From contig CANIKO010000011.1 in the NCBI GenBank assembly GCA_947468275.1, positions 62,001-126,000 on the forward strand: 64,000 nt of DNA, read 5' to 3'. Made by a program: the position numbers and the translations under genes. The notes beneath the pieces were generated by a model. That model did no database searches, was not told where the DNA came from, and was given only the letters and a program-made list of their open reading frames with translations. Source of the stretch: Bacteroidota bacterium (GTDB lineage Bacteria > Bacteroidota > Bacteroidia > NS11-12g > UBA9320). Shown here in pieces: positions 1 through 64,000 of the stretch (its first letter is position 1; each line of letters opens with the position of its first letter).

Positions 1-408
1 AACTGCATTTATTTTAGGGGTGTATTTGCCCAAAGTACAAATATTATTAAACGTATGATCCATTCTCAGGCCAGTGGCCCAAACAATATTCACAGCTTTT
101 TGTCCTTTATCAATTAAAAAATCCAACGCTTTTTCCAAGTCAGTTTTATTTTGGTCAGGCGTATGAACTATTTCAATATCCGGCTGATTGGGAAACAACT
201 CCTGATTAGCTTCCAATCTGTCAAAGTCTCCTAAAAGCACATCAAATTTTACGCCCAAACTCATCACTTTGTCCAAAGCTCCATCTAGCACAATTACGTA
301 AGGACTCCACTCCAACAGCTGACCCAATAGCTCTTCAGTACAAGGCTGTCCATTGGCTATTATTAAAGCTGGTTCTTGATTTTCCTTTACAAAATGATGG
401 GAAGACAT
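1..408 (-). CDS. Thiamine pyrophosphokinase (3' end lies outside the window)
   Basis: Transfers pyrophosphate from ATP to thiamine to make thiamine diphosphate in the cytoplasm. The visible 136 residues start at an ATG (408-406) and run off the left edge, so roughly the C-terminal third is missing. The family's catalytic-domain signature is readable in order: DGA at 42-44, GDFD at 60-63 (Mg/ATP site), DQNKTDLEKAL at 85-95, and GLRMDH at 113-118. No partner gene is visible. A -7 promoter box lies at 426-433, giving a leader of about a dozen bases. Identification from motifs is firm; the thiamine-binding C-terminal domain cannot be seen. Confidence 0.9.
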   Translation of the reverse strand, partial: MSSHHFVKENQEPALIIANGQPCTEELLGQLLEWSPYVIVLDGALDKVMSLGVKFDVLLGDFDRLEANQELFPNQPDIEIVHTPDQNKTDLEKALDFLIDKGQKAVNIVWATGLRMDHTFNNICTLGKYTPKINAV

Positions 409-425
409 GGTACTCGTATTGGTCA

Positions 426-433
426 CAAAAATA
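426..433 (-). promoter_or_regulatory. Bacteroidota -7 box (TATTTTTG) for the thiamine pyrophosphokinase gene
   Basis: On the minus strand the box matches TAnnTTTG exactly and lies 17 bases before the ATG at 408. No convincing -33 TTTG is seen at the usual spacing. Confidence 0.4.
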
Positions 434-574
434 CCTTTTTAAGGTGATTAAGCTTTGGTAATAGAATTTTGAGAATACAATTTAGATAATCTTAAAGTCA
501 ATAAACACTTCAAATAAATTAATTGTGTTGTATCCTTCAATAATTTAAATCATTTTTACCAACCCAAAATAACA

Positions 575-2641
575 ATGAACAAACGATTAAGTTCTAAATT
601 ATTAACACCCTTGCTTTTGGCCAGCCTTATTTGGGGCTGCAAACGCGAACTTTCAACCAATTGGGATGCAGAATATGCCTTACCAATAGCCCACGCCGAA
701 ATGGATTTAGGCGATTTGGTTGGAGATAGTCTTTTAGTAAAGAAAGGCGATAACAGTCTTGATTTGGTTTACAATTATCAATTGGCGGTAGACAGTATCA
801 ACAAATATTTAGAAGTACCCGATACTTTACAAAATAAGTCAGTAACACTTTCTAAAATAGTATTGGACAACAGAACGCTTTCTGATACGATAACCCTTGG
901 TCAAATTTATCCACTTTCAAAATTATTGGATGGACAAACCCAAACTTTGCCTGCCTTTGACCAAGATGGGTCCAATAACAAACAAGAAATTGATGTGACC
1001 AAACAATTTTTCAAACAAGCTAAATTTAAGGACGGTTATATTGATATGACATTGAGCAATGACTTGCCAGTGGAAGCTGAAAAAATCGTTTTTCAATTGC
1101 TAAACAAAGGTGATAATGCAATTATTGTCTATGATTCATTTTTAAATGTATTACCCCATACCTCGGTAAAAACAACAAAATCACTAGCAGGAAAAAAGAT
1201 TGATGGGGTGTTGATTGGTATAGTTAAACGGATTAAAACCAAAGCAAGCACTACCCCGGTTTTAATTGATTCAAAAAAAGGGATACGACTGGATTTAGAA
1301 ATTAGGGATTTAGAAATAGAATATGCCACGGCAATTTTCCCAGCTCAAAATTTGGTAGATGAAAATCAAGAAGTACAATATAACTTGGGTGGAGCTGAGA
1401 TTACTTATATGGAATTAAACTCAGGATATGTGGTTATGGAAGTTTTTAGTAATGTGCAGGAAGAAATTATTTTGGACTACAAAATCCCTAATTCTATGAA
1501 AAATTTTGACAAGAGCAATTATGTAAGACAAACGGTAAAAGTACCGCCTGCCGTCAAAGGTTCATTTTCCAAAGTAGTTAAAAAATTTCCATTGGATGGA
1601 TACCAAATCTTTTACCGAGGAAAAACTCCAGACTTGCCCCCATTTAAGTTCAACACTGTTTACAGTGAATTTACTGCAAGGATAGAATATTCAGGAGTAG
1701 AAAGAACGTTATCGCTCAAAGACAGTGTTTATGTGCGGTTTGGACTTACTGATATCAAACCCAAACTAGCGATAGGCGATTTTGGAATACATTTTTTCAA
1801 CTTTGATGAAAAAAAACCGGTTAAGTTTTTTGAAAATGTAAAAGGAAACATAAGTTTGGAGGATGTTACAATGAATTTATTTTTTAAAAATACATTTGGC
1901 ATTCAAGCCGATATGACCATTGATAATATAACCGGAGTAAATACCCGAACCAATAATGCCGTTAAACTTATATCTTCAGCATTGCCTCCAACTTTTACTA
2001 TTGACAGGGCTAAAAACAACCCCTTTATTCCCTATGTTTATGCTATTCCATTTAACAAATCAAACTCTAACATAAAGCAGTTTTTGGAAAATATACCCGA
2101 CCGCGTAGATTCTAAATTTAGTATGGAAGTTCGTAAACGAGGGTCTCAAGATTATACCGATTTTGTGTTTGACACCAGCAAACTTGTAGTAAATCTGCAA
2201 TTGCAAATGCCTGTACAGTTTGGTAGCGATGGCCTTGAACTTAGCCAATTACAAGCCTTTAATTTTATGAGTTTCAAAAATTCGGACCGTATAAAAAGCG
2301 GGGTACTTAAATTGGATATTACCAACGGATACCCTTTTGAGGCCAGTTGTAATATTGAATTTTTGGATGAACAAGGCGTTTTACTCACTACACTTTATGA
2401 TGCCGTTGCACAAACAGTATTGCCCGGAATTATAGATGCCAATGATATGGTGAGCCAGCCCGTTCAGTCGCAATTATTTGCAGATATACCGGCATCAAAA
2501 ATGCAAAAAATTAAACTTGCAAAAAAAATAAGGATAAAAACCAAGTTCAATACCCCAGGAGGCAACCGTTATAAAATCTATAGCACTTATAAATTTGGAG
2601 TTAAACTAAAAGGAAATTTTGTATATGAACAAGGCTTTTAA
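575..2641 (+). CDS. Large predicted outer-membrane lipoprotein, family not recognised
   Basis: 688 residues. The N-terminus is a lipoprotein signal peptide: charged MNKR, hydrophobic core, and a lipobox ending LIWGC with the acylated Cys near residue 22. The rest is rich in beta-type hydroxyl and aromatic patches with no motif I recognise; it resembles the long uncharacterised lipoproteins Bacteroidota encode next to barrel proteins. The stop overlaps the start of the following barrel gene by 17 bases, which suggests translational coupling and a joint function at the outer membrane. No enzyme signature is visible, so no function is assigned. Confidence 0.75.
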   Translation: MNKRLSSKLLTPLLLASLIWGCKRELSTNWDAEYALPIAHAEMDLGDLVGDSLLVKKGDNSLDLVYNYQLAVDSINKYLEVPDTLQNKSVTLSKIVLDNRTLSDTITLGQIYPLSKLLDGQTQTLPAFDQDGSNNKQEIDVTKQFFKQAKFKDGYIDMTLSNDLPVEAEKIVFQLLNKGDNAIIVYDSFLNVLPHTSVKTTKSLAGKKIDGVLIGIVKRIKTKASTTPVLIDSKKGIRLDLEIRDLEIEYATAIFPAQNLVDENQEVQYNLGGAEITYMELNSGYVVMEVFSNVQEEIILDYKIPNSMKNFDKSNYVRQTVKVPPAVKGSFSKVVKKFPLDGYQIFYRGKTPDLPPFKFNTVYSEFTARIEYSGVERTLSLKDSVYVRFGLTDIKPKLAIGDFGIHFFNFDEKKPVKFFENVKGNISLEDVTMNLFFKNTFGIQADMTIDNITGVNTRTNNAVKLISSALPPTFTIDRAKNNPFIPYVYAIPFNKSNSNIKQFLENIPDRVDSKFSMEVRKRGSQDYTDFVFDTSKLVVNLQLQMPVQFGSDGLELSQLQAFNFMSFKNSDRIKSGVLKLDITNGYPFEASCNIEFLDEQGVLLTTLYDAVAQTVLPGIIDANDMVSQPVQSQLFADIPASKMQKIKLAKKIRIKTKFNTPGGNRYKIYSTYKFGVKLKGNFVYEQGF

Positions 2642-3881
2642 GCTACTACTTGCAATTCTCATTTCACTGCCGGGTCTCGCCCAAAACTCTGATTCAACCC
2701 AATGGAACAAATTTTCAAACCTTTTTGATAATCCTTATAAAAAATTTGAAGCCGTTGAAATTATCAGTTTTCAATCCTCAAGGACACTTTCTTCTAATAG
2801 AATTTCCAATGATTTTATTTACCCATTTATTTTGGGCAAAAATTTAGATAAAAAAACCATTGACCGCAATCTTGACAATTCAAAAAACAAACAATTCAAC
2901 AGTGAGTCTGACCAGGAATTGAGGTATATAAACCTTAAAAAAAACGCTTTTAAAAACAAGACCCTCAACTGGTATATTAAAGGCGGTGTGCACAGCCGGA
3001 CTTACGTAAATGCGAGTAATGATGCGGCACGATTAATTTTTAAAGGCAATACAGATACCACAAAATATCAGTTTAATAATAGTACCTACTCCAATTTAAA
3101 GATGAATAAATTTGGGGGAGGAATCTACCATCATGTAGATAAAACAGCCAAGCCATATAATTTAAGTTTAGGGCTTTTTATACTTCAAGCCCTTAACTAT
3201 GGAGATATAAATACTTATAAAAATAATTATTTGCACGGCAATGAAGATTCGTTTCGTGTAGGTGTTAATTATGACGCGGCTTTTGCTAATGCCAATGCGT
3301 TTTCATCCAATGGATTAGGATTGGGAGGCGAATTACTTTTTAATCAAAAATTAAGTACTGACAAAACTTGGGGATTCAGTCTTCAAAATTTAGGGTTTGC
3401 TCATTTTAAAAACACAGCCGCCACCTATTCTGCCAATGGTCAATATAAATTTGACGGGGTTTTTATTCCCGAAATTGGCCGGTTAGGTGAACCTGATTAC
3501 TTTCAAACCAAACTCGATTCTTTTACCAATCCATTAAACAATATAAAAGAACACCAATCCCAACTTATTTTAATAGCCCCCGTTTCATTTATCTATTACA
3601 CCCTTCGTTTAAGCAGCGGCTATTACCAATTTACGTTGCGGCATTCAGGCACCAAAGCTTTGCCGGTAGCGGAATTTCGCTACTTTAAATTTATCAAACC
3701 ATCCTTATTATTTGGGGTAACAGCAGGAGCCGTAGGTCAGCATTATTTAAATACTGATATCCATTGGGCTATCAATCGTCATTGGTTTTTTCAAGCCGGG
3801 GTGTATCATTTAGAAGCCCTCGCATTGCCCAAAACCTTTGGTGGATTGGGCGGAAAATATGGATTGCAGTTTGTGTTTTAG
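2625..3881 (+). CDS. Predicted outer-membrane beta-barrel protein (DUF5723-like)
   Basis: 418 residues from ATG 2625; an upstream in-frame TTG at 2619 is less likely because the signal peptide MNKAFKLLLAILISLPGLAQ begins at 2625. After cleavage at LAQ the chain alternates polar and aromatic residues and ends in FVF, the usual C-terminal aromatic of a barrel. Its arrangement (early basic region, then GGG/GLG-rich hairpins) is like DUF5723 proteins, but that family call is tentative. It overlaps the upstream lipoprotein gene by 17 bases and converges on the next gene with a 4-base overlap of stop codons, leaving no room for a separate terminator. Confidence 0.7.
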   Translation: MNKAFKLLLAILISLPGLAQNSDSTQWNKFSNLFDNPYKKFEAVEIISFQSSRTLSSNRISNDFIYPFILGKNLDKKTIDRNLDNSKNKQFNSESDQELRYINLKKNAFKNKTLNWYIKGGVHSRTYVNASNDAARLIFKGNTDTTKYQFNNSTYSNLKMNKFGGGIYHHVDKTAKPYNLSLGLFILQALNYGDINTYKNNYLHGNEDSFRVGVNYDAAFANANAFSSNGLGLGGELLFNQKLSTDKTWGFSLQNLGFAHFKNTAATYSANGQYKFDGVFIPEIGRLGEPDYFQTKLDSFTNPLNNIKEHQSQLILIAPVSFIYYTLRLSSGYYQFTLRHSGTKALPVAEFRYFKFIKPSLLFGVTAGAVGQHYLNTDIHWAINRHWFFQAGVYHLEALALPKTFGGLGGKYGLQFVF

Positions 3882-6800
3882 TGAATCACATTCACCAGTC
3901 CCTTGAAGGTGTTTTCTGAACCGTCTTTAAATTTTACTTTTATAACATAACTGTAAACTCCGTCTTCATAGGTGGGTTTCCAGGGGTTGCTGCCTTTATA
4001 AACTACTTGATCGGTTCGGGCTACTATTAGCATTTGGTAGCTTTGTATTTTCCAGCCGTAAGGTGCAAATTCATCATTCAATCCATCATCGTTGCGGCTT
4101 ACAGCGTTGGGAATATAAAAAGCATCGGATACGCCTATTCGTATGGTTTTGGTAACGGTATCGGTGCAACCAAATGTATTGCTTACCATTAATGAAGCTT
4201 GATAGGTGGCCGTATCTATTACCGGCAAACGCACCGATTGCCATGATTTATGAAACAATCTCAAATCTTTTCCAATGGCCCAGTTATACGTTTTATAAGT
4301 AGTTTCCATGGGAGTTAATTCCACCGTTCCATTATCTACCGTTGGGTTTTCGGGAATGATGGCAAAATCGGCGTTTGGTTTTTCTATCACCATAAGGCTT
4401 GCACTTGTATTAGCCGGGCAACCTATGCTGTCGGCTATTTGCAGTTGAACGATTTGCTTTCCTTTCTCGGCAAATAGTAAGGTGGTGTCTCTATTTTTTA
4501 AAGGTCTTTGATTGGAAAGCCAGATGAGTGTTGAGCTGATAGGTGAAAACGATTGGCTTTGGTTGTGAATTGTGACAGGCTGAAACTGACATACTGAATC
4601 TACCGATAGCCCTAACTTAGCTGTAGGATTGGGGAATAATTGCAGACTGTCTTTTACGGTTGTTTGGCAATAATCTGTGGTTATAACCTTTATCCATTGC
4701 TTTTTATGAATGTCGGTCAGGTTTATTGTTTTTCCAATATCAATAGCCCTATTATCTTTATACCACACATGGTTTAATGAATTTTTATACCCTCCCCTTC
4801 CAGTTATTCTTAGGGTGAGGCTGCTATCAAAACAAGCGGGCTTGTCTATTTTGGCTACAATGGATAAAGGTATTGAAAGATTGATAATTGTGGTATCTTG
4901 ATTTAACGAACATCCATCACTTAATATAGCTTTGAAACTTATTTGATTAAGAACATTTACCGAAAAAGTATCTGTTATAGCCAAAGGTTGATTTGTAATT
5001 GATAGCCATTGATATTTATAACCTGTGGCCAAACCTCCCGATGGGTTTAGTTTTAAAAATACTCGGCTGTCTTTACAAACTACAGTATCTTTTGGCAAGC
5101 CTTTAATTTTTAAAGGAGGCCTTACGGTAATGGTTTTATAGGCGGTGTCTATTTTGCCGCAACCGCTGCTATCGCTAATAATGATTCGGTATTTGGTGGT
5201 TACAATTGGTATAGCCAAGGTAGTTTTGGCGGTGCTGTCCTGCACCAAAATACCCGGGCTCCACTGCCAGCGACTACCCCCTGTGGTAGTTATTTTTAAG
5301 GTTTGCCCTTGGCATATTAGTGTGTCTTTACCCGCATTGGCGGTGTCTTTACTGTATATTAACAATCGCAAAGTATCGTATTTATAATAGCTTTGTACCA
5401 CAGGGCTAGTACTCAATATCCGTATTCTATAGCTTGGGCTGCTTTCCACATCAAATAAGGGCAGCAATCCGCGTATCAGGCCATCCGTATCACTTGTTAG
5501 CCTGCCCAACTCCCGTTCTTTGCCTGTAAAATTTCCTTCGGCATCACTTAGCTGGGCTATGAATTGATTACCTGTATTAAACGTTCCGTTTTTGGTATAT
5601 GGGATTTTGATGGTATCGCCAGCACAGTAGGGGCCGCTTTTTACATAGCCGCGGATGATTTCGATATCGTTGATTCTTGATAGCAATATATCTAAACCAT
5701 TCTTCTTTGAAATATATAATTTATTATCAATATTTATTGTATCAATAAAATTATAAGCAAGCAAGATGCCTTTCCCATTTACACCACTAATAGACTGTGA
5801 AAAACTTATTTTGTTTGTTTTATTAATCCTGCTTATCCAGATAAAATTTCCCCTGTTATCAATTTTAAAGAACCACAAAATACCGGAAGTATCGTATAGT
5901 TCAAAATTATCTATTTTTACATTTCCAAACATATACCCAGTTCCAAAATAAAAACCATCACTTATAGCAATGTCTCGTATCCCCGAACTTGTAAATTTTG
6001 AATTGGCTAGGTATTGAAATGTTTTATTCCATTTAATATTAAACTGGCTATCAATACAAATCAAGAGGGGATACTGATTTTTATTAGGAGAAACAATAAT
6101 TTTTCCATTGCATAGAAATAGTGTATCACTATAATAACTTCCAACTAAAACTATATTACTTAAATTGTCCATCGCAGATTTTTCAAAAGGTTCACTTTTT
6201 GAATATAAAATTCGCTTTACTTTTGTGAAATTTAAATTTGAATCTAATTTAAAAGCGTAAGCCGACCATCGCTTTGGCTGATTATTTAAATAATTTACTC
6301 CATTTAAATTGAAGCCTTCTAAAAAACTACCACAAGCAAAAACATTTTTATTCTTATCTAAATGAATTGAATACAATGTTCCTTGCGCATTTTTAATTGG
6401 TGCTGTTGCACCGGTTATTACCAAATTACTGGATAACTTGAAAATCAATAAATTATCATTTTTCTTTATTGAAAGATTGATGGATGAAATATAAATGGAA
6501 TCGGAATACCAATAAGTGTTGAAAGGGTTAGAACTTTTCTGATATTTAAAAGCAGCATAAATGTTTTCCTTTTCATCAATGTTTAAGCAATAAAAGGCAG
6601 AAAAAGAACTATCGCCAAGATGCAAAAGATTAAGAAAATTTCCGTTCGAATCTAATTTAAGTATAAATCCATTATCCTTCAACATTTTGCTTTCGTATTT
6701 TTTGTTTCCCAGATAAACTTTTCCCCGAAAATTGCCACATAAATATATGTTTTTATTTTTTTCGAAAACCTTAATATCCCTAATATTAAAATAACCGTTA

Positions 6801-7087
6801 CTTATAAATGAATCAGGTGTCCAAACCCACTTCGGATTTCCATCTTTATCAAGTTTGGCAACGCAAACACTCGTTAATGTTTTATTAGATATTTTGAAAT
6901 TACCGATGGACGTGGTATCCCAAAAATTCCAACCAATAATAGATTCCTCATTTTGCTGAAGGTAGCAAATTTGATTTTCTTCTGTATTACCTAATCCTAC
7001 TTGTTTGTTCCAAAGAAAATTTTGGGCATGGCAAATTTTTAAAATACCAAAAATAAAGATCACCAAAAAAAGATTAATTCTAAACAT
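3878..7087 (-). CDS. Secreted multidomain protein with T9SS type B (CHU_C, gliding motility-associated) C-terminal signal
   Basis: 1069 residues with an N-terminal signal peptide ending in CHAQ. The first ~470 residues repeat a pattern of the form KLDSNGN / FKIDNRGNF with paired W/Y positions, typical of beta-propeller or SBBP-like repeats. Residues ~480-980 hold several Ig/PKD-like modules rich in Asp, Thr and Cys. The end carries the CHU_C signal: YIPNAVSRNDDGLNDEFAPYG, then GVYSYVIKVKF and a terminal GLVNVIH. Proteins of this form are exported across the outer membrane by the T9SS, whose SprA subunit is encoded at 28.2 kb. The gene starts 21 bases after the stop of the S74-type cargo gene on the same strand, so the two may share a transcript. 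Its specific role is unknown. Confidence 0.85.
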   Translation of the reverse strand: MFRINLFLVIFIFGILKICHAQNFLWNKQVGLGNTEENQICYLQQNEESIIGWNFWDTTSIGNFKISNKTLTSVCVAKLDKDGNPKWVWTPDSFISNGYFNIRDIKVFEKNKNIYLCGNFRGKVYLGNKKYESKMLKDNGFILKLDSNGNFLNLLHLGDSSFSAFYCLNIDEKENIYAAFKYQKSSNPFNTYWYSDSIYISSINLSIKKNDNLLIFKLSSNLVITGATAPIKNAQGTLYSIHLDKNKNVFACGSFLEGFNLNGVNYLNNQPKRWSAYAFKLDSNLNFTKVKRILYSKSEPFEKSAMDNLSNIVLVGSYYSDTLFLCNGKIIVSPNKNQYPLLICIDSQFNIKWNKTFQYLANSKFTSSGIRDIAISDGFYFGTGYMFGNVKIDNFELYDTSGILWFFKIDNRGNFIWISRINKTNKISFSQSISGVNGKGILLAYNFIDTINIDNKLYISKKNGLDILLSRINDIEIIRGYVKSGPYCAGDTIKIPYTKNGTFNTGNQFIAQLSDAEGNFTGKERELGRLTSDTDGLIRGLLPLFDVESSPSYRIRILSTSPVVQSYYKYDTLRLLIYSKDTANAGKDTLICQGQTLKITTTGGSRWQWSPGILVQDSTAKTTLAIPIVTTKYRIIISDSSGCGKIDTAYKTITVRPPLKIKGLPKDTVVCKDSRVFLKLNPSGGLATGYKYQWLSITNQPLAITDTFSVNVLNQISFKAILSDGCSLNQDTTIINLSIPLSIVAKIDKPACFDSSLTLRITGRGGYKNSLNHVWYKDNRAIDIGKTINLTDIHKKQWIKVITTDYCQTTVKDSLQLFPNPTAKLGLSVDSVCQFQPVTIHNQSQSFSPISSTLIWLSNQRPLKNRDTTLLFAEKGKQIVQLQIADSIGCPANTSASLMVIEKPNADFAIIPENPTVDNGTVELTPMETTYKTYNWAIGKDLRLFHKSWQSVRLPVIDTATYQASLMVSNTFGCTDTVTKTIRIGVSDAFYIPNAVSRNDDGLNDEFAPYGWKIQSYQMLIVARTDQVVYKGSNPWKPTYEDGVYSYVIKVKFKDGSENTFKGLVNVIH

Positions 7088-7108
7088 TGATAAGAATACC
7101 GCTAATGT

Positions 7109-8134
7109 TTAATCAGTAGCCGCAATAATCATAGTTTTGGTGTCTATTAGACTACTATCTACCAAAAGGCTATAATGATACGTGCCAATTGCCAAATTGC
7201 TGCAATCCAACTCTACTTGCCCAAATCCCGTTTTATTTAAAGGGAAAGCTTTTATAAGTTTACCTGTATTATCAATAACTTTTAAGAAGGCATTGGCAAT
7301 ATTATCGAGTAAATAATAATCTATAAACGTAAAACCATTAAAAGGGTTAGGGTGATTTTGAAAAAGAAGTGGTAATTGGTTTAATGTTATTTTATAAGAT
7401 GTTACCTTACTATTATCCTTAATTATATTAGAGGCAAAAACCAAATCTAATCTATATTTCAAAGAATCAATAATAGATTGTTGTTGTTGGATAGCAAGTG
7501 TTAATATTGGCACAAATTCTGTGTATTCTACACCTAGACAACTAGAATCGGTTTCGCTTCCAGCAACTATCGAATTCGGAAAAATAATTTGTAAATCCTG
7601 TGCAATAAACCCATGATGGTCAGAGCCATTAATTTCTGATTTTAGAACATATGTAAATGGTTTTAATTGCAATACAGTTGACAAGCCATATTCTAATGGC
7701 GTAATATTTTCCTTTAACCTTTTATCAGAAGTTTTATATCCACCTACATCTACCCACATTTCAGAAAATCTATCGGTGGGATTTCCAATATTAGTCGCAA
7801 GCACTGCACCTGTTGCATCAAGCATCGGCCCAATATACTGGCATCTTACTTCTCCATTGAAATAAGAATTTGTCCTTGTTATTTTGTGATATCCATCGAA
7901 TAAGTTCAATTCCTTTGCTCCCAAAGTTAAAACTTCTTTATAACTTCCATTAATATCATATGCAGCACACTTTAATATTCCTTTTTTTTGCCAATCATTA
8001 CCATTGGTCGTAATAGATTTTATTGAACTTGCGATTCCAAGAGAAAAATCTTTATCTTGTACTAAAAATGAACCGTTAGGGTAACCTGTTGCTGCATTAC
8101 CTCCCCCTATAACAACATTTTTTGTATATGTCAC
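7109..8134 (-). CDS. S74-type (endosialidase chaperone) protein with T9SS type A signal; 5' end out of frame with its promoter-proximal ATG
   Basis: The open frame holds a peptidase S74/intramolecular chaperone domain at about residues 130-225 (SDKRLKENI, then GLSTVLQLKPFTY, HHGFIAQDLQ, and a coiled QQQQSIIDSLKYRL helix) and a T9SS type A domain at ~260-341 (NHPNPFN, then GTYHYSLL). S74 domains trimerise and release from fibrous surface proteins. The first usable codon in this frame is GTG 8134, which is mid-domain: the frame stays open upstream to 8266 without an ATG. A signal-like start with its own promoter (ATG 8285) lies in another frame, separated by seven 8-bp repeats. 8285 to 8134 is 151 bases (1 mod 3), so one added repeat unit would join them. 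As sequenced, the protein is probably not exported. Confidence 0.75.
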   Translation of the reverse strand: MTYTKNVVIGGGNAATGYPNGSFLVQDKDFSLGIASSIKSITTNGNDWQKKGILKCAAYDINGSYKEVLTLGAKELNLFDGYHKITRTNSYFNGEVRCQYIGPMLDATGAVLATNIGNPTDRFSEMWVDVGGYKTSDKRLKENITPLEYGLSTVLQLKPFTYVLKSEINGSDHHGFIAQDLQIIFPNSIVAGSETDSSCLGVEYTEFVPILTLAIQQQQSIIDSLKYRLDLVFASNIIKDNSKVTSYKITLNQLPLLFQNHPNPFNGFTFIDYYLLDNIANAFLKVIDNTGKLIKAFPLNKTGFGQVELDCSNLAIGTYHYSLLVDSSLIDTKTMIIAATD

Positions 8135-8192
8135 AAATCCTTTATTATTAGTCGAAATACCATCAATAAAAAATGACTTAACACCTCCTGCC

Positions 8193-8285
8193 TTAAATTT
8201 GAACGCCTGAACGCCTGAACGCCTGAAAGCCTGAAAGCCTGAACGCCTGAACGCCTGAAACAGAAATTAGTAGATTTTTTTTCAT
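8193..8285 (-). other. Out-of-phase 5' segment of the S74 cargo gene (ATG to premature TAA)
   Basis: ATG 8285 begins MKKNLLISV, a basic-then-hydrophobic start like a secretion signal. It then reads through the octanucleotide repeat as SGVQAFRL/SGFQAFRR-type octapeptides and stops at TAA 8195-8193, 30 codons in all. The promoter at 8307-8339 sits at the right distance for this ATG. The downstream S74 frame is one base out of register. It is read here as the detached start of the S74 gene, not as an independent peptide gene. Confidence 0.6.
8201..8256. repeat. Octanucleotide tandem repeat, seven copies of GAACGCCT (two are GAAAGCCT)
   Basis: Seven perfect-length 8-bp units lie inside the 5' end of the S74 cargo gene. 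Units 4 and 5 carry the A variant. Because 8 is not a multiple of 3, the minus strand is open in all three frames across the array and always encodes the octapeptide VQAFRRSG in some rotation. Changing copy number therefore changes only the frame of what follows. Seven copies gives the off register; five or eight would be on. Confidence 0.95.
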
Positions 8286-8306
8286 AATATTTGTTATTGG
8301 GTTACA

Positions 8307-8339
8307 CAAATATAAACACTAAACTTAGCGCGATAACAA
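8307..8339 (-). promoter_or_regulatory. Promoter of the S74 cargo gene
   Basis: On the minus strand a -7 box TATATTTG (8314-8307) is preceded by TTG (8339-8337) with a 22-base spacer. The predicted start of transcription is about 15 bases before ATG 8285. This placement supports 8285 as the true start of the gene now split by the repeat. Confidence 0.5.
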
Positions 8340-8393
8340 GTAAACCAGTAAATATAATTTGATTACTAGGCAAGTATAGCCTTCTAAAAAATA

Positions 8394-8594
8394 TTACTCA
8401 GGATTATTTTTCCTGTCCTCCATTTTTTTGCGTTGTCGTTTTCTAAAGAAAAACATAAATGCCGAAGCTACAAATACCATGGCAAACACTTGAAAATGCT
8501 CGCCCGTAAAACCTTCTTGCTTATAGCCTATTACCAATTCAACTAAGGATACTGCTGCAATAGCCATCCACATTATTTCTATAAATCTGCGCAT
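8394..8594 (-). CDS. Small predicted inner-membrane protein
   Basis: 66 residues: two hydrophobic segments (about 8-23 and 37-50) linked by a short loop with a Gly/Glu/His turn, then a strongly basic tail KKRQRKKMEDRKNN-like that should face the cytoplasm. The family is not recognised. It begins 8 bases after the lptC stop on the same strand, so it is the last gene of the birA-coaX-barrel-lptC transcript. Position suggests a membrane or envelope role, nothing more specific. Confidence 0.65.
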   Translation of the reverse strand: MRRFIEIMWMAIAAVSLVELVIGYKQEGFTGEHFQVFAMVFVASAFMFFFRKRQRKKMEDRKNNPE

Positions 8595-8602
8595 ATTTTT
8601 AA

Positions 8603-9169
8603 TTATTTAATAGATACTCGTCCTTTTAAATTTTTGATGCGATACCGCGTAAAGTTTTGATTGGATTCAAAGCCGGTGCCATAAAGTATTTCATCGGGGG
8701 TTTTTATTTTTATAAAGTTATCGGTATAAATCTTTTCACTCCGCTGATCCCAAGTTAATTTTTCGGTTTCTAATTCTTCATTTCGGGTATTTTTCACCTT
8801 CACATTATTACGTACTTCTATCGTTTTTTTGTTTTCATAACTAATGGCATAGTCAGCAGTTAACGAACTTTCAATCTCGCCGCTTGGGTTATAAAAATAG
8901 CCTTTCACACCCTTTTTCATTTCCATATAAGGATCGGCTTTCTGTGGGTAGCGTTCCATCAAGGGCGAAAATATTTTAGCTTTCAAAATTCCTGAATCGG
9001 TATAACTGATAGCTACATCGGTGGCTTTTTCAACCCCCAAACTCGACATTAATTTGCTTACTTTTTTTACCTTTTCAGGGTCCTTTTTGCAGGAGATTAA
9101 GAGTGAGGTTAAGGCTAAGGTTAAGGTTAATGTATTTGCCCAACTAAAATATTTAACACTTGGTTTCAT
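8603..9169 (-). CDS. lptC: LPS export ABC transporter periplasmic protein LptC
   Basis: 188 residues. The N-terminus is a hydrophobic signal with lipobox-like LLISC (Cys near 27), as usual for Bacteroidota LptC. The remainder has the LptC/OstA jellyroll pattern: short beta strands with SGILKAKIFSP, MEMKKGVKGYFY, ADYAISYENKKTIEVRNNV, LTWDQRSEKIYTDNFI and GTGFESNQNFTRYRI. LptC links the LptBFG transporter to the LptA bridge and passes lipopolysaccharide through the periplasm. Its start codon shares one base with the stop of the upstream barrel gene, indicating coupled translation in the birA-coaX-barrel-lptC operon. Confidence 0.9.
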   Translation of the reverse strand: MKPSVKYFSWANTLTLTLALTSLLISCKKDPEKVKKVSKLMSSLGVEKATDVAISYTDSGILKAKIFSPLMERYPQKADPYMEMKKGVKGYFYNPSGEIESSLTADYAISYENKKTIEVRNNVKVKNTRNEELETEKLTWDQRSEKIYTDNFIKIKTPDEILYGTGFESNQNFTRYRIKNLKGRVSIK

Positions 9170-10500
9170 TAGTTAAACAATCGCTTTTTAAACCAATTAT
9201 CAGCCAAGTTAAGGCCCAACGTAAACTTGAAAAAATCCTCTTGAATTAGAGTATTAGTAACGGTTCCTCGGCGGACAAATTCTCCGGTCAGAAAAATTCG
9301 GGAGGTTATATTCACCTTACCTCCATCCGGGGTTTTATTAACCCGGGTAAACGGGAAACCCAATCCTACACTTATTCCGTTTTCTGAAATTGTAGTATTA
9401 CCGACCACTATGTAACCATCATTATGATGAAACCCCGCACTGTAGCGAATACTTTTAAAATACCGACCAAATTTATTACCTTTAATAGAGGCATCGAAAT
9501 GTGGTGTGGGGCAAACAAAAAAGCCAAGAGAATAATTTTTATCGTTTACCAAACCCCCGTTATCCCCAAAAACACTTTTATATTTACTCCATGAAGTAGT
9601 GCCCACACCTGCTGTAGCCTGCCATTTTTCAAATTTCCCTATGGAATAGGAAATATTTAGCGATTGGGGTAAAGTAATTTTAGCGTTTTGTGCTTTTTCA
9701 TTAATTAAAATATCCCTAACTAGGGTATCGCCAGCCACTATCTCATTGTAAGTAAAAACCAATCTATCTCTTTCTCCCTTTAATTGGGTGGTAGTGGAAA
9801 GCACAATTCCTAAAACCTGACTTAATTTTGCATTTGAGGAGGTATGTAACTGAAGACCTAAATCCAAACGATTACCTTTAATAAATAAATTCATATTATC
9901 AGAATAACTCGTCATAAAACGATTACCCGGATAACGGCGGCGTTCACTTTCTGCTATTTGACCGAAAACATGCGAAAAATTAACCCCAAAACTTATATAT
10001 TTAGATATATTGGTACCAAGTGCTATATTAACTTTAGACAATCCTCCGCTGCCTTGAAATTCATTTCGAACAGCAACCCCGCCCGAATCCTTAATATTAA
10101 TAATATTATAACCTACATCTGAATAAGGGAAAAGCCCGAACGCTAAGCCGCTCTTTATTTTTTTTAACGGCATAGCTAAAGAGATGTAATTAAACCCTGC
10201 ATTTGAAAAATTTTGGGTAGAGTTGTTAGTTTTAAATTTGCCCAAATCCATATTGGCTCCAACATTAAAGGTGCTATAATTTAACGCTGAAAGGGATGCG
10301 GGATTCATAAACGAATAATTGCTTTCATGCCGATATGAAAACCCGTTGCGTCCGTTAGCTGCGTTATCCGCAAACCCATCAAAATGCATGAGTCCAACCC
10401 CAAATAATGAATAAGGCGACCTTGTATTTTGCTGGCTAAAAGCTGGAAATATGCTTATAAATAAAAGGGTAAGTGAAAATAATCTAGAGTTGGGGTACAT
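9169..10500 (-). CDS. Predicted outer-membrane beta-barrel protein (FadL-like architecture)
   Basis: 443 residues with a signal peptide ending PAFSQ. The mature start NTRSPYSLFGVG and the following NYSFMNPASL resemble the N-terminal plug of Bacteroidota barrel proteins related to OMPP1/FadL. The rest is alternating strands with GLxLG-type turns and a C-terminal aromatic strand. Substrate is unknown. The start overlaps coaX by 17 bases and the stop overlaps lptC by one base, so it is translated with an LPS-export gene. That makes an envelope-assembly role plausible, but this is inference from position. Confidence 0.75.
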   Translation of the reverse strand: MYPNSRLFSLTLLFISIFPAFSQQNTRSPYSLFGVGLMHFDGFADNAANGRNGFSYRHESNYSFMNPASLSALNYSTFNVGANMDLGKFKTNNSTQNFSNAGFNYISLAMPLKKIKSGLAFGLFPYSDVGYNIINIKDSGGVAVRNEFQGSGGLSKVNIALGTNISKYISFGVNFSHVFGQIAESERRRYPGNRFMTSYSDNMNLFIKGNRLDLGLQLHTSSNAKLSQVLGIVLSTTTQLKGERDRLVFTYNEIVAGDTLVRDILINEKAQNAKITLPQSLNISYSIGKFEKWQATAGVGTTSWSKYKSVFGDNGGLVNDKNYSLGFFVCPTPHFDASIKGNKFGRYFKSIRYSAGFHHNDGYIVVGNTTISENGISVGLGFPFTRVNKTPDGGKVNITSRIFLTGEFVRRGTVTNTLIQEDFFKFTLGLNLADNWFKKRLFN

Positions 10501-11206
10501 TATATTTTAAAATTTCGAACAATCCCTTTAAAACCAAATCGGGTTCGGCAAATATCGTTCCTTTCAGCCTATCGACAAAGTAAGGATAATCACCACCGGT
10601 CATTATTACTTGTAAATTTCCATTTTTCATGGAATAAGAATCAATAAATCCCTGCATTTCCATCAAAGTGCCAAACATTACTCCGCTCAATAAAGCGTCT
10701 TTGGTAGACTTACCTGTAATTTCATAAGTATTGCTTTTATCGATTAATGGAAGTTTGTGAGTAAAATGATGAAGTGCTTTAAATTTCATTTCCACACCCG
10801 GAGCGATACTTCCTCCTAAATATTCGCCGCTATTGGTTACAAAATCATATTTGATAGCTGTGCCGGCATCTATTACCAAACAATTAGTTTTTGGAAATAT
10901 GGCCCAAGCCGCCACGGTTGCCGCTAGTCTATCATTTCCCAAGGTTTCGGGAGTGGTATACTGTTTTATTATTGGCACTTTGGTATTAAAATCAAGTACA
11001 ATCAAATTTGAAAAGTAATTGTAAAACGCAGTCAAATCAAAATTTGTTACACTTGAGATTATGATTGGCATTTCGGATGGTAAATTTTCACTCCACAATT
11101 TCAAGCCATCCAAATCTTCAAATCTGAATACGTTTTGAAGTTTATCGTTTTCAAATACACCGGCTTTAATTGCGGTATTGCCTATATCAATGCTAATTGA
11201 GGTCAA
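10484..11206 (-). CDS. coaX: Type III pantothenate kinase
   Basis: 240 residues. Phosphorylates pantothenate, the first step of coenzyme A synthesis, in the cytoplasm. ASKHA-fold motifs are visible: phosphate-1 loop DIGNTAIKAGVF at ~7-18, TPETLGNDRLAA at ~86-97 (substrate-binding GxDR region, here GNDR), phosphate-2 DAGTAIKYD at ~118-126, and GGSIAPGVEMKFKALH at ~131-146. Length is normal for CoaX. It overlaps birA upstream by 14 bases and the barrel gene downstream by 17 bases. The birA-coaX pairing is common in bacteria. Confidence 0.95.
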   Translation of the reverse strand: MTSISIDIGNTAIKAGVFENDKLQNVFRFEDLDGLKLWSENLPSEMPIIISSVTNFDLTAFYNYFSNLIVLDFNTKVPIIKQYTTPETLGNDRLAATVAAWAIFPKTNCLVIDAGTAIKYDFVTNSGEYLGGSIAPGVEMKFKALHHFTHKLPLIDKSNTYEITGKSTKDALLSGVMFGTLMEMQGFIDSYSMKNGNLQVIMTGGDYPYFVDRLKGTIFAEPDLVLKGLFEILKYNVPQL

Positions 11207-11948
11207 AGGTTATTTCCTTGTTGTTATACGTTTTGATTTCACTTTCTGTTTCCACTAGCAGTTGCCCAGCATTATTAACACCTTTTACAATGCCCTCAAA
11301 TTTCGTTTCCCCTTGGCGAAAATACCTTTTTGTTTCCATTCCGAATAACACGGCTTCATAATGTTCCTTTATCTCCTCAAAATTGGATTGCTTTAATTTT
11401 AAAAGTTGAATATCCAATTGTTCCAGCAATAAGTTTAAAATACTTTCTAAATTATAATACCGATTGGTAATGCTAAAAAAAGAACAAGCGTGAGTAAGAT
11501 TTTCGGGAAATGAATCTTCATTAACATTAAGCCCGATACCAATTACAGCATTTTTTATATACTCCCCTTGAAGTGTAGTTTCGATTAAAATACCTGCAAT
11601 TTTTTGTTCATTCACCATAATATCATTAGGCCATTTGATAGTAGTATTTTCAGAAAAATAATTGCATACCGTAGTATAAACGGCTTGTGATACTAGCATA
11701 TTGAGTAGTGGCAATTGAGATACCTTAAGTTGTATATCTCTACAAATAATACTTACCAATAAATTATTTCCCTTGGATGAAAACCAAGTATTTTGAGCCT
11801 GCCCTTTGCCGGCTATTTGATACCCAGCTAAAATAATATCACCGTTTTGTGCCCCCCCAGTTTTTAATCTTTGCATGGCGGTAGCATTGGTAGATTCTAC
11901 CTCCTCATACTTTAAAATTTTGAGTTGTTGAAAAAAAACGAAGGGCAT
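11193..11948 (-). CDS. birA: Biotin--[acetyl-CoA-carboxylase] ligase
   Basis: 251 residues. Activates biotin with ATP and attaches it to the carboxyl carrier protein of acetyl-CoA carboxylase. Visible motifs: VESTNATAMQRL near 17-28, the biotinyl-AMP loop region GYQIAGKGQAQNTWFS (a variant of GRGxxG), IKWPNDIMV, and KIAGILIET. There is no N-terminal helix-turn-helix, so it is the monofunctional type, not a repressor. It is the first gene of the operon and overlaps coaX by 14 bases. A -7 box stands at 11962-11969. Confidence 0.93.
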   Translation of the reverse strand: MPFVFFQQLKILKYEEVESTNATAMQRLKTGGAQNGDIILAGYQIAGKGQAQNTWFSSKGNNLLVSIICRDIQLKVSQLPLLNMLVSQAVYTTVCNYFSENTTIKWPNDIMVNEQKIAGILIETTLQGEYIKNAVIGIGLNVNEDSFPENLTHACSFFSITNRYYNLESILNLLLEQLDIQLLKLKQSNFEEIKEHYEAVLFGMETKRYFRQGETKFEGIVKGVNNAGQLLVETESEIKTYNNKEITFDLN

Positions 11949-11961
11949 AATTTACAGAAAA

Positions 11962-11969
11962 CAAAATTA
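11962..11969 (-). promoter_or_regulatory. -7 box (TAATTTTG) before birA
   Basis: Exact TAnnTTTG on the minus strand, 13 bases before ATG 11948. It would drive the whole birA-coaX-barrel-lptC operon. A matching -33 element is not clear. Confidence 0.4.
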
Positions 11970-12074
11970 GATTAACATTTGAATAAAGTCACATTCGTAT
12001 TTAATCAAAAATTTTACCTCATAAATCCATGTATTTTAACGATTTTTGTACCTTAATAAGATTAAGAAAATAAT

Positions 12075-12449
12075 TTGAAGGTAAAAAAAGCCGAATCAGG
12101 CGCCATACTGGCCGAAATTGCTGTAAAAGGCATGCAGGAAAAAAAGGCCAAATCCGTTGTAAAAATTGATTTACGTAAATTAAATTTATCTATTGCCGAT
12201 TATTTTATAATCTGTCATGCCGAATCTGATAAGCAGATTGATGCAATTGCTGATTCTGTAGAAGATGAAATTAGAAACGCCACCGGCGAAAAACCATTCA
12301 GTCGTGAAGGTTTTAAATTATCTGAATGGATAATTTTAGATTATGGCGATGTAGTAGTTCATATTTTCAATCGTGAAAAACGTGGTTATTATCGCCTTGA
12401 AGATTTATGGAGCGATGGAATAATTAACAGCTATGAAGATGTTAATTAA
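12075..12449 (+). CDS. rsfS: Ribosome silencing factor
   Basis: 124 residues, start TTG 12075. RsfS binds ribosomal protein L14 and blocks subunit joining when nutrients are scarce. The family pattern is clear: KIDLRKLNLSIADYFIICHA, then SDKQIDAIADSVEDEI, GEKPFSREGFKLSEWIILDYGDVVVHIF (the DxGDVVVHxF signature) and the aromatic tail YYRLEDLWSDG. It is divergent from birA. The downstream convergent gene ends only 9 bases away. Confidence 0.95.
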   Translation: MKVKKAESGAILAEIAVKGMQEKKAKSVVKIDLRKLNLSIADYFIICHAESDKQIDAIADSVEDEIRNATGEKPFSREGFKLSEWIILDYGDVVVHIFNREKRGYYRLEDLWSDGIINSYEDVN

Positions 12450-12458
12450 TCTTTTACG

Positions 12459-13094
12459 TTAAAATCGATAGTCTATTCCGTAGGCAAACAACTGAGGAAT
12501 ACCTAAACTCAATTCCACTCCCATTCCTATCCTATCTCTTATTTTGTATTTGTAACCAAATGCCAAAGAAGGTAAAACCGTTCCTGGAAATTTGGCATTG
12601 AGTTTTTTATCCAAATCGGTATCGGTTACAGATGGCGAGATTTTCCAAAATACACCTCCAAAACGCGCCCCTAAATAAAGGTCATTTTTTGAATCATTTA
12701 TAAAATGATAATTGAACCGCAAGCCAACGTAGCGACGCTTAATATTAATATCAATTGTATTAAATCGCCTAGTAATATCATTTGAATTTTTAAAAATCAA
12801 ATAATCCACTTTCATGCTCATACACTGGGTGGAACCAATAATTCCAAGTGAAATATTTTTATTAAAATAATAATCATACCCTAATTGAATAGCAGGAGTT
12901 GAATAACCTTTATATCCTAATGAATCTGTATTCCATTTCAGTTTTCCATCAAGTTTAAATATTAAACCCCATGTGCTAGCAGAACCATTAATATTAATTT
13001 GATGATGCTTTACTTCCTCGTCCTTATCCAAGTTAAATTGAGCATTAGCTGCAGTTGCAGAAATCATCAAAACAAATATTAAAAAATTTTTCAT
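12459..13094 (-). CDS. Small outer-membrane beta-barrel protein (paralogue of the next gene upstream)
   Basis: 211 residues from ATG 13094; a longer open frame reaches 13151 but only the later start gives a signal peptide (MKNFLIFVLMISATAANA). The mature chain is an eight-strand-like barrel: GYDYYFNKNISLGIIGSTQ, RYVGLRFNYHF, YLGARFGGVFW, FGYKYKIRDRIGMGVELSLG, and terminal GIDYRF. It shares layout and motifs (RRxYxGxxxxYHF, Yxxxxxxvx FW) with the gene at 13103-13759, 8 bases upstream on the same strand, so the two are probably a tandem duplication in one transcript. Function unknown. Confidence 0.75.
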   Translation of the reverse strand: MKNFLIFVLMISATAANAQFNLDKDEEVKHHQININGSASTWGLIFKLDGKLKWNTDSLGYKGYSTPAIQLGYDYYFNKNISLGIIGSTQCMSMKVDYLIFKNSNDITRRFNTIDINIKRRYVGLRFNYHFINDSKNDLYLGARFGGVFWKISPSVTDTDLDKKLNAKFPGTVLPSLAFGYKYKIRDRIGMGVELSLGIPQLFAYGIDYRF

Positions 13095-13102
13095 TAGTAA
13101 TA

Positions 13103-13759
13103 TTACTTTAAAGTATAGGAAACTCCGAAAGAAAAAATGTGAGGAGCACAAGCATTTAATTCAAGATTGGCAGCAATTTGCGGTGCAAATTTAACCCTAA
13201 TTCCTATCGGAACTATACCAATTGATGGACGATTGATCATCAGAAATTCATTATTGAGTGAAGTTACAAAATTGGGATCAGTGGAAGGAAGTTTTTTGTT
13301 CCAAAATAATACTCCTACCCTAATACCAGAGTATATATCTATTTTTTCTGTATTTTTAAAATGATATAATAATTTACCTCCTATATATGATCGCCTTAAT
13401 TTAGCTTGTAAATCATCCACACTCCTATGATTGGTTGAATCAAATTCCCAATGGGAAATATCTATTCTGAAAGATTGCACGGAAAAGAAAAAACCGATGG
13501 TTACTTTATTTGACAAAAAATAATCTAAGGTTCCTTGTAAAGCTGGTTTTACGCTTGTGGTATATTTAATGGTAACTGTATCCCTCTCTAATGCTTCATA
13601 AAATACACCAGTAGCGCTTAACCCAACATTAATAGCAGCAACGGCCTTGCCTTTTTCATCCACCTTGAGTGGTTTTACTTTTGCTTGTGTGTTTTTCTTT
13701 TGGGCTCGAAGTGTACTTGACACCAAAATGCAAAGAATAATCCATGATATTTTTTTCAT
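13103..13759 (-). CDS. Small outer-membrane beta-barrel protein
   Basis: 218 residues with a signal peptide ending TLRAQ followed by a Lys-rich linker. The rest alternates as a small barrel: TLDYFLSNKVTIGFFFSVQ, LRRSYIGGKLLYHF, IYSGIRVGVLFWNKKLP, VKFAPQIAANLELNACAP, terminal SYTLK. The order of elements matches its downstream neighbour, supporting a tandem paralogue pair. It lies between that gene and lpdA, all on the minus strand, with 20 bases to the lpdA stop. No substrate can be named. Confidence 0.75.
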   Translation of the reverse strand: MKKISWIILCILVSSTLRAQKKNTQAKVKPLKVDEKGKAVAAINVGLSATGVFYEALERDTVTIKYTTSVKPALQGTLDYFLSNKVTIGFFFSVQSFRIDISHWEFDSTNHRSVDDLQAKLRRSYIGGKLLYHFKNTEKIDIYSGIRVGVLFWNKKLPSTDPNFVTSLNNEFLMINRPSIGIVPIGIRVKFAPQIAANLELNACAPHIFSFGVSYTLK

Positions 13760-13779
13760 ATCAACTTAGTTTAATCAAT

Positions 13780-15174
13780 TTAAAAATTTAAAGCTCTTTT
13801 TGCAGTAGCATCCAAAGCTGCTTCTTTTAGTGCTTCGGCAAATGTTGGATGTGCGTGACTTATTCTTCCAATATCCTCCGCACTAGCTCTGAATTCCATA
13901 GCTACCACTGCTTCGCCAATAATATCAGCTGCTCGCGGACCAATTATATGAACTCCTAAAATTTCATCGGTATCAGCATTTGCCAATACTTTTACCAATC
14001 CATCGGTATCAATACTTGCAACGGCACGGCCATTGGCTTTGTATGGGCAAGTGCCCACTTTATAATTTACACCTGCGGCCTTCAATTGTTCTTCGGTTTG
14101 CCCAACGGCAGCTACTTCGGGCCATGTATAAACCACTCCAGGAATTAAATTATAATTGATATGCGGTTTTTGTCCGGCAATAATTTCTGCTACAAATACA
14201 CCTTCTTCCTCCGCTTTATGCGCCAACATTGCTCCTTGAATAACATCACCAATAGCATAAATTCCGGGTACTGAAGTTTGCAAATGGGCATCTACAGGAA
14301 TTCGGCCTCGTTCATCTGTGGCCAATCCTGCATTTTCTAATCCTAAATTTTCGGTATAGGGTTTTCGGCCAACGGCCACTAAACAATAATCTCCTTCTAA
14401 TGAAATATCTTCTCCTTTTGAATTTTCAGCAATCACAGTTACTGTTTTGCCTTTGGCTTTTACTGATTTTACTTTGTGTTTGAAGTAATAATCAAAGCCC
14501 AGTTTTTTTAAGCTTTTTTGAAGTTCCTTTCCCATGGTTCTGTCCATAGTTGGAACCAATCCTTCCATAAATTCAACAACCGAAATTTTTGAACCCAAAC
14601 GGGCATAAACCGAACCCAATTCCAACCCAATAACACCACCACCTATCACAATCAAATGCTTTGGAATTTCAGTTAAATTTAAAGCTTCGGTACTTGTGAT
14701 GATTCGTTTATAATCAATTTCAAGCCCGGGTAAGGTGGAAGGTTTACTGCCGGTAGCTATTATGATATTTTTTGATTCGATGGTTTTTTCTCCTTCGTCG
14801 GAAACAACTTTAATAGTATTTTTATTTATAAACGAACCATGACCATTATACACATCAATCTTATGCTTTTTCATAAGGTAGGTAATGCCACCGTTCATTT
14901 GCTGAACCACACCATTTTTACGGTTTATCATTTGGCCAAGGTCAATTTCCAAACCTTTTACTTTTATACCATGAACTTCAAATTTATGAGCCGCATTGTG
15001 ATAATGCTCGCTACTATCTAGCAAGGCTTTAGATGGAATACATCCCACGTTTAAACAAGTGCCACCCAATACCGGGTAGCGCTCAATAATGGCAGTTTTA
15101 AATCCTAATTGTGAGGCTCGGATGGCGGCTATATAGCCTCCAGGGCCACTTCCTATAACGGTTACGTCGTACAT
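13780..15174 (-). CDS. lpdA: Dihydrolipoyl dehydrogenase (E3), 2-oxoglutarate dehydrogenase-like form
   Basis: 464 residues. Reoxidises dihydrolipoamide of 2-oxoacid dehydrogenase E2 subunits using FAD and NAD+. Seen: FAD motif GSGPGGYIAA at 8-17, redox disulfide GGTCLNVGCIPSK at ~37-49, NAD motif VIGGGVIGLELGS near 175-187, second FAD site YAIGDVIQGAMLAHKA near 305-320, and catalytic HAHPTFAEAL near 440. The LNVGCIPSK form is typical of E3 serving 2-oxoglutarate dehydrogenase, and the OGDH E2 gene odhB is at 57.6 kb. A second, different E3 is at 25.3 kb. Assignment to one complex is inference from sequence type. Confidence 0.93.
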   Translation of the reverse strand: MYDVTVIGSGPGGYIAAIRASQLGFKTAIIERYPVLGGTCLNVGCIPSKALLDSSEHYHNAAHKFEVHGIKVKGLEIDLGQMINRKNGVVQQMNGGITYLMKKHKIDVYNGHGSFINKNTIKVVSDEGEKTIESKNIIIATGSKPSTLPGLEIDYKRIITSTEALNLTEIPKHLIVIGGGVIGLELGSVYARLGSKISVVEFMEGLVPTMDRTMGKELQKSLKKLGFDYYFKHKVKSVKAKGKTVTVIAENSKGEDISLEGDYCLVAVGRKPYTENLGLENAGLATDERGRIPVDAHLQTSVPGIYAIGDVIQGAMLAHKAEEEGVFVAEIIAGQKPHINYNLIPGVVYTWPEVAAVGQTEEQLKAAGVNYKVGTCPYKANGRAVASIDTDGLVKVLANADTDEILGVHIIGPRAADIIGEAVVAMEFRASAEDIGRISHAHPTFAEALKEAALDATAKRALNF

Positions 15175-15200
15175 TAATATTATTTATCTTTTTTAGGTTT

Positions 15201-15262
15201 TGTCATACTGACGAAGGAAGCATCTTTATTAGGATTAAGATTCCTCGTGCCTCGGAATGACA
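15201..15262. repeat. 62-bp dispersed palindromic repeat, copy 1
   Basis: Begins TGTCATACTGACGAAG and ends CGTGCCTCGGAATGACA; the ends are an imperfect inverted repeat. The reverse complement of 39320-39381 has the same length and matches at 54 of 62 positions. It lies between lpdA and gldH. It may act as a transcription terminator or be a non-autonomous repeat element. Confidence 0.85.
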
Positions 15263-15276
15263 AATAAATTTTAAAT

Positions 15277-15747
15277 CTATTTCAAAATCTCCTGCTGCTT
15301 ATCCAACTTTATTCCTACACTCACTATTTCTTTCAAAACAGTATCACGCATAAATTGCTCCAACTCAAAGATATATTTTCCCGGTTTGTTAAACACTTTG
15401 TCTTTTTGTGCAGGAAGTCTAAAACTAATAATATGCCCTAAACTATGACCCACCCATTTTCCTCTGTGGTCGGCCAAAGTCAGCATTATCGGGTCGCTTG
15501 ATTTTTTACCCGCAGGGTCAGTAATATTTAATTTTATATAAAGATTGCTGTATTTGTAATCATTGGTTACCCGCAGGTTTATAAATAAATTATAATAATA
15601 ACCGGTATCCGAAATTTCAACAGGTATAACAACCGGCTTCGATTTTTGCCATTGTGTTTGTTCTAAATTTTTCCATTGGTCAGTAACCGGAACCACGGTG
15701 CAACCCGCTAAAAAGACTAATAAAAATGTGGAATAAATGAACTTCAA
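15277..15747 (-). CDS. gldH: Gliding motility lipoprotein GldH
   Basis: 156 residues, start TTG 15747. Lipoprotein signal with lipobox LVFLAGC (Cys 16). The GldH pattern follows: YYYNLFINLRVTNDYKYSNLYI, then IMLTLADHRGKWVGHSLGHI, and GKYIFELEQFMRDTVLKEIVSVGIKL. GldH is one of the Gld proteins required for gliding in Flavobacterium; it is a periplasmic lipoprotein of unclear biochemical role. Together with SprA it shows the organism carries the gliding/T9SS machinery. A -7 box at 15768-15775 gives a leader of about 15 bases. Confidence 0.88.
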   Translation of the reverse strand: MKFIYSTFLLVFLAGCTVVPVTDQWKNLEQTQWQKSKPVVIPVEISDTGYYYNLFINLRVTNDYKYSNLYIKLNITDPAGKKSSDPIMLTLADHRGKWVGHSLGHIISFRLPAQKDKVFNKPGKYIFELEQFMRDTVLKEIVSVGIKLDKQQEILK

Positions 15748-15767
15748 ATGCTTGAAATATTGGGTGG

Positions 15768-15775
15768 CAAAATTA
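15768..15775 (-). promoter_or_regulatory. -7 box (TAATTTTG) before gldH
   Basis: Exact TAnnTTTG on the minus strand, 20 bases before the TTG start at 15747. It supports this start, as no upstream ATG is in frame after the box. Confidence 0.45.
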
Positions 15776-15808
15776 CGATAAGGATTTTAATTATTTGGCA
15801 GGTTGTTT

Positions 15809-16393
15809 TTAGATATTAATCGATAGGTACAGCCAAAATTTATTGAATAATACTCCATATAAAAATCCGCATAGGGAATTATTTGTAATATCAATATATG
15901 TAGCAGATTTATCTCTGAATAATTTAAATTCAGCATTAAAATAAAACTGCTTTTTTATTTTTAACTGACAACCTAAATTAAAACAATTTCCAATCTGAAA
16001 TATAGTCGATTTCATCTACCTATCTTTTTCTTGCTTTAAGTTAAAACTCCCATAAAGTCCTGCACCTCCATAAAATCGGTAATTATTGCCTATTGAAAAG
16101 TTTAAAACAAAAGGAATGGCTAACTTATGCATTTCAAATTTATTCCAATTGGTGTGATTTTTTAAATAATCAATACCAGTGAATAAGATGAAAGGTGACT
16201 TAGATTTAATTGGGAGATATTTTATATATGGCAAATATTTATAGTGAAGGAACATTTGAATTTCTCTCTTATTTTCCAACTTTATGGCTGTTATTGGGTT
16301 AACCATAAATTCTATTTCTCTTTTTTGAGCAAAAAGAAATTTTGCAAAAATTACCAATAAAAAGCAAGCGAAAAGCCTTTTCATTTGTATCAC
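15809..16393 (-). pseudogene. Small outer-membrane barrel gene interrupted by an in-frame TAG
   Basis: Two open segments of 125 and 68 residues lie in the same frame and are separated only by TAG at 16018-16016; the next codon is ATG. The first part has a signal peptide (MKRLFACFLLVIFAKFLFAQ) and strands such as FYGGAGLYGSFNL. The second continues with NCFNLGCQLKIKKQFYFNAEFKL, YGVLFNKFWLYLSINI, as expected of the last strands of a small barrel. Joined, the length (about 194 codons) and pattern fit one porin-like family protein. It is either a recent nonsense mutation, stop read-through, or a base-calling error. Neither half would fold as a complete barrel. Confidence 0.7.
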
Positions 16394-16429
16394 AAAGTAA
16401 CAAAATACAAATGAAAAGTAATCTACCTT

Positions 16430-17635
16430 CTAATTAATCCCCAACTTCTTTTTCAAGTCCGCTGGCAAGGCATCTTTGTGAATCATAATGTCCATGGTTT
16501 TGTATTTTACAAAGGCTTCGGAAGCAAATAGGTAACCATCGCAATCATTGTTTTTAGTACCCCACGAGTTTTTTACATGGTAAAATACTTTACCGGTTTG
16601 GTCTTTAAAAATTCCGGTAATATGCATTCCATGGTCATCAGTGGTTGAATAATTATCAAATGCTTCCTGACGGATTTGTTGGGTTATTTCTTTTTCCTTG
16701 CAAGGAGCATCAAACGGGGTTCCTGTTTTATCAGCTCCGGCATTGTTAAACTGTTTATTGTCTTCGCCTTTTTTAGCTACAGCAGTTTCATCTTCTGGCA
16801 CTATGGCCAATCCGTTTTTAAATGAAAATCCTTTTTCAGAAACATCGGTAGCCCAAGCCACGGTATACCCTTTAGAAATAGCATTATTAACCACAGCCAT
16901 CATATCCTCCAATGGAACATTAAACACAGGTTGAGCAGCCCAATTATCTTCCACTTCTAGAATAAACGATTGGTAAAACGGGTGATGTGTGTATGAACTT
17001 AAAGCAACGTAATCATCCATTTTCAATCCCAAACTGTTGGCATATTCTTTTGGAGTATATTTTTTCCCTTGGTAGGTAAATGATTCAGGAACTGAACCTA
17101 AGTATGCATCAACAACTGAAGTATAGGCTTTTTTCCAGCTTGTAGTCAAGGTTTTTTGAGGATTATCAGATACGGTTTTTACAATTGCCGTTAACACTGC
17201 TTCCAATTCAGCGTGGTTGTGTTTTTCGCCACCGCCGTAGTTTTTTCCATTGTATACTTCTTCAGGTACTATACCATAATTTTTTATTACATAAGGAATA
17301 TCCCAAAAACCGCCGCCCTGACCAAAGTTAGAGTGGCCATGCATTCTAACATATTTATCCGCTTTATCAATGTATGACTGGCGAACCACAAACATTTCGC
17401 TCAAATTTTGAGTTCCTTTTCCCATGCGTAAAAGTTCAGATTCAAAATAAGAAAGTGCCGAAAAACTCCAGCAAGTTCCAGTACTATTTTGGTCCTTAAC
17501 AGAAGTGGCATCAAGGTTTGTAACCTTTGTAAACAAATATCCTCCACCTTTTTTATTTCGGATGGTATCTTGGGCGTTGGCAGTAAAACCTAAAAATAAA
17601 ACGGCAGTAATGATTAAGTATAGATTCTTTTTCAT
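16430..17635 (-). CDS. Secreted C1B-family cysteine peptidase (aminopeptidase C/bleomycin hydrolase-like)
   Basis: 401 residues with a signal peptide ending TANA. Papain-fold catalytic residues are visible: oxyanion Gln in KDQNSTGTCWSF with nucleophile Cys55, His in DDHGMHITG near residue 340, and Asn in VKNSWG near 360. The long insert and the CWSFS, LSEMF and KNSWGT contexts match the C1B group (bleomycin hydrolase/PepC). Those enzymes are usually cytoplasmic hexamers, but the signal peptide here places this one in the periplasm or outside, as in other Bacteroidota. It stands alone; a -7 box is at 17655-17662. Confidence 0.9.
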   Translation of the reverse strand: MKKNLYLIITAVLFLGFTANAQDTIRNKKGGGYLFTKVTNLDATSVKDQNSTGTCWSFSALSYFESELLRMGKGTQNLSEMFVVRQSYIDKADKYVRMHGHSNFGQGGGFWDIPYVIKNYGIVPEEVYNGKNYGGGEKHNHAELEAVLTAIVKTVSDNPQKTLTTSWKKAYTSVVDAYLGSVPESFTYQGKKYTPKEYANSLGLKMDDYVALSSYTHHPFYQSFILEVEDNWAAQPVFNVPLEDMMAVVNNAISKGYTVAWATDVSEKGFSFKNGLAIVPEDETAVAKKGEDNKQFNNAGADKTGTPFDAPCKEKEITQQIRQEAFDNYSTTDDHGMHITGIFKDQTGKVFYHVKNSWGTKNNDCDGYLFASEAFVKYKTMDIMIHKDALPADLKKKLGIN

Positions 17636-17654
17636 GTGTTATAATTTAAGGGGG

Positions 17655-17662
17655 CAAACTTA
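17655..17662 (-). promoter_or_regulatory. -7 box (TAAGTTTG) before the C1B peptidase gene
   Basis: Exact TAnnTTTG on the minus strand, 19 bases before ATG 17635. Confidence 0.4.
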
Positions 17663-17706
17663 AACTTATTTTAGAATATGTTTTAATTCACTGCGGTATT
17701 GCTCCA

Positions 17707-17845
17707 TAGGAACTACCTGTTTGTAACCAATATAACTCTTATATTTTGCGCCATCGTTGCTACCCTATCTACCCTTCCTTTTGCGGTTAGCTCCTAAGGA
17801 GCAAAGGTTTATGGTTATTCCTATTCTACAAATAGGTAGTTCCTA
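17707..17845. repeat. Long inverted-repeat element in the 348-bp peptidase-moaA gap
   Basis: Outer arms TAGGAACTACCTGTTTGTA (17707-17725) and TACAAATAGGTAGTTCCTA (17827-17845) pair at 18 of 19 positions. At the centre-right is a perfect 13-base palindrome GCTCCTAAGGAGC (17790-17802). No ORF lies inside. The compact nested palindrome looks like a non-autonomous mobile repeat or a structured RNA. The rest of the 17636-17984 gap holds only the two divergent promoters. Confidence 0.7.
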
Positions 17846-17951
17846 CGGAACATTTTTGAAGAAAATTCTACACTTATACGTGAACAAACTACTTGTATAT
17901 TTTCGACAGACAAGAAAATGAAATGGATAAAATGATTTCAAGGCTTTGTTG

Positions 17952-17959
17952 TACTTTTG
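17952..17959 (+). promoter_or_regulatory. -7 box (TACTTTTG) before moaA
   Basis: Exact TAnnTTTG, 25 bases before the TTG start at 17985. Confidence 0.4.
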
Positions 17960-17984
17960 ATTTTTTAAATAATCAATAGTAAAA

Positions 17985-18986
17985 TTGCTTACGGAAACAA
18001 TAGAAGCTACAAAAATAAAGACCTCCCTTTTGACAGATTCATTTGGCAGAGTGCATGATTATTTGCGTATTTCATTAACCGACCGTTGCAATTTGCGCTG
18101 CACTTATTGCATGCCAAGTGAGGATATGCACTTTGCGCTTCACTCCACATTAATGACGGCCAACGAAATTTATTCTATTGCTAAAACCTATGTAAAACTT
18201 GGAGTAAAAAAAATACGATTAACAGGCGGTGAACCTTTGGTAAGAAAGGATGCGCGTCAAATCATAGAATTATTAAGTGAACTACCAGTAGAACTTACAC
18301 TTACCACAAACGCAACTCAAACTCACGATTTTATTGAGGACTTTAAAAAAGCCGGAATCAAATCTGTGAATGTGAGTTTGGATACCTTTGATAAGGAGAA
18401 GTTTTTTTCCATTACCCGCCGAAATGATTTTGACAAGGTTTGGGATAATATTCATCAATTAATTGATAATAACTTCCATGTAAAGCTTAATGTGGTGGCT
18501 ATGGAAGGAGTAAACGATGACGAATTAATTGACTTTGTAAAATTCACCAAAAACCATCCTGTTCATGTCCGGTTTATTGAGTTTATGCCATTCCCTGGCA
18601 ATGACTGGAAACGTGAAAAAGTATTTACTTACCTAGAAATGTTGGAGAAAATTCAAGAGAATTTCAAAATTGAAAAGCTTTATGACGAACAACATTCCAC
18701 TGCTAAAAAATATAAGGTTTCAGATTATAAAGGAACTTTTGCTTTCATCAATACGGTTACCTTGCCTTTCTGTGGAGATTGCAATAGACTAAGGCTAACA
18801 GCCGATGGGAAAATGAAAAATTGTTTATTCTCAAAAGGTGAAATTGATTTACTAACTCCCTATAGAAATGGAGCAGATATTGAGGATTTGATATTTAAAT
18901 CTTTAATGGATAAAAAAGAACAAACCGGCGGTCAGAATTTTTCTGTGCCTACTGAAAACCGCAGTATGATTGCAATTGGAGGGTAA
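17985..18986 (+). CDS. moaA: GTP 3',8-cyclase MoaA
   Basis: 333 residues, start TTG 17985. Radical-SAM enzyme that converts GTP to 3',8-cyclo-GTP in molybdopterin synthesis. The SAM cluster motif CNLRCTYC has Cys at 35, 39 and 42; GGEPLVRKD follows. The C-terminal second [4Fe-4S] site is CGDCNRLRLTADGKMKNC, and the chain ends in the catalytic GG tail (MIAIGG). Length is standard. No moaC, moaE, moeA or mobA is nearby, so the remaining pathway genes must lie elsewhere. A convergent terminator follows. Confidence 0.95.
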   Translation: MLTETIEATKIKTSLLTDSFGRVHDYLRISLTDRCNLRCTYCMPSEDMHFALHSTLMTANEIYSIAKTYVKLGVKKIRLTGGEPLVRKDARQIIELLSELPVELTLTTNATQTHDFIEDFKKAGIKSVNVSLDTFDKEKFFSITRRNDFDKVWDNIHQLIDNNFHVKLNVVAMEGVNDDELIDFVKFTKNHPVHVRFIEFMPFPGNDWKREKVFTYLEMLEKIQENFKIEKLYDEQHSTAKKYKVSDYKGTFAFINTVTLPFCGDCNRLRLTADGKMKNCLFSKGEIDLLTPYRNGADIEDLIFKSLMDKKEQTGGQNFSVPTENRSMIAIGG

Positions 18987-18993
18987 TTATTAA

Positions 18994-19014
18994 AGGTCAC
19001 AATTTGAGACCTTC
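18994..19014. terminator. Hairpin between convergent moaA and DUF3298 genes
   Basis: Perfect 6-bp stem AAGGTC/GACCTT with a 9-base loop. A TTTAATAATTA tract follows on the minus strand, so it best serves the minus-strand gene but sits between both stops. Confidence 0.4.
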
Positions 19015-19033
19015 AATCAAATTTGCAAACCCA

Positions 19034-19906
19034 TTACATAGCCTCTTCAAACAAGGCAGGATTTAAATAATCTGATATTTCAAAATATTTAAACTGAAGT
19101 ATAGTAGCTCCAAAAGAATAAGGAGCTACCTGATAAGGGGCATAATAAATAATTAGGCCATCCGTGGTAAGTCCAAAATTTTCGGAGAGGTAAAATTTTT
19201 CGTTATCAAAGGAAAAGCCTTCGTCTTCAGTTAATTTTTTTGTAGCTAGCATCCCGTTAACTTGCTTAAACCGTAATTCAGCCAATTTTGTAAATTTATC
19301 TGCATCGGCTAACAAATCACTCCATTGTATTTTTTTGCCGGTAGTAATATTAAAGGTCGCATAATCCTCACCATAATTACCATGAGCCCCGCCGGTATAT
19401 GAGTTGTATTTAAATCGAATGGTAAAATAATTTCCCGATTGCATTTCCACATTACCAATTACATCGCAATACCATACCTGATCTATATCGGGGTCATATT
19501 TTTGGGCATCAGCAATATTTGATTTGCAGGAACGGATAAACGCTTTGGATGCTGTAGTTATAGTTTTTGCCCTAGAGGTATCCTCCGCATTCATATTATC
19601 TTTCAGCTCGTTTTCAATAAAGTCGCTTACATAATTACTTACTGCATTTCGAAGTTTTGTATTGGCGCAGAGCAATTCAGGATATTTTATATGAACCTCT
19701 GCTAAAATTTTTTGACGATTTTTAGGATCAGTCGCTATAGTTTTAACAGTTTTAATTTCATATTCAATGACTCCTTCGCGGCATAAAGACAAATCGTCAA
19801 TAGTGGTGTCTTTTTGAAGCACCTGTTCGGAGGGTGTGGTTTTTTTACATCCCACGTTATTTAATAATAAAAGAATACCAATGAATGGTAAAACCTTTTG
19901 AATCAT
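19034..19906 (-). CDS. DUF3298 (RsiV-like) domain lipoprotein
   Basis: 290 residues. Signal peptide with Cys in NNVGCKK (about residue 20). Two-part architecture of DUF4163 then DUF3298: the N-terminal half covers KILAEVHIKYPEL, and the C-terminal half has YTGGAHGNYGEDYATFNITTGKKI, WSDLL, and the closing YYAPYQVAPYSFGATILQF. Domains of this type occur in the lysozyme-binding anti-sigma factor RsiV and in many envelope lipoproteins; no sigma factor gene lies beside it, so a regulatory role is not supported. The -7 box ends 4 bases before the ATG, so the mRNA is probably leaderless. Confidence 0.85.
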   Translation of the reverse strand: MIQKVLPFIGILLLLNNVGCKKTTPSEQVLQKDTTIDDLSLCREGVIEYEIKTVKTIATDPKNRQKILAEVHIKYPELLCANTKLRNAVSNYVSDFIENELKDNMNAEDTSRAKTITTASKAFIRSCKSNIADAQKYDPDIDQVWYCDVIGNVEMQSGNYFTIRFKYNSYTGGAHGNYGEDYATFNITTGKKIQWSDLLADADKFTKLAELRFKQVNGMLATKKLTEDEGFSFDNEKFYLSENFGLTTDGLIIYYAPYQVAPYSFGATILQFKYFEISDYLNPALFEEAM

Positions 19907-19910
19907 AGTG

Positions 19911-19918
19911 CAAAATTA
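19911..19918 (-). promoter_or_regulatory. -7 box (TAATTTTG) four bases before the DUF3298 ATG
   Basis: Exact TAnnTTTG on the minus strand. Only CACT separates it from ATG 19906, which implies a leaderless transcript. Confidence 0.45.
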
Positions 19919-19968
19919 ACTTATTTTCAAGCTTTTAATAGTTATGAAATTGAGGATTTTCAAGAGTG

Positions 19969-20436
19969 CTATCCATTTAATGAGTCATAAAAATTTTGAC
20001 AACTAAGTTTCAAAATTTGATACACTTTTTCGAAGCCTTGTTCGCCACCAAACCAAGGATCAGGCACATCAGAATTTTTGTTCAATGGGTCAAAAAAACG
20101 CATTTTAATAACTTTGGTACTTAGTTTATCCTTCGGTTTTTGCAATAAAATATTTTTCAAATTGCTATCGTCCATCGGAATTATATAATCAAAATCATAA
20201 AAATCCTGCAGATTAAACTGGCGACATTTATGGGTTAATAAAATCCCGTTAGCGCTTGCATTTTTTATGGTTCGAGGGTCAGGAGTCTCACCAATATGGT
20301 AATTACCAGTACCCGAACTGTCAATTTCAAATAAATGTTTAGTATTATTTTTCTCAATTATATCGTTTAAAATCCCTTCGGCCAAAGGAGACCGGCAAAT
20401 ATTGCCTAAGCAAACAAAAAGTATCTTGGTTTTGAT
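19969..20436 (-). CDS. Low-molecular-weight protein-tyrosine phosphatase with a non-canonical start codon
   Basis: 155 residues if begun at ATC 20436. The catalytic P-loop VCLGNICRSP (C-X5-R) sits at residues 8-17 and the general acid in DPWFGGE near 128-131. A start at the first canonical codon, TTG 20385, would delete the P-loop, so it cannot be right. The frame upstream is closed by TAA at 20448-20446 and has no ATG, GTG or TTG before the P-loop, only ATT 20445, ATC 20436 and ATA 20424. ATC AAA ACC AAG would be MKTK if the third base were G. A -7 box TAAATTTG ends 4 bases before this ATC, as for the leaderless genes nearby. The enzyme dephosphorylates phosphotyrosine in the cytoplasm; its target is unknown. 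Confidence 0.85.
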   Translation of the reverse strand: MKTKILFVCLGNICRSPLAEGILNDIIEKNNTKHLFEIDSSGTGNYHIGETPDPRTIKNASANGILLTHKCRQFNLQDFYDFDYIIPMDDSNLKNILLQKPKDKLSTKVIKMRFFDPLNKNSDVPDPWFGGEQGFEKVYQILKLSCQNFYDSLNG

Positions 20437-20440
20437 GGGG

Positions 20441-20448
20441 CAAATTTA
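20441..20448 (-). promoter_or_regulatory. -7 box (TAAATTTG) before the phosphatase gene
   Basis: Exact TAnnTTTG on the minus strand with four bases to ATC 20436. It overlaps the upstream in-frame TAA and favours initiation at the ATC. Confidence 0.4.
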
Positions 20449-20505
20449 GCAGGATGTAATGACTAGGCGTTTATTTGCCTGATTTTTTTTATATAATTAA
20501 TCAAC

Positions 20506-20513
20506 TACTTTTG
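20506..20513 (+). promoter_or_regulatory. -7 box (TACTTTTG) before the choice-of-anchor V pair
   Basis: Exact TAnnTTTG, 20 bases before ATG 20534. It should drive both overlapping genes. Confidence 0.4.
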
Positions 20514-20533
20514 ATTTCGTAATTACTCAAGAA

Positions 20534-21385
20534 ATGAATAAAAAAATACTTGAATCGGGGTTTATTTTGGCAGCCTCACTTATTCTGACAAGTGCCGTTA
20601 ACAAACCTACTAGCAGCGGTGCACCTTCTGCCAGTAGTGGAGCTCCAAGCGAACAAACCTGCGCCATGAGCAATTGTCACGACGACAATAGTTTGAACAG
20701 CGGAACTGCAAAACTAACAGTAGAAGTAGGTGAATTTGGTGGCAATAAAACCAAAGGCTTTCCTTTAAAAATAAAAATTACCGATGCAGGAAAAGTGCGT
20801 TTTGGTTTTCAGGTAACAGCTTTGGATGCTAACAATAAAAAAATTGGACAATTTATAATTACCGATGTCGACAGAACTCAAACATTGGGTGGTAATAACA
20901 GTTTTCCCGACCGCCAATATTTAACCTACACCTATTTAGGAACCCTTGCTAATAATGGAGAAGCTATATGGGAAGCCAATTGGGTACCTGATGACCTTGA
21001 CCTAGCGAAACCCGGCAAAGTTTGGTTTTATATAGCGGCCCTTTCGGGTAATAACGACGGGCAGGACAAAGGCGATTTTACATATACCGCCACCGCCACC
21101 AAATCTTGGGAAACAACCTTAAAAAATGATAACTTAAAACCTGAATCCAAAATCAGTTTAAGTCTTGTCAAATCCGATTTAACGATTATCAACTCTCAAT
21201 TTAAGTATATAAAAACTATTTCTATAACCGATATTTTCGGAAAACTTATTTTAACAAAAACCATTAATAGTGCCGATGAAACTGCTGAAATAAAACTTCC
21301 TGAACTTAGCAAAGGAGTAGTCATAGTTACCATTCAAACCAGTACTGAAACCATCACCAAAAAACTATTTGCAACCCATGATTAA
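20534..21385 (+). CDS. Choice-of-anchor V domain protein with T9SS-type C-terminus
   Basis: 283 residues. N-terminal signal, then a Ser/Gly/Ala/Pro-rich linker (SGAPSASSGAPSEQ) and TCAMSNCHD, a CX4CH motif at about residues 45-51. This linker plus Cys pair opens the choice-of-anchor V domain (~40-190), whose strands include GFQVTALDANNKKIGQF and YTYLGTLAN. The last ~80 residues (KTISITDIFGKLILTKTI... GVVIVTIQT) form a T9SS type A sorting domain, so the protein is probably surface-exposed. CX4CH can bind heme c in a few cytochromes, but here a structural or metal role is equally possible. It overlaps the next gene by 8 bases. Confidence 0.75.
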   Translation: MNKKILESGFILAASLILTSAVNKPTSSGAPSASSGAPSEQTCAMSNCHDDNSLNSGTAKLTVEVGEFGGNKTKGFPLKIKITDAGKVRFGFQVTALDANNKKIGQFIITDVDRTQTLGGNNSFPDRQYLTYTYLGTLANNGEAIWEANWVPDDLDLAKPGKVWFYIAALSGNNDGQDKGDFTYTATATKSWETTLKNDNLKPESKISLSLVKSDLTIINSQFKYIKTISITDIFGKLILTKTINSADETAEIKLPELSKGVVIVTIQTSTETITKKLFATHD

Positions 21386-22223
21386 AAAAATAACTATTTC
21401 TTTATTTGTAAGCCTTTCAGGTTTCATTTTTATAAATGCACTTAATAAAACATCTGGCGGTCATCCATCTAGCACCGGAGCTCCAGGCGAACTTTCCTGC
21501 AACCGTGCAGGATGCCACAGTGATGCTAGCTTGCATTACACCGGCTCGGTAAACAGCTTTACCTATAGCGACCCTGCCAATACTTATAGTGCTAATGGTT
21601 CGTATAATCTTTCGATAGAAGCCAATTTTGTGGGGATAGAAAAATTTGGGTTTGAGATAGTGGCCATTGACAGTTCCACCCAACAAAATGCTGGGACATG
21701 GTGGCTTACAGAACCTTTGAGAACACATATTATTGATGGTGATGGCAATTTTAATTTATTCGACCGCAAATACATAACTCATACTGCTGACGGAACGGTT
21801 CCCACCTCAGCAGGTAAAAATAAATGGACCTTTCGTTGGCAAGCACCTTCCGAAAACAAAGGAACCATCATATTTTATTATGTTACCAATAGCACTAATA
21901 AAAACGATGCTTCCACCGGCGATCAATTGTATTTATCCAATTATAAAATTCGCTACTCGGCCAACAGTGCTTCGGTAAAAACCCCTGAAATACTGAAACC
22001 TTCTTTAAAAATAAACGGCAATTCTATTACTGTTAGCAGCGAACAACAAACCATTCAATCCTTAAAAATTTATAACTTGGAAAGCAAACTGGTTTACCAA
22101 AACAACGCTTTAAAAAATGGAGATACCATAGATAAAGAAGAACTCAACACCTTAGGAAATTCAATTTTGGTGTACCAATTGGTAACGGATAAAGGGAGTT
22201 ACAGGGGAAAGGTGAGGATATGA
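21378..22223 (+). CDS. Choice-of-anchor V domain protein, paralogue of the preceding gene
   Basis: 281 residues from ATG 21378 (MIKKITISLFVSLSGF signal); an in-frame start at 21369 is less likely. Same layout as its neighbour: a SGGHPSSTGAPGELSC linker, CNRAGCHSD (another CX4CH), a beta domain with FGFEIVAIDSSTQ and KYITHTADGTVP, and a T9SS type A-like tail (IQSLKIYNLESKLVYQ). The 8-base overlap with the upstream stop indicates coupled expression of the pair, likely a tandem duplication. The partner, ligand and any redox role are unknown. Confidence 0.75.
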   Translation: MIKKITISLFVSLSGFIFINALNKTSGGHPSSTGAPGELSCNRAGCHSDASLHYTGSVNSFTYSDPANTYSANGSYNLSIEANFVGIEKFGFEIVAIDSSTQQNAGTWWLTEPLRTHIIDGDGNFNLFDRKYITHTADGTVPTSAGKNKWTFRWQAPSENKGTIIFYYVTNSTNKNDASTGDQLYLSNYKIRYSANSASVKTPEILKPSLKINGNSITVSSEQQTIQSLKIYNLESKLVYQNNALKNGDTIDKEELNTLGNSILVYQLVTDKGSYRGKVRI

Positions 22224-22271
22224 TTAAAAGTATGATGCTTATGATATATATACATCCAAAATTAGGCGGAC

Positions 22272-22292
22272 ATGTATGATTTTGTCATACAT
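22272..22292. repeat. Perfect hairpin ATGTATGA/TCATACAT after the choice-of-anchor V pair
   Basis: 8-bp stem with a 5-base TTTTG loop, 48 bases after the stop of the second gene. It may end that transcript, though no T-run follows. It also sits just before the GTTAG motif that opens the possible cassette region. Confidence 0.5.
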
Positions 22293-22324
22293 TTATGCAA
22301 GTTAGCTGTCATTGCACACCACCT

Positions 22325-23101
22325 ATGAAACACTTATCCAAACTTCTAATCTTAATAGTTGTCTTTCTATCAACCTGTCAGGTTGGCAAACTAAATGATG
22401 GTGATGAGAAGTCGATCGTTTTTCCAAAAGTTATTGATACTATAGGCATCGAAAAGTTTGCGCTTTTTAAATGGGAGTCTCCAACATGGCTCTCAACTTC
22501 AAATTATAAATTGTATTTCATAGGAAAATACCAAGATACAATTTTTCTTAATCCATATTTAAATGTAGGCCCATTCATTGTACTTCCAAGCCAAACACAA
22601 AAAAATGAAGTGCAATTGAAGCAAAAGCATAAACTTGAAACATATTTTTTGGAATGGACTAATGAGAAAAAATATAAATATTCTGAAGAATCCAATGTTG
22701 AAATTTTAATAGATACAAATAGTTTAATTTCAGAGTCATACCCAGTACTATTAAAAAATATTTCAACAGATACAATTTTTATCGGTTACGGACAACATAT
22801 TCCTTTATTAATGGAGGCTAAAGACAGTTTAGGTAGTTGGAAACCAGTTCAAAAGAAGTTCATTTACATGTGTGGTAATGGTGTTGGATCAATCATACTT
22901 CCGCCCAATGAATATGCATTAACATTAGCTCCAATTTTTAATGGAAATTACAAGACTTTACTAAGGTTATCGATTGGTAAGAACCATTCCGAAGCATTCT
23001 ATGGGAAGATATTCTACCGCCAATTCCGAAGCATGTTTGATAAGGATGGAAATTACAACGAAGAATATAAACGTGAAATGGACAAAGCAACGAACCGCTA
23101 A
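22325..23101 (+). CDS. Orphan predicted lipoprotein
   Basis: 258 residues from ATG 22325; the open frame extends to 22295 but only this start gives the lipoprotein signal MKHLSKLLILIVVFLSTC (lipobox LSTC). The mature chain has beta-rich segments around FIVLPSQTQ, VLLKNISTDTIFIGYGQHIPLL and IILPPNEYALTLAP and no motif I know. The stop codon TAA is part of the left foot of the folded sequence at 23097-23222. A GTTAG(C/T)-type motif lies 24 bases before the start and recurs before the next orphan gene. These suggest a cassette-like unit acquired from elsewhere. Confidence 0.6.
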   Translation: MKHLSKLLILIVVFLSTCQVGKLNDGDEKSIVFPKVIDTIGIEKFALFKWESPTWLSTSNYKLYFIGKYQDTIFLNPYLNVGPFIVLPSQTQKNEVQLKQKHKLETYFLEWTNEKKYKYSEESNVEILIDTNSLISESYPVLLKNISTDTIFIGYGQHIPLLMEAKDSLGSWKPVQKKFIYMCGNGVGSIILPPNEYALTLAPIFNGNYKTLLRLSIGKNHSEAFYGKIFYRQFRSMFDKDGNYNEEYKREMDKATNR

Positions 23102-23222
23102 CAACAGGTTTGCCTGATGCAGGTGTGTAGGTTTGGAAAGTTTGTACTTCCAAGTATCTTTGTTCAAGGTTGAAAACTTGTCGGACTCCGAGTCCGCACT
23201 AGGCAAACCTGCAAACCGTTAG
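23097..23222. repeat. attC-like imperfect palindrome between two orphan ORFs
   Basis: The outer feet CTAAC (23098-23102) and GTTAG (23218-23222) are complementary. The inner arms AGGTTTGCCT (23106-23115) and AGGCAAACCT (23201-23210) form a perfect 10-bp stem. Two smaller hairpins lie inside: TTGGAA/TTCCAA and CGGACT-CCG-AGTCCG. This resembles integron attC recombination sites in size, position after a stop codon, and terminal CTAAC/GTTAG, but it does not match the classical GTTRRRY core exactly. Confidence 0.6.
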
Positions 23223-23232
23223 TAGCCATTTT

Positions 23233-23973
23233 ATGAAGACAGCCAACAAAATAATTACGACACTTTTGACAACGTTAATTTCAGTATTTTCGTTTGGTCA
23301 GACTTTAAAAGTAATCAAGCCTAAAATTGGAACTCCCAACAATTATTCAAAACAAGAACAAATATTATGGCAGACAATAATTGACAAATACGAAAAAGTT
23401 AATTCAGGAGATTTAAACTATGAAAAATTATCTTCAAATGAAAAAACATTAATTGACAGTCTAGAAATGGGTTATGGACCAATGACAGAAGGACCAGGTT
23501 GCAGTTGGTATTGTGGTGGACAGATGTATAAGGTTTCATCCAATTCCTATTTGAAAGAGCAAGGAAATATTAACTATAAGCCAAACAATATACACGATTT
23601 TGATTTATTCACAGCTTGGATTCCAGACACAACAGGTGGTGTAATTGGAAAGAAAATTAATTTTCATTTCAAGCCATTGTCTCCGAGAGTAAATGAAATT
23701 TTGATTTATAATGGTTATATAAAGAACTCTGATTTATTTAAAGCTAATTCAAGAGTAAAAAAATTTAAACTATACATCAACAACGTTTATTATGCAACAT
23801 TAGAACTAGCAGACACAACAGCACAACAATCTTTTAAAATACCACCAACTCAATCAAAAGATAAAAAGAAAGACTTAATACTAACATTTGAAATTATTGA
23901 AATTTATAAAGGAGAGAAATATATTGATGTTGCAGTTAGTGAAATTAATTTTAGTGGAATAGATGTGCATTGA
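23233..23973 (+). CDS. Secreted protein with an NADase-type glycan-binding (discoidin-like) domain
   Basis: 246 residues with signal peptide ending VFSFGQ. From about residue 115 the sequence follows the NADase-type glycan-binding domain: NNIHDFDLFTAWIPD, GGVIGKKINFHF, EILIYNGYIKNSDLFKANSRVKKFKLYI, LELADTTAQQSFKI, and closing IEIYKGEKYIDVAVSEINF. Such jellyroll domains bind sugars. The middle has a Cys/Trp motif CSWYCGG near residue 88. No catalytic domain is evident. The gene sits directly after the attC-like fold, with GTTAG ending 10 bases before the ATG. It is probably a small mobile accessory gene. Confidence 0.7.
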   Translation: MKTANKIITTLLTTLISVFSFGQTLKVIKPKIGTPNNYSKQEQILWQTIIDKYEKVNSGDLNYEKLSSNEKTLIDSLEMGYGPMTEGPGCSWYCGGQMYKVSSNSYLKEQGNINYKPNNIHDFDLFTAWIPDTTGGVIGKKINFHFKPLSPRVNEILIYNGYIKNSDLFKANSRVKKFKLYINNVYYATLELADTTAQQSFKIPPTQSKDKKKDLILTFEIIEIYKGEKYIDVAVSEINFSGIDVH

Positions 23974-24047
23974 AAAAAGAAAAACCTTACTCCCGCTTGT
24001 CTGTTCGCTGTCGCTCCGCCTATGGCGAGTGACATTTAACAATGCAC
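23965..24047. repeat. Folded intergenic sequence after the glycan-binding gene
   Basis: GTGCATTG (23965-23972, overlapping the stop region) pairs perfectly with CAATGCAC (24040-24047). Inside is a second imperfect hairpin built on TGTC...GCC / GGCGAGTGACA. The sequence is more GC-rich than its surroundings. A further pair CCGGCA/TGCCGG spans 24048-24089. It could be the distal recombination site of a cassette. Confidence 0.5.
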
Positions 24048-24135
24048 CCGGCATATTGGGCAAGATGCCTTTGTAATAATCGTTTGCCGGAGGCAGAGCG
24101 ATAGCCGCGGCTAAATCTTTCGATAGATAAAATTT

Positions 24136-24159
24136 CCAAATCATCAAATCTCCAAATTA
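24136..24159. repeat. Three 8-bp CCAAATCT-like units before the DUF6340 promoter
   Basis: Units CCAAATCA, TCAAATCT and CCAAATTA run directly up to the -7 box at 24163. The same octamer family occurs at 25270-25301 before the second lpdA. Confidence 0.6.
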
Positions 24160-24162
24160 TAG

Positions 24163-24170
24163 TACCTTTG
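24163..24170 (+). promoter_or_regulatory. -7 box (TACCTTTG) four bases before the DUF6340 start
   Basis: Exact TAnnTTTG followed by ATTC and GTG 24175. A leaderless transcript is likely. Confidence 0.45.
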
Positions 24171-24174
24171 ATTC

Positions 24175-25176
24175 GTGAACCGTTTTAAAACTTGTGTCGT
24201 TTTTTTGTTACTTGTAGCCTATCTGTTTTCAGGGTGCAGCAAATATGGGTTTGTAAGAATAAATTACCCCCTTCCACCTGCAGCCTATTTGCCCGAAACT
24301 ATTAAAAAAATAGCTTTGGTTAATCGTTCGCTTACCAAGAACGAAGACAAAACTAAAAAAATTATTGAAACCATACTCACCGGTGAAATTGCTGGGTCAG
24401 ACCGATTAGCTTCCGACGAGTGTTTGAAAGCGGTGTATGATAATATCAACGGGCAAAACGGCATAACGATTATAATTCCTGAAAAAACACGATTGCACGG
24501 CACAGGCACCCGCGAAACACCAGAACTGATGGATTGGAAGCGGGTAAAGGAAATTTGCGACTCCAACACTGCCGATGCTCTATTGGTGCTTGAAACATTT
24601 GATTCAAACTCAGATGTATTCCTTAGCGCAATAGCAAATCAAACAAATACCATTGCAATAGGAGGAATGCAACCCTCTGTTCCAAGGCGGATAAGAGTGA
24701 ATGTATTAAGTTTTTGGCGTTTATACGATCCCATTTCAAAAACGATTATTGACCAATTTGAAAATACAAATTATATGTTTTTTAACGGAATTGGGCTTAG
24801 CTATTCATTGCCACCGCGCAACGCACTTCCACAAACCGCCTATGATGCTGGACGGCTATACATCCAACGTTTTTTGCCGGGTACTTATTCAGCGCGACGC
24901 GATTTATACAAGCGTGGTAAAATGGGCAGCAAAAAGATGTTCAAGGCCGCGTTTAGGCGCACCGAAACCGCTAATTGGCAAGGGGCAATCGATATTTGGA
25001 ATGATGTAGAAAAAGATGGGCGAAGGAAAAATTCAGGTAGGGCATGCCTCAATATTGCCGTAGCTTATGAAGTGCTTGGAAATACAAATTTGGCTATCCA
25101 GTGGGCCCAAAGATCATATGAATTGTATAACAATAAATTGGGTAGAAGTTATTCTAAAGTATTGCTGAAACAATAA
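24175..25176 (+). CDS. DUF6340 family lipoprotein
   Basis: 333 residues, start GTG 24175. Lipobox LFSGC with Cys near residue 21. The family-like features are the early INYPLPPAAYLPETIKKIALVNRS, the central LLVLETFDSNSD, the VNVLSFWRLYDP block, and GRLYIQRFLPGTYSARRDLYKRG near 230. The C-terminal ~70 residues form a TPR-like pair of helices (FRRTETANWQGAIDIWNDV... CLNIAVAYEVLGNTNLAIQWAQ). The function of DUF6340 proteins is not known to me; envelope location follows from the lipobox. Confidence 0.75.
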   Translation: MNRFKTCVVFLLLVAYLFSGCSKYGFVRINYPLPPAAYLPETIKKIALVNRSLTKNEDKTKKIIETILTGEIAGSDRLASDECLKAVYDNINGQNGITIIIPEKTRLHGTGTRETPELMDWKRVKEICDSNTADALLVLETFDSNSDVFLSAIANQTNTIAIGGMQPSVPRRIRVNVLSFWRLYDPISKTIIDQFENTNYMFFNGIGLSYSLPPRNALPQTAYDAGRLYIQRFLPGTYSARRDLYKRGKMGSKKMFKAAFRRTETANWQGAIDIWNDVEKDGRRKNSGRACLNIAVAYEVLGNTNLAIQWAQRSYELYNNKLGRSYSKVLLKQ

Positions 25177-25269
25177 AATAGAATAAGAAACCTAAAAATT
25201 TATGTAAAGAGATGCCTCGTTGCATATAGCCTTCCTTAACACACCGTGAACTTTCACTCGCGGGCATTT

Positions 25270-25301
25270 CCAAATCTCCAAATCTCCAAATTTCAAATCT
25301 C
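25270..25301. repeat. Tandem 8-bp CCAAATCT repeat before the second lpdA
   Basis: About four units (CCAAATCT, CCAAATCT, CCAAATTT, then CAAATCTC) end 20 bases before the -7 box of lpdA. Position in the -33 region means a change in copy number would alter promoter spacing. Confidence 0.6.
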
Positions 25302-25320
25302 TAAAATTCGTAAATAGAAT

Positions 25321-25328
25321 TATCTTTG
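25321..25328 (+). promoter_or_regulatory. -7 box (TATCTTTG) before the second lpdA
   Basis: Exact TAnnTTTG, seven bases before ATG 25336, implying a very short or absent leader. Confidence 0.45.
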
Positions 25329-25335
25329 CCGCATT

Positions 25336-26721
25336 ATGACGTTTGATTTAATAGTAATAGGCACCGGCCCGGGGGGCTATGTAGCAGCCATCCGTGCTTC
25401 ACAATTAGGACTTAAAGTAGCAGTAATTGAAAAAGCTGAAATAGGCGGTGTGTGCCTTAACTGGGGCTGCATACCAACCAAAGCATTATTAAAATCGGCT
25501 CAGGTTTTTGAATATATTAATCACGCAAAAGACTACGGAATTACCGTGGGTGATGCCACAATAGATTTTGGAGCCGTTGTAACCCGCAGCCGCAATGTGG
25601 CTGGTGGAATGAGCAAAGGTGTTCAGTTTCTGATGAAGAAAAATAAGATAACCGTCATCACCGGTTATGGAAAATTGGTAGCCAAGGGAAAAGTAGAGGT
25701 GGAAAATGAAGGCACCAAAGAAATACACGAAGCCAAACATATTATATTGGCCACCGGAGCCAGAAGCCGCGAATTGCCAAATATAAAAATTGATGGCAAA
25801 AAAGTAATTGGCTATCGCGAAGCAATGGTATTGCCCGAATTACCTAAAACAATGATCGTAATAGGTTCGGGAGCCATAGGCAGCGAGTTTGCCTATTTTT
25901 ATAATGCCATGGGCACCAAAGTAACCATGGTAGAATTTATGCCAAGCATACTTCCGGTGGAAGATGATGACGTAAGCAAAGCCATGGAAAAAATCTTTAA
26001 ATCTAAAGGCTTGGAAATTCTTACTGCATCCACTGTAGATTCTGTAGATACTAGCGGAGTAGGTTGCGTTGTAAAAATAAAAACACCAAAGGGCGAAGAA
26101 ACCCGTGAGTGTGATATTGTGCTTTCAGCAGCTGGTGTGCAAACCAATCTTGAAAACTTAGGATTAGAAACCCTTGGAATAAAAACCGATAAAGGCAAAG
26201 TTTTGGTAAATGAATTTTACCAAACCAATGTAGATGGAATTTATGCCATTGGCGATATCGTTCCGGGTCAGGCTTTGGCTCACGTAGCGAGTGCCGAAGG
26301 AATTATTTGTGTGGAGAAAATTGCCGGTCATCATCCAGAGCCATTGGATTACAACAACATCCCAGGGTGCACCTATTGCTGGCCTGAAATAGCCTCGGTA
26401 GGTTATACCGAAAAGCAAGCCCGCGAAAAAGGTTATGAATTAAAAATTGGCAAATTTCCATTCGCTGCCTCTGGCAAAGCAAGTGCTGCTGGCGCTAAAG
26501 AAGGATTTGTAAAAGTAATATTTGATGCCAAATATGGCGAATGGTTGGGCTGCCACATGGTAGGAGCCAATGTTACCGAAATGATAGCCGAGGCTGTTGT
26601 AGCGCGAAAATTAGAAACCACAGGCCATGAAATTATTAAATCCGTTCACCCTCACCCAACTATGAGCGAAGCAATAATGGAAGCGGCGGCGGCAGCTTAT
26701 GGCGAAGTAATACATTTGTAA
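25336..26721 (+). CDS. lpdA: Dihydrolipoyl dehydrogenase (E3), pyruvate dehydrogenase-like form
   Basis: 461 residues. FAD motif GTGPGGYVAA at 8-17, redox disulfide GGVCLNWGCIPTK at ~37-49, NAD motif VIGSGAIGSEFAY near 175-187, YAIGDIVPGQALAHVA near 305-320 and catalytic HPHPTMSEAI near 440. The LNWGCIPTK form differs from the LNVGCIPSK of the E3 at 13.8 kb and is typical of enzymes paired with pyruvate or branched-chain dehydrogenases in Bacteroidota. The two share the fold but are distinct lineages, not a recent duplication. No E1 or E2 gene adjoins it. Confidence 0.93.
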   Translation: MTFDLIVIGTGPGGYVAAIRASQLGLKVAVIEKAEIGGVCLNWGCIPTKALLKSAQVFEYINHAKDYGITVGDATIDFGAVVTRSRNVAGGMSKGVQFLMKKNKITVITGYGKLVAKGKVEVENEGTKEIHEAKHIILATGARSRELPNIKIDGKKVIGYREAMVLPELPKTMIVIGSGAIGSEFAYFYNAMGTKVTMVEFMPSILPVEDDDVSKAMEKIFKSKGLEILTASTVDSVDTSGVGCVVKIKTPKGEETRECDIVLSAAGVQTNLENLGLETLGIKTDKGKVLVNEFYQTNVDGIYAIGDIVPGQALAHVASAEGIICVEKIAGHHPEPLDYNNIPGCTYCWPEIASVGYTEKQAREKGYELKIGKFPFAASGKASAAGAKEGFVKVIFDAKYGEWLGCHMVGANVTEMIAEAVVARKLETTGHEIIKSVHPHPTMSEAIMEAAAAAYGEVIHL

Positions 26722-26724
26722 CCT

Positions 26725-26758
26725 CACTCCCGGCCCCTCTAAGGAGGAGAGGGGAGTG
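26725..26758. terminator. GC-rich hairpin after lpdA
   Basis: CCCCTCT (26734-26740) pairs with AGAGGGG (26748-26754), extended by CACTC/GAGTG outside. It lies 12 bases past the lpdA stop. A second hairpin CCCCTT/AAGGGG at 26825-26839 follows, before the next gene. Both are of the CT-rich kind that recurs in Bacteroidota intergenic regions. Confidence 0.5.
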
Positions 26759-26881
26759 TTCTTTCGAGTACTTAAAAATGTTTAGTAAACAGTTACCATG
26801 CTCAATACTCATGCGTCAGCCCTACCCCTTTAGAAGGGGGGAGGGGGATGATTTTTAATAATCAATAACCTAATAACCACA

Positions 26882-27532
26882 TTGCAAATCCAAAAATTCA
26901 CCTTCAACTATTTTTCTGAAAATACATACCTATTGTATGATGAAACTTTGAAATGTGCCATAATAGACCCTGGCTGTTGCAACAAAGAAGAAGAAAATGC
27001 GCTCAAAATTTTTATAGCTTCTAAAAACCTAAAGCCAATACTTTTATTAAACACCCATTGCCATATTGACCATATTTTAGGAAATGCATTTGTAGCAGAT
27101 ACTTATAATTTAGACCTTCACATCCACAAAAAAGATTTAGAAGTTTTAAATACGGGAATCATTGTGGCTGACCGTTATGGAATACCTTATCACCCATCGC
27201 CTGACGCCAAAGTTTTTTTGGAAGACGGAGAAACAATAAGATTTGGCAATACATCATTGGATATTATATTTACACCAGGTCATTCTCCCGGAAGTATTTG
27301 TTTTATTAACCATGAAAATAAAAGTGTGATCGGCGGTGATGTGCTTTTTCAAGGTAGTATCGGAAGAACTGATTTACCCGGAGGAGATTTTGAAACCCTT
27401 GCCAATTCTATTAGAACCAAACTATATACTTTGCCGGATGGCTATACTGTTTATCCAGGTCATGGAGATAAAACTTCAATCGGGATTGAAAAAATAAGCA
27501 ACCCTTTTGTTAAAGCTAGTTTGTCATTTTAA
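26882..27532 (+). CDS. MBL-fold metallo-hydrolase (glyoxalase II-like)
   Basis: 216 residues, start TTG 26882. The zinc-binding metallo-beta-lactamase motifs are complete: NTHCHIDHI (HxHxDH) near 57-65, TPGHSPGS near 135-142, IGGDVLF with the bridging Asp near 155, and PGHGDKTSIG near 195-204. This short form (without the glyoxalase II C-terminal helices) is the YcbL/hydroxyacylglutathione-hydrolase-like group, acting on thioesters or related metabolites in the cytoplasm. Exact substrate is not inferable. It precedes ruvA by 68 bases. Confidence 0.9.
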   Translation: MQIQKFTFNYFSENTYLLYDETLKCAIIDPGCCNKEEENALKIFIASKNLKPILLLNTHCHIDHILGNAFVADTYNLDLHIHKKDLEVLNTGIIVADRYGIPYHPSPDAKVFLEDGETIRFGNTSLDIIFTPGHSPGSICFINHENKSVIGGDVLFQGSIGRTDLPGGDFETLANSIRTKLYTLPDGYTVYPGHGDKTSIGIEKISNPFVKASLSF

Positions 27533-27600
27533 GTACAAACATTTAGGTTTGTGTTTTTAACAAATAATAATACCCTAAACTTGTTGAATATATTTAATAC

Positions 27601-28185
27601 ATGTATGATTTTATAGAAGGCAAATTAGAAAAAATAACTCCCGCGTATGCAGTAATTAATTGCAACGGACTAGGTTTTCATATAAATATTTCTGTTTACA
27701 CGTTTGAAAAACTGAAAGGATTGAGCAATGGCCGCCTGCAGGTTCATCAGGTAATTTCGGAAGACAGCCATTCCCTTTTTGGTTTTTTTACTGAAAAGGA
27801 GCGTGAAGTTTTTCGTCATTTAATTTCGGTTAGTGGAGTTGGAGCAAATACTGCAAGAGTACTTTTGTCATCTTTAAATGAAGATGCACTTATTAATGCA
27901 ATAATACGAAAAGATGCCCCGTTATTACAATCAGTGAAAGGTATTGGCCCAAAAGCAGCGCAACGACTTATTTTGGAACTTCATGATAAGTTGGGCAAAA
28001 TTGGAGGCGGCACCGGAACACTGCCAGGCATGGTAAGTAGCGCATTTGACGAGGCATTACAAGCGATGCAGGCTTTGGGCTTTGTGAGGGCTATAGCAGA
28101 AAAAGCTTTGATGAGAGTAAGTAAAGAACTTGGAGAAAATGCTACAACAGAGAGCCTTGTAAAAGATGCTTTTAAATACCTTTAA
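27601..28185 (+). CDS. ruvA: Holliday junction branch migration protein RuvA
   Basis: 194 residues, the normal RuvA length. N-terminal OB-fold (MYDFIEGKLEKITPAYAVI, GLGFHINIS) binds the four-way junction. Two helix-hairpin-helix motifs follow: SGVGANTARVLLSSL and KGIGPKAAQRLILEL. The C-terminal domain III (DEALQAMQALGFVRAIAEKAL) contacts the RuvB motor. ruvB is not in the window. ruvA directly upstream of sprA is an arrangement known in gliding Bacteroidota such as Flavobacterium. Confidence 0.95.
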   Translation: MYDFIEGKLEKITPAYAVINCNGLGFHINISVYTFEKLKGLSNGRLQVHQVISEDSHSLFGFFTEKEREVFRHLISVSGVGANTARVLLSSLNEDALINAIIRKDAPLLQSVKGIGPKAAQRLILELHDKLGKIGGGTGTLPGMVSSAFDEALQAMQALGFVRAIAEKALMRVSKELGENATTESLVKDAFKYL

Positions 28186-28253
28186 TTGCATATTTTTGAA
28201 GATTATTAATAAACGAAAGATATAAGGATACTTTACCAAATTTTAATTAGAAG

Positions 28254-31200
28254 TTGAAAACTACTTTTACCCGCATCTTATTGGTCGCCTCGGCGGCCTT
28301 TGGTATTTCTTTTATATCCTCGGGCACCAATGACTTATTGGTGTATGATTCAAAATTATACATTGACGATGATTCCACAAAAAATGACACATCCAAGCTC
28401 AAGTTTCCTTTAAGAGATAAAAAACCTTACGACTATAATTTCAAAAAAAGCCGTTTTGACCTTAAAGATCCCGAAGTATTAAAGAAAAATACAGAATATG
28501 ATGCAGAAAGCAACTCCTATGTTGAGCATGAAAAATTAGGAACCCGTGATTTAACACCCCCTAAATCTAAGTCATTTTCTGATTATTTAAAAGAACTTGA
28601 GAATCGTGAACAACAAGACTATTTCAAATCAAAAAGTAAAGCGACCAATTTTGTTCGTAGTTCAGGTCTTGTGCCAAGTACTGTAAATATACCAGATGCA
28701 GTAGACAAATTATTTGGTCCGGGATTAATTGATATAAAACCTTCAGGATCAGCCGAGGCCACATTTGGGGGGAGCTATAATGTTGTAAAAAATCCTGCAA
28801 TTCCTGTAAGACAGCAAAAAACCGGCACCCCTGATTTTAAAATCAAAATGCAGGTAAGTGTAGCTGGACAGATTGGAGACAAATTAAAAATTAATACTAA
28901 TTATGATACCGATGCCACCTTTGAATTTGAAAATCAGATAAAATTAAATTGGCAAGGAGGTCAGGATGATATTTTAAAGAAGATAGAACTCGGAAATGTT
29001 AGTTTGCCCCTAAATGGCAGCCTTATTCAAGCAGGTCAAAGTTTATTTGGATTAAAAACACAAATGCAATTTGGCAAATTAAAGGTTACAGCCATTGCCA
29101 CCCAACAAAGAGGACAAACTACAGAAACTGAAGTAAGTGGTGGAGCTCAAGTCACAAAATTTGATATTCAAGCAAATAATTACGAAACAAATAAACATTT
29201 TTTTGTTGGTCAGTTTTTTAAAGATCAATATGATAACGCGTTAAGTTTACTTCCAATAGTTCAATCCGGTGCATTTATCAATTATATTGAAGTATGGGTA
29301 ACCAACCGAAACAAATCATTTAACGATAACAGAAATTTAGTACCTTTTGTAGATTTGGGTGAAACCAATCCTTACAATCCGAAACTTAAAGACTTACCTG
29401 GAACACCCGAACAAACCCACAATGAAGCAAATATTTTGTGGAGTAAAATTATTTCTGACCCTGCCCTAAATAGCAGTACTTCAGTTATAGATGCTTTAAA
29501 AACCAAATATGCCAATTTGGATATGAAAGTGGGCATCGATTATAATATTTTAACCAATGCCCGTAAGCTTACCGAGCAGGAATACACCATCAACAAACAG
29601 TTAGGATATATTTCTTTAAATCAGTCATTAAATAATGATGAAATATTGGCTGTAGCCTATGAATATACTTTTAATGGACGGGTTTTTAAAGTGGGGCAAT
29701 TATCACGTGATAATCCGCCCGGGCCAAGTGGAGGTGGAAATGATTTAGTTGTTAAAATGTTGAAATCTACAATTACCAATACCCATTGGCCATTGTGGGA
29801 TTTAATGATGAAAAATATCTATTCGCTTAATACCTATAATGTTCAAACGCAGGACTTCAGCTTAAATGTTGTATATGCTGATGATAAATCTGCCGACTTA
29901 AATTATCTTCCTGTAAACCCCACTGAAACTAAGATTTTCGAAAAACAACTTATCACGGTTTTAAACCTTGACAGGATGAATAAACAAACAGAAGCGAAGC
30001 CCGACGGGGTTTTTGACTTGATTGATGGCATAACTGTAAATATGATGAATGGCCGAATTATATTCCCTGTAAGAGAACCCTTCGGACCATTTTTAAGAAG
30101 TAAATTTAAAGACCCTAAGGGTAAAGACGCAAGTTTTTATGCTTACGATGCTTTGTATGATTCCACTAAATGGTGGGCCGAACAAGACGTTACCCATAAC
30201 AAATTTTTTCTGAGAGGAAGTTACCGAGGAAGTGCCACCAATGAAATTTCATTAAACGCCATAAATGTGCCACAAGGTTCGGTTAAAGTAACAGCCAATG
30301 GAGCAGCACTTACCGAAAATGTGGATTATACAGTCGATTATAACTTAGGAAGGGTTAGAATTCTTAATGAAGGAATTATTAACTCAGGTGCTGTTATTAA
30401 GGTTTCATCCGAGAGCAATTCTCTTTTTACCCTTCAGCAAAAAACCCTTGTAGGTGCAAGATTTGATTTTACTCACTCACGTAATTTATTACTAGGAGGA
30501 ACCATAATGCACATGCGTGAAAGGCCATTGACACCCAAGGTAGATATTGGTCAAGAACCTATATTAAATACTATTATTGGATTGGATGGCACCTATAATA
30601 AGGATTCTAGATTTATTACCAAACTGGTTGACAAACTTCCATTTATAGAAACCAAAGAAAAATCAAGTGTTTTGATAAGCGGTGAAGTCGCCAAAATTTT
30701 TCCTCATAATGCCAAAACTATCGGAAATACGAAAGGCACTTCATTTTTAGATGACTTTGAAGGTGCTGAAACGCCAATTGATTTAAAATATGTTCTAAAT
30801 TGGAAATTCGCACCAACACCGCAGGGCCAAAATGATTTATTTCCAGAAACAGCTTCTGATTCAACCAATGCATTTAAACGGGCTAAAATCACATTTCACA
30901 CCATAGATCAAACATTTTCAGGAAGTAATAAAAAATATATCCCAAGCTATGTTACCGGAAACGATCAATCCCACCCATTTATAAGAACTTGGGGTTTAAA
31001 GGAAGTTTTTCCTCAGTTGAATATTCAAATGCAGCAAATAAACCAATTGACTACTTTAGATTTGGTGTATTTTCCTAAAAAACGTGGTATCTACAACTAC
31101 AATCCTTCCGCTGCTGATTTTAATCCTGACGGAACCTTTAGCAGACCTAAAGAATCATGGGGAGGTATAGCCCGAAAAATTGAAACCAACGACTTTGAAG

Positions 31201-34200
31201 CTGCAAATATTGATTATATCGAATTTTGGATGATGGATCCTTATTGTTTATTAACGGACAGAAATTCAGCCAATAAGGGCCAACTTTATATAAATATTGG
31301 AAGTATTTCCGAAGACCTTAACGCAGATAATCGAAGGGCAGTTGAAAATGGATTACCAAAAGATGGTTCCTTAGCAGGTCTCGATACCACCCGCTATGGA
31401 CTTATACCACAGGTACCACCACAAATTCAGGCTTTCGACAATGACCCTAACTCAAGATCAAACCAAGACAAAGGATTAGATGGACTTAATGACAATGAAG
31501 AACGCACTTTTTACAATGGATATTTAAATGCCTTAAAAACCAATTACGGCGCCACCAGCACCATTTATAATAATGCATTTAACGACCCAAGTTCTGACAA
31601 TTTTCAGCATTATCTAGATGCAGGATATGATGGAATTAAACAAAGTATTTTAGGAAGATATGAAGCTTACAATGGAATGGAAGGCAATTCTACTTTAGGA
31701 ACATTATCTACAGGGCAACCAAAATCGGCAAGTATTTTCCCAGATGACGAAGATTTAAATAGGGATCAAACAATGAATTTTAATGAAGAGTATTTTCAAT
31801 ATAAAATCGATATTTCAAAAAATGCTTTTAATGTAGGTTCAAATTTTGTGACCGACTCAATTGTTACTGTGCCTAACTATATTGATGGGAGTAATCTACC
31901 TCGCACAGTTACTTGGTATCAGTTTAAAGTACCAATCCGACAATATGATAAAAAAGTAGGGGGAATTCAGGATTTTAAATCCATTCGTTTTATGCGATTG
32001 TTTTTAAAAGGATTTGAAGATAGTGTTGTTTGCAGATTTGGTCAAATGCAACTGGTAAGAGCCGACTGGAGACGTTACCTTAAAAATCTCAATTTTCCAC
32101 CAGGTGTTGGCCCCAATGTTGACCCAAATGATCAAACTGAATTCACTGTTTCCGCTGTAAATATTGAAAAAAATAGCCAGAGAGTGCCCGTTCCATATGT
32201 GGTTCCTCCAGGCATAGTTCGTGAAAATGACCCCACCCAACAAAACAGTGTTCTAATGAACGAACAAGCCTTATCGTTAAGAGTATGCAAACTTAAAAAA
32301 GGAGATTCTCGGGCAGCATATAAAACCTTAAATTTTGATATAAGGAACTATAAAAAAATGAAAATGTTTATTCATGCCGAAGGTAAAGACGTGTCTGATG
32401 GTGATGTAAGAGCATTTATAAGAATAGGAACCGACCTTGAACGAAATTATTATCAATTAGAAATACCTTTAAAAATCACACAACCGGGCACCAGAGATCC
32501 CTGGGCAGTTTGGCCACTCGCCAATGAAATGGATATAAACTTAGAAGATTTTCAGGCTGTAAAATTGGAAAGAAATAAGTACAATACAGATGTTACATCT
32601 TTTTATGAAAAAACATTAGATAATGGAAATGTGATTTCTGTTGTTGGCCAACCTGATTTAAGTAATGTGAGAACAATAATGCTGGGGATAAAAAATCCTT
32701 TAGAAAAGAACCATAACGAAATATGCCCTGAAGTATGGTTTAACGAATTAAGATTAGAAGACTTTGTGAATAATGGAGGTTATGCTGCCAATGCCAGAAT
32801 TGTTGCAAATTTGGCCGACTTTGGAAAACTAAATATTACCGGAAGCTATTCCTCCATTGGTTTTGGAGGGGTGGACAAGAGGCTGAATCAACGAAGCCTA
32901 AACGAATCTATAACGTATGACATTCAAAGCAGTTTTGAATTGGGCAAATTTTTCCCTAAAAAAACAGGCATAACGATTCCATTTTTTATAGGTTACAACG
33001 AGAATATTATAAATCCTAAGTATTATCCTCTCAATCCAGATGTACTATTAAAAACAGCTCTTAAAGCGGCACAAACCAAAGCGGAAGAAAAGACAATTAA
33101 AGAGAATGCTCAGGATTTCACCTCACGCTATAGTTATAATTTTACCAATGTTAAAAAGAATAAAGTAGGGGGTGGCAAAGCCCATATTTATGATATCGAA
33201 AATTTCAATGTCAGTTACAGTTATCAAAAAATATTTAGAAGGAATCAAATAATTCAAGAAAATTTAGCTGAATCCTACAGAGCAAGTTTGGGTTATAATT
33301 TTAGCCAAGCACCTAAGCCTTGGAAACCATTCAAAAAAATCAAGACAAAAGCCCTCACTCCAATTAAGGGTTTCGGATTATTCTTTGTACCCCAAAGTAT
33401 AACCATGCGGTTTGATGTGGACCGTCGGTATGCGGAATTGCAAAACCGTAACAACGATAATTTCAAAGCCATTGTTCCAAGATTATATGATAAAACATTT
33501 CTTCTTACAAGGGTCTATGGGGTGAATTATAATCTTACCAACAATATAAAACTGGACTATAATGCTACACTTAATGCACGAGTTGAAGAGCCAATAAACG
33601 CATTAAATACACAAGAAAAAAAGGATACCATGTGGAATAATTTTAAAGGCATGGGTAAACCAAATGATTTTAACCAAGTAATTAATGTTACCTATAACAT
33701 GCCCTTGAGTAAAATTAAACTATTAAATTGGATTGTCCTGTCGGGTCGATATACTGGAAGTTATAATTGGCGGACTGCACCGCTTGCCGCACCAATAATG
33801 GGAAACACTATTCAAAATTCACAAACAATTGGAGGAAACGGTCAGTTTAATTTTTCATCTTTTTATAACAAATTCTCACTTCTTAAAAAAGCCAATATGC
33901 CTAAAGCACCTGGGAAGGCTAAAAAGAAAAAGTATGACGATGAGGAAACCGCCCCAAAAAGCAAAGAAGACAAAAAGAAAAAAGATTTTGAAATTTCTAC
34001 ACCAGCAAGAATTTCTCTTAAATTTATCACTATGCTTAAGCAAATTTCGCTTGATTTAAGCTCAACCAACGGAACTACTTTGCCCGGATATAAACGTGGG
34101 TTAGATTACCTAGGAATAAATGATAGATACAAAACCCCCGGACTTCCTTTTATTGCAGGATTTCAGGATCCTAACGTTAGATATAAATTGGCTCAGGGTG

Positions 34201-35399
34201 GGCACTTATCTCAAAATCCATTTCAAATAAACCGTTATATACAATTACAAGGGTTGGAAATAAAAGGAACTGGAACATTGGAGCCATTTGATGGATTTAG
34301 GATTAATCTTAATTTTGAAAGAAGATTCTCTTTAAGCACCTCCAGTACTTTCAGATACGATACAATTACTAATAGTTTTATTGATCAGGGGTATATGGAA
34401 GCCGGAATGTTCAGTATTTCTTCAATAACTTGGAAAACCGCTTTTGAAAAAAACGGCAATTCATCTAACAATTTTAAGTCGGACGCTTACGACCAGTTTC
34501 AAAAAAACAGACGAGTAATTGCTGAAAAAGTACAGGCAGAAGAATTAAGTAAAGATATTTGGAAATCTAAAAATTATGCAAATTACATTGGCTTGCTTGA
34601 CGCAACTTCAAGATATCCTGTCGGTATTGACAGCAATCATCAGGATGTTTTGATGTTTGCATTTATGGCAGCCTATCAAGGCAAAGACGCCAAGAGTTAT
34701 AAATTAGATCGTTTCCCTATGATTCCATTACCATCATGGCGCATTTCGTGGAATGGGTTGAGCAATTTAGAACTTGTGAAAAAAGTATTTTCAAATATTA
34801 CTATAAGCCATGCCTATAGTTCAACAACGTCTATTGGCAATTTTAATACCAGTGCCAACTATGGGCTAGATACATTAACTAAAGGAAAAAATCTTACACC
34901 GAAATATCAGTTTACGACCATCACCATTATGGAACGATTAAGTCCATTAATAAAAATTGATATGACTTTAAAAAGTGGTCTAACTTTAAACTTTGAAATA
35001 AAAACAGATCGTTCGTTAAATTTAACTACTAGTTATAAAATTAATGAAATTCATAATAAGGAATATGTATTTGGAACAGGGTATCGCAAGTCGGGGCTTA
35101 TACTTCCGTTTAAAATAAACGGACGCAAACCAATGCTCAAAAACGATTTAGATTTCAGAATGGATTTTTCTATACGCGATGGATACACAATTACTCGAGA
35201 TATAAATTCGAATATAGCCCCTTCAGCTAATGCTGGTATGAGATCAATTTCTATAAGACCTACATTAAATTATAACATCACAGATAATCTCAATTTTAGG
35301 GCTTTCTATAATCGCAACGTTAATAAACCAAAAACAACTTTATCCTTTCCTACAGCGCTTACTAGCTTTGGAATTTCATTAAGGTACACCCTTCAATAG
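28254..35399 (+). CDS. sprA: Cell-surface/T9SS outer-membrane translocon protein SprA
   Basis: 2381 residues, start TTG 28254, close to the ~2400 of Flavobacterium SprA. SprA is the very large (36-strand) beta-barrel through which T9SS cargo crosses the outer membrane. Seen: an N-terminal signal, early VNIPDAVDKLFGPGLIDIKPSG and the GDKLKINTNYDTDATFEFENQIKL block, DDFEGAETPIDL near 840, repeated membrane-strand segments over the last ~900 residues, and a terminal aromatic strand. Lys-rich PKAPGKAKKKKYDDEE near 1885 is a soluble loop. Gene order ruvA-sprA supports the call. It is the exporter for the many cargo genes in this window. Confidence 0.95.
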   Translation: MKTTFTRILLVASAAFGISFISSGTNDLLVYDSKLYIDDDSTKNDTSKLKFPLRDKKPYDYNFKKSRFDLKDPEVLKKNTEYDAESNSYVEHEKLGTRDLTPPKSKSFSDYLKELENREQQDYFKSKSKATNFVRSSGLVPSTVNIPDAVDKLFGPGLIDIKPSGSAEATFGGSYNVVKNPAIPVRQQKTGTPDFKIKMQVSVAGQIGDKLKINTNYDTDATFEFENQIKLNWQGGQDDILKKIELGNVSLPLNGSLIQAGQSLFGLKTQMQFGKLKVTAIATQQRGQTTETEVSGGAQVTKFDIQANNYETNKHFFVGQFFKDQYDNALSLLPIVQSGAFINYIEVWVTNRNKSFNDNRNLVPFVDLGETNPYNPKLKDLPGTPEQTHNEANILWSKIISDPALNSSTSVIDALKTKYANLDMKVGIDYNILTNARKLTEQEYTINKQLGYISLNQSLNNDEILAVAYEYTFNGRVFKVGQLSRDNPPGPSGGGNDLVVKMLKSTITNTHWPLWDLMMKNIYSLNTYNVQTQDFSLNVVYADDKSADLNYLPVNPTETKIFEKQLITVLNLDRMNKQTEAKPDGVFDLIDGITVNMMNGRIIFPVREPFGPFLRSKFKDPKGKDASFYAYDALYDSTKWWAEQDVTHNKFFLRGSYRGSATNEISLNAINVPQGSVKVTANGAALTENVDYTVDYNLGRVRILNEGIINSGAVIKVSSESNSLFTLQQKTLVGARFDFTHSRNLLLGGTIMHMRERPLTPKVDIGQEPILNTIIGLDGTYNKDSRFITKLVDKLPFIETKEKSSVLISGEVAKIFPHNAKTIGNTKGTSFLDDFEGAETPIDLKYVLNWKFAPTPQGQNDLFPETASDSTNAFKRAKITFHTIDQTFSGSNKKYIPSYVTGNDQSHPFIRTWGLKEVFPQLNIQMQQINQLTTLDLVYFPKKRGIYNYNPSAADFNPDGTFSRPKESWGGIARKIETNDFEAANIDYIEFWMMDPYCLLTDRNSANKGQLYINIGSISEDLNADNRRAVENGLPKDGSLAGLDTTRYGLIPQVPPQIQAFDNDPNSRSNQDKGLDGLNDNEERTFYNGYLNALKTNYGATSTIYNNAFNDPSSDNFQHYLDAGYDGIKQSILGRYEAYNGMEGNSTLGTLSTGQPKSASIFPDDEDLNRDQTMNFNEEYFQYKIDISKNAFNVGSNFVTDSIVTVPNYIDGSNLPRTVTWYQFKVPIRQYDKKVGGIQDFKSIRFMRLFLKGFEDSVVCRFGQMQLVRADWRRYLKNLNFPPGVGPNVDPNDQTEFTVSAVNIEKNSQRVPVPYVVPPGIVRENDPTQQNSVLMNEQALSLRVCKLKKGDSRAAYKTLNFDIRNYKKMKMFIHAEGKDVSDGDVRAFIRIGTDLERNYYQLEIPLKITQPGTRDPWAVWPLANEMDINLEDFQAVKLERNKYNTDVTSFYEKTLDNGNVISVVGQPDLSNVRTIMLGIKNPLEKNHNEICPEVWFNELRLEDFVNNGGYAANARIVANLADFGKLNITGSYSSIGFGGVDKRLNQRSLNESITYDIQSSFELGKFFPKKTGITIPFFIGYNENIINPKYYPLNPDVLLKTALKAAQTKAEEKTIKENAQDFTSRYSYNFTNVKKNKVGGGKAHIYDIENFNVSYSYQKIFRRNQIIQENLAESYRASLGYNFSQAPKPWKPFKKIKTKALTPIKGFGLFFVPQSITMRFDVDRRYAELQNRNNDNFKAIVPRLYDKTFLLTRVYGVNYNLTNNIKLDYNATLNARVEEPINALNTQEKKDTMWNNFKGMGKPNDFNQVINVTYNMPLSKIKLLNWIVLSGRYTGSYNWRTAPLAAPIMGNTIQNSQTIGGNGQFNFSSFYNKFSLLKKANMPKAPGKAKKKKYDDEETAPKSKEDKKKKDFEISTPARISLKFITMLKQISLDLSSTNGTTLPGYKRGLDYLGINDRYKTPGLPFIAGFQDPNVRYKLAQGGHLSQNPFQINRYIQLQGLEIKGTGTLEPFDGFRINLNFERRFSLSTSSTFRYDTITNSFIDQGYMEAGMFSISSITWKTAFEKNGNSSNNFKSDAYDQFQKNRRVIAEKVQAEELSKDIWKSKNYANYIGLLDATSRYPVGIDSNHQDVLMFAFMAAYQGKDAKSYKLDRFPMIPLPSWRISWNGLSNLELVKKVFSNITISHAYSSTTSIGNFNTSANYGLDTLTKGKNLTPKYQFTTITIMERLSPLIKIDMTLKSGLTLNFEIKTDRSLNLTTSYKINEIHNKEYVFGTGYRKSGLILPFKINGRKPMLKNDLDFRMDFSIRDGYTITRDINSNIAPSANAGMRSISIRPTLNYNITDNLNFRAFYNRNVNKPKTTLSFPTALTSFGISLRYTLQ

Positions 35400-35434
35400 T
35401 ATTATTATTAAATAATTATATAAAACAGATTAGC

Positions 35435-36586
35435 ATGAAACAGTTTTTCACTTTTCTTAAATGGATATTTATAATTTCCATTCTTTTTGTTGCCCATGCC
35501 TATCTAACAGGTAATTCACATATTTTTAAAACACTTGGAAGCACAATTCTAAAAGGGAGGCTTGGACCAACGGTTGATACTAGAAAAATGTTCAGCACCC
35601 GTAAAGTAAATATTGGAACGCCACAACCATGGATAGAAGATTCACTGTTTGGAAAGCTTCATTTTTCGGATGCGGATAATGACCAATTAAATAAATACCA
35701 AACACTTGCATTTTTAATCGCGAAGCATGGTAAAATAATTCATGAAGAATATTGGGCTGGCTATAATGCAGCTTCTAGCACTAATTCATGGAGTATGTCA
35801 AAATCAATTCTATCAATACTTACGGGATGCGCTATCAAAGATGGATCCATTAAAAGTGAGGAACAAAACGTAAGCGATTTTTTGCCTGAATACAACAACA
35901 CAGGTTTAAAAATAAAACATCTGCTTACCATGAGTTCAGGTATTAATTTTAAAGAGCAATATATTAACCCATATGGCTATACCGCCAAAGCAGTTTATGG
36001 TAATGACTTGGTAAGTCTTAATAAAAAATACCGTGTAAATAATATTCCTGGCAAGTATTTTATTTATTTAAGTGGTAACAGTCAGGTTCTTTCATTTTTA
36101 TTGAATAAAGCGACTGGTAAGACTGTGAGTGAATATGCTTCAGAAAAACTATGGCGAAAAATTGGTGCTGAACATCCTGCCTACTGGAGTCTTGATAATG
36201 CAAATGGGAATGAAAAGGGATTTTGTTGTTTTCATAGTAATGCCCGCGATTTTGCAAAAATCGGCCAATTGATGTTGCAAAAAGGGATTTGGGGAAACGA
36301 TACTATTATTCCGTTTTACTATTATAAAAAATCTATTAGCCTCGCACCTATTTTATTGCCGGACGGCGAATCTAACGACCGTTATGGTTATAGTTGGTGG
36401 ATTGTTAAATACAAAGGGTTAGACATTTTTTATGCCCGCGGCATTGACGGACAATACATTATTGATATTCCAGCAAAAGATATAGTGGTGGTGAGGCTTG
36501 GACGCAAACGAAACGATACTAAAATAAACGGACACCCGAAAGATTTCTATATTTATACCGATGCTGCTTTGGCTTTGGTTAAATAA
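35435..36586 (+). CDS. Serine hydrolase of the beta-lactamase/EstB family (class C-like)
   Basis: 383 residues with an N-terminal hydrophobic anchor or signal (~10-25). The SxxK nucleophile motif is WSMSKSI at about 124-130. The second element is likely YLSGNSQ near 213, a loosened YxN, and the third is a degenerate GIDGQY near 345 in place of KTG/HTG. The body (VSDFLPEY, IKHLLTMSSGINF) matches the beta-lactamase-related Pfam family, which includes esterases and D-amino peptidases as well as penicillin-recognising enzymes. Substrate is unknown. It starts 35 bases after sprA on the same strand and may be cotranscribed. Confidence 0.85.
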   Translation: MKQFFTFLKWIFIISILFVAHAYLTGNSHIFKTLGSTILKGRLGPTVDTRKMFSTRKVNIGTPQPWIEDSLFGKLHFSDADNDQLNKYQTLAFLIAKHGKIIHEEYWAGYNAASSTNSWSMSKSILSILTGCAIKDGSIKSEEQNVSDFLPEYNNTGLKIKHLLTMSSGINFKEQYINPYGYTAKAVYGNDLVSLNKKYRVNNIPGKYFIYLSGNSQVLSFLLNKATGKTVSEYASEKLWRKIGAEHPAYWSLDNANGNEKGFCCFHSNARDFAKIGQLMLQKGIWGNDTIIPFYYYKKSISLAPILLPDGESNDRYGYSWWIVKYKGLDIFYARGIDGQYIIDIPAKDIVVVRLGRKRNDTKINGHPKDFYIYTDAALALVK

Positions 36587-36639
36587 AAAAGAAAAAACCT
36601 AGAGGCACGGAGGGAAGAAAAGATCACAGAAAAATTCGC

Positions 36640-37305
36640 TTATTCTTTTTTAGGTTTTGATTTATTTTGAACCAACATTTTATCGAATCTTTCCTTTCCA
36701 ATATTGGCTATAAACAAGTCCAATGTTGTTTTACAAAGAATCAATATTATCAAATAGCCCATCACACTTTTGTTAAATATGGTCAACCATCCGCCAAGGA
36801 TAACCATAAATTGCTGCACAAAAATGCGGAGATAAGGTTCAAAAAATACATCATCCGGCAATTTGGTTTCCACTTCTGGGTCCCAAAATAATTCAGAAAC
36901 AAGTAGGGTAAGTTTAGTTATAAAAATTATGGCCATAGCATATTTGTAATTTCCTGTAAACAACATGCCAAACGATTTAATTAAATTTTGATCCGTAAAT
37001 CCGCCAAAAACCATCATTTGTATAAACACAAAAAAACCAAAATGAAATATAAAGAATGGAATCAATCCTAATCCACTCACACCGGAGTTAGCTGACCTAT
37101 CCACCGCCAATGCCTTGGGATTGTTATGGTTCATAATATATAAAGCCGTCATTTTAAAAACATGGATTACCCCTACCATAATGGTTTCGGCCACATAAAA
37201 CAAAATAATGATAATGGCTTGCCAACCTAAAAACAACACCCCGTAAAGCGGTACTATATTTATAAGAAGTAAGGCAAGGTTTTTGGAGGTGAGGTATTTT
37301 TTCAT
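36640..37305 (-). CDS. DUF6498 integral membrane protein
   Basis: 221 residues from ATG 37305. The open frame continues to 37362, but that extension lies in a duplicated 55-bp intergenic repeat, so it is not coding. About five hydrophobic helices are visible (for instance LALLLINIVPLYGVLFLGWQ, IIILFYVAETIMVGVIHVF, GLIPFFIFHFGFFVFIQMM, VQQFMVILGGWLTIF, YLIILILCKTTLDLF). The motif YVAETIMVGVIHVFKM is typical of DUF6498. The tail is basic. Function is unknown; inner-membrane location is expected. Confidence 0.8.
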   Translation of the reverse strand: MKKYLTSKNLALLLINIVPLYGVLFLGWQAIIIILFYVAETIMVGVIHVFKMTALYIMNHNNPKALAVDRSANSGVSGLGLIPFFIFHFGFFVFIQMMVFGGFTDQNLIKSFGMLFTGNYKYAMAIIFITKLTLLVSELFWDPEVETKLPDDVFFEPYLRIFVQQFMVILGGWLTIFNKSVMGYLIILILCKTTLDLFIANIGKERFDKMLVQNKSKPKKE

Positions 37306-37315
37306 GACCACAAAA

Positions 37316-37528
37316 GAAGTGATTTTTTTCTTAGTGGTTGATGTGCTCACCAAACACTGCAATTAATTTCGTTTGGTGAGGACACCAACCGATAAAAAAA
37401 TTTATGGGATGAATTTTAATTGTTTATGGTTTATTATTATTCCGATTCGTGAGGACACGAATCAGGGCGGTGGGAAGTGATTTTTTTCTTAGCGGCTAAT
37501 GTGCTCACCAAACACTGCAATTAATTTC
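37316..37528. repeat. Duplicated 55-bp sequence flanking two GTGAGGACAC hairpins
   Basis: Copies at 37316-37370 and 37474-37528 match at 52 of 55 positions. Between them are two perfect hairpins with the same AGGA loop: TTGGTG-AGGA-CACCAA (37373-37388) and GATTCGTG-AGGA-CACGAATC (37444-37463). In copy 1 CTCACCAAAC (37346-37355) also pairs with GTTTGGTGAG (37371-37380). No ORF occupies the 37306-37540 gap. Confidence 0.85.
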
Positions 37529-37540
37529 TCATATTTAAAA

Positions 37541-38398
37541 TTAAAATAATCGGAAATGTACGGGAAGATTGAAATATACTGGAACAGCTTGTCCGTTCTG
37601 GCGGCCTGGAATCCATTTAGGCATACTCATTATTACCCGAATTGCTTCTTCTTCACATCCTGCGCCTAATATATCCTTGCTAATAATTTTAGCATCTTTA
37701 ATAGTTCCATCAGATGATACAATGAATTTAACACGAACGCTTCCTTCTATGCCTGCGGTCTTGGCTTCCTTAGGGTATTTAGTATTCTCGGCAATATATT
37801 TTACCATTGCAGCCTCGCTTCTTAATGCATCTCCAGATATAAACTGAGGCATTTCTTCGACTGCTAAAAAAGGTTCTAATGATTTTATTTCAATAGTTGT
37901 ATCCTCAGGCATTATTGATAACGCTTTTTCAATAAGAGGTATCAGGTTGTTTATATCACTGATAACAACATCAAAAAAATATGTATCATTCAAAAATAAA
38001 GAGCTTTCCCATTTACCAGAAGATACTTTATAACTTGCGTCAGCATAAACCTTGTAATTGCCTTCAATTCGAACCTTTGTGTCATGGGGTTTTTTCTCTT
38101 TTAACTTTTCCTTCAAAGAAATTAAAGTATTTAAAAGAGCCTTTACTTCGTCATTTTCAAATAGATAAGCATGACTTAAAGATTTGCCAATTTCTTCTAT
38201 ATTGAAAGAATAGGTAGAATCATTTTCAGTATAATTAGTATGCTGATCTAGATAAACAATATACTTGTCAGTACTTCCAATTTTAATAGTCTTGTCCTCT
38301 GTTTGTACCTCTTCTACTTTCGGCATTTTTATTTGTGAGATTCCTTGAAAACCTCCAAATAACAAAAAGAACAATATGAGTGATTTTATATTTCTCAT
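37541..38398 (-). CDS. Periplasmic protein with TonB-type C-terminal domain
   Basis: 285 residues from ATG 38398, which starts a clear signal peptide (MRNIKSLILFFLLFGGFQGISQ); the open frame to 38428 begins upstream of or at the promoter box, so it is not used. The last ~80 residues are a TonB C-terminal fold: YIAENTKYPKEAKTAGIEG, SVRVKFIVSSDGTIKDAKI, CEEEAIRVIMSMPKWIPGRQNGQAVPV. The middle is novel. No N-terminal anchor or Pro-rich span is present, so it is a secreted TonB-domain protein rather than a classical energy transducer. Confidence 0.85.
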   Translation of the reverse strand: MRNIKSLILFFLLFGGFQGISQIKMPKVEEVQTEDKTIKIGSTDKYIVYLDQHTNYTENDSTYSFNIEEIGKSLSHAYLFENDEVKALLNTLISLKEKLKEKKPHDTKVRIEGNYKVYADASYKVSSGKWESSLFLNDTYFFDVVISDINNLIPLIEKALSIMPEDTTIEIKSLEPFLAVEEMPQFISGDALRSEAAMVKYIAENTKYPKEAKTAGIEGSVRVKFIVSSDGTIKDAKIISKDILGAGCEEEAIRVIMSMPKWIPGRQNGQAVPVYFNLPVHFRLF

Positions 38399-38425
38399 TT
38401 TCCTATTAATCATTCTACTGACTAA

Positions 38426-38433
38426 CAAAAATA
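38426..38433 (-). promoter_or_regulatory. -7 box (TATTTTTG) before the TonB-domain gene
   Basis: Exact TAnnTTTG on the minus strand. The expected transcript starts near 38419, downstream of an ATG-type frame opening at 38428, which decides the start in favour of 38398. Confidence 0.45.
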
Positions 38434-38456
38434 CTACTTTTTATTATTGATATTCC

Positions 38457-39281
38457 CTACGGAAACCTCGGAAACTTCTTAAAATCCGGGTCGCGTTTTT
38501 CTAAGAAAGCATTTTTCCCTTCCTGGGCTTCTTCCATCAGGTAGAACATAAGGGTGGCATCGCCGGCAAATTCCATTAAACCCCGCTGCCCGTCCAACTC
38601 GGCATTCAATCCGCGCTTTATCATTCGCAAGGCCATCGGGCTGCGTTGCATCATTATCTGGCACCACTCCACAGTTACATCTTCTAATTGTTCCAAAGGA
38701 ACTACTTTGTTTACCATGCCCATATCTTCAGCTTCTTTGGCGGTGTATTGCTTGCACAAAAACCAAATTTCACGGGCCTTTTTCTGGCCTACATGGCGAG
38801 CTAAATAACTGCTTCCAAATCCAGCATCAAAGCTACCTACCTTGGGGCCGGTTTGCCCGAACATGGCATTTTCACTGGCAATTGTAAGGTCGCAAACCAC
38901 GTGCAGCACATGGCCGCCGCCTATGGCATATCCGTTTACCATGGCTATTACCGGTTTAGGTATTTCTCTTATTTTTTTGTGAAGGTCTAAAATATTCAAA
39001 CGAGGAACTCCGTCTTCGCCAATGTAGCCGCCAATGCCTTTCACATTTTGGTCGCCGCCGCTGCAAAAGGCTTTATCGCCAACCCCTGTAAACACCACCA
39101 CAAACACATCTTGTGCCTCCCGGCAATACTCGATGGCTTCAATCATTTGTTTGGTGGTTTCAGGCCTAAAGGCATTATAAACCTCAGGACGATTGATACT
39201 GATTTTTGCTATTCCTTCAAAAAATTCAAATTTGATATCGGAGTAGTCTTTTATTGTTTTCCAGTTACGGGTATTTGGCAT
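38457..39281 (-). CDS. menB: 1,4-dihydroxy-2-naphthoyl-CoA synthase
   Basis: 274 residues. Crotonase-fold enzyme that closes the naphthoquinone ring from o-succinylbenzoyl-CoA in menaquinone synthesis. Family motifs: [16 protein letters not shown] near 29-44, [11 protein letters not shown] near 72-82, [19 protein letters not shown] near 113-131 (oxyanion hole), [14 protein letters not shown] near 141-154 and the C-terminal [21 protein letters not shown]. MenD is encoded just upstream on the same strand, with a 62-bp repeat between. The length is normal for MenB. Confidence 0.96.
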
Positions 39282-39319
39282 TTCTATATTTTTTTAGTGT
39301 TAAATTATTTATGATGGTT

Positions 39320-39381
39320 TGTCATTCCGAGGAACGAGGAATCTCATTCCAAGTAGAGATGCTTCCTCCGTCAGCATGACA
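39320..39381. repeat. 62-bp dispersed palindromic repeat, copy 2 (inverted relative to copy 1)
   Basis: Begins TGTCATTCCGAGGAAC and ends TCCGTCAGCATGACA. Its reverse complement matches 15201-15262 at 54 of 62 positions. It separates menD from menB and could form a hairpin in their transcript. Confidence 0.85.
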
Positions 39382-39387
39382 AAACCA

Positions 39388-41022
39388 TCAAATTTTTAAA
39401 TCTTTAAATTGCTTATAAAACTCCACGGTACTTTCAGGTTCGGTAAAAATCTCTAAAATCCCAGGTTGATTTGAATCGTTGCAAAAGGTTTCCAATTCCG
39501 TTTGCAAAGAAACAAAATCATTCGCTTTATAATACCTAAATCCAAATTCCTCAGCCATTCGTTGGCAATTGCGGGTGGATTGAGTTGCAAAATAATCCTC
39601 CCTTTCAGGCAAATCATGAGGCCCGTCTATCAACCTAAAAATTCCTCCTCCCCCATTATTTAATACAATTATTTTAAAATTTGGTTTTAAATATTGATTC
39701 CACAAACCATTGATATCATAAAAAAACGATAAGTCGCCTGTGAGCAGAAAGGTCGGTTTTTCAAGCATCATCGAAGTTCCTGCTGCGGTGGAAGTACTAC
39801 CGTCAATCCCACTAGTACCACGGTTTCCATATACTTTTATATCGTTTAATTTACCAGCCAAAAAACTTACAAACCTAACGGGCATGGAATTAGCCATATG
39901 CAGAAAACTATTTTTTGGAAGGTTTTCTAAAATAAGTTTTGTTGCTGAAAATTCGTTAAAGGTTGAATTTTTAAAAAGCAATTCTGTTGACGTATTCAAA
40001 TTTTCGGAAACTTGGCGCCATAATGTATTATAGGAAGTATCAAGGTGGTCAGCTGCTTTTGCAAGCCATTCTAAAAAAACCGTTTCATCGGCTTCAATTT
40101 CTGTTGGGTTGGTTGCAAACGGATTGGCAATGGTGTGATTATTCGTTACATGCCAATGCTCTTTTGGTTTATAAGCTCTGATAAATTTTTTAAAGCTTTT
40201 GGAAACTGTAAATTTTCCAATGGTTATTAGCAAGTCAGGTTTTAGAGTTTGTTTTAAATCATCATCTACCACAGCGCAAATGGTATCCCAATTAGTAACC
40301 GATTGCGAATCGTGTAAACCACTTATCACATCTGCCAATACAACTATTTTTCCTTTAGATTTAAGTAAGTCAAAACTTCCTTTAAATCTTTCACCCCAGG
40401 CATCGGCACCTGCCAAAAGCAGTATTTTCTTATGACTTAGCTCCTTTACAATATGGTTTGGAGTAAAAGCCAAATCCTCTGGAACTGGCAGTAATTTATC
40501 ATATTCAAACGCCACATTTTTTGACTCATACAAAGGTTCAGGTAGAGGAACATTTATATGAACTGGCCCTTTTATAGGATTGGAACATAAGCCTATCGCT
40601 TCATTAAAATTAAAATCCGGTTTTAATGGATCAAACGTAAATGAACCGAGGATGTGCTTTTCAAAAATGTTGGTTTGTCTGATGCATTGCCCGTCCCATT
40701 GGTCAATCCATTCAGGAGGACGGTCCGCTGTTATTATTAATAAAGGAATTTGAGAGTAAAATGCCTCAGCTATAGTGGGATATAAATTAAGCGCAGCTGT
40801 ACCTGATGTGCAAACAATTGCCACAGGTTTATCTAATGCTATTGCCATACCCAAAGCTGTAAAACCAGCTGAACGCTCATCTACAAGTGAGTAGCATTCA
40901 AACTGAGGATTACGAGAAAAGGAAAGTGTTAAAGGGGCGTTGCGGCTTCCGGGACATAGTATTATATGCCTTATGCCATTATTTAAAATGTGGCTAACGA
41001 GTGTGTTTACCGCTTTTTGCAA
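39388..41022 (-). CDS. menD: 2-succinyl-5-enolpyruvyl-6-hydroxy-3-cyclohexene-1-carboxylate synthase MenD
   Basis: 544 residues, start TTG 41022. ThDP-dependent enzyme that joins 2-oxoglutarate to isochorismate in menaquinone synthesis. Visible: LCPGSRNAPLTLSF near 22-35, DERSAGFTALGMA near 48-60 with the catalytic Glu region, CTSGTAALNLYPTIAEA near 71-87, YGNRGTSGIDGSTSTAAGTS near 393-412, and the ThDP/Mg motif GDLSFFYDINGLWN near 427-440. It begins 7 bases after ald's stop, so ald-menD probably form one transcript continuing to menB. Confidence 0.95.
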   Translation of the reverse strand: MQKAVNTLVSHILNNGIRHIILCPGSRNAPLTLSFSRNPQFECYSLVDERSAGFTALGMAIALDKPVAIVCTSGTAALNLYPTIAEAFYSQIPLLIITADRPPEWIDQWDGQCIRQTNIFEKHILGSFTFDPLKPDFNFNEAIGLCSNPIKGPVHINVPLPEPLYESKNVAFEYDKLLPVPEDLAFTPNHIVKELSHKKILLLAGADAWGERFKGSFDLLKSKGKIVVLADVISGLHDSQSVTNWDTICAVVDDDLKQTLKPDLLITIGKFTVSKSFKKFIRAYKPKEHWHVTNNHTIANPFATNPTEIEADETVFLEWLAKAADHLDTSYNTLWRQVSENLNTSTELLFKNSTFNEFSATKLILENLPKNSFLHMANSMPVRFVSFLAGKLNDIKVYGNRGTSGIDGSTSTAAGTSMMLEKPTFLLTGDLSFFYDINGLWNQYLKPNFKIIVLNNGGGGIFRLIDGPHDLPEREDYFATQSTRNCQRMAEEFGFRYYKANDFVSLQTELETFCNDSNQPGILEIFTEPESTVEFYKQFKDLKI

Positions 41023-41029
41023 GCAAGTA

Positions 41030-42145
41030 TTAATTCAAAAACTGTTCTACGTTGTGATACTCTAAACCAAATGCATCACTCACTGCTTTGTAAACTACTT
41101 TTCCATCAATTACATTCAGACCTAATTTTAAGTCATTATTTTCGATACACGCTTTTTTCCATCCTTTATTTGCCAATTGCAAAGCATAAGGAAGTGTTGC
41201 ATTTGTAAGTGCAAGGGTAGAAGTATAAGGAACGGCACCTGGCATATTAGCTACACTATAATGAATTACTCCATCTATGACATATATTGGATCAGCATGG
41301 GTTGTTGGTTTAGTAGTTTCAAAACAACCGCCTTGATCTACCGCCACATCTACCATTACGGCACCATCACGTATCGTTTTCAACATTTCGCGTGTTATAA
41401 GATTTGGAGCTTTTGCGCCTGGTATAAGGACAGCACCAATAATTAAATCTGATTTTTGAATTGCTTCGCGAATGTTGTATTCATTTGAAAAAACAGTATC
41501 AACATTGGCTGGCATAATATCATCTAACTGTCGTAAACGAGGAATAGAGATATCCATAATTGTAACTCGTGCACCAAATCCTGCCGCCATTTTAGCCGCT
41601 TGTGTTCCTACGATTCCTCCACCCAAAACCAATACATTTGCTGGTTTTACTCCAGGAACTCCTCCTAACAAAATACCCCTTCCACCCATTGGTTTTTCAA
41701 GATATTTTGCACCTTGTTGTATACTCATTCTTCCAGCTACTTCGCTCATTGGCACCAATAAAGGAAGGCTTCTGTCTGCTTTTTCAACAGTTTCGTAAGC
41801 TAAGCAGATAGCTCCACTTTTTAGCATCGCATGAGTTAATGGCTCATGGCTGGCAAAGTGAAAATATGTAAAAAGCAATTGATCAGGTTTAATAAGGCTA
41901 TATTCAGATTCAATAGGCTCTTTAACTTTCACAATCATATCGGCAATCGCATAAGTTTCTTCAATAGTAGCAAGTATTGAAGCCCCTACTTTTATGTATT
42001 CTTCATCCGTAAATCCACTACCAACACCAGCAGTAGATTGTATATATACAGTATGGCCGTGTTTTTTAAACTCTGCAACGCCGGCTGGTGTTAATGCAAC
42101 TCGGTTTTCGTTGTTTTTAATTTCTTTTGGAACGCCTATAATCAT
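41030..42145 (-). CDS. ald: Alanine dehydrogenase
   Basis: 371 residues from ATG 42145 (MIIGVPKEIKNNENRVALTP), the standard family start; a longer frame begins inside the promoter at 42175. Converts alanine to pyruvate and ammonium with NAD+. Motifs: KVKEPIESEY near 74, YFHFASHEPLT near 93-103 (His97-like catalytic region), ANVLVLGGGIVGTQAAKMA (NAD Rossmann) near 167-185, and DVAVDQGGCFETTKPTTH near 268-285. Length and motifs are typical. The downstream neighbour menD is 7 bases away. Confidence 0.95.
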   Translation of the reverse strand: MIIGVPKEIKNNENRVALTPAGVAEFKKHGHTVYIQSTAGVGSGFTDEEYIKVGASILATIEETYAIADMIVKVKEPIESEYSLIKPDQLLFTYFHFASHEPLTHAMLKSGAICLAYETVEKADRSLPLLVPMSEVAGRMSIQQGAKYLEKPMGGRGILLGGVPGVKPANVLVLGGGIVGTQAAKMAAGFGARVTIMDISIPRLRQLDDIMPANVDTVFSNEYNIREAIQKSDLIIGAVLIPGAKAPNLITREMLKTIRDGAVMVDVAVDQGGCFETTKPTTHADPIYVIDGVIHYSVANMPGAVPYTSTLALTNATLPYALQLANKGWKKACIENNDLKLGLNVIDGKVVYKAVSDAFGLEYHNVEQFLN

Positions 42146-42172
42146 GGTATTTTTTGCTTTAAATAATGGGTG

Positions 42173-42180
42173 CAAAAGTA
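42173..42180 (-). promoter_or_regulatory. -7 box (TACTTTTG) before ald
   Basis: Exact TAnnTTTG on the minus strand, 27 bases before ATG 42145. The alternative frame opening at 42175 falls inside the box, so it cannot be the translation start. Confidence 0.45.
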
Positions 42181-42298
42181 GATAAATTATTAGGAAAGGT
42201 TATAGAAAAATTAGGTGAATTTCAGGATAAATCTTCTTTAAAAAAAACTCATGGCGTATATTGCGAGCTCTAATATTTTTTTTTAGAAAAAATAAATT

Positions 42299-43561
42299 AT
42301 GATTATAAATTCCAGCAATAAAACAGATAATTTCAATATTAAATACTGGTTAAAGTTTTCAATACTGAATTTATTAATAGTTGGCTCGTTAGGTGTTTTG
42401 ATGCGCTATAAAATTGGATTTGAATTTCCTTATTTTAATCAGAAATATATCCAAGAAGCTCATTCCCATTTTGCATTTGCAGGTTGGATAACTCACACTC
42501 TTTATATTTTAATGATTAATTTTATTCTTCATAAGATACCAACAGGCCACTATAAACAGTACCGAACATTAATTATAACCAATTTATTATGTGCTTATGG
42601 AATGCTGCTTTCATTTTTAATTGAGGGATATGGCATTATTTCAATTACATTATCAGGAATCACCATTTTAGTCGCCTATTTTTATGCGTATTATTTTATT
42701 AAGGATTTAAAAAAATTGACTGTTTATAACCCAAGCACTGCATGGTTTAAAGCAGCGCTTTGGTTTAATATTATCTCATCACTAGGCACATTTTATTTGG
42801 CCTATATAATGACTTCCCGAAATTTTGATGAATATTGGTATTTGGCTTCTGCCTATTTCTATTTACATTTTCAGTACAATGGATTTTTTATCTTTACCTG
42901 TATGGGGCTCGTTTATAGTAAAATCCAAACTATACTTCCAAATTTTAAGCACGATAAAACCTTTTTTAATCTTTTTTTTATATCCTTTCTGCCTGCGTAT
43001 TTCCTGTCTGTCCTTTGGGCAAAATTACCAATATGGCTCTATGTAATTGTTGTGATTGCTGCCTTTTTACAAGTAATAGCCTGGGTTAAATTTATTGGTA
43101 GAGTTAGAAAAAACTTAACTTCAAATATTAATTTACCTAAACTAATTCAGTATTTATTTCTATTTGTGGCTTCTGCATTTTCAATAAAATTATTATTGCA
43201 GCTTGGCTCAACAATTCCTGAAATCAGTCAACTTGCCTTTGGTTTTAGACCTATTGTTATTGCCTATCTCCATTTGGTATTATTAGCTGTAATATCAGTA
43301 TTTTTGATTTTATATATGCAATCATTGAAATTAATACGTCATAACTACCTTAGTATTGCAGGTATTATCCTGTTTGTAATTGGTGTCTTTTTGAACGAAT
43401 TATTTTTAGCTATACAAGGCATAGCTTCATTCAGTTATTATTCAGTGCCAATGATAAATGAATCCTTGTTCGCAGTTTCATTAATTCTATTAACCGCCCT
43501 TATCCTGTTGGCTATTTCTCAGAGGAAATATTCTGTGAGTAAAAAACTAAACCAAGTATAA
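42299..43561 (+). CDS. Polytopic membrane protein, possibly heme-copper oxidase subunit I-related
   Basis: 420 residues with about twelve hydrophobic helices. Histidines fall within or next to helices in conserved-looking contexts: QEAHSHFAFAGW at 52-63 (His55, His57), YLHFQYNGFF near 195, and AYLHLVLL near 320. This resembles the spacing of metal-ligand His in cbb3/NO-reductase-type subunits, and similar proteins appear in Bacteroidota. But no full oxidase motif set (HxxxH metal centre, H-Y) is present, so oxidase activity is not supported. It is followed by ppk2 and the cytochrome cluster. Function is therefore open. Confidence 0.65.
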   Translation: MIINSSNKTDNFNIKYWLKFSILNLLIVGSLGVLMRYKIGFEFPYFNQKYIQEAHSHFAFAGWITHTLYILMINFILHKIPTGHYKQYRTLIITNLLCAYGMLLSFLIEGYGIISITLSGITILVAYFYAYYFIKDLKKLTVYNPSTAWFKAALWFNIISSLGTFYLAYIMTSRNFDEYWYLASAYFYLHFQYNGFFIFTCMGLVYSKIQTILPNFKHDKTFFNLFFISFLPAYFLSVLWAKLPIWLYVIVVIAAFLQVIAWVKFIGRVRKNLTSNINLPKLIQYLFLFVASAFSIKLLLQLGSTIPEISQLAFGFRPIVIAYLHLVLLAVISVFLILYMQSLKLIRHNYLSIAGIILFVIGVFLNELFLAIQGIASFSYYSVPMINESLFAVSLILLTALILLAISQRKYSVSKKLNQV

Positions 43562-43611
43562 ACAAACTGATCAGACAAACAATTAACCGGCTATTTTTTA
43601 TCAAAATATTT

Positions 43612-43619
43612 TACATTTG
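43612..43619 (+). promoter_or_regulatory. -7 box (TACATTTG) before ppk2
   Basis: Exact TAnnTTTG, seven bases before ATG 43627. It implies a very short leader. Confidence 0.45.
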
Positions 43620-43626
43620 AATTGTT

Positions 43627-44523
43627 ATGTTGCGAACTGAAAACTTTAGTAAGGATAAAAATATTGCCGTTTATAATGGCAAAAAGCTCAAACTCAATAC
43701 TCTGAAAACCAATTATTCTGGAGGATTTAAGTCAGAAAAAGCAGCTGAACAAAAACTAAAAGCCGATATTGAAAAACTATCCAAACTTCAAGAAAAACTT
43801 TTTGCAAGCGACAATCATGGTGTAATAATTATTATTCAAGCCATGGATGCTGCAGGAAAGGACAGCACCATTGAACATGTGCTTAAGGGAATTAATCCAC
43901 AAGGTTGCAATATCACTTCCTTTAAACGGCCTTCCGATGAAGAGTTAAGTCATGATTTTTTATGGCGAACAACAAAGGTCTTGCCTGAACGAGGAATGAT
44001 TGGCATTTTTAACCGTTCATATTATGAGGAAGTATTGGTAACCAAAGTACATCCTGAAATAATACTACATCAATCTATACCCGGAATTACTAAATTAAAA
44101 AATATTGATGACGAATTCTGGAAGAAACGCTATGAATCTATTATTAACTATGAAAAACACTTGATAGAAAATGGATATTTAATTCTTAAGTTTTTTTTGA
44201 ACGTTTCGAAAGAAGAACAAAAAAAAAGATTTTTAGAGCGAATAGATAATCCTGAAAAAAATTGGAAATTTCAATTTGGTGATATAAAGGAACGTGGGCA
44301 TTGGAATAAATATATTAGAGCCTATGAAAAAGCAATTACTGAAACTAGCACACCAAAATCACCTTGGTTTGTAATACCGGCCGACAATAAATGGTTCATG
44401 CAAACGGCAGTTTGTGATATTATTCTAAACACATTAGAACTGATGAATTTGCAATTTCCACAACCCACTGCCGAGGCACAGCAGCAGTTGGCCGAGGCCA
44501 AAAATATTTTATTAACCTCATAA
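43627..44523 (+). CDS. Polyphosphate kinase 2 family protein
   Basis: 298 residues. PPK2 enzymes move phosphate between polyphosphate and nucleotides in the cytoplasm. Walker A variant IIQAMDAAGKDST near 75-87, then FKRPSDEELSHDFLWR near 103-118, Walker B/lid FNRSYYEEVLVTKVHPE near 136-152, and ERGHWNKYIRAYEKAI near 231-246. Single-domain length fits class I/III PPK2 with nucleoside mono- or diphosphate acceptors; the class cannot be fixed by eye. The barrel gene follows 21 bases later. Confidence 0.92.
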   Translation: MLRTENFSKDKNIAVYNGKKLKLNTLKTNYSGGFKSEKAAEQKLKADIEKLSKLQEKLFASDNHGVIIIIQAMDAAGKDSTIEHVLKGINPQGCNITSFKRPSDEELSHDFLWRTTKVLPERGMIGIFNRSYYEEVLVTKVHPEIILHQSIPGITKLKNIDDEFWKKRYESIINYEKHLIENGYLILKFFLNVSKEEQKKRFLERIDNPEKNWKFQFGDIKERGHWNKYIRAYEKAITETSTPKSPWFVIPADNKWFMQTAVCDIILNTLELMNLQFPQPTAEAQQQLAEAKNILLTS

Positions 44524-44544
44524 ATTTTTAGTCCTTCCAAAATA

Positions 44545-45474
44545 ATGAAATCAATTTTAATATTTATAACCACGCTATGCATTGTGAATACTGCTCATGG
44601 ACAAGGTTGCAGTGATGCCGGACTCTCGTCCACAGGAAGCTTAAAACCTTCAACGAATAACGATTCTATCAAAAATAGCTTAGGTTTTACGTTTAATTAT
44701 AGCATTGGAGAGCATGGAACTACCATTATTACTCCTCAATTCGAGCCTCAAATTATTATATCCGACAAAAGTATGGTTCAAATAAAAATCCCATTTAATT
44801 TTATTAAAGGTCATTTGGGAAATGCTAACGGAATTGGCGATGTAATTTTAAGTTACAATTACAAGATAGACTCTATATGGAAATACCCCATTATTCTCAC
44901 TATTGGGACACGGATAGCCTCAGGAACCGCCTCATTAAAGTATAATAACTTTTCTTTACCAATGCCATATCAGACTAGTTTAGGCACTACCGATATTATA
45001 TTAGGAGCTAAAATGAAATTTAAAAAAGGATTCAGTATTTCGTTTGGATTTCAAAATCCACTCGTCAACAGAAACCAAAATGGCTTTGATTCCGCTTCTT
45101 ATAAAATCCTTATAACAAATAAGCAAATTAATACAAAAGACAATTATTCCATTTCCTCTTACCTTCAACGAAAAGGTGATATTATGTTTCGGTTAGATAA
45201 AATATTGACTTTTAAAAAAACACAGGCAACTTTAGGGTTATTACCCATTTATCATCTAGGAAATGACTTGGCAAGAATAAATAAAGCCACGACAATTGAA
45301 ATGAAAAATTCAAGGGGACTAACCTTAAATTTTGATGCCGGACTAAATTACAAAATAAAAAATAACATAATTTTTTCAGCCATAGCTGCAGCTCCAATAA
45401 TTTTTAGAATTAGCCGGCCTGATGGACTTATCCGCAAAATGTTTACAATACTTGGCATTCAATATTTTTTTTAA
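44545..45474 (+). CDS. Predicted outer-membrane beta-barrel protein
   Basis: 309 residues. Signal peptide ends TAHGQ, followed by GCSDAG. The mature chain alternates strands and glycine turns (GIGDVILSYNYKI, TIGTRIASGTASL, DIILGAKMKFKKGFSISFGFQ, LTLNFDAGLNYKIKNNIIF) and closes with ILGIQYFF, the expected aromatic end. It resembles MetA/phenol-pathway-like barrel transporters in layout, without certainty. It lies between ppk2 and the cytochrome cluster and might supply an outer-membrane component to the latter. Confidence 0.75.
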   Translation: MKSILIFITTLCIVNTAHGQGCSDAGLSSTGSLKPSTNNDSIKNSLGFTFNYSIGEHGTTIITPQFEPQIIISDKSMVQIKIPFNFIKGHLGNANGIGDVILSYNYKIDSIWKYPIILTIGTRIASGTASLKYNNFSLPMPYQTSLGTTDIILGAKMKFKKGFSISFGFQNPLVNRNQNGFDSASYKILITNKQINTKDNYSISSYLQRKGDIMFRLDKILTFKKTQATLGLLPIYHLGNDLARINKATTIEMKNSRGLTLNFDAGLNYKIKNNIIFSAIAAAPIIFRISRPDGLIRKMFTILGIQYFF

Positions 45475-45562
45475 TATCAGGCAATTGAATATTCTCATTC
45501 TAATAGGACATCACACTAATAAATTATAACATTTTGATAACAAAAATCAAAATCATGTTTCC

Positions 45563-45570
45563 TACATTTG
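45563..45570 (+). promoter_or_regulatory. -7 box (TACATTTG) before the cytochrome-like gene cluster
   Basis: Exact TAnnTTTG, four bases before ATG 45575. Likely promoter of a five-gene run ending at 48626; a leaderless start is implied. Confidence 0.45.
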
Positions 45571-45574
45571 CAGT

Positions 45575-46276
45575 ATGAAAAAAATAAGTTTTCTATTTCT
45601 TTGGGCCATTGTTGCTTTTTTTACAATACAATCTTGTCGACATTATCCTATTGATTTAATACCAACACCTAATGATACCTCAGGTCATGATACTACTGTT
45701 ATCATACCGAAGCGCCCTTGCAGTCCTGATACAGTTTACTATGCCAAAGATATTCAGCCTCTATTTAATGCCTATTGTGTAGGAACAGGATGTCATAACC
45801 CGCCAAGCCCTAGGGAAGGGTTAAATCTCACTTCTTATGCTACGACAAAATCAAGCAGTAAATTTTCAAAAATTTATGGGTCAATAATCGGAACAGGAGG
45901 AGGCGATCCAATGCCTCCTGCAGGTAGAATGCCTGCAGATAAAATAGCCCTTATTAAAAAATGGATAAATCAAGGATCAAAAAATTTATGGTGTGACGAT
46001 ATGGTAGGACCTTGCGATACAGTTGCTGTAACCTATTCAAAAACTATTGCTCCAATATTTACTACCAATTGTAATGGATGCCATGGCACTAGCGGTGGTG
46101 TGACCCTTACCAACTACACTGGCGTAAAAACTGTAATTACAGATGGCAGGCTTTGGAATGCCATCAATCATTTATCAGGGACTATTAAAGCCATGCCAAA
46201 TAGCACTACTAAATTAAGTGCCTGCAACTTACGTCAAATAAAAATTTGGATTGACGCTGGCTCTCCTCAAAATTAA
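45575..46276 (+). CDS. Lipoprotein with two c-type cytochrome-like domains
   Basis: 233 residues. Lipobox IQSC with Cys near 21. Domain 1 holds NAYCVGTGCHNP, a CX4CH in the position of a heme-c motif, followed by MPPAGRMPADKIALIKKWI, where Met is the expected sixth ligand. Domain 2 has TNCNGCHGTSGG (canonical CNGCH) and AMPNSTTKLSACNLRQIKIWI. This is the planctomycete-type cytochrome domain found in lipoproteins of Bacteroidota. It should sit in the periplasm or at the outer membrane and pass electrons. It heads a run of five same-strand genes. Confidence 0.85.
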   Translation: MKKISFLFLWAIVAFFTIQSCRHYPIDLIPTPNDTSGHDTTVIIPKRPCSPDTVYYAKDIQPLFNAYCVGTGCHNPPSPREGLNLTSYATTKSSSKFSKIYGSIIGTGGGDPMPPAGRMPADKIALIKKWINQGSKNLWCDDMVGPCDTVAVTYSKTIAPIFTTNCNGCHGTSGGVTLTNYTGVKTVITDGRLWNAINHLSGTIKAMPNSTTKLSACNLRQIKIWIDAGSPQN

Positions 46277-46311
46277 AAATATTTGGTATTAAATTTGTTA
46301 ACCATTATTCG

Positions 46312-46695
46312 ATGAAAATCACAAAAATTCTTATTATTTTATTTCTTGCCCTCATAGGATTCCAATCCTGCTATTATGATGTGGAAGAAAGGCTTTATCC
46401 AAACAGTGGTGGCTGCGATACAACTAATGCTGCACTTTCAGCTAAAGTTAAGCCTAAACTAACAGGATATTGCTATAATTGCCATTCAGCATCGAATGCT
46501 GCCTCGGCCGGAGCTGGCATAAACCTTGAAACATACACCAATTTAAAGGCTCAAGTTGATAATGGAAAATTATTAAATTCAATTAACCATGTTTCAGGAA
46601 CATCTCCTATGCCTAAAGGAGTCACGTCTAAAATTGATGCCTGTGATATTGCAATAATTGAAAAATGGGTGGCCAATGGAGCTAAGGATAATTAA
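46312..46695 (+). CDS. Small lipoprotein with one c-type cytochrome-like domain
   Basis: 127 residues. Signal with lipobox FQSC (Cys near 20). One heme-c site YCYNCHSASNA near 54-64 and MPKGVTSKIDACDIAIIEKWV near 98-118. It resembles domain 2 of the preceding protein (same NHxSG and K-W-I/V ending), so the pair probably arose by duplication. It is 35 bases downstream of that gene on the same transcript. The heme's redox partner is unknown. Confidence 0.82.
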   Translation: MKITKILIILFLALIGFQSCYYDVEERLYPNSGGCDTTNAALSAKVKPKLTGYCYNCHSASNAASAGAGINLETYTNLKAQVDNGKLLNSINHVSGTSPMPKGVTSKIDACDIAIIEKWVANGAKDN

Positions 46696-46706
46696 AAATT
46701 AATATA

Positions 46707-47123
46707 ATGGTAAAGAAAATTATTTTATTCATCATAATCATAGGGATTATTGGAGCGATAGTTATGTATTTGTGGAATAAACCACATAGAGATATTGCAG
46801 CTGCAAAAGAAGATTTTATTATTTCGGCAACTGATTTTTACAAAGAATATTCTGCAAATGAGACTTCAGCAAATGCCAAATATTTGGACAAAGTAATTGC
46901 AGTTGAAGGCGTAATATCGGCAATTGAGCTTGAAAATGCAGATGAACCTACCGTTGCACTAATTACAGCAACACCTGATATGACAGTAAGCTGTGGATTT
47001 AAAAAAGAGTTATTGAGTGAGGTGAAAAAGCTAAAGCCCAATGATAAGATAAAAATTAAGGGGAAGTGTGATGGTATGGGAATGTTTGGCGTTGTAATAA
47101 CCCAATGTAGCTTAATTAAATAA
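46707..47123 (+). CDS. Membrane-anchored OB-fold (tRNA_anti-like) protein
   Basis: 138 residues: an N-terminal transmembrane helix (about 4-22) and a soluble OB-fold domain (~55-138) with YLDKVIAVEGVISAIE, TVALITATPDMTVSCGF, and KIKGKCDGMGMFGVVITQCSLI. It matches the tRNA_anti-like family that pairs with cytochrome and YceI genes in Bacteroidota; the fold usually binds nucleic acid or ligands, but in this setting it faces the periplasm. It starts 11 bases after the upstream stop, so it belongs to the cytochrome operon. Confidence 0.82.
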   Translation: MVKKIILFIIIIGIIGAIVMYLWNKPHRDIAAAKEDFIISATDFYKEYSANETSANAKYLDKVIAVEGVISAIELENADEPTVALITATPDMTVSCGFKKELLSEVKKLKPNDKIKIKGKCDGMGMFGVVITQCSLIK

Positions 47124-47141
47124 TCATAAGAGTTTAATATC

Positions 47142-47705
47142 ATGAAAATAAAAATCATAATTTTAATTGGCCTATTCGCATTTGCCACAGCATTTACAAT
47201 AAAAATGGAAAGCGGAAAATACCTTACTAAAAATGGTAAGATGTCATTTTTTTCATCTACAGGTATAGAGGATATAGCTGCTGAAAACAATAAGGTTTCG
47301 AGCGTTCTCGATTCGAAATCTGGCAAAATGGTTATTGAAGTATTAATAAAATCATTTCGTTTCAAAAAAGCATTAATGGAAGAGCATTTTAATGAAAATT
47401 ATATGGAATCATCCAAGTATCCTAAATCAAAATTTGATGGAAAAATAGACAATTTAACAGCCATTAATTTTAGTAAAGATGGCACCTACAAAACCACAAT
47501 TAGTGGAAATCTAACAATAAAAGATAAAACGAATCCTATTAAAACTGATGCTATAATTACTATCAAAGGAGGAAAATTAAATGGCAAGACTAAATTCAAA
47601 ATATTATTGGCTGATTATAATATTGTTATTCCAAGTGTTGTAAAAGATAAAATAGACAAAGAAATGGAAATTACAGCTGATTTGGATTACGAATCAATGA
47701 AATAA
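47142..47705 (+). CDS. YceI family periplasmic protein
   Basis: 187 residues with a signal peptide (about 1-18). YceI is an eight-stranded lipocalin-like barrel binding polyprenyl or isoprenoid lipids. Signature pieces: FFSSTGIEDIAAENNKV, MVIEVLIKSFRFKKALMEEHFNENYMESSKYPKSKF, LTIKDKTNPIKTDAII. Its place with two cytochrome-like proteins and an OB-fold protein fits quinone- or isoprenoid-linked redox work; that is inference. Confidence 0.9.
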   Translation: MKIKIIILIGLFAFATAFTIKMESGKYLTKNGKMSFFSSTGIEDIAAENNKVSSVLDSKSGKMVIEVLIKSFRFKKALMEEHFNENYMESSKYPKSKFDGKIDNLTAINFSKDGTYKTTISGNLTIKDKTNPIKTDAIITIKGGKLNGKTKFKILLADYNIVIPSVVKDKIDKEMEITADLDYESMK

Positions 47706-47738
47706 TATTTTGACGAAATAAAAATTAATTTCCAAAAA

Positions 47739-48626
47739 GTGAAAATACACCATTTAATTATTGTCGCACTTACATTATTACCTAATATACTTAAAGCACA
47801 AACTGATACTACTGATTTATTTGGGTTATTAGGTAATTCAGATGAAACAAATTACACTACTGCTACCTTTAAAACAACCCGATTAATGAACGGGCACAGT
47901 ATTGAAAATCAAGCTGCCGGTGTTTTAGATTTTAGAATAAACCATCGTTTTGGAAATTTAAACGGTGGAGCTTATGAGTGGTTTGGCCTAGATCAATCCA
48001 ATGTTAAAATAGGCTTTGATTATGGGATATTACCCTGGCTGATGGTTGGAGTGGGTCATACAAACGTGGACAAGACCTATGACGGTTTTGTAAAAGCCAA
48101 AGTTTTAAGGCAAAGTACTGGAAAGAGGACAATGCCCATTAGCATGACCTACGTTGCTTCATCAGCAGTTACAACTCTTAAATGGAGTAATCCTAGCAGA
48201 AATAATTATATTAGTTCTAGATATGCCTATACGCATCAAATATTAATAGCACGTAAATTTAGCAATGCTACCTCTATTCAAATTATGCCTACACTAGTGC
48301 ATCGTAATATAATAGACTTATTAAAATACAAAAATGATGTGTTTGTAATGGGAATAGGAGGACGCCAAAAACTAACTCAACGAATGTCTGTTAATGCTGA
48401 GTATTATTATGTTTTACCCAACCAAATAAATACAATGTATGATAATAGTTTTTCATTGGGTTTTGATATTGAAACGGGAGGACACGTTTTTCAACTCACT
48501 TGCACAAACTCAAGAGGCATGACCGACCCTCAGTTTCTAACTCAAACTATTGGAAAATGGAGAAAAGGTGATATCCGCTTAGGTTTTAATATTTCGAGGG
48601 TATTTACAGTAAAAGAAAGAAAATAG
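47739..48626 (+). CDS. DUF5777 family outer-membrane beta-barrel protein
   Basis: 295 residues, start GTG 47739, signal ending LKAQ. Family cues: TATFKTTRLMNGHSIEN, AAGVLDFRINHRFG, WFGLDQSNVKIGFDYGI, and the closing LTQTIGKWRKGDIRLGFNISRVF. It is the last of five same-strand genes: cytochrome-like x2, OB-fold, YceI, DUF5777. DUF5777 barrels recur in this company in Bacteroidota. Likely outer-membrane partner of the periplasmic redox proteins. Confidence 0.85.
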   Translation: MKIHHLIIVALTLLPNILKAQTDTTDLFGLLGNSDETNYTTATFKTTRLMNGHSIENQAAGVLDFRINHRFGNLNGGAYEWFGLDQSNVKIGFDYGILPWLMVGVGHTNVDKTYDGFVKAKVLRQSTGKRTMPISMTYVASSAVTTLKWSNPSRNNYISSRYAYTHQILIARKFSNATSIQIMPTLVHRNIIDLLKYKNDVFVMGIGGRQKLTQRMSVNAEYYYVLPNQINTMYDNSFSLGFDIETGGHVFQLTCTNSRGMTDPQFLTQTIGKWRKGDIRLGFNISRVFTVKERK

Positions 48627-48706
48627 ACTGTTTTATTTGTAAATTTTTGGGACCATTTCTCAATTTATAAATAATTTTTCTAGCATGGTTTTTATTTAAC
48701 AAAGTT

Positions 48707-48714
48707 TATATTTG
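48707..48714 (+). promoter_or_regulatory. -7 box (TATATTTG) before the orphan tube protein
   Basis: Exact TAnnTTTG. Transcription would start near 48720, just after ATG 48717 and before ATG 48735. That allows initiation at 48735 (hydrophobic extension) or at 48819 (canonical tube start). Confidence 0.4.
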
Positions 48715-48818
48715 TTATGATATTTCATCTTTTTATGATATTTGCAGCCTGCATATTCCTAATCCTATTTGGGATATTTGTAATTCTTATTTTTCTCATC
48801 TATAAACACTATAAATTT

Positions 48819-49247
48819 ATGTCAAATTATCCATTAGCTGCTTTCCATTTTCAGGTAGAATGGGGCGGAAATCGTATCGGTTTTACCGAAGTTTCAGGTC
48901 TTGATATTTTTTTTGAACCTATCCAATATAGGGATGGAGGGTCTCCGGAATACAGTTCGCAAAAAATGCCGGGTATGGTAAAATTCAATAATATCATCCT
49001 AAAAAGAGGAATAATCCAAGGAGATAATGATTTTTTCAATTGGATTAATTCAATAAAACTAAACACTGTTGAACGAAGAGATATTACTATCAAATTACTA
49101 AATGAAAATCACGAACCCGTTGTATCATGGAATATCAGAAATGCATTCCCCGTTCGTTATTCAGGACCGTTGTTAAACGCCAATTTAAATAGAGCAGCCA
49201 TGGAGGAACTTGAAATTGCTCATGAAGGTTTAAAAATAGTGGAGTAG
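48819..49247 (+). CDS. Orphan contractile-injection tail tube protein (T4 gp19-like), with a possible membrane-anchor extension upstream
   Basis: 142 residues from ATG 48819, beginning SNYPLAAFHFQVEWGG, the usual start of T4 gp19-like tubes of extracellular contractile injection systems. IGFTEVSGLD, a further strand KFNNIILKRGI and the closing ELEIAHEGLKIV complete the domain. Tube monomers stack into the inner needle. No sheath, baseplate, spike or intact ATPase is in the window, but a degraded AAA+ fragment lies just downstream. The frame is open upstream: ATG 48717 or 48735 would add a helix rich in Ile, Leu and Phe ending in basic YKHYK. A -7 box ends 20 bases before 48735. Which start is used is unresolved. 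Confidence 0.75.
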   Translation: MSNYPLAAFHFQVEWGGNRIGFTEVSGLDIFFEPIQYRDGGSPEYSSQKMPGMVKFNNIILKRGIIQGDNDFFNWINSIKLNTVERRDITIKLLNENHEPVVSWNIRNAFPVRYSGPLLNANLNRAAMEELEIAHEGLKIVE

Positions 49248-49358
49248 TAATTTGTAGTTTCTTATAGCAACTTGTTCTTTCAGAAACCGAATTATTCTAT
49301 ATAATTTTATTTAGAAAATTTTCGATGTCTGCTACTCATTAATAGGTTTCAGAAATAA

Positions 49359-49499
49359 TTAATCCTCTAAATTTTTCGATTCTTTTAAAAGGAGTATCAC
49401 ATCCTGAGTAAGATATTTATAAAGGGTACCCTCAATTTCTATTAGTATGCCGGATAATGCATCGGCTTCATCAAAAAGCAAAATCCAACTTTTGAACGT
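49359..49499 (-). pseudogene. Relic of an AAA+ ATPase (Walker B region)
   Basis: A 46-codon stretch without start codon, bounded upstream by TGA and ending in TAA. It reads WILLFDEADALSG followed by a degenerate YKYLTQDVILLLKES. Compare the AAA+ Walker B of injection-system ATPases, commonly ILFFDEADALFGKR then YANQEVxYLLQRxE. The Lys/Arg after the Walker B are lost. It lies 112 bases from the orphan tube gene and opposite to it; such ATPases normally accompany tube genes. The rest of the 49248-49538 gap has nothing I can name. Confidence 0.5.
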
Positions 49500-49538
49500 T
49501 CAATTTTATAAATTTCGCGTTAACGGTAGCAATAAATT

Positions 49539-51605
49539 TTACAATATTAATACCTGCTCCTTTACAAAAAATTGCAAGAATTGACCGTTCAGCAGAATTG
49601 AATATATACCACTGTCAAATACTTCAATATCAATTTCTAATTCCCTTCTAGTCCTGTTTTTAACCACGCACTTCATGGCTTGACCAATACTATTATAAAT
49701 TCCTACAGTTGGCTCAGTATTTTCAAATGGAACCCGAATAAAACCTTGGGCAGGATTAGGATACACGCCTTTTAAAATAGTGCGGTCTATTTTTTCAATA
49801 TTAATCATTGCAACAGTATTGAATTCCCAATTTGAAGAATCTAAAGCCACCATTTCATTGTCTGACGAATCCTTAAAACTTCCCTTATCAATAAGTATTG
49901 AAATTCTTGAATTATAATAAAAATTATTGGTCAAAAGGATAGAGGCTACCTTTCCAATAACTATTATTTTCGGGTCATTTATTGAAAGAATTTCTTTAAT
50001 TTGATTATTATCAAAAATGGTTATGTTTCCAGCAGTTCCTTTAAGTATTTTTTCATTAAAGGTTATAGCCATCGGGGTATTTATTGCAATATTTATTGAT
50101 TTGTTTGGAGGAAAAAAGACAGAAGTCTTAGGAGGAGTTACGTCAGGGGGTACCAACGAACAATAATAAGTATATGAGTTTTTTTCGATTGGCCCTAATG
50201 AAGTAAGCGTTTTGCCCTTAAAACCACTATATAATTCGCTATAGTAAGTATTTCTAAATACATTATTTCCTCCAGCCTCACCGTCTGTTTTAATTTGATC
50301 ATCACTTGCCACAGGGTTTACATATTCCCAAACAATTGAATTTTTATCATCGATTTCAAAAAATTTTCCAGCTACTCCGTCACAAATCAATGTATTGCCA
50401 TTAAATAATCTATTGGCACCCGAAAATACTACTGAATAAAATTTATCAGGAACCGGATTTTTATAAATCCATTTCTGCATTGGCGGCCCATAGGGCAAAT
50501 TTTGATTATAAACCCCCGAACTTGTAATTGGGGGTGTAATAATTTCGATGGAAGAATAGGCAGGAATCCGTCCAAGACCGTTATTAAATACCATTATATC
50601 ACCGCCATCTTTATATCCTTTTGGAATCCATGCGGCATTATGTTGTAAATAAAATTTCTGCTCAATGGAAGTTCCTCTATTGTATGCCATTGGATTGCCC
50701 CATCTGTAAAGAAAATCACCACCATAACCATAATTTCCACCTGAATGCGTGGCCGCCTCTTTGGTAGTAGTGCTATGATCTATAATCCAAATTTCACTTG
50801 TATTATGGCTACTCAGAACTATTTGATTTAAATCCTTATTAAAATCAATTGAATTTAAATGAATCCAATCAGAAGATTGGTTTGGTGCAAAATTTATATT
50901 CATTAATTCAGGATGTTTACTAACCACACTATAATCCGGTTTAGAAAAATTTTCATCCTGAATTAAATGATCCCAGAGACTCCATTGCCAAACAATCTCT
51001 GCTTTGTCTTTACCAATAGGCTTTAATTCTATAATTCTTTCACTCCATAATTTGACACCCTCTATTGTTCCTTTATAACGCCCTTTAGCGAATGCCTCAG
51101 TTAACGAAACACTTTGCCAAGCAATAACAAGAATATTGCCATTATCCATTGGATAGATATCGTGATGTTGACCCAAAGAATCATTTGAAATGATATATGA
51201 CCACAATACCTTACTGTCCCAATCTATTTTTTCAATAATTCCCCCTTTGCCACCCGCATTAAAAAACGTATCCTGTACAGTTCCAGTTCTTAATAAATTA
51301 CCATCAGGCAATAAATAAACTGAAAAACCAGGATTATAATTACTTACCCAGCTATGAACTTTTTTGCCACACTTATCAATAAGATAGGTCATTTTGCAAT
51401 ACATTGGCGCAAAAAGCACATAACCATTTTCAGTGCTTCCAACCAAATGTTTGGTCATTCCCAGAGTTTTTTGCTGACCATAACTGTGCGAACAAAATAA
51501 AAATGAAATTAATAACAGGATGAGTAAACCTTGCTTAATAATTTTGAAGTCTAAAGAATTAAAGGATATTGAAACTTCCTGAATTTGTATTTGATATTTT
51601 TTCAT
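49539..51605 (-). CDS. Arylsulfotransferase-like T9SS cargo protein with Ig-like domain (paralogue 4)
   Basis: 688 residues. Signal peptide ends SHSYGQ, then QKTLGMTKHL. Residues ~50-480 form an arylsulfotransferase-type beta propeller: LIDKCGKKVHSW, LGQHHDIYPMDNGNIL, DWIHLNSID, LSSHNTSEIWIIDHS, YRWGNPMAY, LQHNAAW. Several His (in HHDI, WIHLN, SSHN, IDHS, QHN) fit the sulfohistidine chemistry of ASST, not proven here. Residues ~490-590 are an SbsA-like Ig domain (PPNKSINIAINTPMAITFNE), and the last ~75 a T9SS type A domain (GVYPNPAQGF). It is the last of four same-strand paralogues, 28 bases after the third. Confidence 0.8.
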   Translation of the reverse strand: MKKYQIQIQEVSISFNSLDFKIIKQGLLILLLISFLFCSHSYGQQKTLGMTKHLVGSTENGYVLFAPMYCKMTYLIDKCGKKVHSWVSNYNPGFSVYLLPDGNLLRTGTVQDTFFNAGGKGGIIEKIDWDSKVLWSYIISNDSLGQHHDIYPMDNGNILVIAWQSVSLTEAFAKGRYKGTIEGVKLWSERIIELKPIGKDKAEIVWQWSLWDHLIQDENFSKPDYSVVSKHPELMNINFAPNQSSDWIHLNSIDFNKDLNQIVLSSHNTSEIWIIDHSTTTKEAATHSGGNYGYGGDFLYRWGNPMAYNRGTSIEQKFYLQHNAAWIPKGYKDGGDIMVFNNGLGRIPAYSSIEIITPPITSSGVYNQNLPYGPPMQKWIYKNPVPDKFYSVVFSGANRLFNGNTLICDGVAGKFFEIDDKNSIVWEYVNPVASDDQIKTDGEAGGNNVFRNTYYSELYSGFKGKTLTSLGPIEKNSYTYYCSLVPPDVTPPKTSVFFPPNKSINIAINTPMAITFNEKILKGTAGNITIFDNNQIKEILSINDPKIIVIGKVASILLTNNFYYNSRISILIDKGSFKDSSDNEMVALDSSNWEFNTVAMINIEKIDRTILKGVYPNPAQGFIRVPFENTEPTVGIYNSIGQAMKCVVKNRTRRELEIDIEVFDSGIYSILLNGQFLQFFVKEQVLIL

Positions 51606-51633
51606 GATTGGCTTTTTTTCATTGGATGATTTA

Positions 51634-53337
51634 CTATTCCTTGACTACAAATTGTAAAAATTGTCCATTTAGCAAAATCGAATAAATGCCATTGGCTAAT
51701 TCTTCCATATCAATTTCTAATTCATTATAAGTTCTATTTTTCACTAGGTAATGGATAGATTTCCCAATAAAGTTATAAATTTCTATTTTAGACTTAGTAT
51801 TTTCGAGGGTAATCGTGATTGTTTTTTTAGTTGGGTTAGGATATACCCTATTTAATTGTCTTGTATTTTCTTTATCAATACTAAGGCCAGTGTTCGTTAT
51901 ACACGAATAAGAATAAGAATTTTTCTCAATAGGGTCAGTTGGGGTTAAAGTTCTATTTTTAAATCCACTAAATGTATCACTATAATATGTACACCTGAAT
52001 ACATTGCTACCTCCACTTTCTCCATCTGATAATATACTACCATCATTCGCAACAGGATTGAAATATTCCCAAACGATGGATTTTTTTTCATTTACTTCAA
52101 AAAACTTACCTAAAACTCCAACGCATATCAGAGTATTTCCGTTGGGTAATCGATTGGCACCTGAAATAACGGGTGAATAAAATTTGGTAGGAACAGAATC
52201 CTGATAAATCCATTTTTGTGAAGAAGGACCATACGGTAAATTTTGATTATAAACTCCTGCACCTAATGTCGGCGGCGTTATTATATCAACCGAAGAATAT
52301 AGAGGAGTTCGGCCAAGTCCATTATTATAAACCATTATATCTCCACCGTCTTTAAATCCTTTTGGTATCCAATAAGCATTATGTTGATGAAAAAGTTTTT
52401 GATCAGTTGCAGTTCCTTTGTTATAGGCAGCTGGATTTCCCCAACGGTATAAAAAATCTCCACCTTTGCCATATTTCCCTCCTTTATGCGAAGCCGCTTC
52501 AGCAATAGTAGTGCTATGGTCAATAATCCAAATTTCACTTGTATTATGACTACTCAGCACTATTTGATCTAAACCTTCATTATAAAAAACAGAATTCATG
52601 TGAATCCAGTCAGGTACTTTATTTGGTGCATAATTTAAATTCAATAACTCGGGATGCTTCATAACGGAATCATAATTCGGTTTGGTTTTATCAGCCGCCT
52701 GAACAATATGATCCCATAAACTCCACTGCCAAACAACTTGGGCATCGTTTGTTCCTATTGGCTTAATTTCAATAATCCTTTCACTCCAAAGCTTTGGCCC
52801 ACCAATAGTACCAGTAATCCGTCCGTTTGCAAGGGCTACAGTTCTTGGTATTCCATGCCAACATACAGCTAGAATATTTCCATTTTTAAGAGGATAAATA
52901 TCATGGTGCTGTGTTATGGAATCACTTGAAATTTTGTAAGACCAAAGCACATTGCCCTCCCAATCCAATTTTTCAATTATCCCCCCTTTGCCTGCTGAAT
53001 TATAAAAGGTGTCGCCAACATTCCCGGTGCGCAATAAATTTCCATCGGGCAATATATAAACGGAATGACCAGGCTTGTAATTACTTTCCCAACTATGAAC
53101 TTTTCTACCACATTTATCAATAAGATAGGTTGTATTACTTGACAATGGGGCAAAAAGAACATAACCATTTTCTATACTCCCTTCAAGGTGCTTGGTCATA
53201 CCAAGTGTTTTTTGTTGACCAAAACTGAGAGGACAATATAAAAATGAAATGGCAATCAGAATAAAAGCGCATGACTTAAAAAAAATAATTCGTAAAATTT
53301 TATTGTTAAAATGATTCATTTTTAGCTGTTTTTTCAT
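51634..53337 (-). CDS. Arylsulfotransferase-like T9SS cargo protein without Ig-like domain (paralogue 3)
   Basis: 567 residues from ATG 53337; the frame is open to 53364 but the internal start gives a compact basic signal. Signal ends CPLSFGQ. The same ordered motifs as paralogue 4: LIDKCGRKVHSW, QHHDIYPLKNGNIL, WSLWDHIVQ, DWIHMNSV, LSSHNTSEIWIIDHS, YRWGNPAAYN. The propeller joins directly to the T9SS type A domain (VYPNPTKKTI) with no Ig domain. Sulfotransfer between aryl compounds is the family reaction; substrate unknown. Confidence 0.8.
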   Translation of the reverse strand: MKKQLKMNHFNNKILRIIFFKSCAFILIAISFLYCPLSFGQQKTLGMTKHLEGSIENGYVLFAPLSSNTTYLIDKCGRKVHSWESNYKPGHSVYILPDGNLLRTGNVGDTFYNSAGKGGIIEKLDWEGNVLWSYKISSDSITQHHDIYPLKNGNILAVCWHGIPRTVALANGRITGTIGGPKLWSERIIEIKPIGTNDAQVVWQWSLWDHIVQAADKTKPNYDSVMKHPELLNLNYAPNKVPDWIHMNSVFYNEGLDQIVLSSHNTSEIWIIDHSTTIAEAASHKGGKYGKGGDFLYRWGNPAAYNKGTATDQKLFHQHNAYWIPKGFKDGGDIMVYNNGLGRTPLYSSVDIITPPTLGAGVYNQNLPYGPSSQKWIYQDSVPTKFYSPVISGANRLPNGNTLICVGVLGKFFEVNEKKSIVWEYFNPVANDGSILSDGESGGSNVFRCTYYSDTFSGFKNRTLTPTDPIEKNSYSYSCITNTGLSIDKENTRQLNRVYPNPTKKTITITLENTKSKIEIYNFIGKSIHYLVKNRTYNELEIDMEELANGIYSILLNGQFLQFVVKE

Positions 53338-53591
53338 TTTTTTAGATATAAGTTGAAACAGCATGTCATTTTTGAAACGATAAGTTTTGTCGAATTTACC
53401 ACACTTGTAACCATCAGCTTATGATTAAAATCATATCCCGATTTCATTTGACAATTACTTAGCTCAAACTAATAGACAAAGTGCTGAAATCACTGAAAAG
53501 TGAAGGATTAGAATATTGATATTTAGCAGCAATATAAATGTTATATGACATTAATATGCTGTTAATACTTTAAAATCGAGTGTTTTTCTTT

Positions 53592-55280
53592 TTAAAAATG
53601 CTTGATTTCAAGCTTTTTAACAACCTGATTCTTATTAATGGAAATAAAATAAAGGCCATTTTTTACATCAGATAGATTTAATGTATAATTTGGGGACTTT
53701 AAATTCTTAGCCTCCCTTATTATTTCGCCCGTTATTGAATATAAAACCAAAGAATTTATTTCAATTAAACCATTTTTTATTTCAATATGAAGTGCATTAT
53801 CTGTAGGATTTGGAAATATATTTATCATTACTGAGTTTTCTGATTTTTTGATATCTGCCAATGGAAGCGCACAAAAAAATGTATCCGGATTTAATTCAAT
53901 AAAACCTTTTGGAGATAAATCTTTTCCTTTAAATCCTGGATGATCAGAAGCGTATCTGCATACTCTAAAGGTATTGTTATCCGCAGGATTTAAAGTAGTA
54001 TCCCCTTGTTTTAATTTTACCCCTAATTTTAATGGAGTAACATATTCCCAAACTATTTCTTGAGTTGGGGTAATTTCAAATGTATAACCATCCTGTGCAG
54101 AACATATAAGTGTGTTGTCATTATCCAAACGCTGAACACTTGAAAGGCCATTTGAATACATGGCAGTTGAATCCGGACGTTTATAGGTCCACGAAAAAGT
54201 GTTTGGTAAATACTTATTCCCGTTTTTTGGATATAACCACATATAGGTATCAAACGTAGGTTGAAAAATATTGACCGTTGAATAGTTGGACCCCACTCTA
54301 TTATTAAAAACCATTAATTTTCCAAAATCTTTATCGCCCCAATTTTTACCCATCCAGTGAATATCGTGGGGGAAAAACAACTTTTGGTCGGCTGTAGTTC
54401 CTGAATTATAGGCTGCTGGATTGCCCCAGCGGTAAATCAAGTCTCCGCCTTTTTTACCAAAACCTCCATTTCCTGTTGCGGCTTCAGCCGTCGTTGTACT
54501 ATGATCAATAACCCATATTTCATTAAAACTAGGCGAACCAACTACTATTTGGTCAAATCCATAATTATAACTTATAGCATTTAAAAAAGCCCAGTTTTTT
54601 GCACTTGAAAGATTCGCGTAATTAAGATCTATTTTTCCCGGAAAATCTTTAGGGTTGCCATATCCAGGTTTTGTAGAATCAAAATTCTGAACCAAATGAT
54701 CCCAAAGATGCCACTCCCACACTATAATAAACCGGTCTTTACTAACAGGTTTTACTTCTATTATTTTATCAGGCCAAATTTCATTGTTTGCCAAATAGGC
54801 TGGATTTCTACCTTTGCTTATCGCTTGTGTTTTGGTTTTCTTTTCCCAACTAATCATTAAAATATTTCCATTTGGCATCGGCTCGATGTCATGATGAAGC
54901 CTGTTAGATGAGTCATTTAAAGTAAAAGTCCACAATAATTTATTGTCCCAATCTCTTTTTTCAACAGTACCTCCGCCTCCACCCGACCATATTGGATTGC
55001 CAGTTACTTTTGCTGACCGCTTAGTTTTCAATATGGAACCATCGTCTAACAAATACACAGTATTACCAGGTCTTGAATCGGCTGTATCTTTCCAAATATG
55101 AGCTATCCTACCGCAATTATCTAGCAAGTAAACATTGGGTTGCTCATGCGGGTAAAGCATATTATACCCGTTGAATGTTTTAGAATTCTCGGCAGATATA
55201 AGACCGACCGTATGTTTCTGTGCCCAACTTAACTGAATAAAAACAGAAAAGATCAAAGTGAGTATAAATTTATTCTTCAT
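53592..55280 (-). CDS. Divergent arylsulfotransferase-like T9SS cargo protein (paralogue 2)
   Basis: 562 residues. Signal ends LSWAQ. The propeller motifs remain (LLDNCGRIAHIW, LHHDIEPMPNGNILM, HLWDHLVQ, EIWVIDHS, YRWGNPAAYN, FPHDIHW) but two His conserved in the other three are gone: DWIHxNS is WAFLNAI, and SSHNTSE is GSPSFNE. There is no Ig domain; the end is a T9SS type A domain (NIFPNPTDNAL). It may bind rather than transfer. A 227-bp gap before paralogue 3 shows no feature I recognise. Confidence 0.8.
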   Translation of the reverse strand: MKNKFILTLIFSVFIQLSWAQKHTVGLISAENSKTFNGYNMLYPHEQPNVYLLDNCGRIAHIWKDTADSRPGNTVYLLDDGSILKTKRSAKVTGNPIWSGGGGGTVEKRDWDNKLLWTFTLNDSSNRLHHDIEPMPNGNILMISWEKKTKTQAISKGRNPAYLANNEIWPDKIIEVKPVSKDRFIIVWEWHLWDHLVQNFDSTKPGYGNPKDFPGKIDLNYANLSSAKNWAFLNAISYNYGFDQIVVGSPSFNEIWVIDHSTTTAEAATGNGGFGKKGGDLIYRWGNPAAYNSGTTADQKLFFPHDIHWMGKNWGDKDFGKLMVFNNRVGSNYSTVNIFQPTFDTYMWLYPKNGNKYLPNTFSWTYKRPDSTAMYSNGLSSVQRLDNDNTLICSAQDGYTFEITPTQEIVWEYVTPLKLGVKLKQGDTTLNPADNNTFRVCRYASDHPGFKGKDLSPKGFIELNPDTFFCALPLADIKKSENSVMINIFPNPTDNALHIEIKNGLIEINSLVLYSITGEIIREAKNLKSPNYTLNLSDVKNGLYFISINKNQVVKKLEIKHF

Positions 55281-55384
55281 TTATTTTTAAGGTCGTGAAT
55301 TTAGCATTATAGTGAACTAACTTGAATTTTAGAAGGTAAAAGTGTTGCAATAAAAATACACCTATTGTAAAGATTGAAATGATG

Positions 55385-57415
55385 TTACTCTTTAACAATT
55401 AGTTGTAAAAATTGCCCATTGAATAATATTGAATAAATTCCATTGGCATATCCTGATAAATCAATTTCTAATTCCCTGTTATTTTTTAATTTACCGACAC
55501 AATTAATTAACTGACCAATGCTGTTCAAAATTTCAATCTTTGGCTCTATATTGTCAAAAGGAATTATAAAAGTATTTTTAGTGGGGTTAGGATAAATTCC
55601 GTTTATTTTAGCTGCATTTATGTCAATAGAGTTGACTGCTTTCACAGTATTAAATGACCAGTTTATCGAATCAAACGCGGCCATTTCGTTTCCTGTCGAA
55701 TCTTTAAAACATCCTTTATCCATTGAAATTGACACTCTGGAATTGCTTGAATAATTAGTGGCTGGGGTGATGGAAACGAACCTATCATTTACACTTATTT
55801 TCGAATCACTTATTAAAATAGCTTCTTTGAATAAGTCATTTTCATAGATATAAATATACCCCTTAATACCTTTAAATACTTTTTCACTAAAACTTACCGA
55901 TGTCGAAGCATTTATAGCCACATTAATGGAATGTTGAACCGGAATCAAGGATAGTGGCTTAGGTGCTACACTATCAATTAATAATGTTGAACATGAATAA
56001 CTATAGGAGTTTTTTTCTATTGGATCAGATGGAGTCATGTTTTTGCCTTTAAAAGCATTATACGATTGGCTATAATAAGTAATTCTAAAAACACTATTAC
56101 CACCAGCCTCGCCATCGCTTCCAATTACATCATCGGCTGCTACAGGATTGATGTATTCCCAAACTATATTGTTCTTATTATCCAATTCAAAAAACCTGCC
56201 TGGCAAACCAACACAAACTAATGTATTTCCATTATACAGCCGGCTAGCCCCTGAAATAAATCCCGAAAAAAAGTTTTCTGGAATAGAATCTTTATAAATC
56301 CATTTCTGTTTCGATGGGCCATAAGGTAACTTTGAATTGTAAACCCCTGCACTTGTTGTTGCAGGTGTTATAATTTCAACGGAAGAATAGGAAGGAAATC
56401 TTCCAAGACCGTTGTTAAATATCATTATATCTCCACCATCATTATACCCTTTTGGAATCCAAGTGGCATTGTGAGGTAGAAAAAACTTTTGATCTGCTTT
56501 AATTCCGTTCTTATATGCTGCAGGATTTCCCCAACGGTATAATATATCTCCACCTTTACCATATTTTCCGCCTGAATGAGATGCGGCTTCAGTTATAGTT
56601 GTACTATGATCTAGTATCCAAATCTCACTTAAATTGTGGCAAGTTATTAATATCTGATCAAGCTCTTTATTGTAATCAATTGTATTAATGTGGATCCAAT
56701 CGGCCGACTGGCTTGGAGCATAATTTATATTCATTAATTCAGGATGATTCCCTACAATGTTATAAACCGGTTTTGAAAAAATTACATCCTGAATAATATG
56801 ATCCCATAAACTCCATTGCCATACTATTTGTGCCTCATTTTTTCCGACAGGTTTTATTTCAATTATCCTCTCACTGTATAATTTCGTTCCCCCCATTGTG
56901 CCAGGTTGGCGACCCATTGCAATAGCTTCACTCTCAGATTTTACATGTCGAGCTATCACAAGAATATTTCCATTTTCCATTGGATAAACATCATGATGCT
57001 GCCCCAATGAATCATTGGATAGAGTATATGACCACACCACATTTCCATCCCAATCAATTTTCTCTATAACTCCTCCATTTGCACCAGATTGAAAAAAGGT
57101 ATCCTGAGAAATCCCTGTTCTCAATAAATTACCATCTGGCAATAAACAAACTGACATACCCGGGCTATAATTGCTTTTCCAACTATGCACCTGCTTACCA
57201 CATTTATCTATTAGGTATGTTGTTTTACAATACATTGGTGCAAACAAAACATAGCCTGTTTCAGTGCTCCCAGCCAAATGTTTAGTTAGGCCAAGTGTTT
57301 TTTGCTGGCCATAAAGAGATGAACCAAGTATATGACAAAGAAATATTAAAGTTAAAAGGTTACGTTTGATAAAATGAAATGATAAAATGGATTTAACAAT
57401 AGAAGAATCGCTCAT
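55385..57415 (-). CDS. Arylsulfotransferase-like T9SS cargo protein with Ig-like domain (paralogue 1)
   Basis: 676 residues, first gene of the four. Signal ends SSLYGQ. Motifs LIDKCGKQVHSW, GQHHDVYPMENGNIL, DWIHINTID, ITCHNLSEIWILDHS, YRWGNPAAYK, LPHNATW match paralogue 4, including an SbsA-like Ig domain (~495-590, VQHSINVAINASTSVSFSE) and a T9SS type A domain (GIYPNPTKN). Paralogues 1 and 4 share the Ig domain; 2 and 3 lack it. A -7 box at 57438-57445 could drive this gene and perhaps the array. Confidence 0.8.
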   Translation of the reverse strand: MSDSSIVKSILSFHFIKRNLLTLIFLCHILGSSLYGQQKTLGLTKHLAGSTETGYVLFAPMYCKTTYLIDKCGKQVHSWKSNYSPGMSVCLLPDGNLLRTGISQDTFFQSGANGGVIEKIDWDGNVVWSYTLSNDSLGQHHDVYPMENGNILVIARHVKSESEAIAMGRQPGTMGGTKLYSERIIEIKPVGKNEAQIVWQWSLWDHIIQDVIFSKPVYNIVGNHPELMNINYAPSQSADWIHINTIDYNKELDQILITCHNLSEIWILDHSTTITEAASHSGGKYGKGGDILYRWGNPAAYKNGIKADQKFFLPHNATWIPKGYNDGGDIMIFNNGLGRFPSYSSVEIITPATTSAGVYNSKLPYGPSKQKWIYKDSIPENFFSGFISGASRLYNGNTLVCVGLPGRFFELDNKNNIVWEYINPVAADDVIGSDGEAGGNSVFRITYYSQSYNAFKGKNMTPSDPIEKNSYSYSCSTLLIDSVAPKPLSLIPVQHSINVAINASTSVSFSEKVFKGIKGYIYIYENDLFKEAILISDSKISVNDRFVSITPATNYSSNSRVSISMDKGCFKDSTGNEMAAFDSINWSFNTVKAVNSIDINAAKINGIYPNPTKNTFIIPFDNIEPKIEILNSIGQLINCVGKLKNNRELEIDLSGYANGIYSILFNGQFLQLIVKE

Positions 57416-57437
57416 TTCAACTTTAATAATTGAACTT

Positions 57438-57445
57438 CAAACTTA
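57438..57445 (-). promoter_or_regulatory. -7 box (TAAGTTTG) before the sulfotransferase-like array
   Basis: Exact TAnnTTTG on the minus strand, 22 bases before ATG 57415. Confidence 0.4.
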
Positions 57446-57560
57446 GCTAAAATAAAGACATTTTTATCTTTTTCCTAATAACATGTCTATCAAATGACAA
57501 ACTATTGTTTATTAGTTAATTCTGAAATTTTAAATAAATAGCTAAGCTTGTTGCGATAAT

Positions 57561-58799
57561 TTACATTCCCATCAATGCATCCAATGGATCTTTTCCGGTG
57601 AGCATGAGTTGAGGATTTTCGAGTAATTGTTTTACTGTCACTAAAAAACCTACCGATTCTTTACCATCAATTATGCGGTGATCATAGGATAAAGCGACAT
57701 ACATCATCGGACGAATTACCACTTGGCCTTTTTCAGCAATTGGGCGTTCAATTATATTGTGCATGCCCAAAATAGCCGATTGAGGAGGGTTAATAATTGG
57801 CGTACTAAGCATAGACCCAAATACACCTCCATTTGAAATTGTAAAGGTTCCTCCTGTCATTTCTTCAATGGATAATTTATTATCGCGGGCTTTCATAGCT
57901 AAAGTTGCTACTTGTTTTTCAATATCCCAAAGGGTAAACGATTCTGTATTTCGCATCACCGGCACCATTAGTCCTTTGGGGCCTGAAACCGCAATGGAGA
58001 TATCACAAAAATCATTGTAAATAAAATCGGTACCATCAATATAGGCATTCACGGCAGGATATTTTTGTAAAGCTAAAACACATGCCCGTGTAAAAAACGA
58101 CATAAAGCCTAAACCAACACCATGTTTCTCCTTAAATTTATCTTTGAATTTATTGCGGATATCCATAATAGGTTGCATATTCACCTCATTAAAGGTGGTA
58201 AGCATTGCCGTTTCATTTTTTGCGGCTACCAATCGTTTGGCAACTGCTTTTCGCAGGTTGCTCATTTTTTCACGGCGTTGCTCGCGGGATGCATTTATAG
58301 TTCCATATCCGGCACTTGGAGTTGCATTCACTTGTACTTCAGGTTTGGCCGAAGCACTTATAGCATCGTCTTTAGTAATACGTCCGTCTCTGCCGGTTCC
58401 ATTTACCTCGGTTGGGGTTACTCCTTTTTCTGATAAAATTTTGGCTGCGGCCGGTGAGGGAGTTCCAGTGGCATAATTAGTAGATGGGGCTGTAGTTGAA
58501 GATTTGGCAACTAGTGGTTCTGTTTCATTTTCAACTATCGCAGTTGCTTTTTCAGGTGCCTTGGCAGTGGTATCAATCGTAGCAGCAATAGCTCCAATTT
58601 TTATATCATTTCCTTCGGGGGATAGTATTTTTAGTGTTCCTGCACTGGTTGCGTTTAACTCTACTGTGGCTTTGTCCGATTCTATTTCGGCCACAGCTTC
58701 GTCCATTTCCACATAGTCACCATCTTTTTTTAACCATTTTGAAATCGTTACTTCGGATATAGATTCACCAACGGCTGGTATTTTTATTTCAATATTCAT
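57561..58799 (-). CDS. odhB: Dihydrolipoyllysine-residue succinyltransferase (E2 of 2-oxoglutarate dehydrogenase)
   Basis: 412 residues. Lipoyl domain 1-75 with the acceptor Lys43 in [11 protein letters not shown]. The E3/E1-binding domain lies near 110-150 ([23 protein letters not shown]), and the catalytic domain follows: [16 protein letters not shown] near 175, AVNAYIDG near 258, and active-site [11 protein letters not shown] near 372. VPAVGESI-type start and [11 protein letters not shown] end fit the succinyl form of E2. Works with E1 (sucA, not in the window) and the E3 at 13.8 kb. A -7 box stands at 58826-58833. Confidence 0.93.
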
Positions 58800-58825
58800 T
58801 AATTATATAGGTTAAAAACCTGCTG

Positions 58826-58833
58826 CAAAGGTA
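58826..58833 (-). promoter_or_regulatory. -7 box (TACCTTTG) before odhB
   Basis: Exact TAnnTTTG on the minus strand, 26 bases before ATG 58799. A 14-bp tandem repeat occupies the -33 region at 58841-58868. Confidence 0.45.
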
Positions 58834-58840
58834 AATCAAT

Positions 58841-58868
58841 TTACGATTTTAGATTTACGATTTTAGAT
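58841..58868. repeat. Two tandem copies of a 14-bp unit in the odhB promoter
   Basis: TTACGATTTTAGAT occurs twice in direct succession, directly upstream of the -7 box. Its copy number would set the spacing of upstream promoter elements. The remaining bases of 58870-59011 hold only the next promoter. Confidence 0.85.
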
Positions 58869-58965
58869 TTTTATGTTGGGCGGACAAACAATTAAATTAT
58901 ATAACAATCCTTACTTATTGTTTAAATTTAATTTATAAATTACTTTTTTATTTCAAACAATAATA

Positions 58966-58973
58966 TAGATTTG
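58966..58973 (+). promoter_or_regulatory. -7 box (TAGATTTG) before the frameshifted T9SS gene
   Basis: Exact TAnnTTTG, 38 bases before ATG 59012. Confidence 0.35.
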
Positions 58974-59011
58974 TTTTAATATCTACTTAAGTTAAATTAA
59001 ATTATAAACTA

Positions 59012-59856
59012 ATGAAAATTCAAAATCCTAGTTACCAGATACTTACCCCCCCATGCCATTTCTGGCATTTTAGTTGGGGCTCGCTTCAACAGAAGTTTAA
59101 CTCTTAGCTTCTGCTTTTTATTTCTATCTATGTTTTGGGTTCAATACTCATTTGCACAAACCCCCGGCTACTGGAATGGCAGTGCTACTGTAACCACAAC
59201 TACAACCAATGACGTAGGTATTGGTGTCGCAATACCCGATGGTAAAACTGAAATTTTTATTGACTGCCCTGCTAAAAAGTGACTTAAATTTTCAAAATCA
59301 AAATTTGTCTTCCATTTTGGATTTTAATGCGCTGAATCTCATAAAAGCTGGAAATCATATTAATACATCCATCTCGTATGGAGATGTCATTATAAAAAAC
59401 ACCGCTAATGTTAAATTCAGAGCAGGGGAGGAAATTCTATTAGATGAAGGTTTTGAAACTGAAGACGGTGCTGAATTTCTTGCATTCATAGAGCAGTTTT
59501 TTACTTGTACTGAATTTCCACTTGGTAAACGAAGCTCTATAAGCTCAACTTCGTTAATAAATCAACAGAAGGTAGAGGAGTTTAATAGTGCACAAGAAAA
59601 ATCTATAATTTCTTTTTACCCAAATCCGACTCAAGGTGTGACGAATGTTAATGCTTCATTCCAAAATAATGGTTCTTTTGAAATTATTATACTTGATGCT
59701 TCAGGCCAAATACTAAAAACTGAAATCTTTAAATTAGATGAAAGTGAATTAAAAATCAACTTTCCGCTAAATTTCAGCATTTATTCCCAAGGTATATATT
59801 TTATTCAGATTAAAACCTTAAATGAAATTAAAACCTTTAAATTAATTAAAATATGA
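59012..59856 (+). pseudogene. T9SS cargo gene with two single-base frameshifts (3-coathanger stack-like protein)
   Basis: Three segments in three frames form one coherent product. From ATG 59012 frame A stops at 59107; frame B carries a signal-like LSFCFLFLSMFWVQYSFAQ and TPGYWNGSATV to TGA at 59280-59282; frame C runs to 59856. Removing one C from the C7 tract (59046-59052) and one A from the A5 run near 59274-59278 joins all three. Frame C holds a 3-coathanger-like stretch (VIIKNTANVKFRAGEEILLD) and a T9SS type A domain (SFYPNPTQGV, GIYFIQI). Both shifts look like single-base gains in homopolymers, so read error or slippage is possible. The next gene starts within its stop codon. Confidence 0.65.
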
Positions 59857-60533
59857 AATATTTATTAGTTGTATTGTTTTTAGGGTATTCCTTATTTGGG
59901 TATTCCCAGAATAATAATTTAAATTTTTCCTTTTCACTTGGTCAATGTGCTACTTCCCCAAAATTTGATAACTCAAAAGTTAAAGTGTATAATAATAAAG
60001 GATATTTTGGACAAATTAGAGCTGAACATGAATTGAAGAATTCATTAAGTTTAGTTGCAGGTATTGATTATCTCCGTTTTAAAAACAGGTTTGCTTTACC
60101 ATATTATAAGTTTTTCGTTTCTGATGTAAGTTTTAAAATTGATAATCAACTAACAGTTAATTCAATTAATATCCCTATTGAGATAAAATTTAAGAGTAAA
60201 AAAAAATATTATAGTAATATCGGTGGTGGAATAAATTATAATTTTTACACAAAACGCTATTCTCAGATAATTGCAACATATATAAATTATCCTAATAAGA
60301 CAGATTATCAAAAAATTGCAGATGAAAAAGTGAATTTAAATAAATTGAACCTATTTTATAAAGTTGGTATAGGAAGAGAACTTACTTTATGTTCTAAAAA
60401 ATTGTGGATTGAAATTAATTTTTGGTCTCAAATAAATAAACAAAACTATGGAATCATTAAAGATTATTCAGATGAATCCTATAAATTTCGAAATCGCATG
60501 ATTTCATTGAGTCTTGGCTTTTATCTAAAATAA
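59853..60533 (+). CDS. PorT-family outer-membrane beta-barrel protein
   Basis: 226 residues. Signal ends FGYSQ. A small barrel pattern with GYFGQIRAEHELKNSLSLVAGIDYLRF, NSINIPIEIKFKSKKKYYSNIGGGINYNFY, and terminal RNRMISLSLGFYLK. The PorT/OmpA-like grouping is tentative. The ATG overlaps the previous stop by 4 bases (ATGA), so it is coupled to that frameshifted gene. A strong terminator follows 32 bases later. Confidence 0.75.
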   Translation: MKYLLVVLFLGYSLFGYSQNNNLNFSFSLGQCATSPKFDNSKVKVYNNKGYFGQIRAEHELKNSLSLVAGIDYLRFKNRFALPYYKFFVSDVSFKIDNQLTVNSINIPIEIKFKSKKKYYSNIGGGINYNFYTKRYSQIIATYINYPNKTDYQKIADEKVNLNKLNLFYKVGIGRELTLCSKKLWIEINFWSQINKQNYGIIKDYSDESYKFRNRMISLSLGFYLK

Positions 60534-60564
60534 AAAACTGATTCGTAGAACATTTTTTTATCAA

Positions 60565-60605
60565 AACGAAATCGTCCGAGTCTCAATAATTCGGACGTTT
60601 TCGTT
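60565..60605 (+). terminator. Strong hairpin terminator after the 59-kb gene pair
   Basis: AACGAA...CGTCCGA (60565-60579) pairs with TCGGACG...TTCGTT (60591-60605), a long near-perfect stem with an A/T-rich loop and a T-rich 3' side (TTTCGTTTAATT). Confidence 0.65.
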
Positions 60606-60717
60606 TAATTAATTTAAAGAAAATATACTCTTCACTAATAGCCAAAACAAAGCCCTTTACCATTAGCAAACCTGAGTGATTCAAAATATTGAAGAATTGC
60701 GAATGAAAGATTAGCAA

Positions 60718-61956
60718 CTACAATTCATACAATAAATATGTTTGCCGCATGGCTTCATAGTTTTTCAAATCTTCTTTCCATGATTCACGTATTTGAGCAG
60801 CGGTTTTTCCTTCCATAATTTGCAACCTTAATTTATCCGACCCTGCCAATCTATCAAAGGATGATGTTTTGAAAAATTCACCGTTTTCAGGCATATTGCT
60901 TTTATAAAACAACAGCAACCAATCCACGTAAACCTGTTTGGATTCCAACAAATAATGATTGCAAAATTCGGTTAATAATATACCTCTGCATTCCTTGCCT
61001 TCATAAGGTGGATCGTCGGCCACTCCGGGTATTTTTTTGGGGGTAAAAACAGTGCTACCATTTTTTAAGCCCGGGCGGCCCAGCCATTCAAAAGGTTTTG
61101 GGGTGCCGCGGCCTACACTCACATTGGTTCCTTCAAACAAGCCTAATGAAGGGTATAAATAAACAGATTCCATGGAAGCCAAATTGGGCGAAGGCCTAAT
61201 TGGCAATTTATACATGGTGTGATGTGTATACCCCTTTAATTTTATAACTGTGAGTTGGCATTTTTTTCCTTCACCCATCCAATTTTCACCTTGTATCATT
61301 TGGGCAAATTCGCCAACCGTCATACCATGCACCAACGGAACAGGATGCATACCAATGAACGATTTAAACTTAATATCCAATACAGGGCCATCTACATAAA
61401 ACCCATTGGGATTAGGCCTGTCCAGTATAATAAAAGGTATATTATTTTCAGTACAACTTTCCATTACATAATGCATGGTGGATATATAAGTGTAAAACCT
61501 TACTCCTACATCCTGAATATCAAAAATAACAAAATCAATTCCTAATAAATCCTCTTTTGCAGGCTTCTTATTTTTACCATAAAGAGAGGTTATTTTAATT
61601 CCCGTTTTGGGATCAATGGCTGAATTAACTTTTGCTCCGGCACTATGGTCGCCTCTAAAACCATGCTCCGGCGCAAAAATGGTTTTTACCTTTACCCCTA
61701 ATCTTATTAATGAATCTACCAAGTGGGTTTTACCAATTACCGAAGTTTGATTTACAACCAAAGCAATTGTTTTACCTTTTATTATTGGTAAATACAGCGC
61801 GGTTTGCTCAGCACCTGTAATGACAATTGTATCCGCTGTTTTATAACTTAAGTTTCTTGGCTTAAGCCTCAAAGTGTCGGCGTTTTTATGTATGGTATTT
61901 GCTTTGTTTTGACATGAAAACAAACCTATTGAAACTATAAGAAATAAATATCGCAT
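60718..61956 (-). CDS. namZ: Exo-beta-N-acetylmuramidase NamZ family lipoprotein (DUF1343)
   Basis: 412 residues from ATG 61956, which gives a lipoprotein signal (MRYLFLIVSIGLFSC); the open frame to 62061 has no such start and would begin upstream of the promoter. DUF1343/NamZ enzymes release terminal N-acetylmuramic acid from peptidoglycan fragments. Family blocks: KTIALVVNQTSVIG, FAPEHGFRGDHSAG, VIFDIQDVGVRFYTYISTM, ILDRPNPNGFYVDGP, HPVPLVHGMTVGE, LYPSLGLFEGTNVSVGRGT. The lipobox puts it in the envelope, suited to wall recycling. Symbol by family, not by tested function. Confidence 0.88.
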   Translation of the reverse strand: MRYLFLIVSIGLFSCQNKANTIHKNADTLRLKPRNLSYKTADTIVITGAEQTALYLPIIKGKTIALVVNQTSVIGKTHLVDSLIRLGVKVKTIFAPEHGFRGDHSAGAKVNSAIDPKTGIKITSLYGKNKKPAKEDLLGIDFVIFDIQDVGVRFYTYISTMHYVMESCTENNIPFIILDRPNPNGFYVDGPVLDIKFKSFIGMHPVPLVHGMTVGEFAQMIQGENWMGEGKKCQLTVIKLKGYTHHTMYKLPIRPSPNLASMESVYLYPSLGLFEGTNVSVGRGTPKPFEWLGRPGLKNGSTVFTPKKIPGVADDPPYEGKECRGILLTEFCNHYLLESKQVYVDWLLLFYKSNMPENGEFFKTSSFDRLAGSDKLRLQIMEGKTAAQIRESWKEDLKNYEAMRQTYLLYEL

Positions 61957-61979
61957 TTTTGTTGATTGGAAAAGGCTTT

Positions 61980-62009
61980 CAATATTATACAAAGCAATCC
62001 ACTTGCAAA
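61980..62009 (-). promoter_or_regulatory. Promoter of the namZ-like gene
   Basis: On the minus strand TTTG (62009-62006), an 18-base spacer, then TAATATTG (61987-61980, one base off TAnnTTTG). Transcription would begin about 15 bases before ATG 61956, deciding that start. Confidence 0.45.
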
Positions 62010-62075
62010 AGTGGTTGTTTATAAGAAGTGTAATTTTTAGAAATTTTTGCATAAAAAACATAGAACTTTCAAACT

Positions 62076-63296
62076 TTGAACCTCAGTTTATACATAGCAC
62101 GCAAATTAACTGCTGAATCGGGCCATTCATTTACCGAACGAATTATCCGTATTGCCTCGGCAAGTGTGGCCATTAGCATAACTGTAATGCTTTTGTCCAT
62201 TGGCATAGTCAAAGGATTTCAAAAAGAAATTAAAGAAAAGGTAATTGGATTTAGTGGTCATATAATTATCAAAAATTTGGACCTAAATCATTCGGGAGAG
62301 CTAGTATTGTTTCCAAAATCTCAATCATTTTTAAAAAAAATAAAACAGCTTTCATATGTTAAATCTGTAGTTCCATTTTGCCAAAAACCCGGGATACTTC
62401 GCACAGCTAATGATGCTGAAGGAATTCAATGCAAAGGGGTAGCTCCAGTGTATTGCAATATTTTTATTAATAAACAAATAACTAAAGGAAAAGGGCTTGA
62501 AAACACAGATTCCACCGACTTGAATGAAATACTAATTTCAGAAACTACCGCCAACCGACTAAAATTAGATACTGGTCAACGGGTGGAACTTTACTTTATT
62601 CATGAGGGTCAAATAAGAAGACGAAAACCAAGGATTTGCGGAATATATAATACAGGCATTAATGAAATTGACAAAAGCTGGGTGCTGGCTGACATCCGAA
62701 TGATTCAGCGAATCTATACCCAAGGCTATGATAGCATCAGTGGATACGAGGTATATTTATCCTCCTTGGATAATTTAAAAGCTAAAACAAAAGCAATTGA
62801 TGAAGAATTAGGCACTACTCTTACTGCTCAATCGGTGAATGAAACTTATTTTCAAATTTTTCAATGGTTAAGTTTATTAGATATGAATGTTCTTGTCATT
62901 ATTTTCCTAATGGTAATGGTGTCGGTGGTAAATATGATGACGGCTTTATTGGTTTTAATAATTGACCGAACTCCAATGATAGGACTATTAAAAGCTTTAG
63001 GCAGCCGCAATAAATTGATACGCCAATTATTTTTATATAATGGAGCCAAATACCTTTTTAGAGGTTTAATTTTAGGTAATATTATCGGACTGGGATTAGG
63101 GTTTATACAAAACCAGTGGGGTTTGATAAAACTAAATGAACAAACCTATTATCTCACAAAAGTGCCGTTTTTTATATCGCTACAAGACATTTTACTGGTT
63201 AACGGATTAACCTTTATTGTTTGCATTTTATTGTTGACCATACCAGCAATGTATGTGGCTCGAATCCAACCGGTGAAAGCCATTCGATTTAATTAA
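62076..63296 (+). CDS. ABC transporter permease, LolC/LolE (MacB/FtsX) type
   Basis: 406 residues, start TTG 62076. N-terminal transmembrane helix (~24-45, IASASVAISITVMLLSIGIV) followed by a periplasmic domain (~60-270) and three C-terminal helices (LLDMNVLVIIFLMVMVSVVNMMTAL, LFRGLILGNIIGLGLGFI, ILLVNGLTFIVCILLLTIPAMYVA) with the FtsX signature MIGLLKALGSRN. This is the LolC/E architecture that lifts lipoproteins out of the inner membrane. The ATPase partner is not adjacent, so substrate is inferred. Confidence 0.85.
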   Translation: MNLSLYIARKLTAESGHSFTERIIRIASASVAISITVMLLSIGIVKGFQKEIKEKVIGFSGHIIIKNLDLNHSGELVLFPKSQSFLKKIKQLSYVKSVVPFCQKPGILRTANDAEGIQCKGVAPVYCNIFINKQITKGKGLENTDSTDLNEILISETTANRLKLDTGQRVELYFIHEGQIRRRKPRICGIYNTGINEIDKSWVLADIRMIQRIYTQGYDSISGYEVYLSSLDNLKAKTKAIDEELGTTLTAQSVNETYFQIFQWLSLLDMNVLVIIFLMVMVSVVNMMTALLVLIIDRTPMIGLLKALGSRNKLIRQLFLYNGAKYLFRGLILGNIIGLGLGFIQNQWGLIKLNEQTYYLTKVPFFISLQDILLVNGLTFIVCILLLTIPAMYVARIQPVKAIRFN

Positions 63297-63372
63297 AACT
63301 GTTTAATTTAATTTGTGATTAGTTTTTCCAAATTTGATTTCTAAATAATTATCTTCGCAAACTCAAAAAAAT

Positions 63373-63462
63373 GGAGACTTGTCCGAGTGGTTTAAGGAGC
63401 AAGCCTGGAAAGTTTGTATATGGGTAACTGTATCGAGAGTTCGAATCTCTCAGTCTCCGCCA
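63373..63462 (+). tRNA. tRNA-Ser (anticodon GGA)
   Basis: Acceptor GGAGACT pairs with AGTCTCC, followed by G discriminator and encoded CCA (63460-63462). The anticodon loop CTGGAAA gives GGA (reads UCC/UCU). The long variable arm before GAGAG-TTCGAAT-CTCTC is typical of tRNA-Ser, and the total is 90 bases. A -7-like box TATCTTCG is at 63350-63357. The serine recombinase frame on the other strand reaches into this gene. Confidence 0.95.
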
Positions 63463-64000
63463 AAAGGGACGAATCCAGTTTATTATGGGTTTGTCCCTTT
63501 TCTTTTGTAGTGTAATTGCCCGTCAATTGGGAGATAAGCTGAAATACCGGATGAACAGTTTCTGTTCGAAACGTCCCATTTTCACGGATATAGAATAAAC
63601 CATCAGGAAACAACAATTTTTGCAGTTTTTCTCTAATCGAAATTGTAGCTAAATCCCATATTGACGTAAGTTTGGAGCATATCTCTATGGCATATTTTAT
63701 CCCTTGATCGAAGTTCGAACTCCCTGATGCGTTTCTTTCCAGTTCACTTACGATAAGCGATTTTTCTTGAGTGAACCTTACATTGAATTTTTTAAATGTT
63801 TCGGCTTCCATTTCATTCAGGGCAAAGTACTTTTCTTCAATTGTATCAATCTTTTTATCAATCTCAACCAACTTTGATTTTAATATTTGTTCGTTGTTTT
63901 TTTGTTCTATTATTAATTCATTAAATGTAAGCTTCAATTGGTATTTAAGCGGCTCTTGCAATTCCTGCTTTATTTCAAATTGACTTAATAAATCATGAAA
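63392..64000 (-). CDS. C-terminal end of a serine recombinase (5' part outside the window)
   Basis: The frame is open to the right edge: FHDLLSQFEIKQELQEPLKYQLKLTF leads the visible part. There is a coiled-coil (~25-90 of the visible segment) and the usual end of large serine recombinases of Bacteroidota: IREKLQKLLFPDGLFYIRENGTFRTETVHPVFQLISQLTG. The catalytic N-terminal domain lies beyond the window. Past residue ~175 (SLLAETERFELSIQ) the frame is antisense tRNA-Ser, so the true C-terminus or the element end is near 63463-63500. This marks an integrated element next to the 3' end of the tRNA. Confidence 0.75.
   Translation of the reverse strand, partial: FHDLLSQFEIKQELQEPLKYQLKLTFNELIIEQKNNEQILKSKLVEIDKKIDTIEEKYFALNEMEAETFKKFNVRFTQEKSLIVSELERNASGSSNFDQGIKYAIEICSKLTSIWDLATISIREKLQKLLFPDGLFYIRENGTFRTETVHPVFQLISQLTGNYTTKEKGQTHNKLDSSLLAETERFELSIQLPIYKLSRLAP

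Follow-up and report, generated by a model that had tools for sequence, protein, structure and literature searches.

A broken T9SS cargo gene with an out-of-frame octanucleotide array: probable relic of a putative slipped-strand switch in one Bacteroidia genus

An octanucleotide array at the start of a cargo gene

The window, the whole 64,000-nucleotide stretch of DNA analysed here, carries on its minus strand a T9SS cargo gene with a tandem array of 8-bp units at its 5' end. The features of the locus, all on the minus strand, are as follows:

8307..8339, promoter-like TTG-22-TATATTTG, read directly, with a Bacteroidetes-type -7 element TAnnTTTG (activity inferred from the motif)
8285-8283, upstream start codon ATG, read directly
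8193..8285, short frame of ATG 8285, encoding the 30-residue peptide MKKNLLISVSGVQAFRLSGFQAFRRSGVQI and ending at the stop TAA 8195-8193 (translation)
8205..8260, octanucleotide array of seven units (T/G)TTCAGGC (sequence, TRF)
8204-8200, partial eighth unit GTTCA, 3' of the array (sequence)
7109..8266, open cargo frame of 385 codons plus stop (8266 to stop 7111-7109)
8192..8203, conserved TTCAAATTTAAG (FKFK in the cargo frame), at the same position in G001, G002, G004, G006, L071 and the second copy of the same genome (C6)
8193..8199, AATTTAA microhomology at the junction of a 936-bp in-frame deletion (comparison with G001)
7574..7729, Peptidase_S74 (chaperone of endosialidase) domain, SDKRLKENI... 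(PF13884, 55 bits, cut-off 22)
7136..7351, candidate type A sorting domain Por_Secre_tail (PF18962, 25 bits, cut-off 27)

The array and the frames were read directly from the sequence, and they bear out the seven 8-bp units that the earlier note had placed between ATG 8285 and the S74/T9SS frame. The tract is non-triplet (7 x 8 bp), lies 5' in the coding region from 25 nt after the start of ATG 8285, and consists of imperfect units. Matches to TTCAGGCNTTCAGGC with at most two mismatches numbered 8 against 0.28 expected, a count reached in 0 of 100 shuffles; the TRF score was 106, with the runner-up in the window at 64, and the array was the strongest tandem array of unit length 4-11 in the 1.66 Mb scanned (about half of the genome).

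The cargo frame crosses the array one base out of register with the ATG 8285 frame. Recomputation agreed with the earlier claim that the gain of one unit or the loss of two would join them, yielding a continuous frame of 394 codons with one added unit. No start for the cargo frame was found 5' of the array in any copy, as stops precede the array. The GTG at 8134, previously taken as the start of the S74 frame, is an artefact of the open reading frame list, because the homologous protein reaches far upstream in relatives. The promoter proposed at 8307-8339 is present as a promoter-like motif, and the leader that includes TATATTTG is 92% identical to that of the second copy at C6 and also occurs in G004 C69. 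The 'signal-like start' proposed at ATG 8285 was not supported; it consists only of MKKNLLIS and lacks a hydrophobic core. We also considered a -1 programmed frameshift at AAATTTA and rejected it, since slippage at this heptamer would link the cargo frame to the third frame and not to that of the ATG.

Domains of the cargo protein and the neighbouring gene

Matches to both domains of a T9SS type A cargo with an S74 domain (PF13884 plus PF18962/TIGR04183) are found in the window protein and in its homologs. In the window protein the match to the sorting domain lies just under the curated cut-offs (TIGR04183 scored 20.5 bits against 23), whereas the homologs L038 and L039 exceed them for both PF18962 (31.1 and 29.7 bits) and TIGR04183. 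The window copy further differs from a typical T9SS type A cargo in having neither an N-terminal signal peptide nor the N-terminal domain. Residues 134-228 matched the tail-fibre structure 8jov (E 3e-4). Directly downstream of the S74 gene lies a 1069-codon cargo gene (3878-7087), whose protein has a CHU_C type T9SS tail at 23.4 bits, below the cut-off of 27.

The window copy has lost its export signal

Comparison with relatives places a large deletion at the FKFK motif. In relatives the signal-peptide core directly follows FKFK (TTCAAATTTAAG). The window leader aligns with that of C6 and then jumps 936 bp relative to G001, so that its FKFK is joined to sequence 312 codons further on, with AATTTAA common to both donor sites. 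The lost codons encode the signal peptide and the N-terminal domain. No Sec signal peptide was found in the window copy, as neither in-frame version contains a hydrophobic core; the maximum 10-residue Kyte-Doolittle value at MKKNLLIS was 1.68, against 1.9-3.3 for the in-frame versions of relatives. Because the signal peptide and 312 codons are gone, the protein should stay unexported (cytoplasmic) even in frame. On this comparison the window copy is what remains of an S74/T9SS cargo gene of roughly 700 codons.

A search for an intact N-terminal domain elsewhere in the same genome returned as its sole match the truncated paralog at C6 (L067:1444-1944). Relocation of the missing domain within the genome was therefore rejected, as this match is a separate truncated paralog. 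It has four units, a leader 92% identical to that of the window copy and a signal peptide, but no S74 part; its N-terminal domain is joined to the final strand of a sorting domain. As in the window, a large secreted-protein gene follows on the same strand. The difference between seven units and four amounts to 24 bp, which is frame-neutral, and this is the sole length change inferable between close copies.

A repeat collapse in a short-read MAG might in principle explain the frame break or the deletion, as the assembly consists of 32 contigs. This is very improbable: at 60 bp the array fits within a typical short read, the junction is internal to a contig of 134 kb, and independent assemblies have the same phase and position with other copy numbers. 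At C6, likewise, the shared leader is followed by an array that differs, and the signal peptide is retained.

Arrays at the homologous site in relatives

Homologs were collected by searches with the cargo protein, using one genome per species. Full-length homologs of the same genus have open frames of 674-1035 codons, about twice that of the window copy, and follow one plan: start codon, a long n-region ending in FKFK, signal-peptide core, N-terminal domain, middle part, S74 domain and sorting tail. The wider class search found no family members outside the genus, and within the order only G070, whose long coding n-region contains no array. At the homologous site, after the start codon and exactly before FKFK and the signal peptide, five related MAGs contain octamer arrays of 2-11 copies built from four different units. 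Four of the five MAGs belong to the same genus (G001, G002, G004 and G006), and L071 was counted as the fifth:

G001, GTTCAGCA x11
G002, GTTCAGGC x3
G004 C69, GTTCAGGC x2, in frame from the same start
G006, GTTCAGTC-like x4
L071 (record CAMDQV010000199.1), CTCAGCCA x7

The homologous position and the differences in copy number and unit between species are, like the deletion, direct observations. The copy-number comparison across related genomes that the earlier note had proposed thus gave a mixed outcome: the counts differ across species and paralogs (2, 3, 4, 4, 7, 7 and 11), but all arrays of at least three units share one frame phase. Two array-less homologs (G004 C13 and G001 C30) are in frame from the same start. 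In another G001 paralog that lacks an array, a one-base indel throws the gene out of frame, but 782 codons remain open. Across homologs, KFK/RFK is mostly kept as positive charge.

The G001, G002 and L071 genes are intact apart from being out of frame by one unit, with 707, 674 and 1019 open codons, and their dN/dS is about 0.3, a rough estimate since synonymous sites are near saturation. Gain or loss of units in these three would join otherwise intact frames of 674-1019 codons. Because the frames remain open at this dN/dS, a permanent off state is unlikely, and intact but out-of-frame genes are as would be expected of a reversible switch. Taken together, homologous arrays with differing copy numbers and units support a frame-switch design for the family.

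Several copies are broken. Large internal deletions occur in the window copy, C6, G006 and G001 C30, and G003 has a TGA in the N-terminal domain. In the S74-family copy of G006 C6 (L045:2786-3643), which has an internal deletion, the type A sorting tail has given way to a CHU_C-like tail resembling the one encoded next to the S74 gene in the window; this is a natural swap of sorting domains.

Repeat tracts outside the cargo family

The broken copies would also be consistent with neutral repeat growth by slippage in a decaying, disused gene family, with no adaptive switching. Octamer arrays of NTCAGNNN occur in 17 of 295 genomes of the class and, in the loci examined, are mostly intergenic beside unrelated genes. 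Such dispersed arrays (e.g. in G067, G144 and G323) resemble the window array in the kind of unit, the TCAG core and the head-to-tail order, and because they also lie in intergenic DNA, octamer arrays alone are no evidence of a switch. G067, of the same order, where they are abundant, has many dispersed degenerate TTCAGCNN octamer arrays, mostly intergenic (e.g. L115, L123 and L135), with 50 pattern matches in this one genome against none in most relatives.

In the window's genus, by contrast, such arrays sit solely in the S74 cargo gene, at its 5' end: among seven genomes no other TTCAG octamer array of three units was detected, and a dispersed repeat family in the genus was therefore rejected. 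The argument for a switch would thus rest on the fixed place of the array within the S74 cargo family. Neutral growth is rather unlikely given this confinement, the three arrayed genes with 674-1019 open codons under purifying selection, and an unrelated secreted-protein gene of G001 with an in-frame heptamer tract in the same position.

The heptamer, AAACTTC x6, is perfect and lies between the ATG, which it follows directly, and the signal peptide (C5, L213:9326-9375) in a gene for a 171-residue Cys-containing secreted protein of no Pfam family. It is a candidate second frame switch of the same layout; in the 413 kb of G001 scanned, only two short-unit arrays were found, this heptamer and the array of the S74 gene (in the off state), both between ATG and signal peptide. 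A hexamer tract in G000 C4 (TATCAT x7, L268:15334-15377) lies just upstream of a signal-peptide gene (MKRKLIFAGFF...) and is possibly a promoter-spacing or leader tract.

A common off phase

All six arrays with at least three units are in the same off phase (phase 1), which by chance would have a probability of 0.004, or 0.012 when five species are counted. The earlier note had named relatives with the same frame break as evidence against switching; the phase is indeed the same in these arrays, but the copy numbers differ. A common off phase is not what free switching predicts. It may result from selection against the third phase, which in C6 and G004 would yield hydrophobic readthrough products, from coupled re-initiation at a conserved downstream Met, or from coincidence.

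If re-initiation were the rule, there would be no switch: the protein would be made from the conserved internal Met, which in intact copies lies 10-19 nt past the TAA stop of the short ATG frame, the array would sit in a translated leader with termination-coupled re-initiation, and phase 1 would be the selected working state. Consistent with this, the phase of all six arrays places the TAA just upstream of the internal ATG (in intact copies), the copy number changes while the phase is kept, and an internal start is hinted at by the array-less G001 paralog, which has 782 open codons despite its frame break. However, an internal start would lose the KFK charges, leaving signal peptides such as MLSFMVLCTNFAKGQ with no positive n-region. 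Read from the upstream ATG, by contrast, KFK is for the most part retained in frame in the array-less homologs and in the two-unit gene of G004. In addition, the six arrays are not fully independent, and the window copy has neither the internal Met nor a signal peptide. We therefore consider this explanation unlikely. A variant, in which the array encodes a leader peptide of variable length, with the TAA (ATTTAAG) near the internal start, and copy number tunes coupled re-initiation instead of acting as an on/off device, appears less likely still.

A putative translational switch of secreted surface proteins

On balance we lean, with modest confidence, towards a translational switch that works by slipped-strand changes in a simple sequence repeat and controls a T9SS cargo family of one Bacteroidia genus, with the window copy as a relic. 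In the proposed layout, a promoter and ATG would be followed by the tract of 8-bp units inside the coding start, the FKFK n-region and the signal-peptide core, with a fibre-like body, the S74 domain and the T9SS sorting tail completing the cargo. Unit gain or loss would bring the start codon into or out of register with the rest of the gene because 8 is not a multiple of 3. In frame, the product would have a signal peptide with an unusually long n-region and export would be possible; out of frame, translation would end within about 20-80 codons. Two parts of this model are inferred: the occurrence of slippage in living populations, and the use of the upstream ATG as the sole start of the protein.

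The earlier note's frame switch in a T9SS cargo gene accordingly finds support at the level of the family, through its recurrent arrays, but not for the window copy, from which the signal peptide is deleted. A contingency locus is plausible for the family, and the window locus is probably a relic copy of one. The window copy stands in an off phase, with 312 codons lost by an in-frame microhomology deletion, and its imperfect units should slip less. Most likely it is a relic in decay in which the switch persists; as a broken gene, it is itself of little importance.

Slipped-strand switching is best documented in host-adapted pathogens. Among the simple sequence repeat contingency loci of Haemophilus influenzae, tetranucleotide tracts lie just after the start codon; octanucleotide tracts have also been reported, upstream of genes (hmw1a/hmw2a and a pyridoxine gene; PMC2651432). 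As in those loci, a length change here would put the open reading frame out of frame and lead to a premature stop, and the products would be surface-exposed (PMC2651432). The present arrays differ in that the 8-bp unit lies inside the coding start, the unit sequence differs between species, with the comparison made across species and not strains, and the gene is a T9SS cargo gene in uncultured Bacteroidia. In the open-licence literature searched, we found no paper that combined T9SS with repeat-mediated phase variation, and none that combined S74 with T9SS.

If real, the system would extend slipped-strand switching to T9SS surface proteins of uncultured Bacteroidia, with a tract placed to gate the signal peptide and a repeat unit that is replaced between species while its position is kept.
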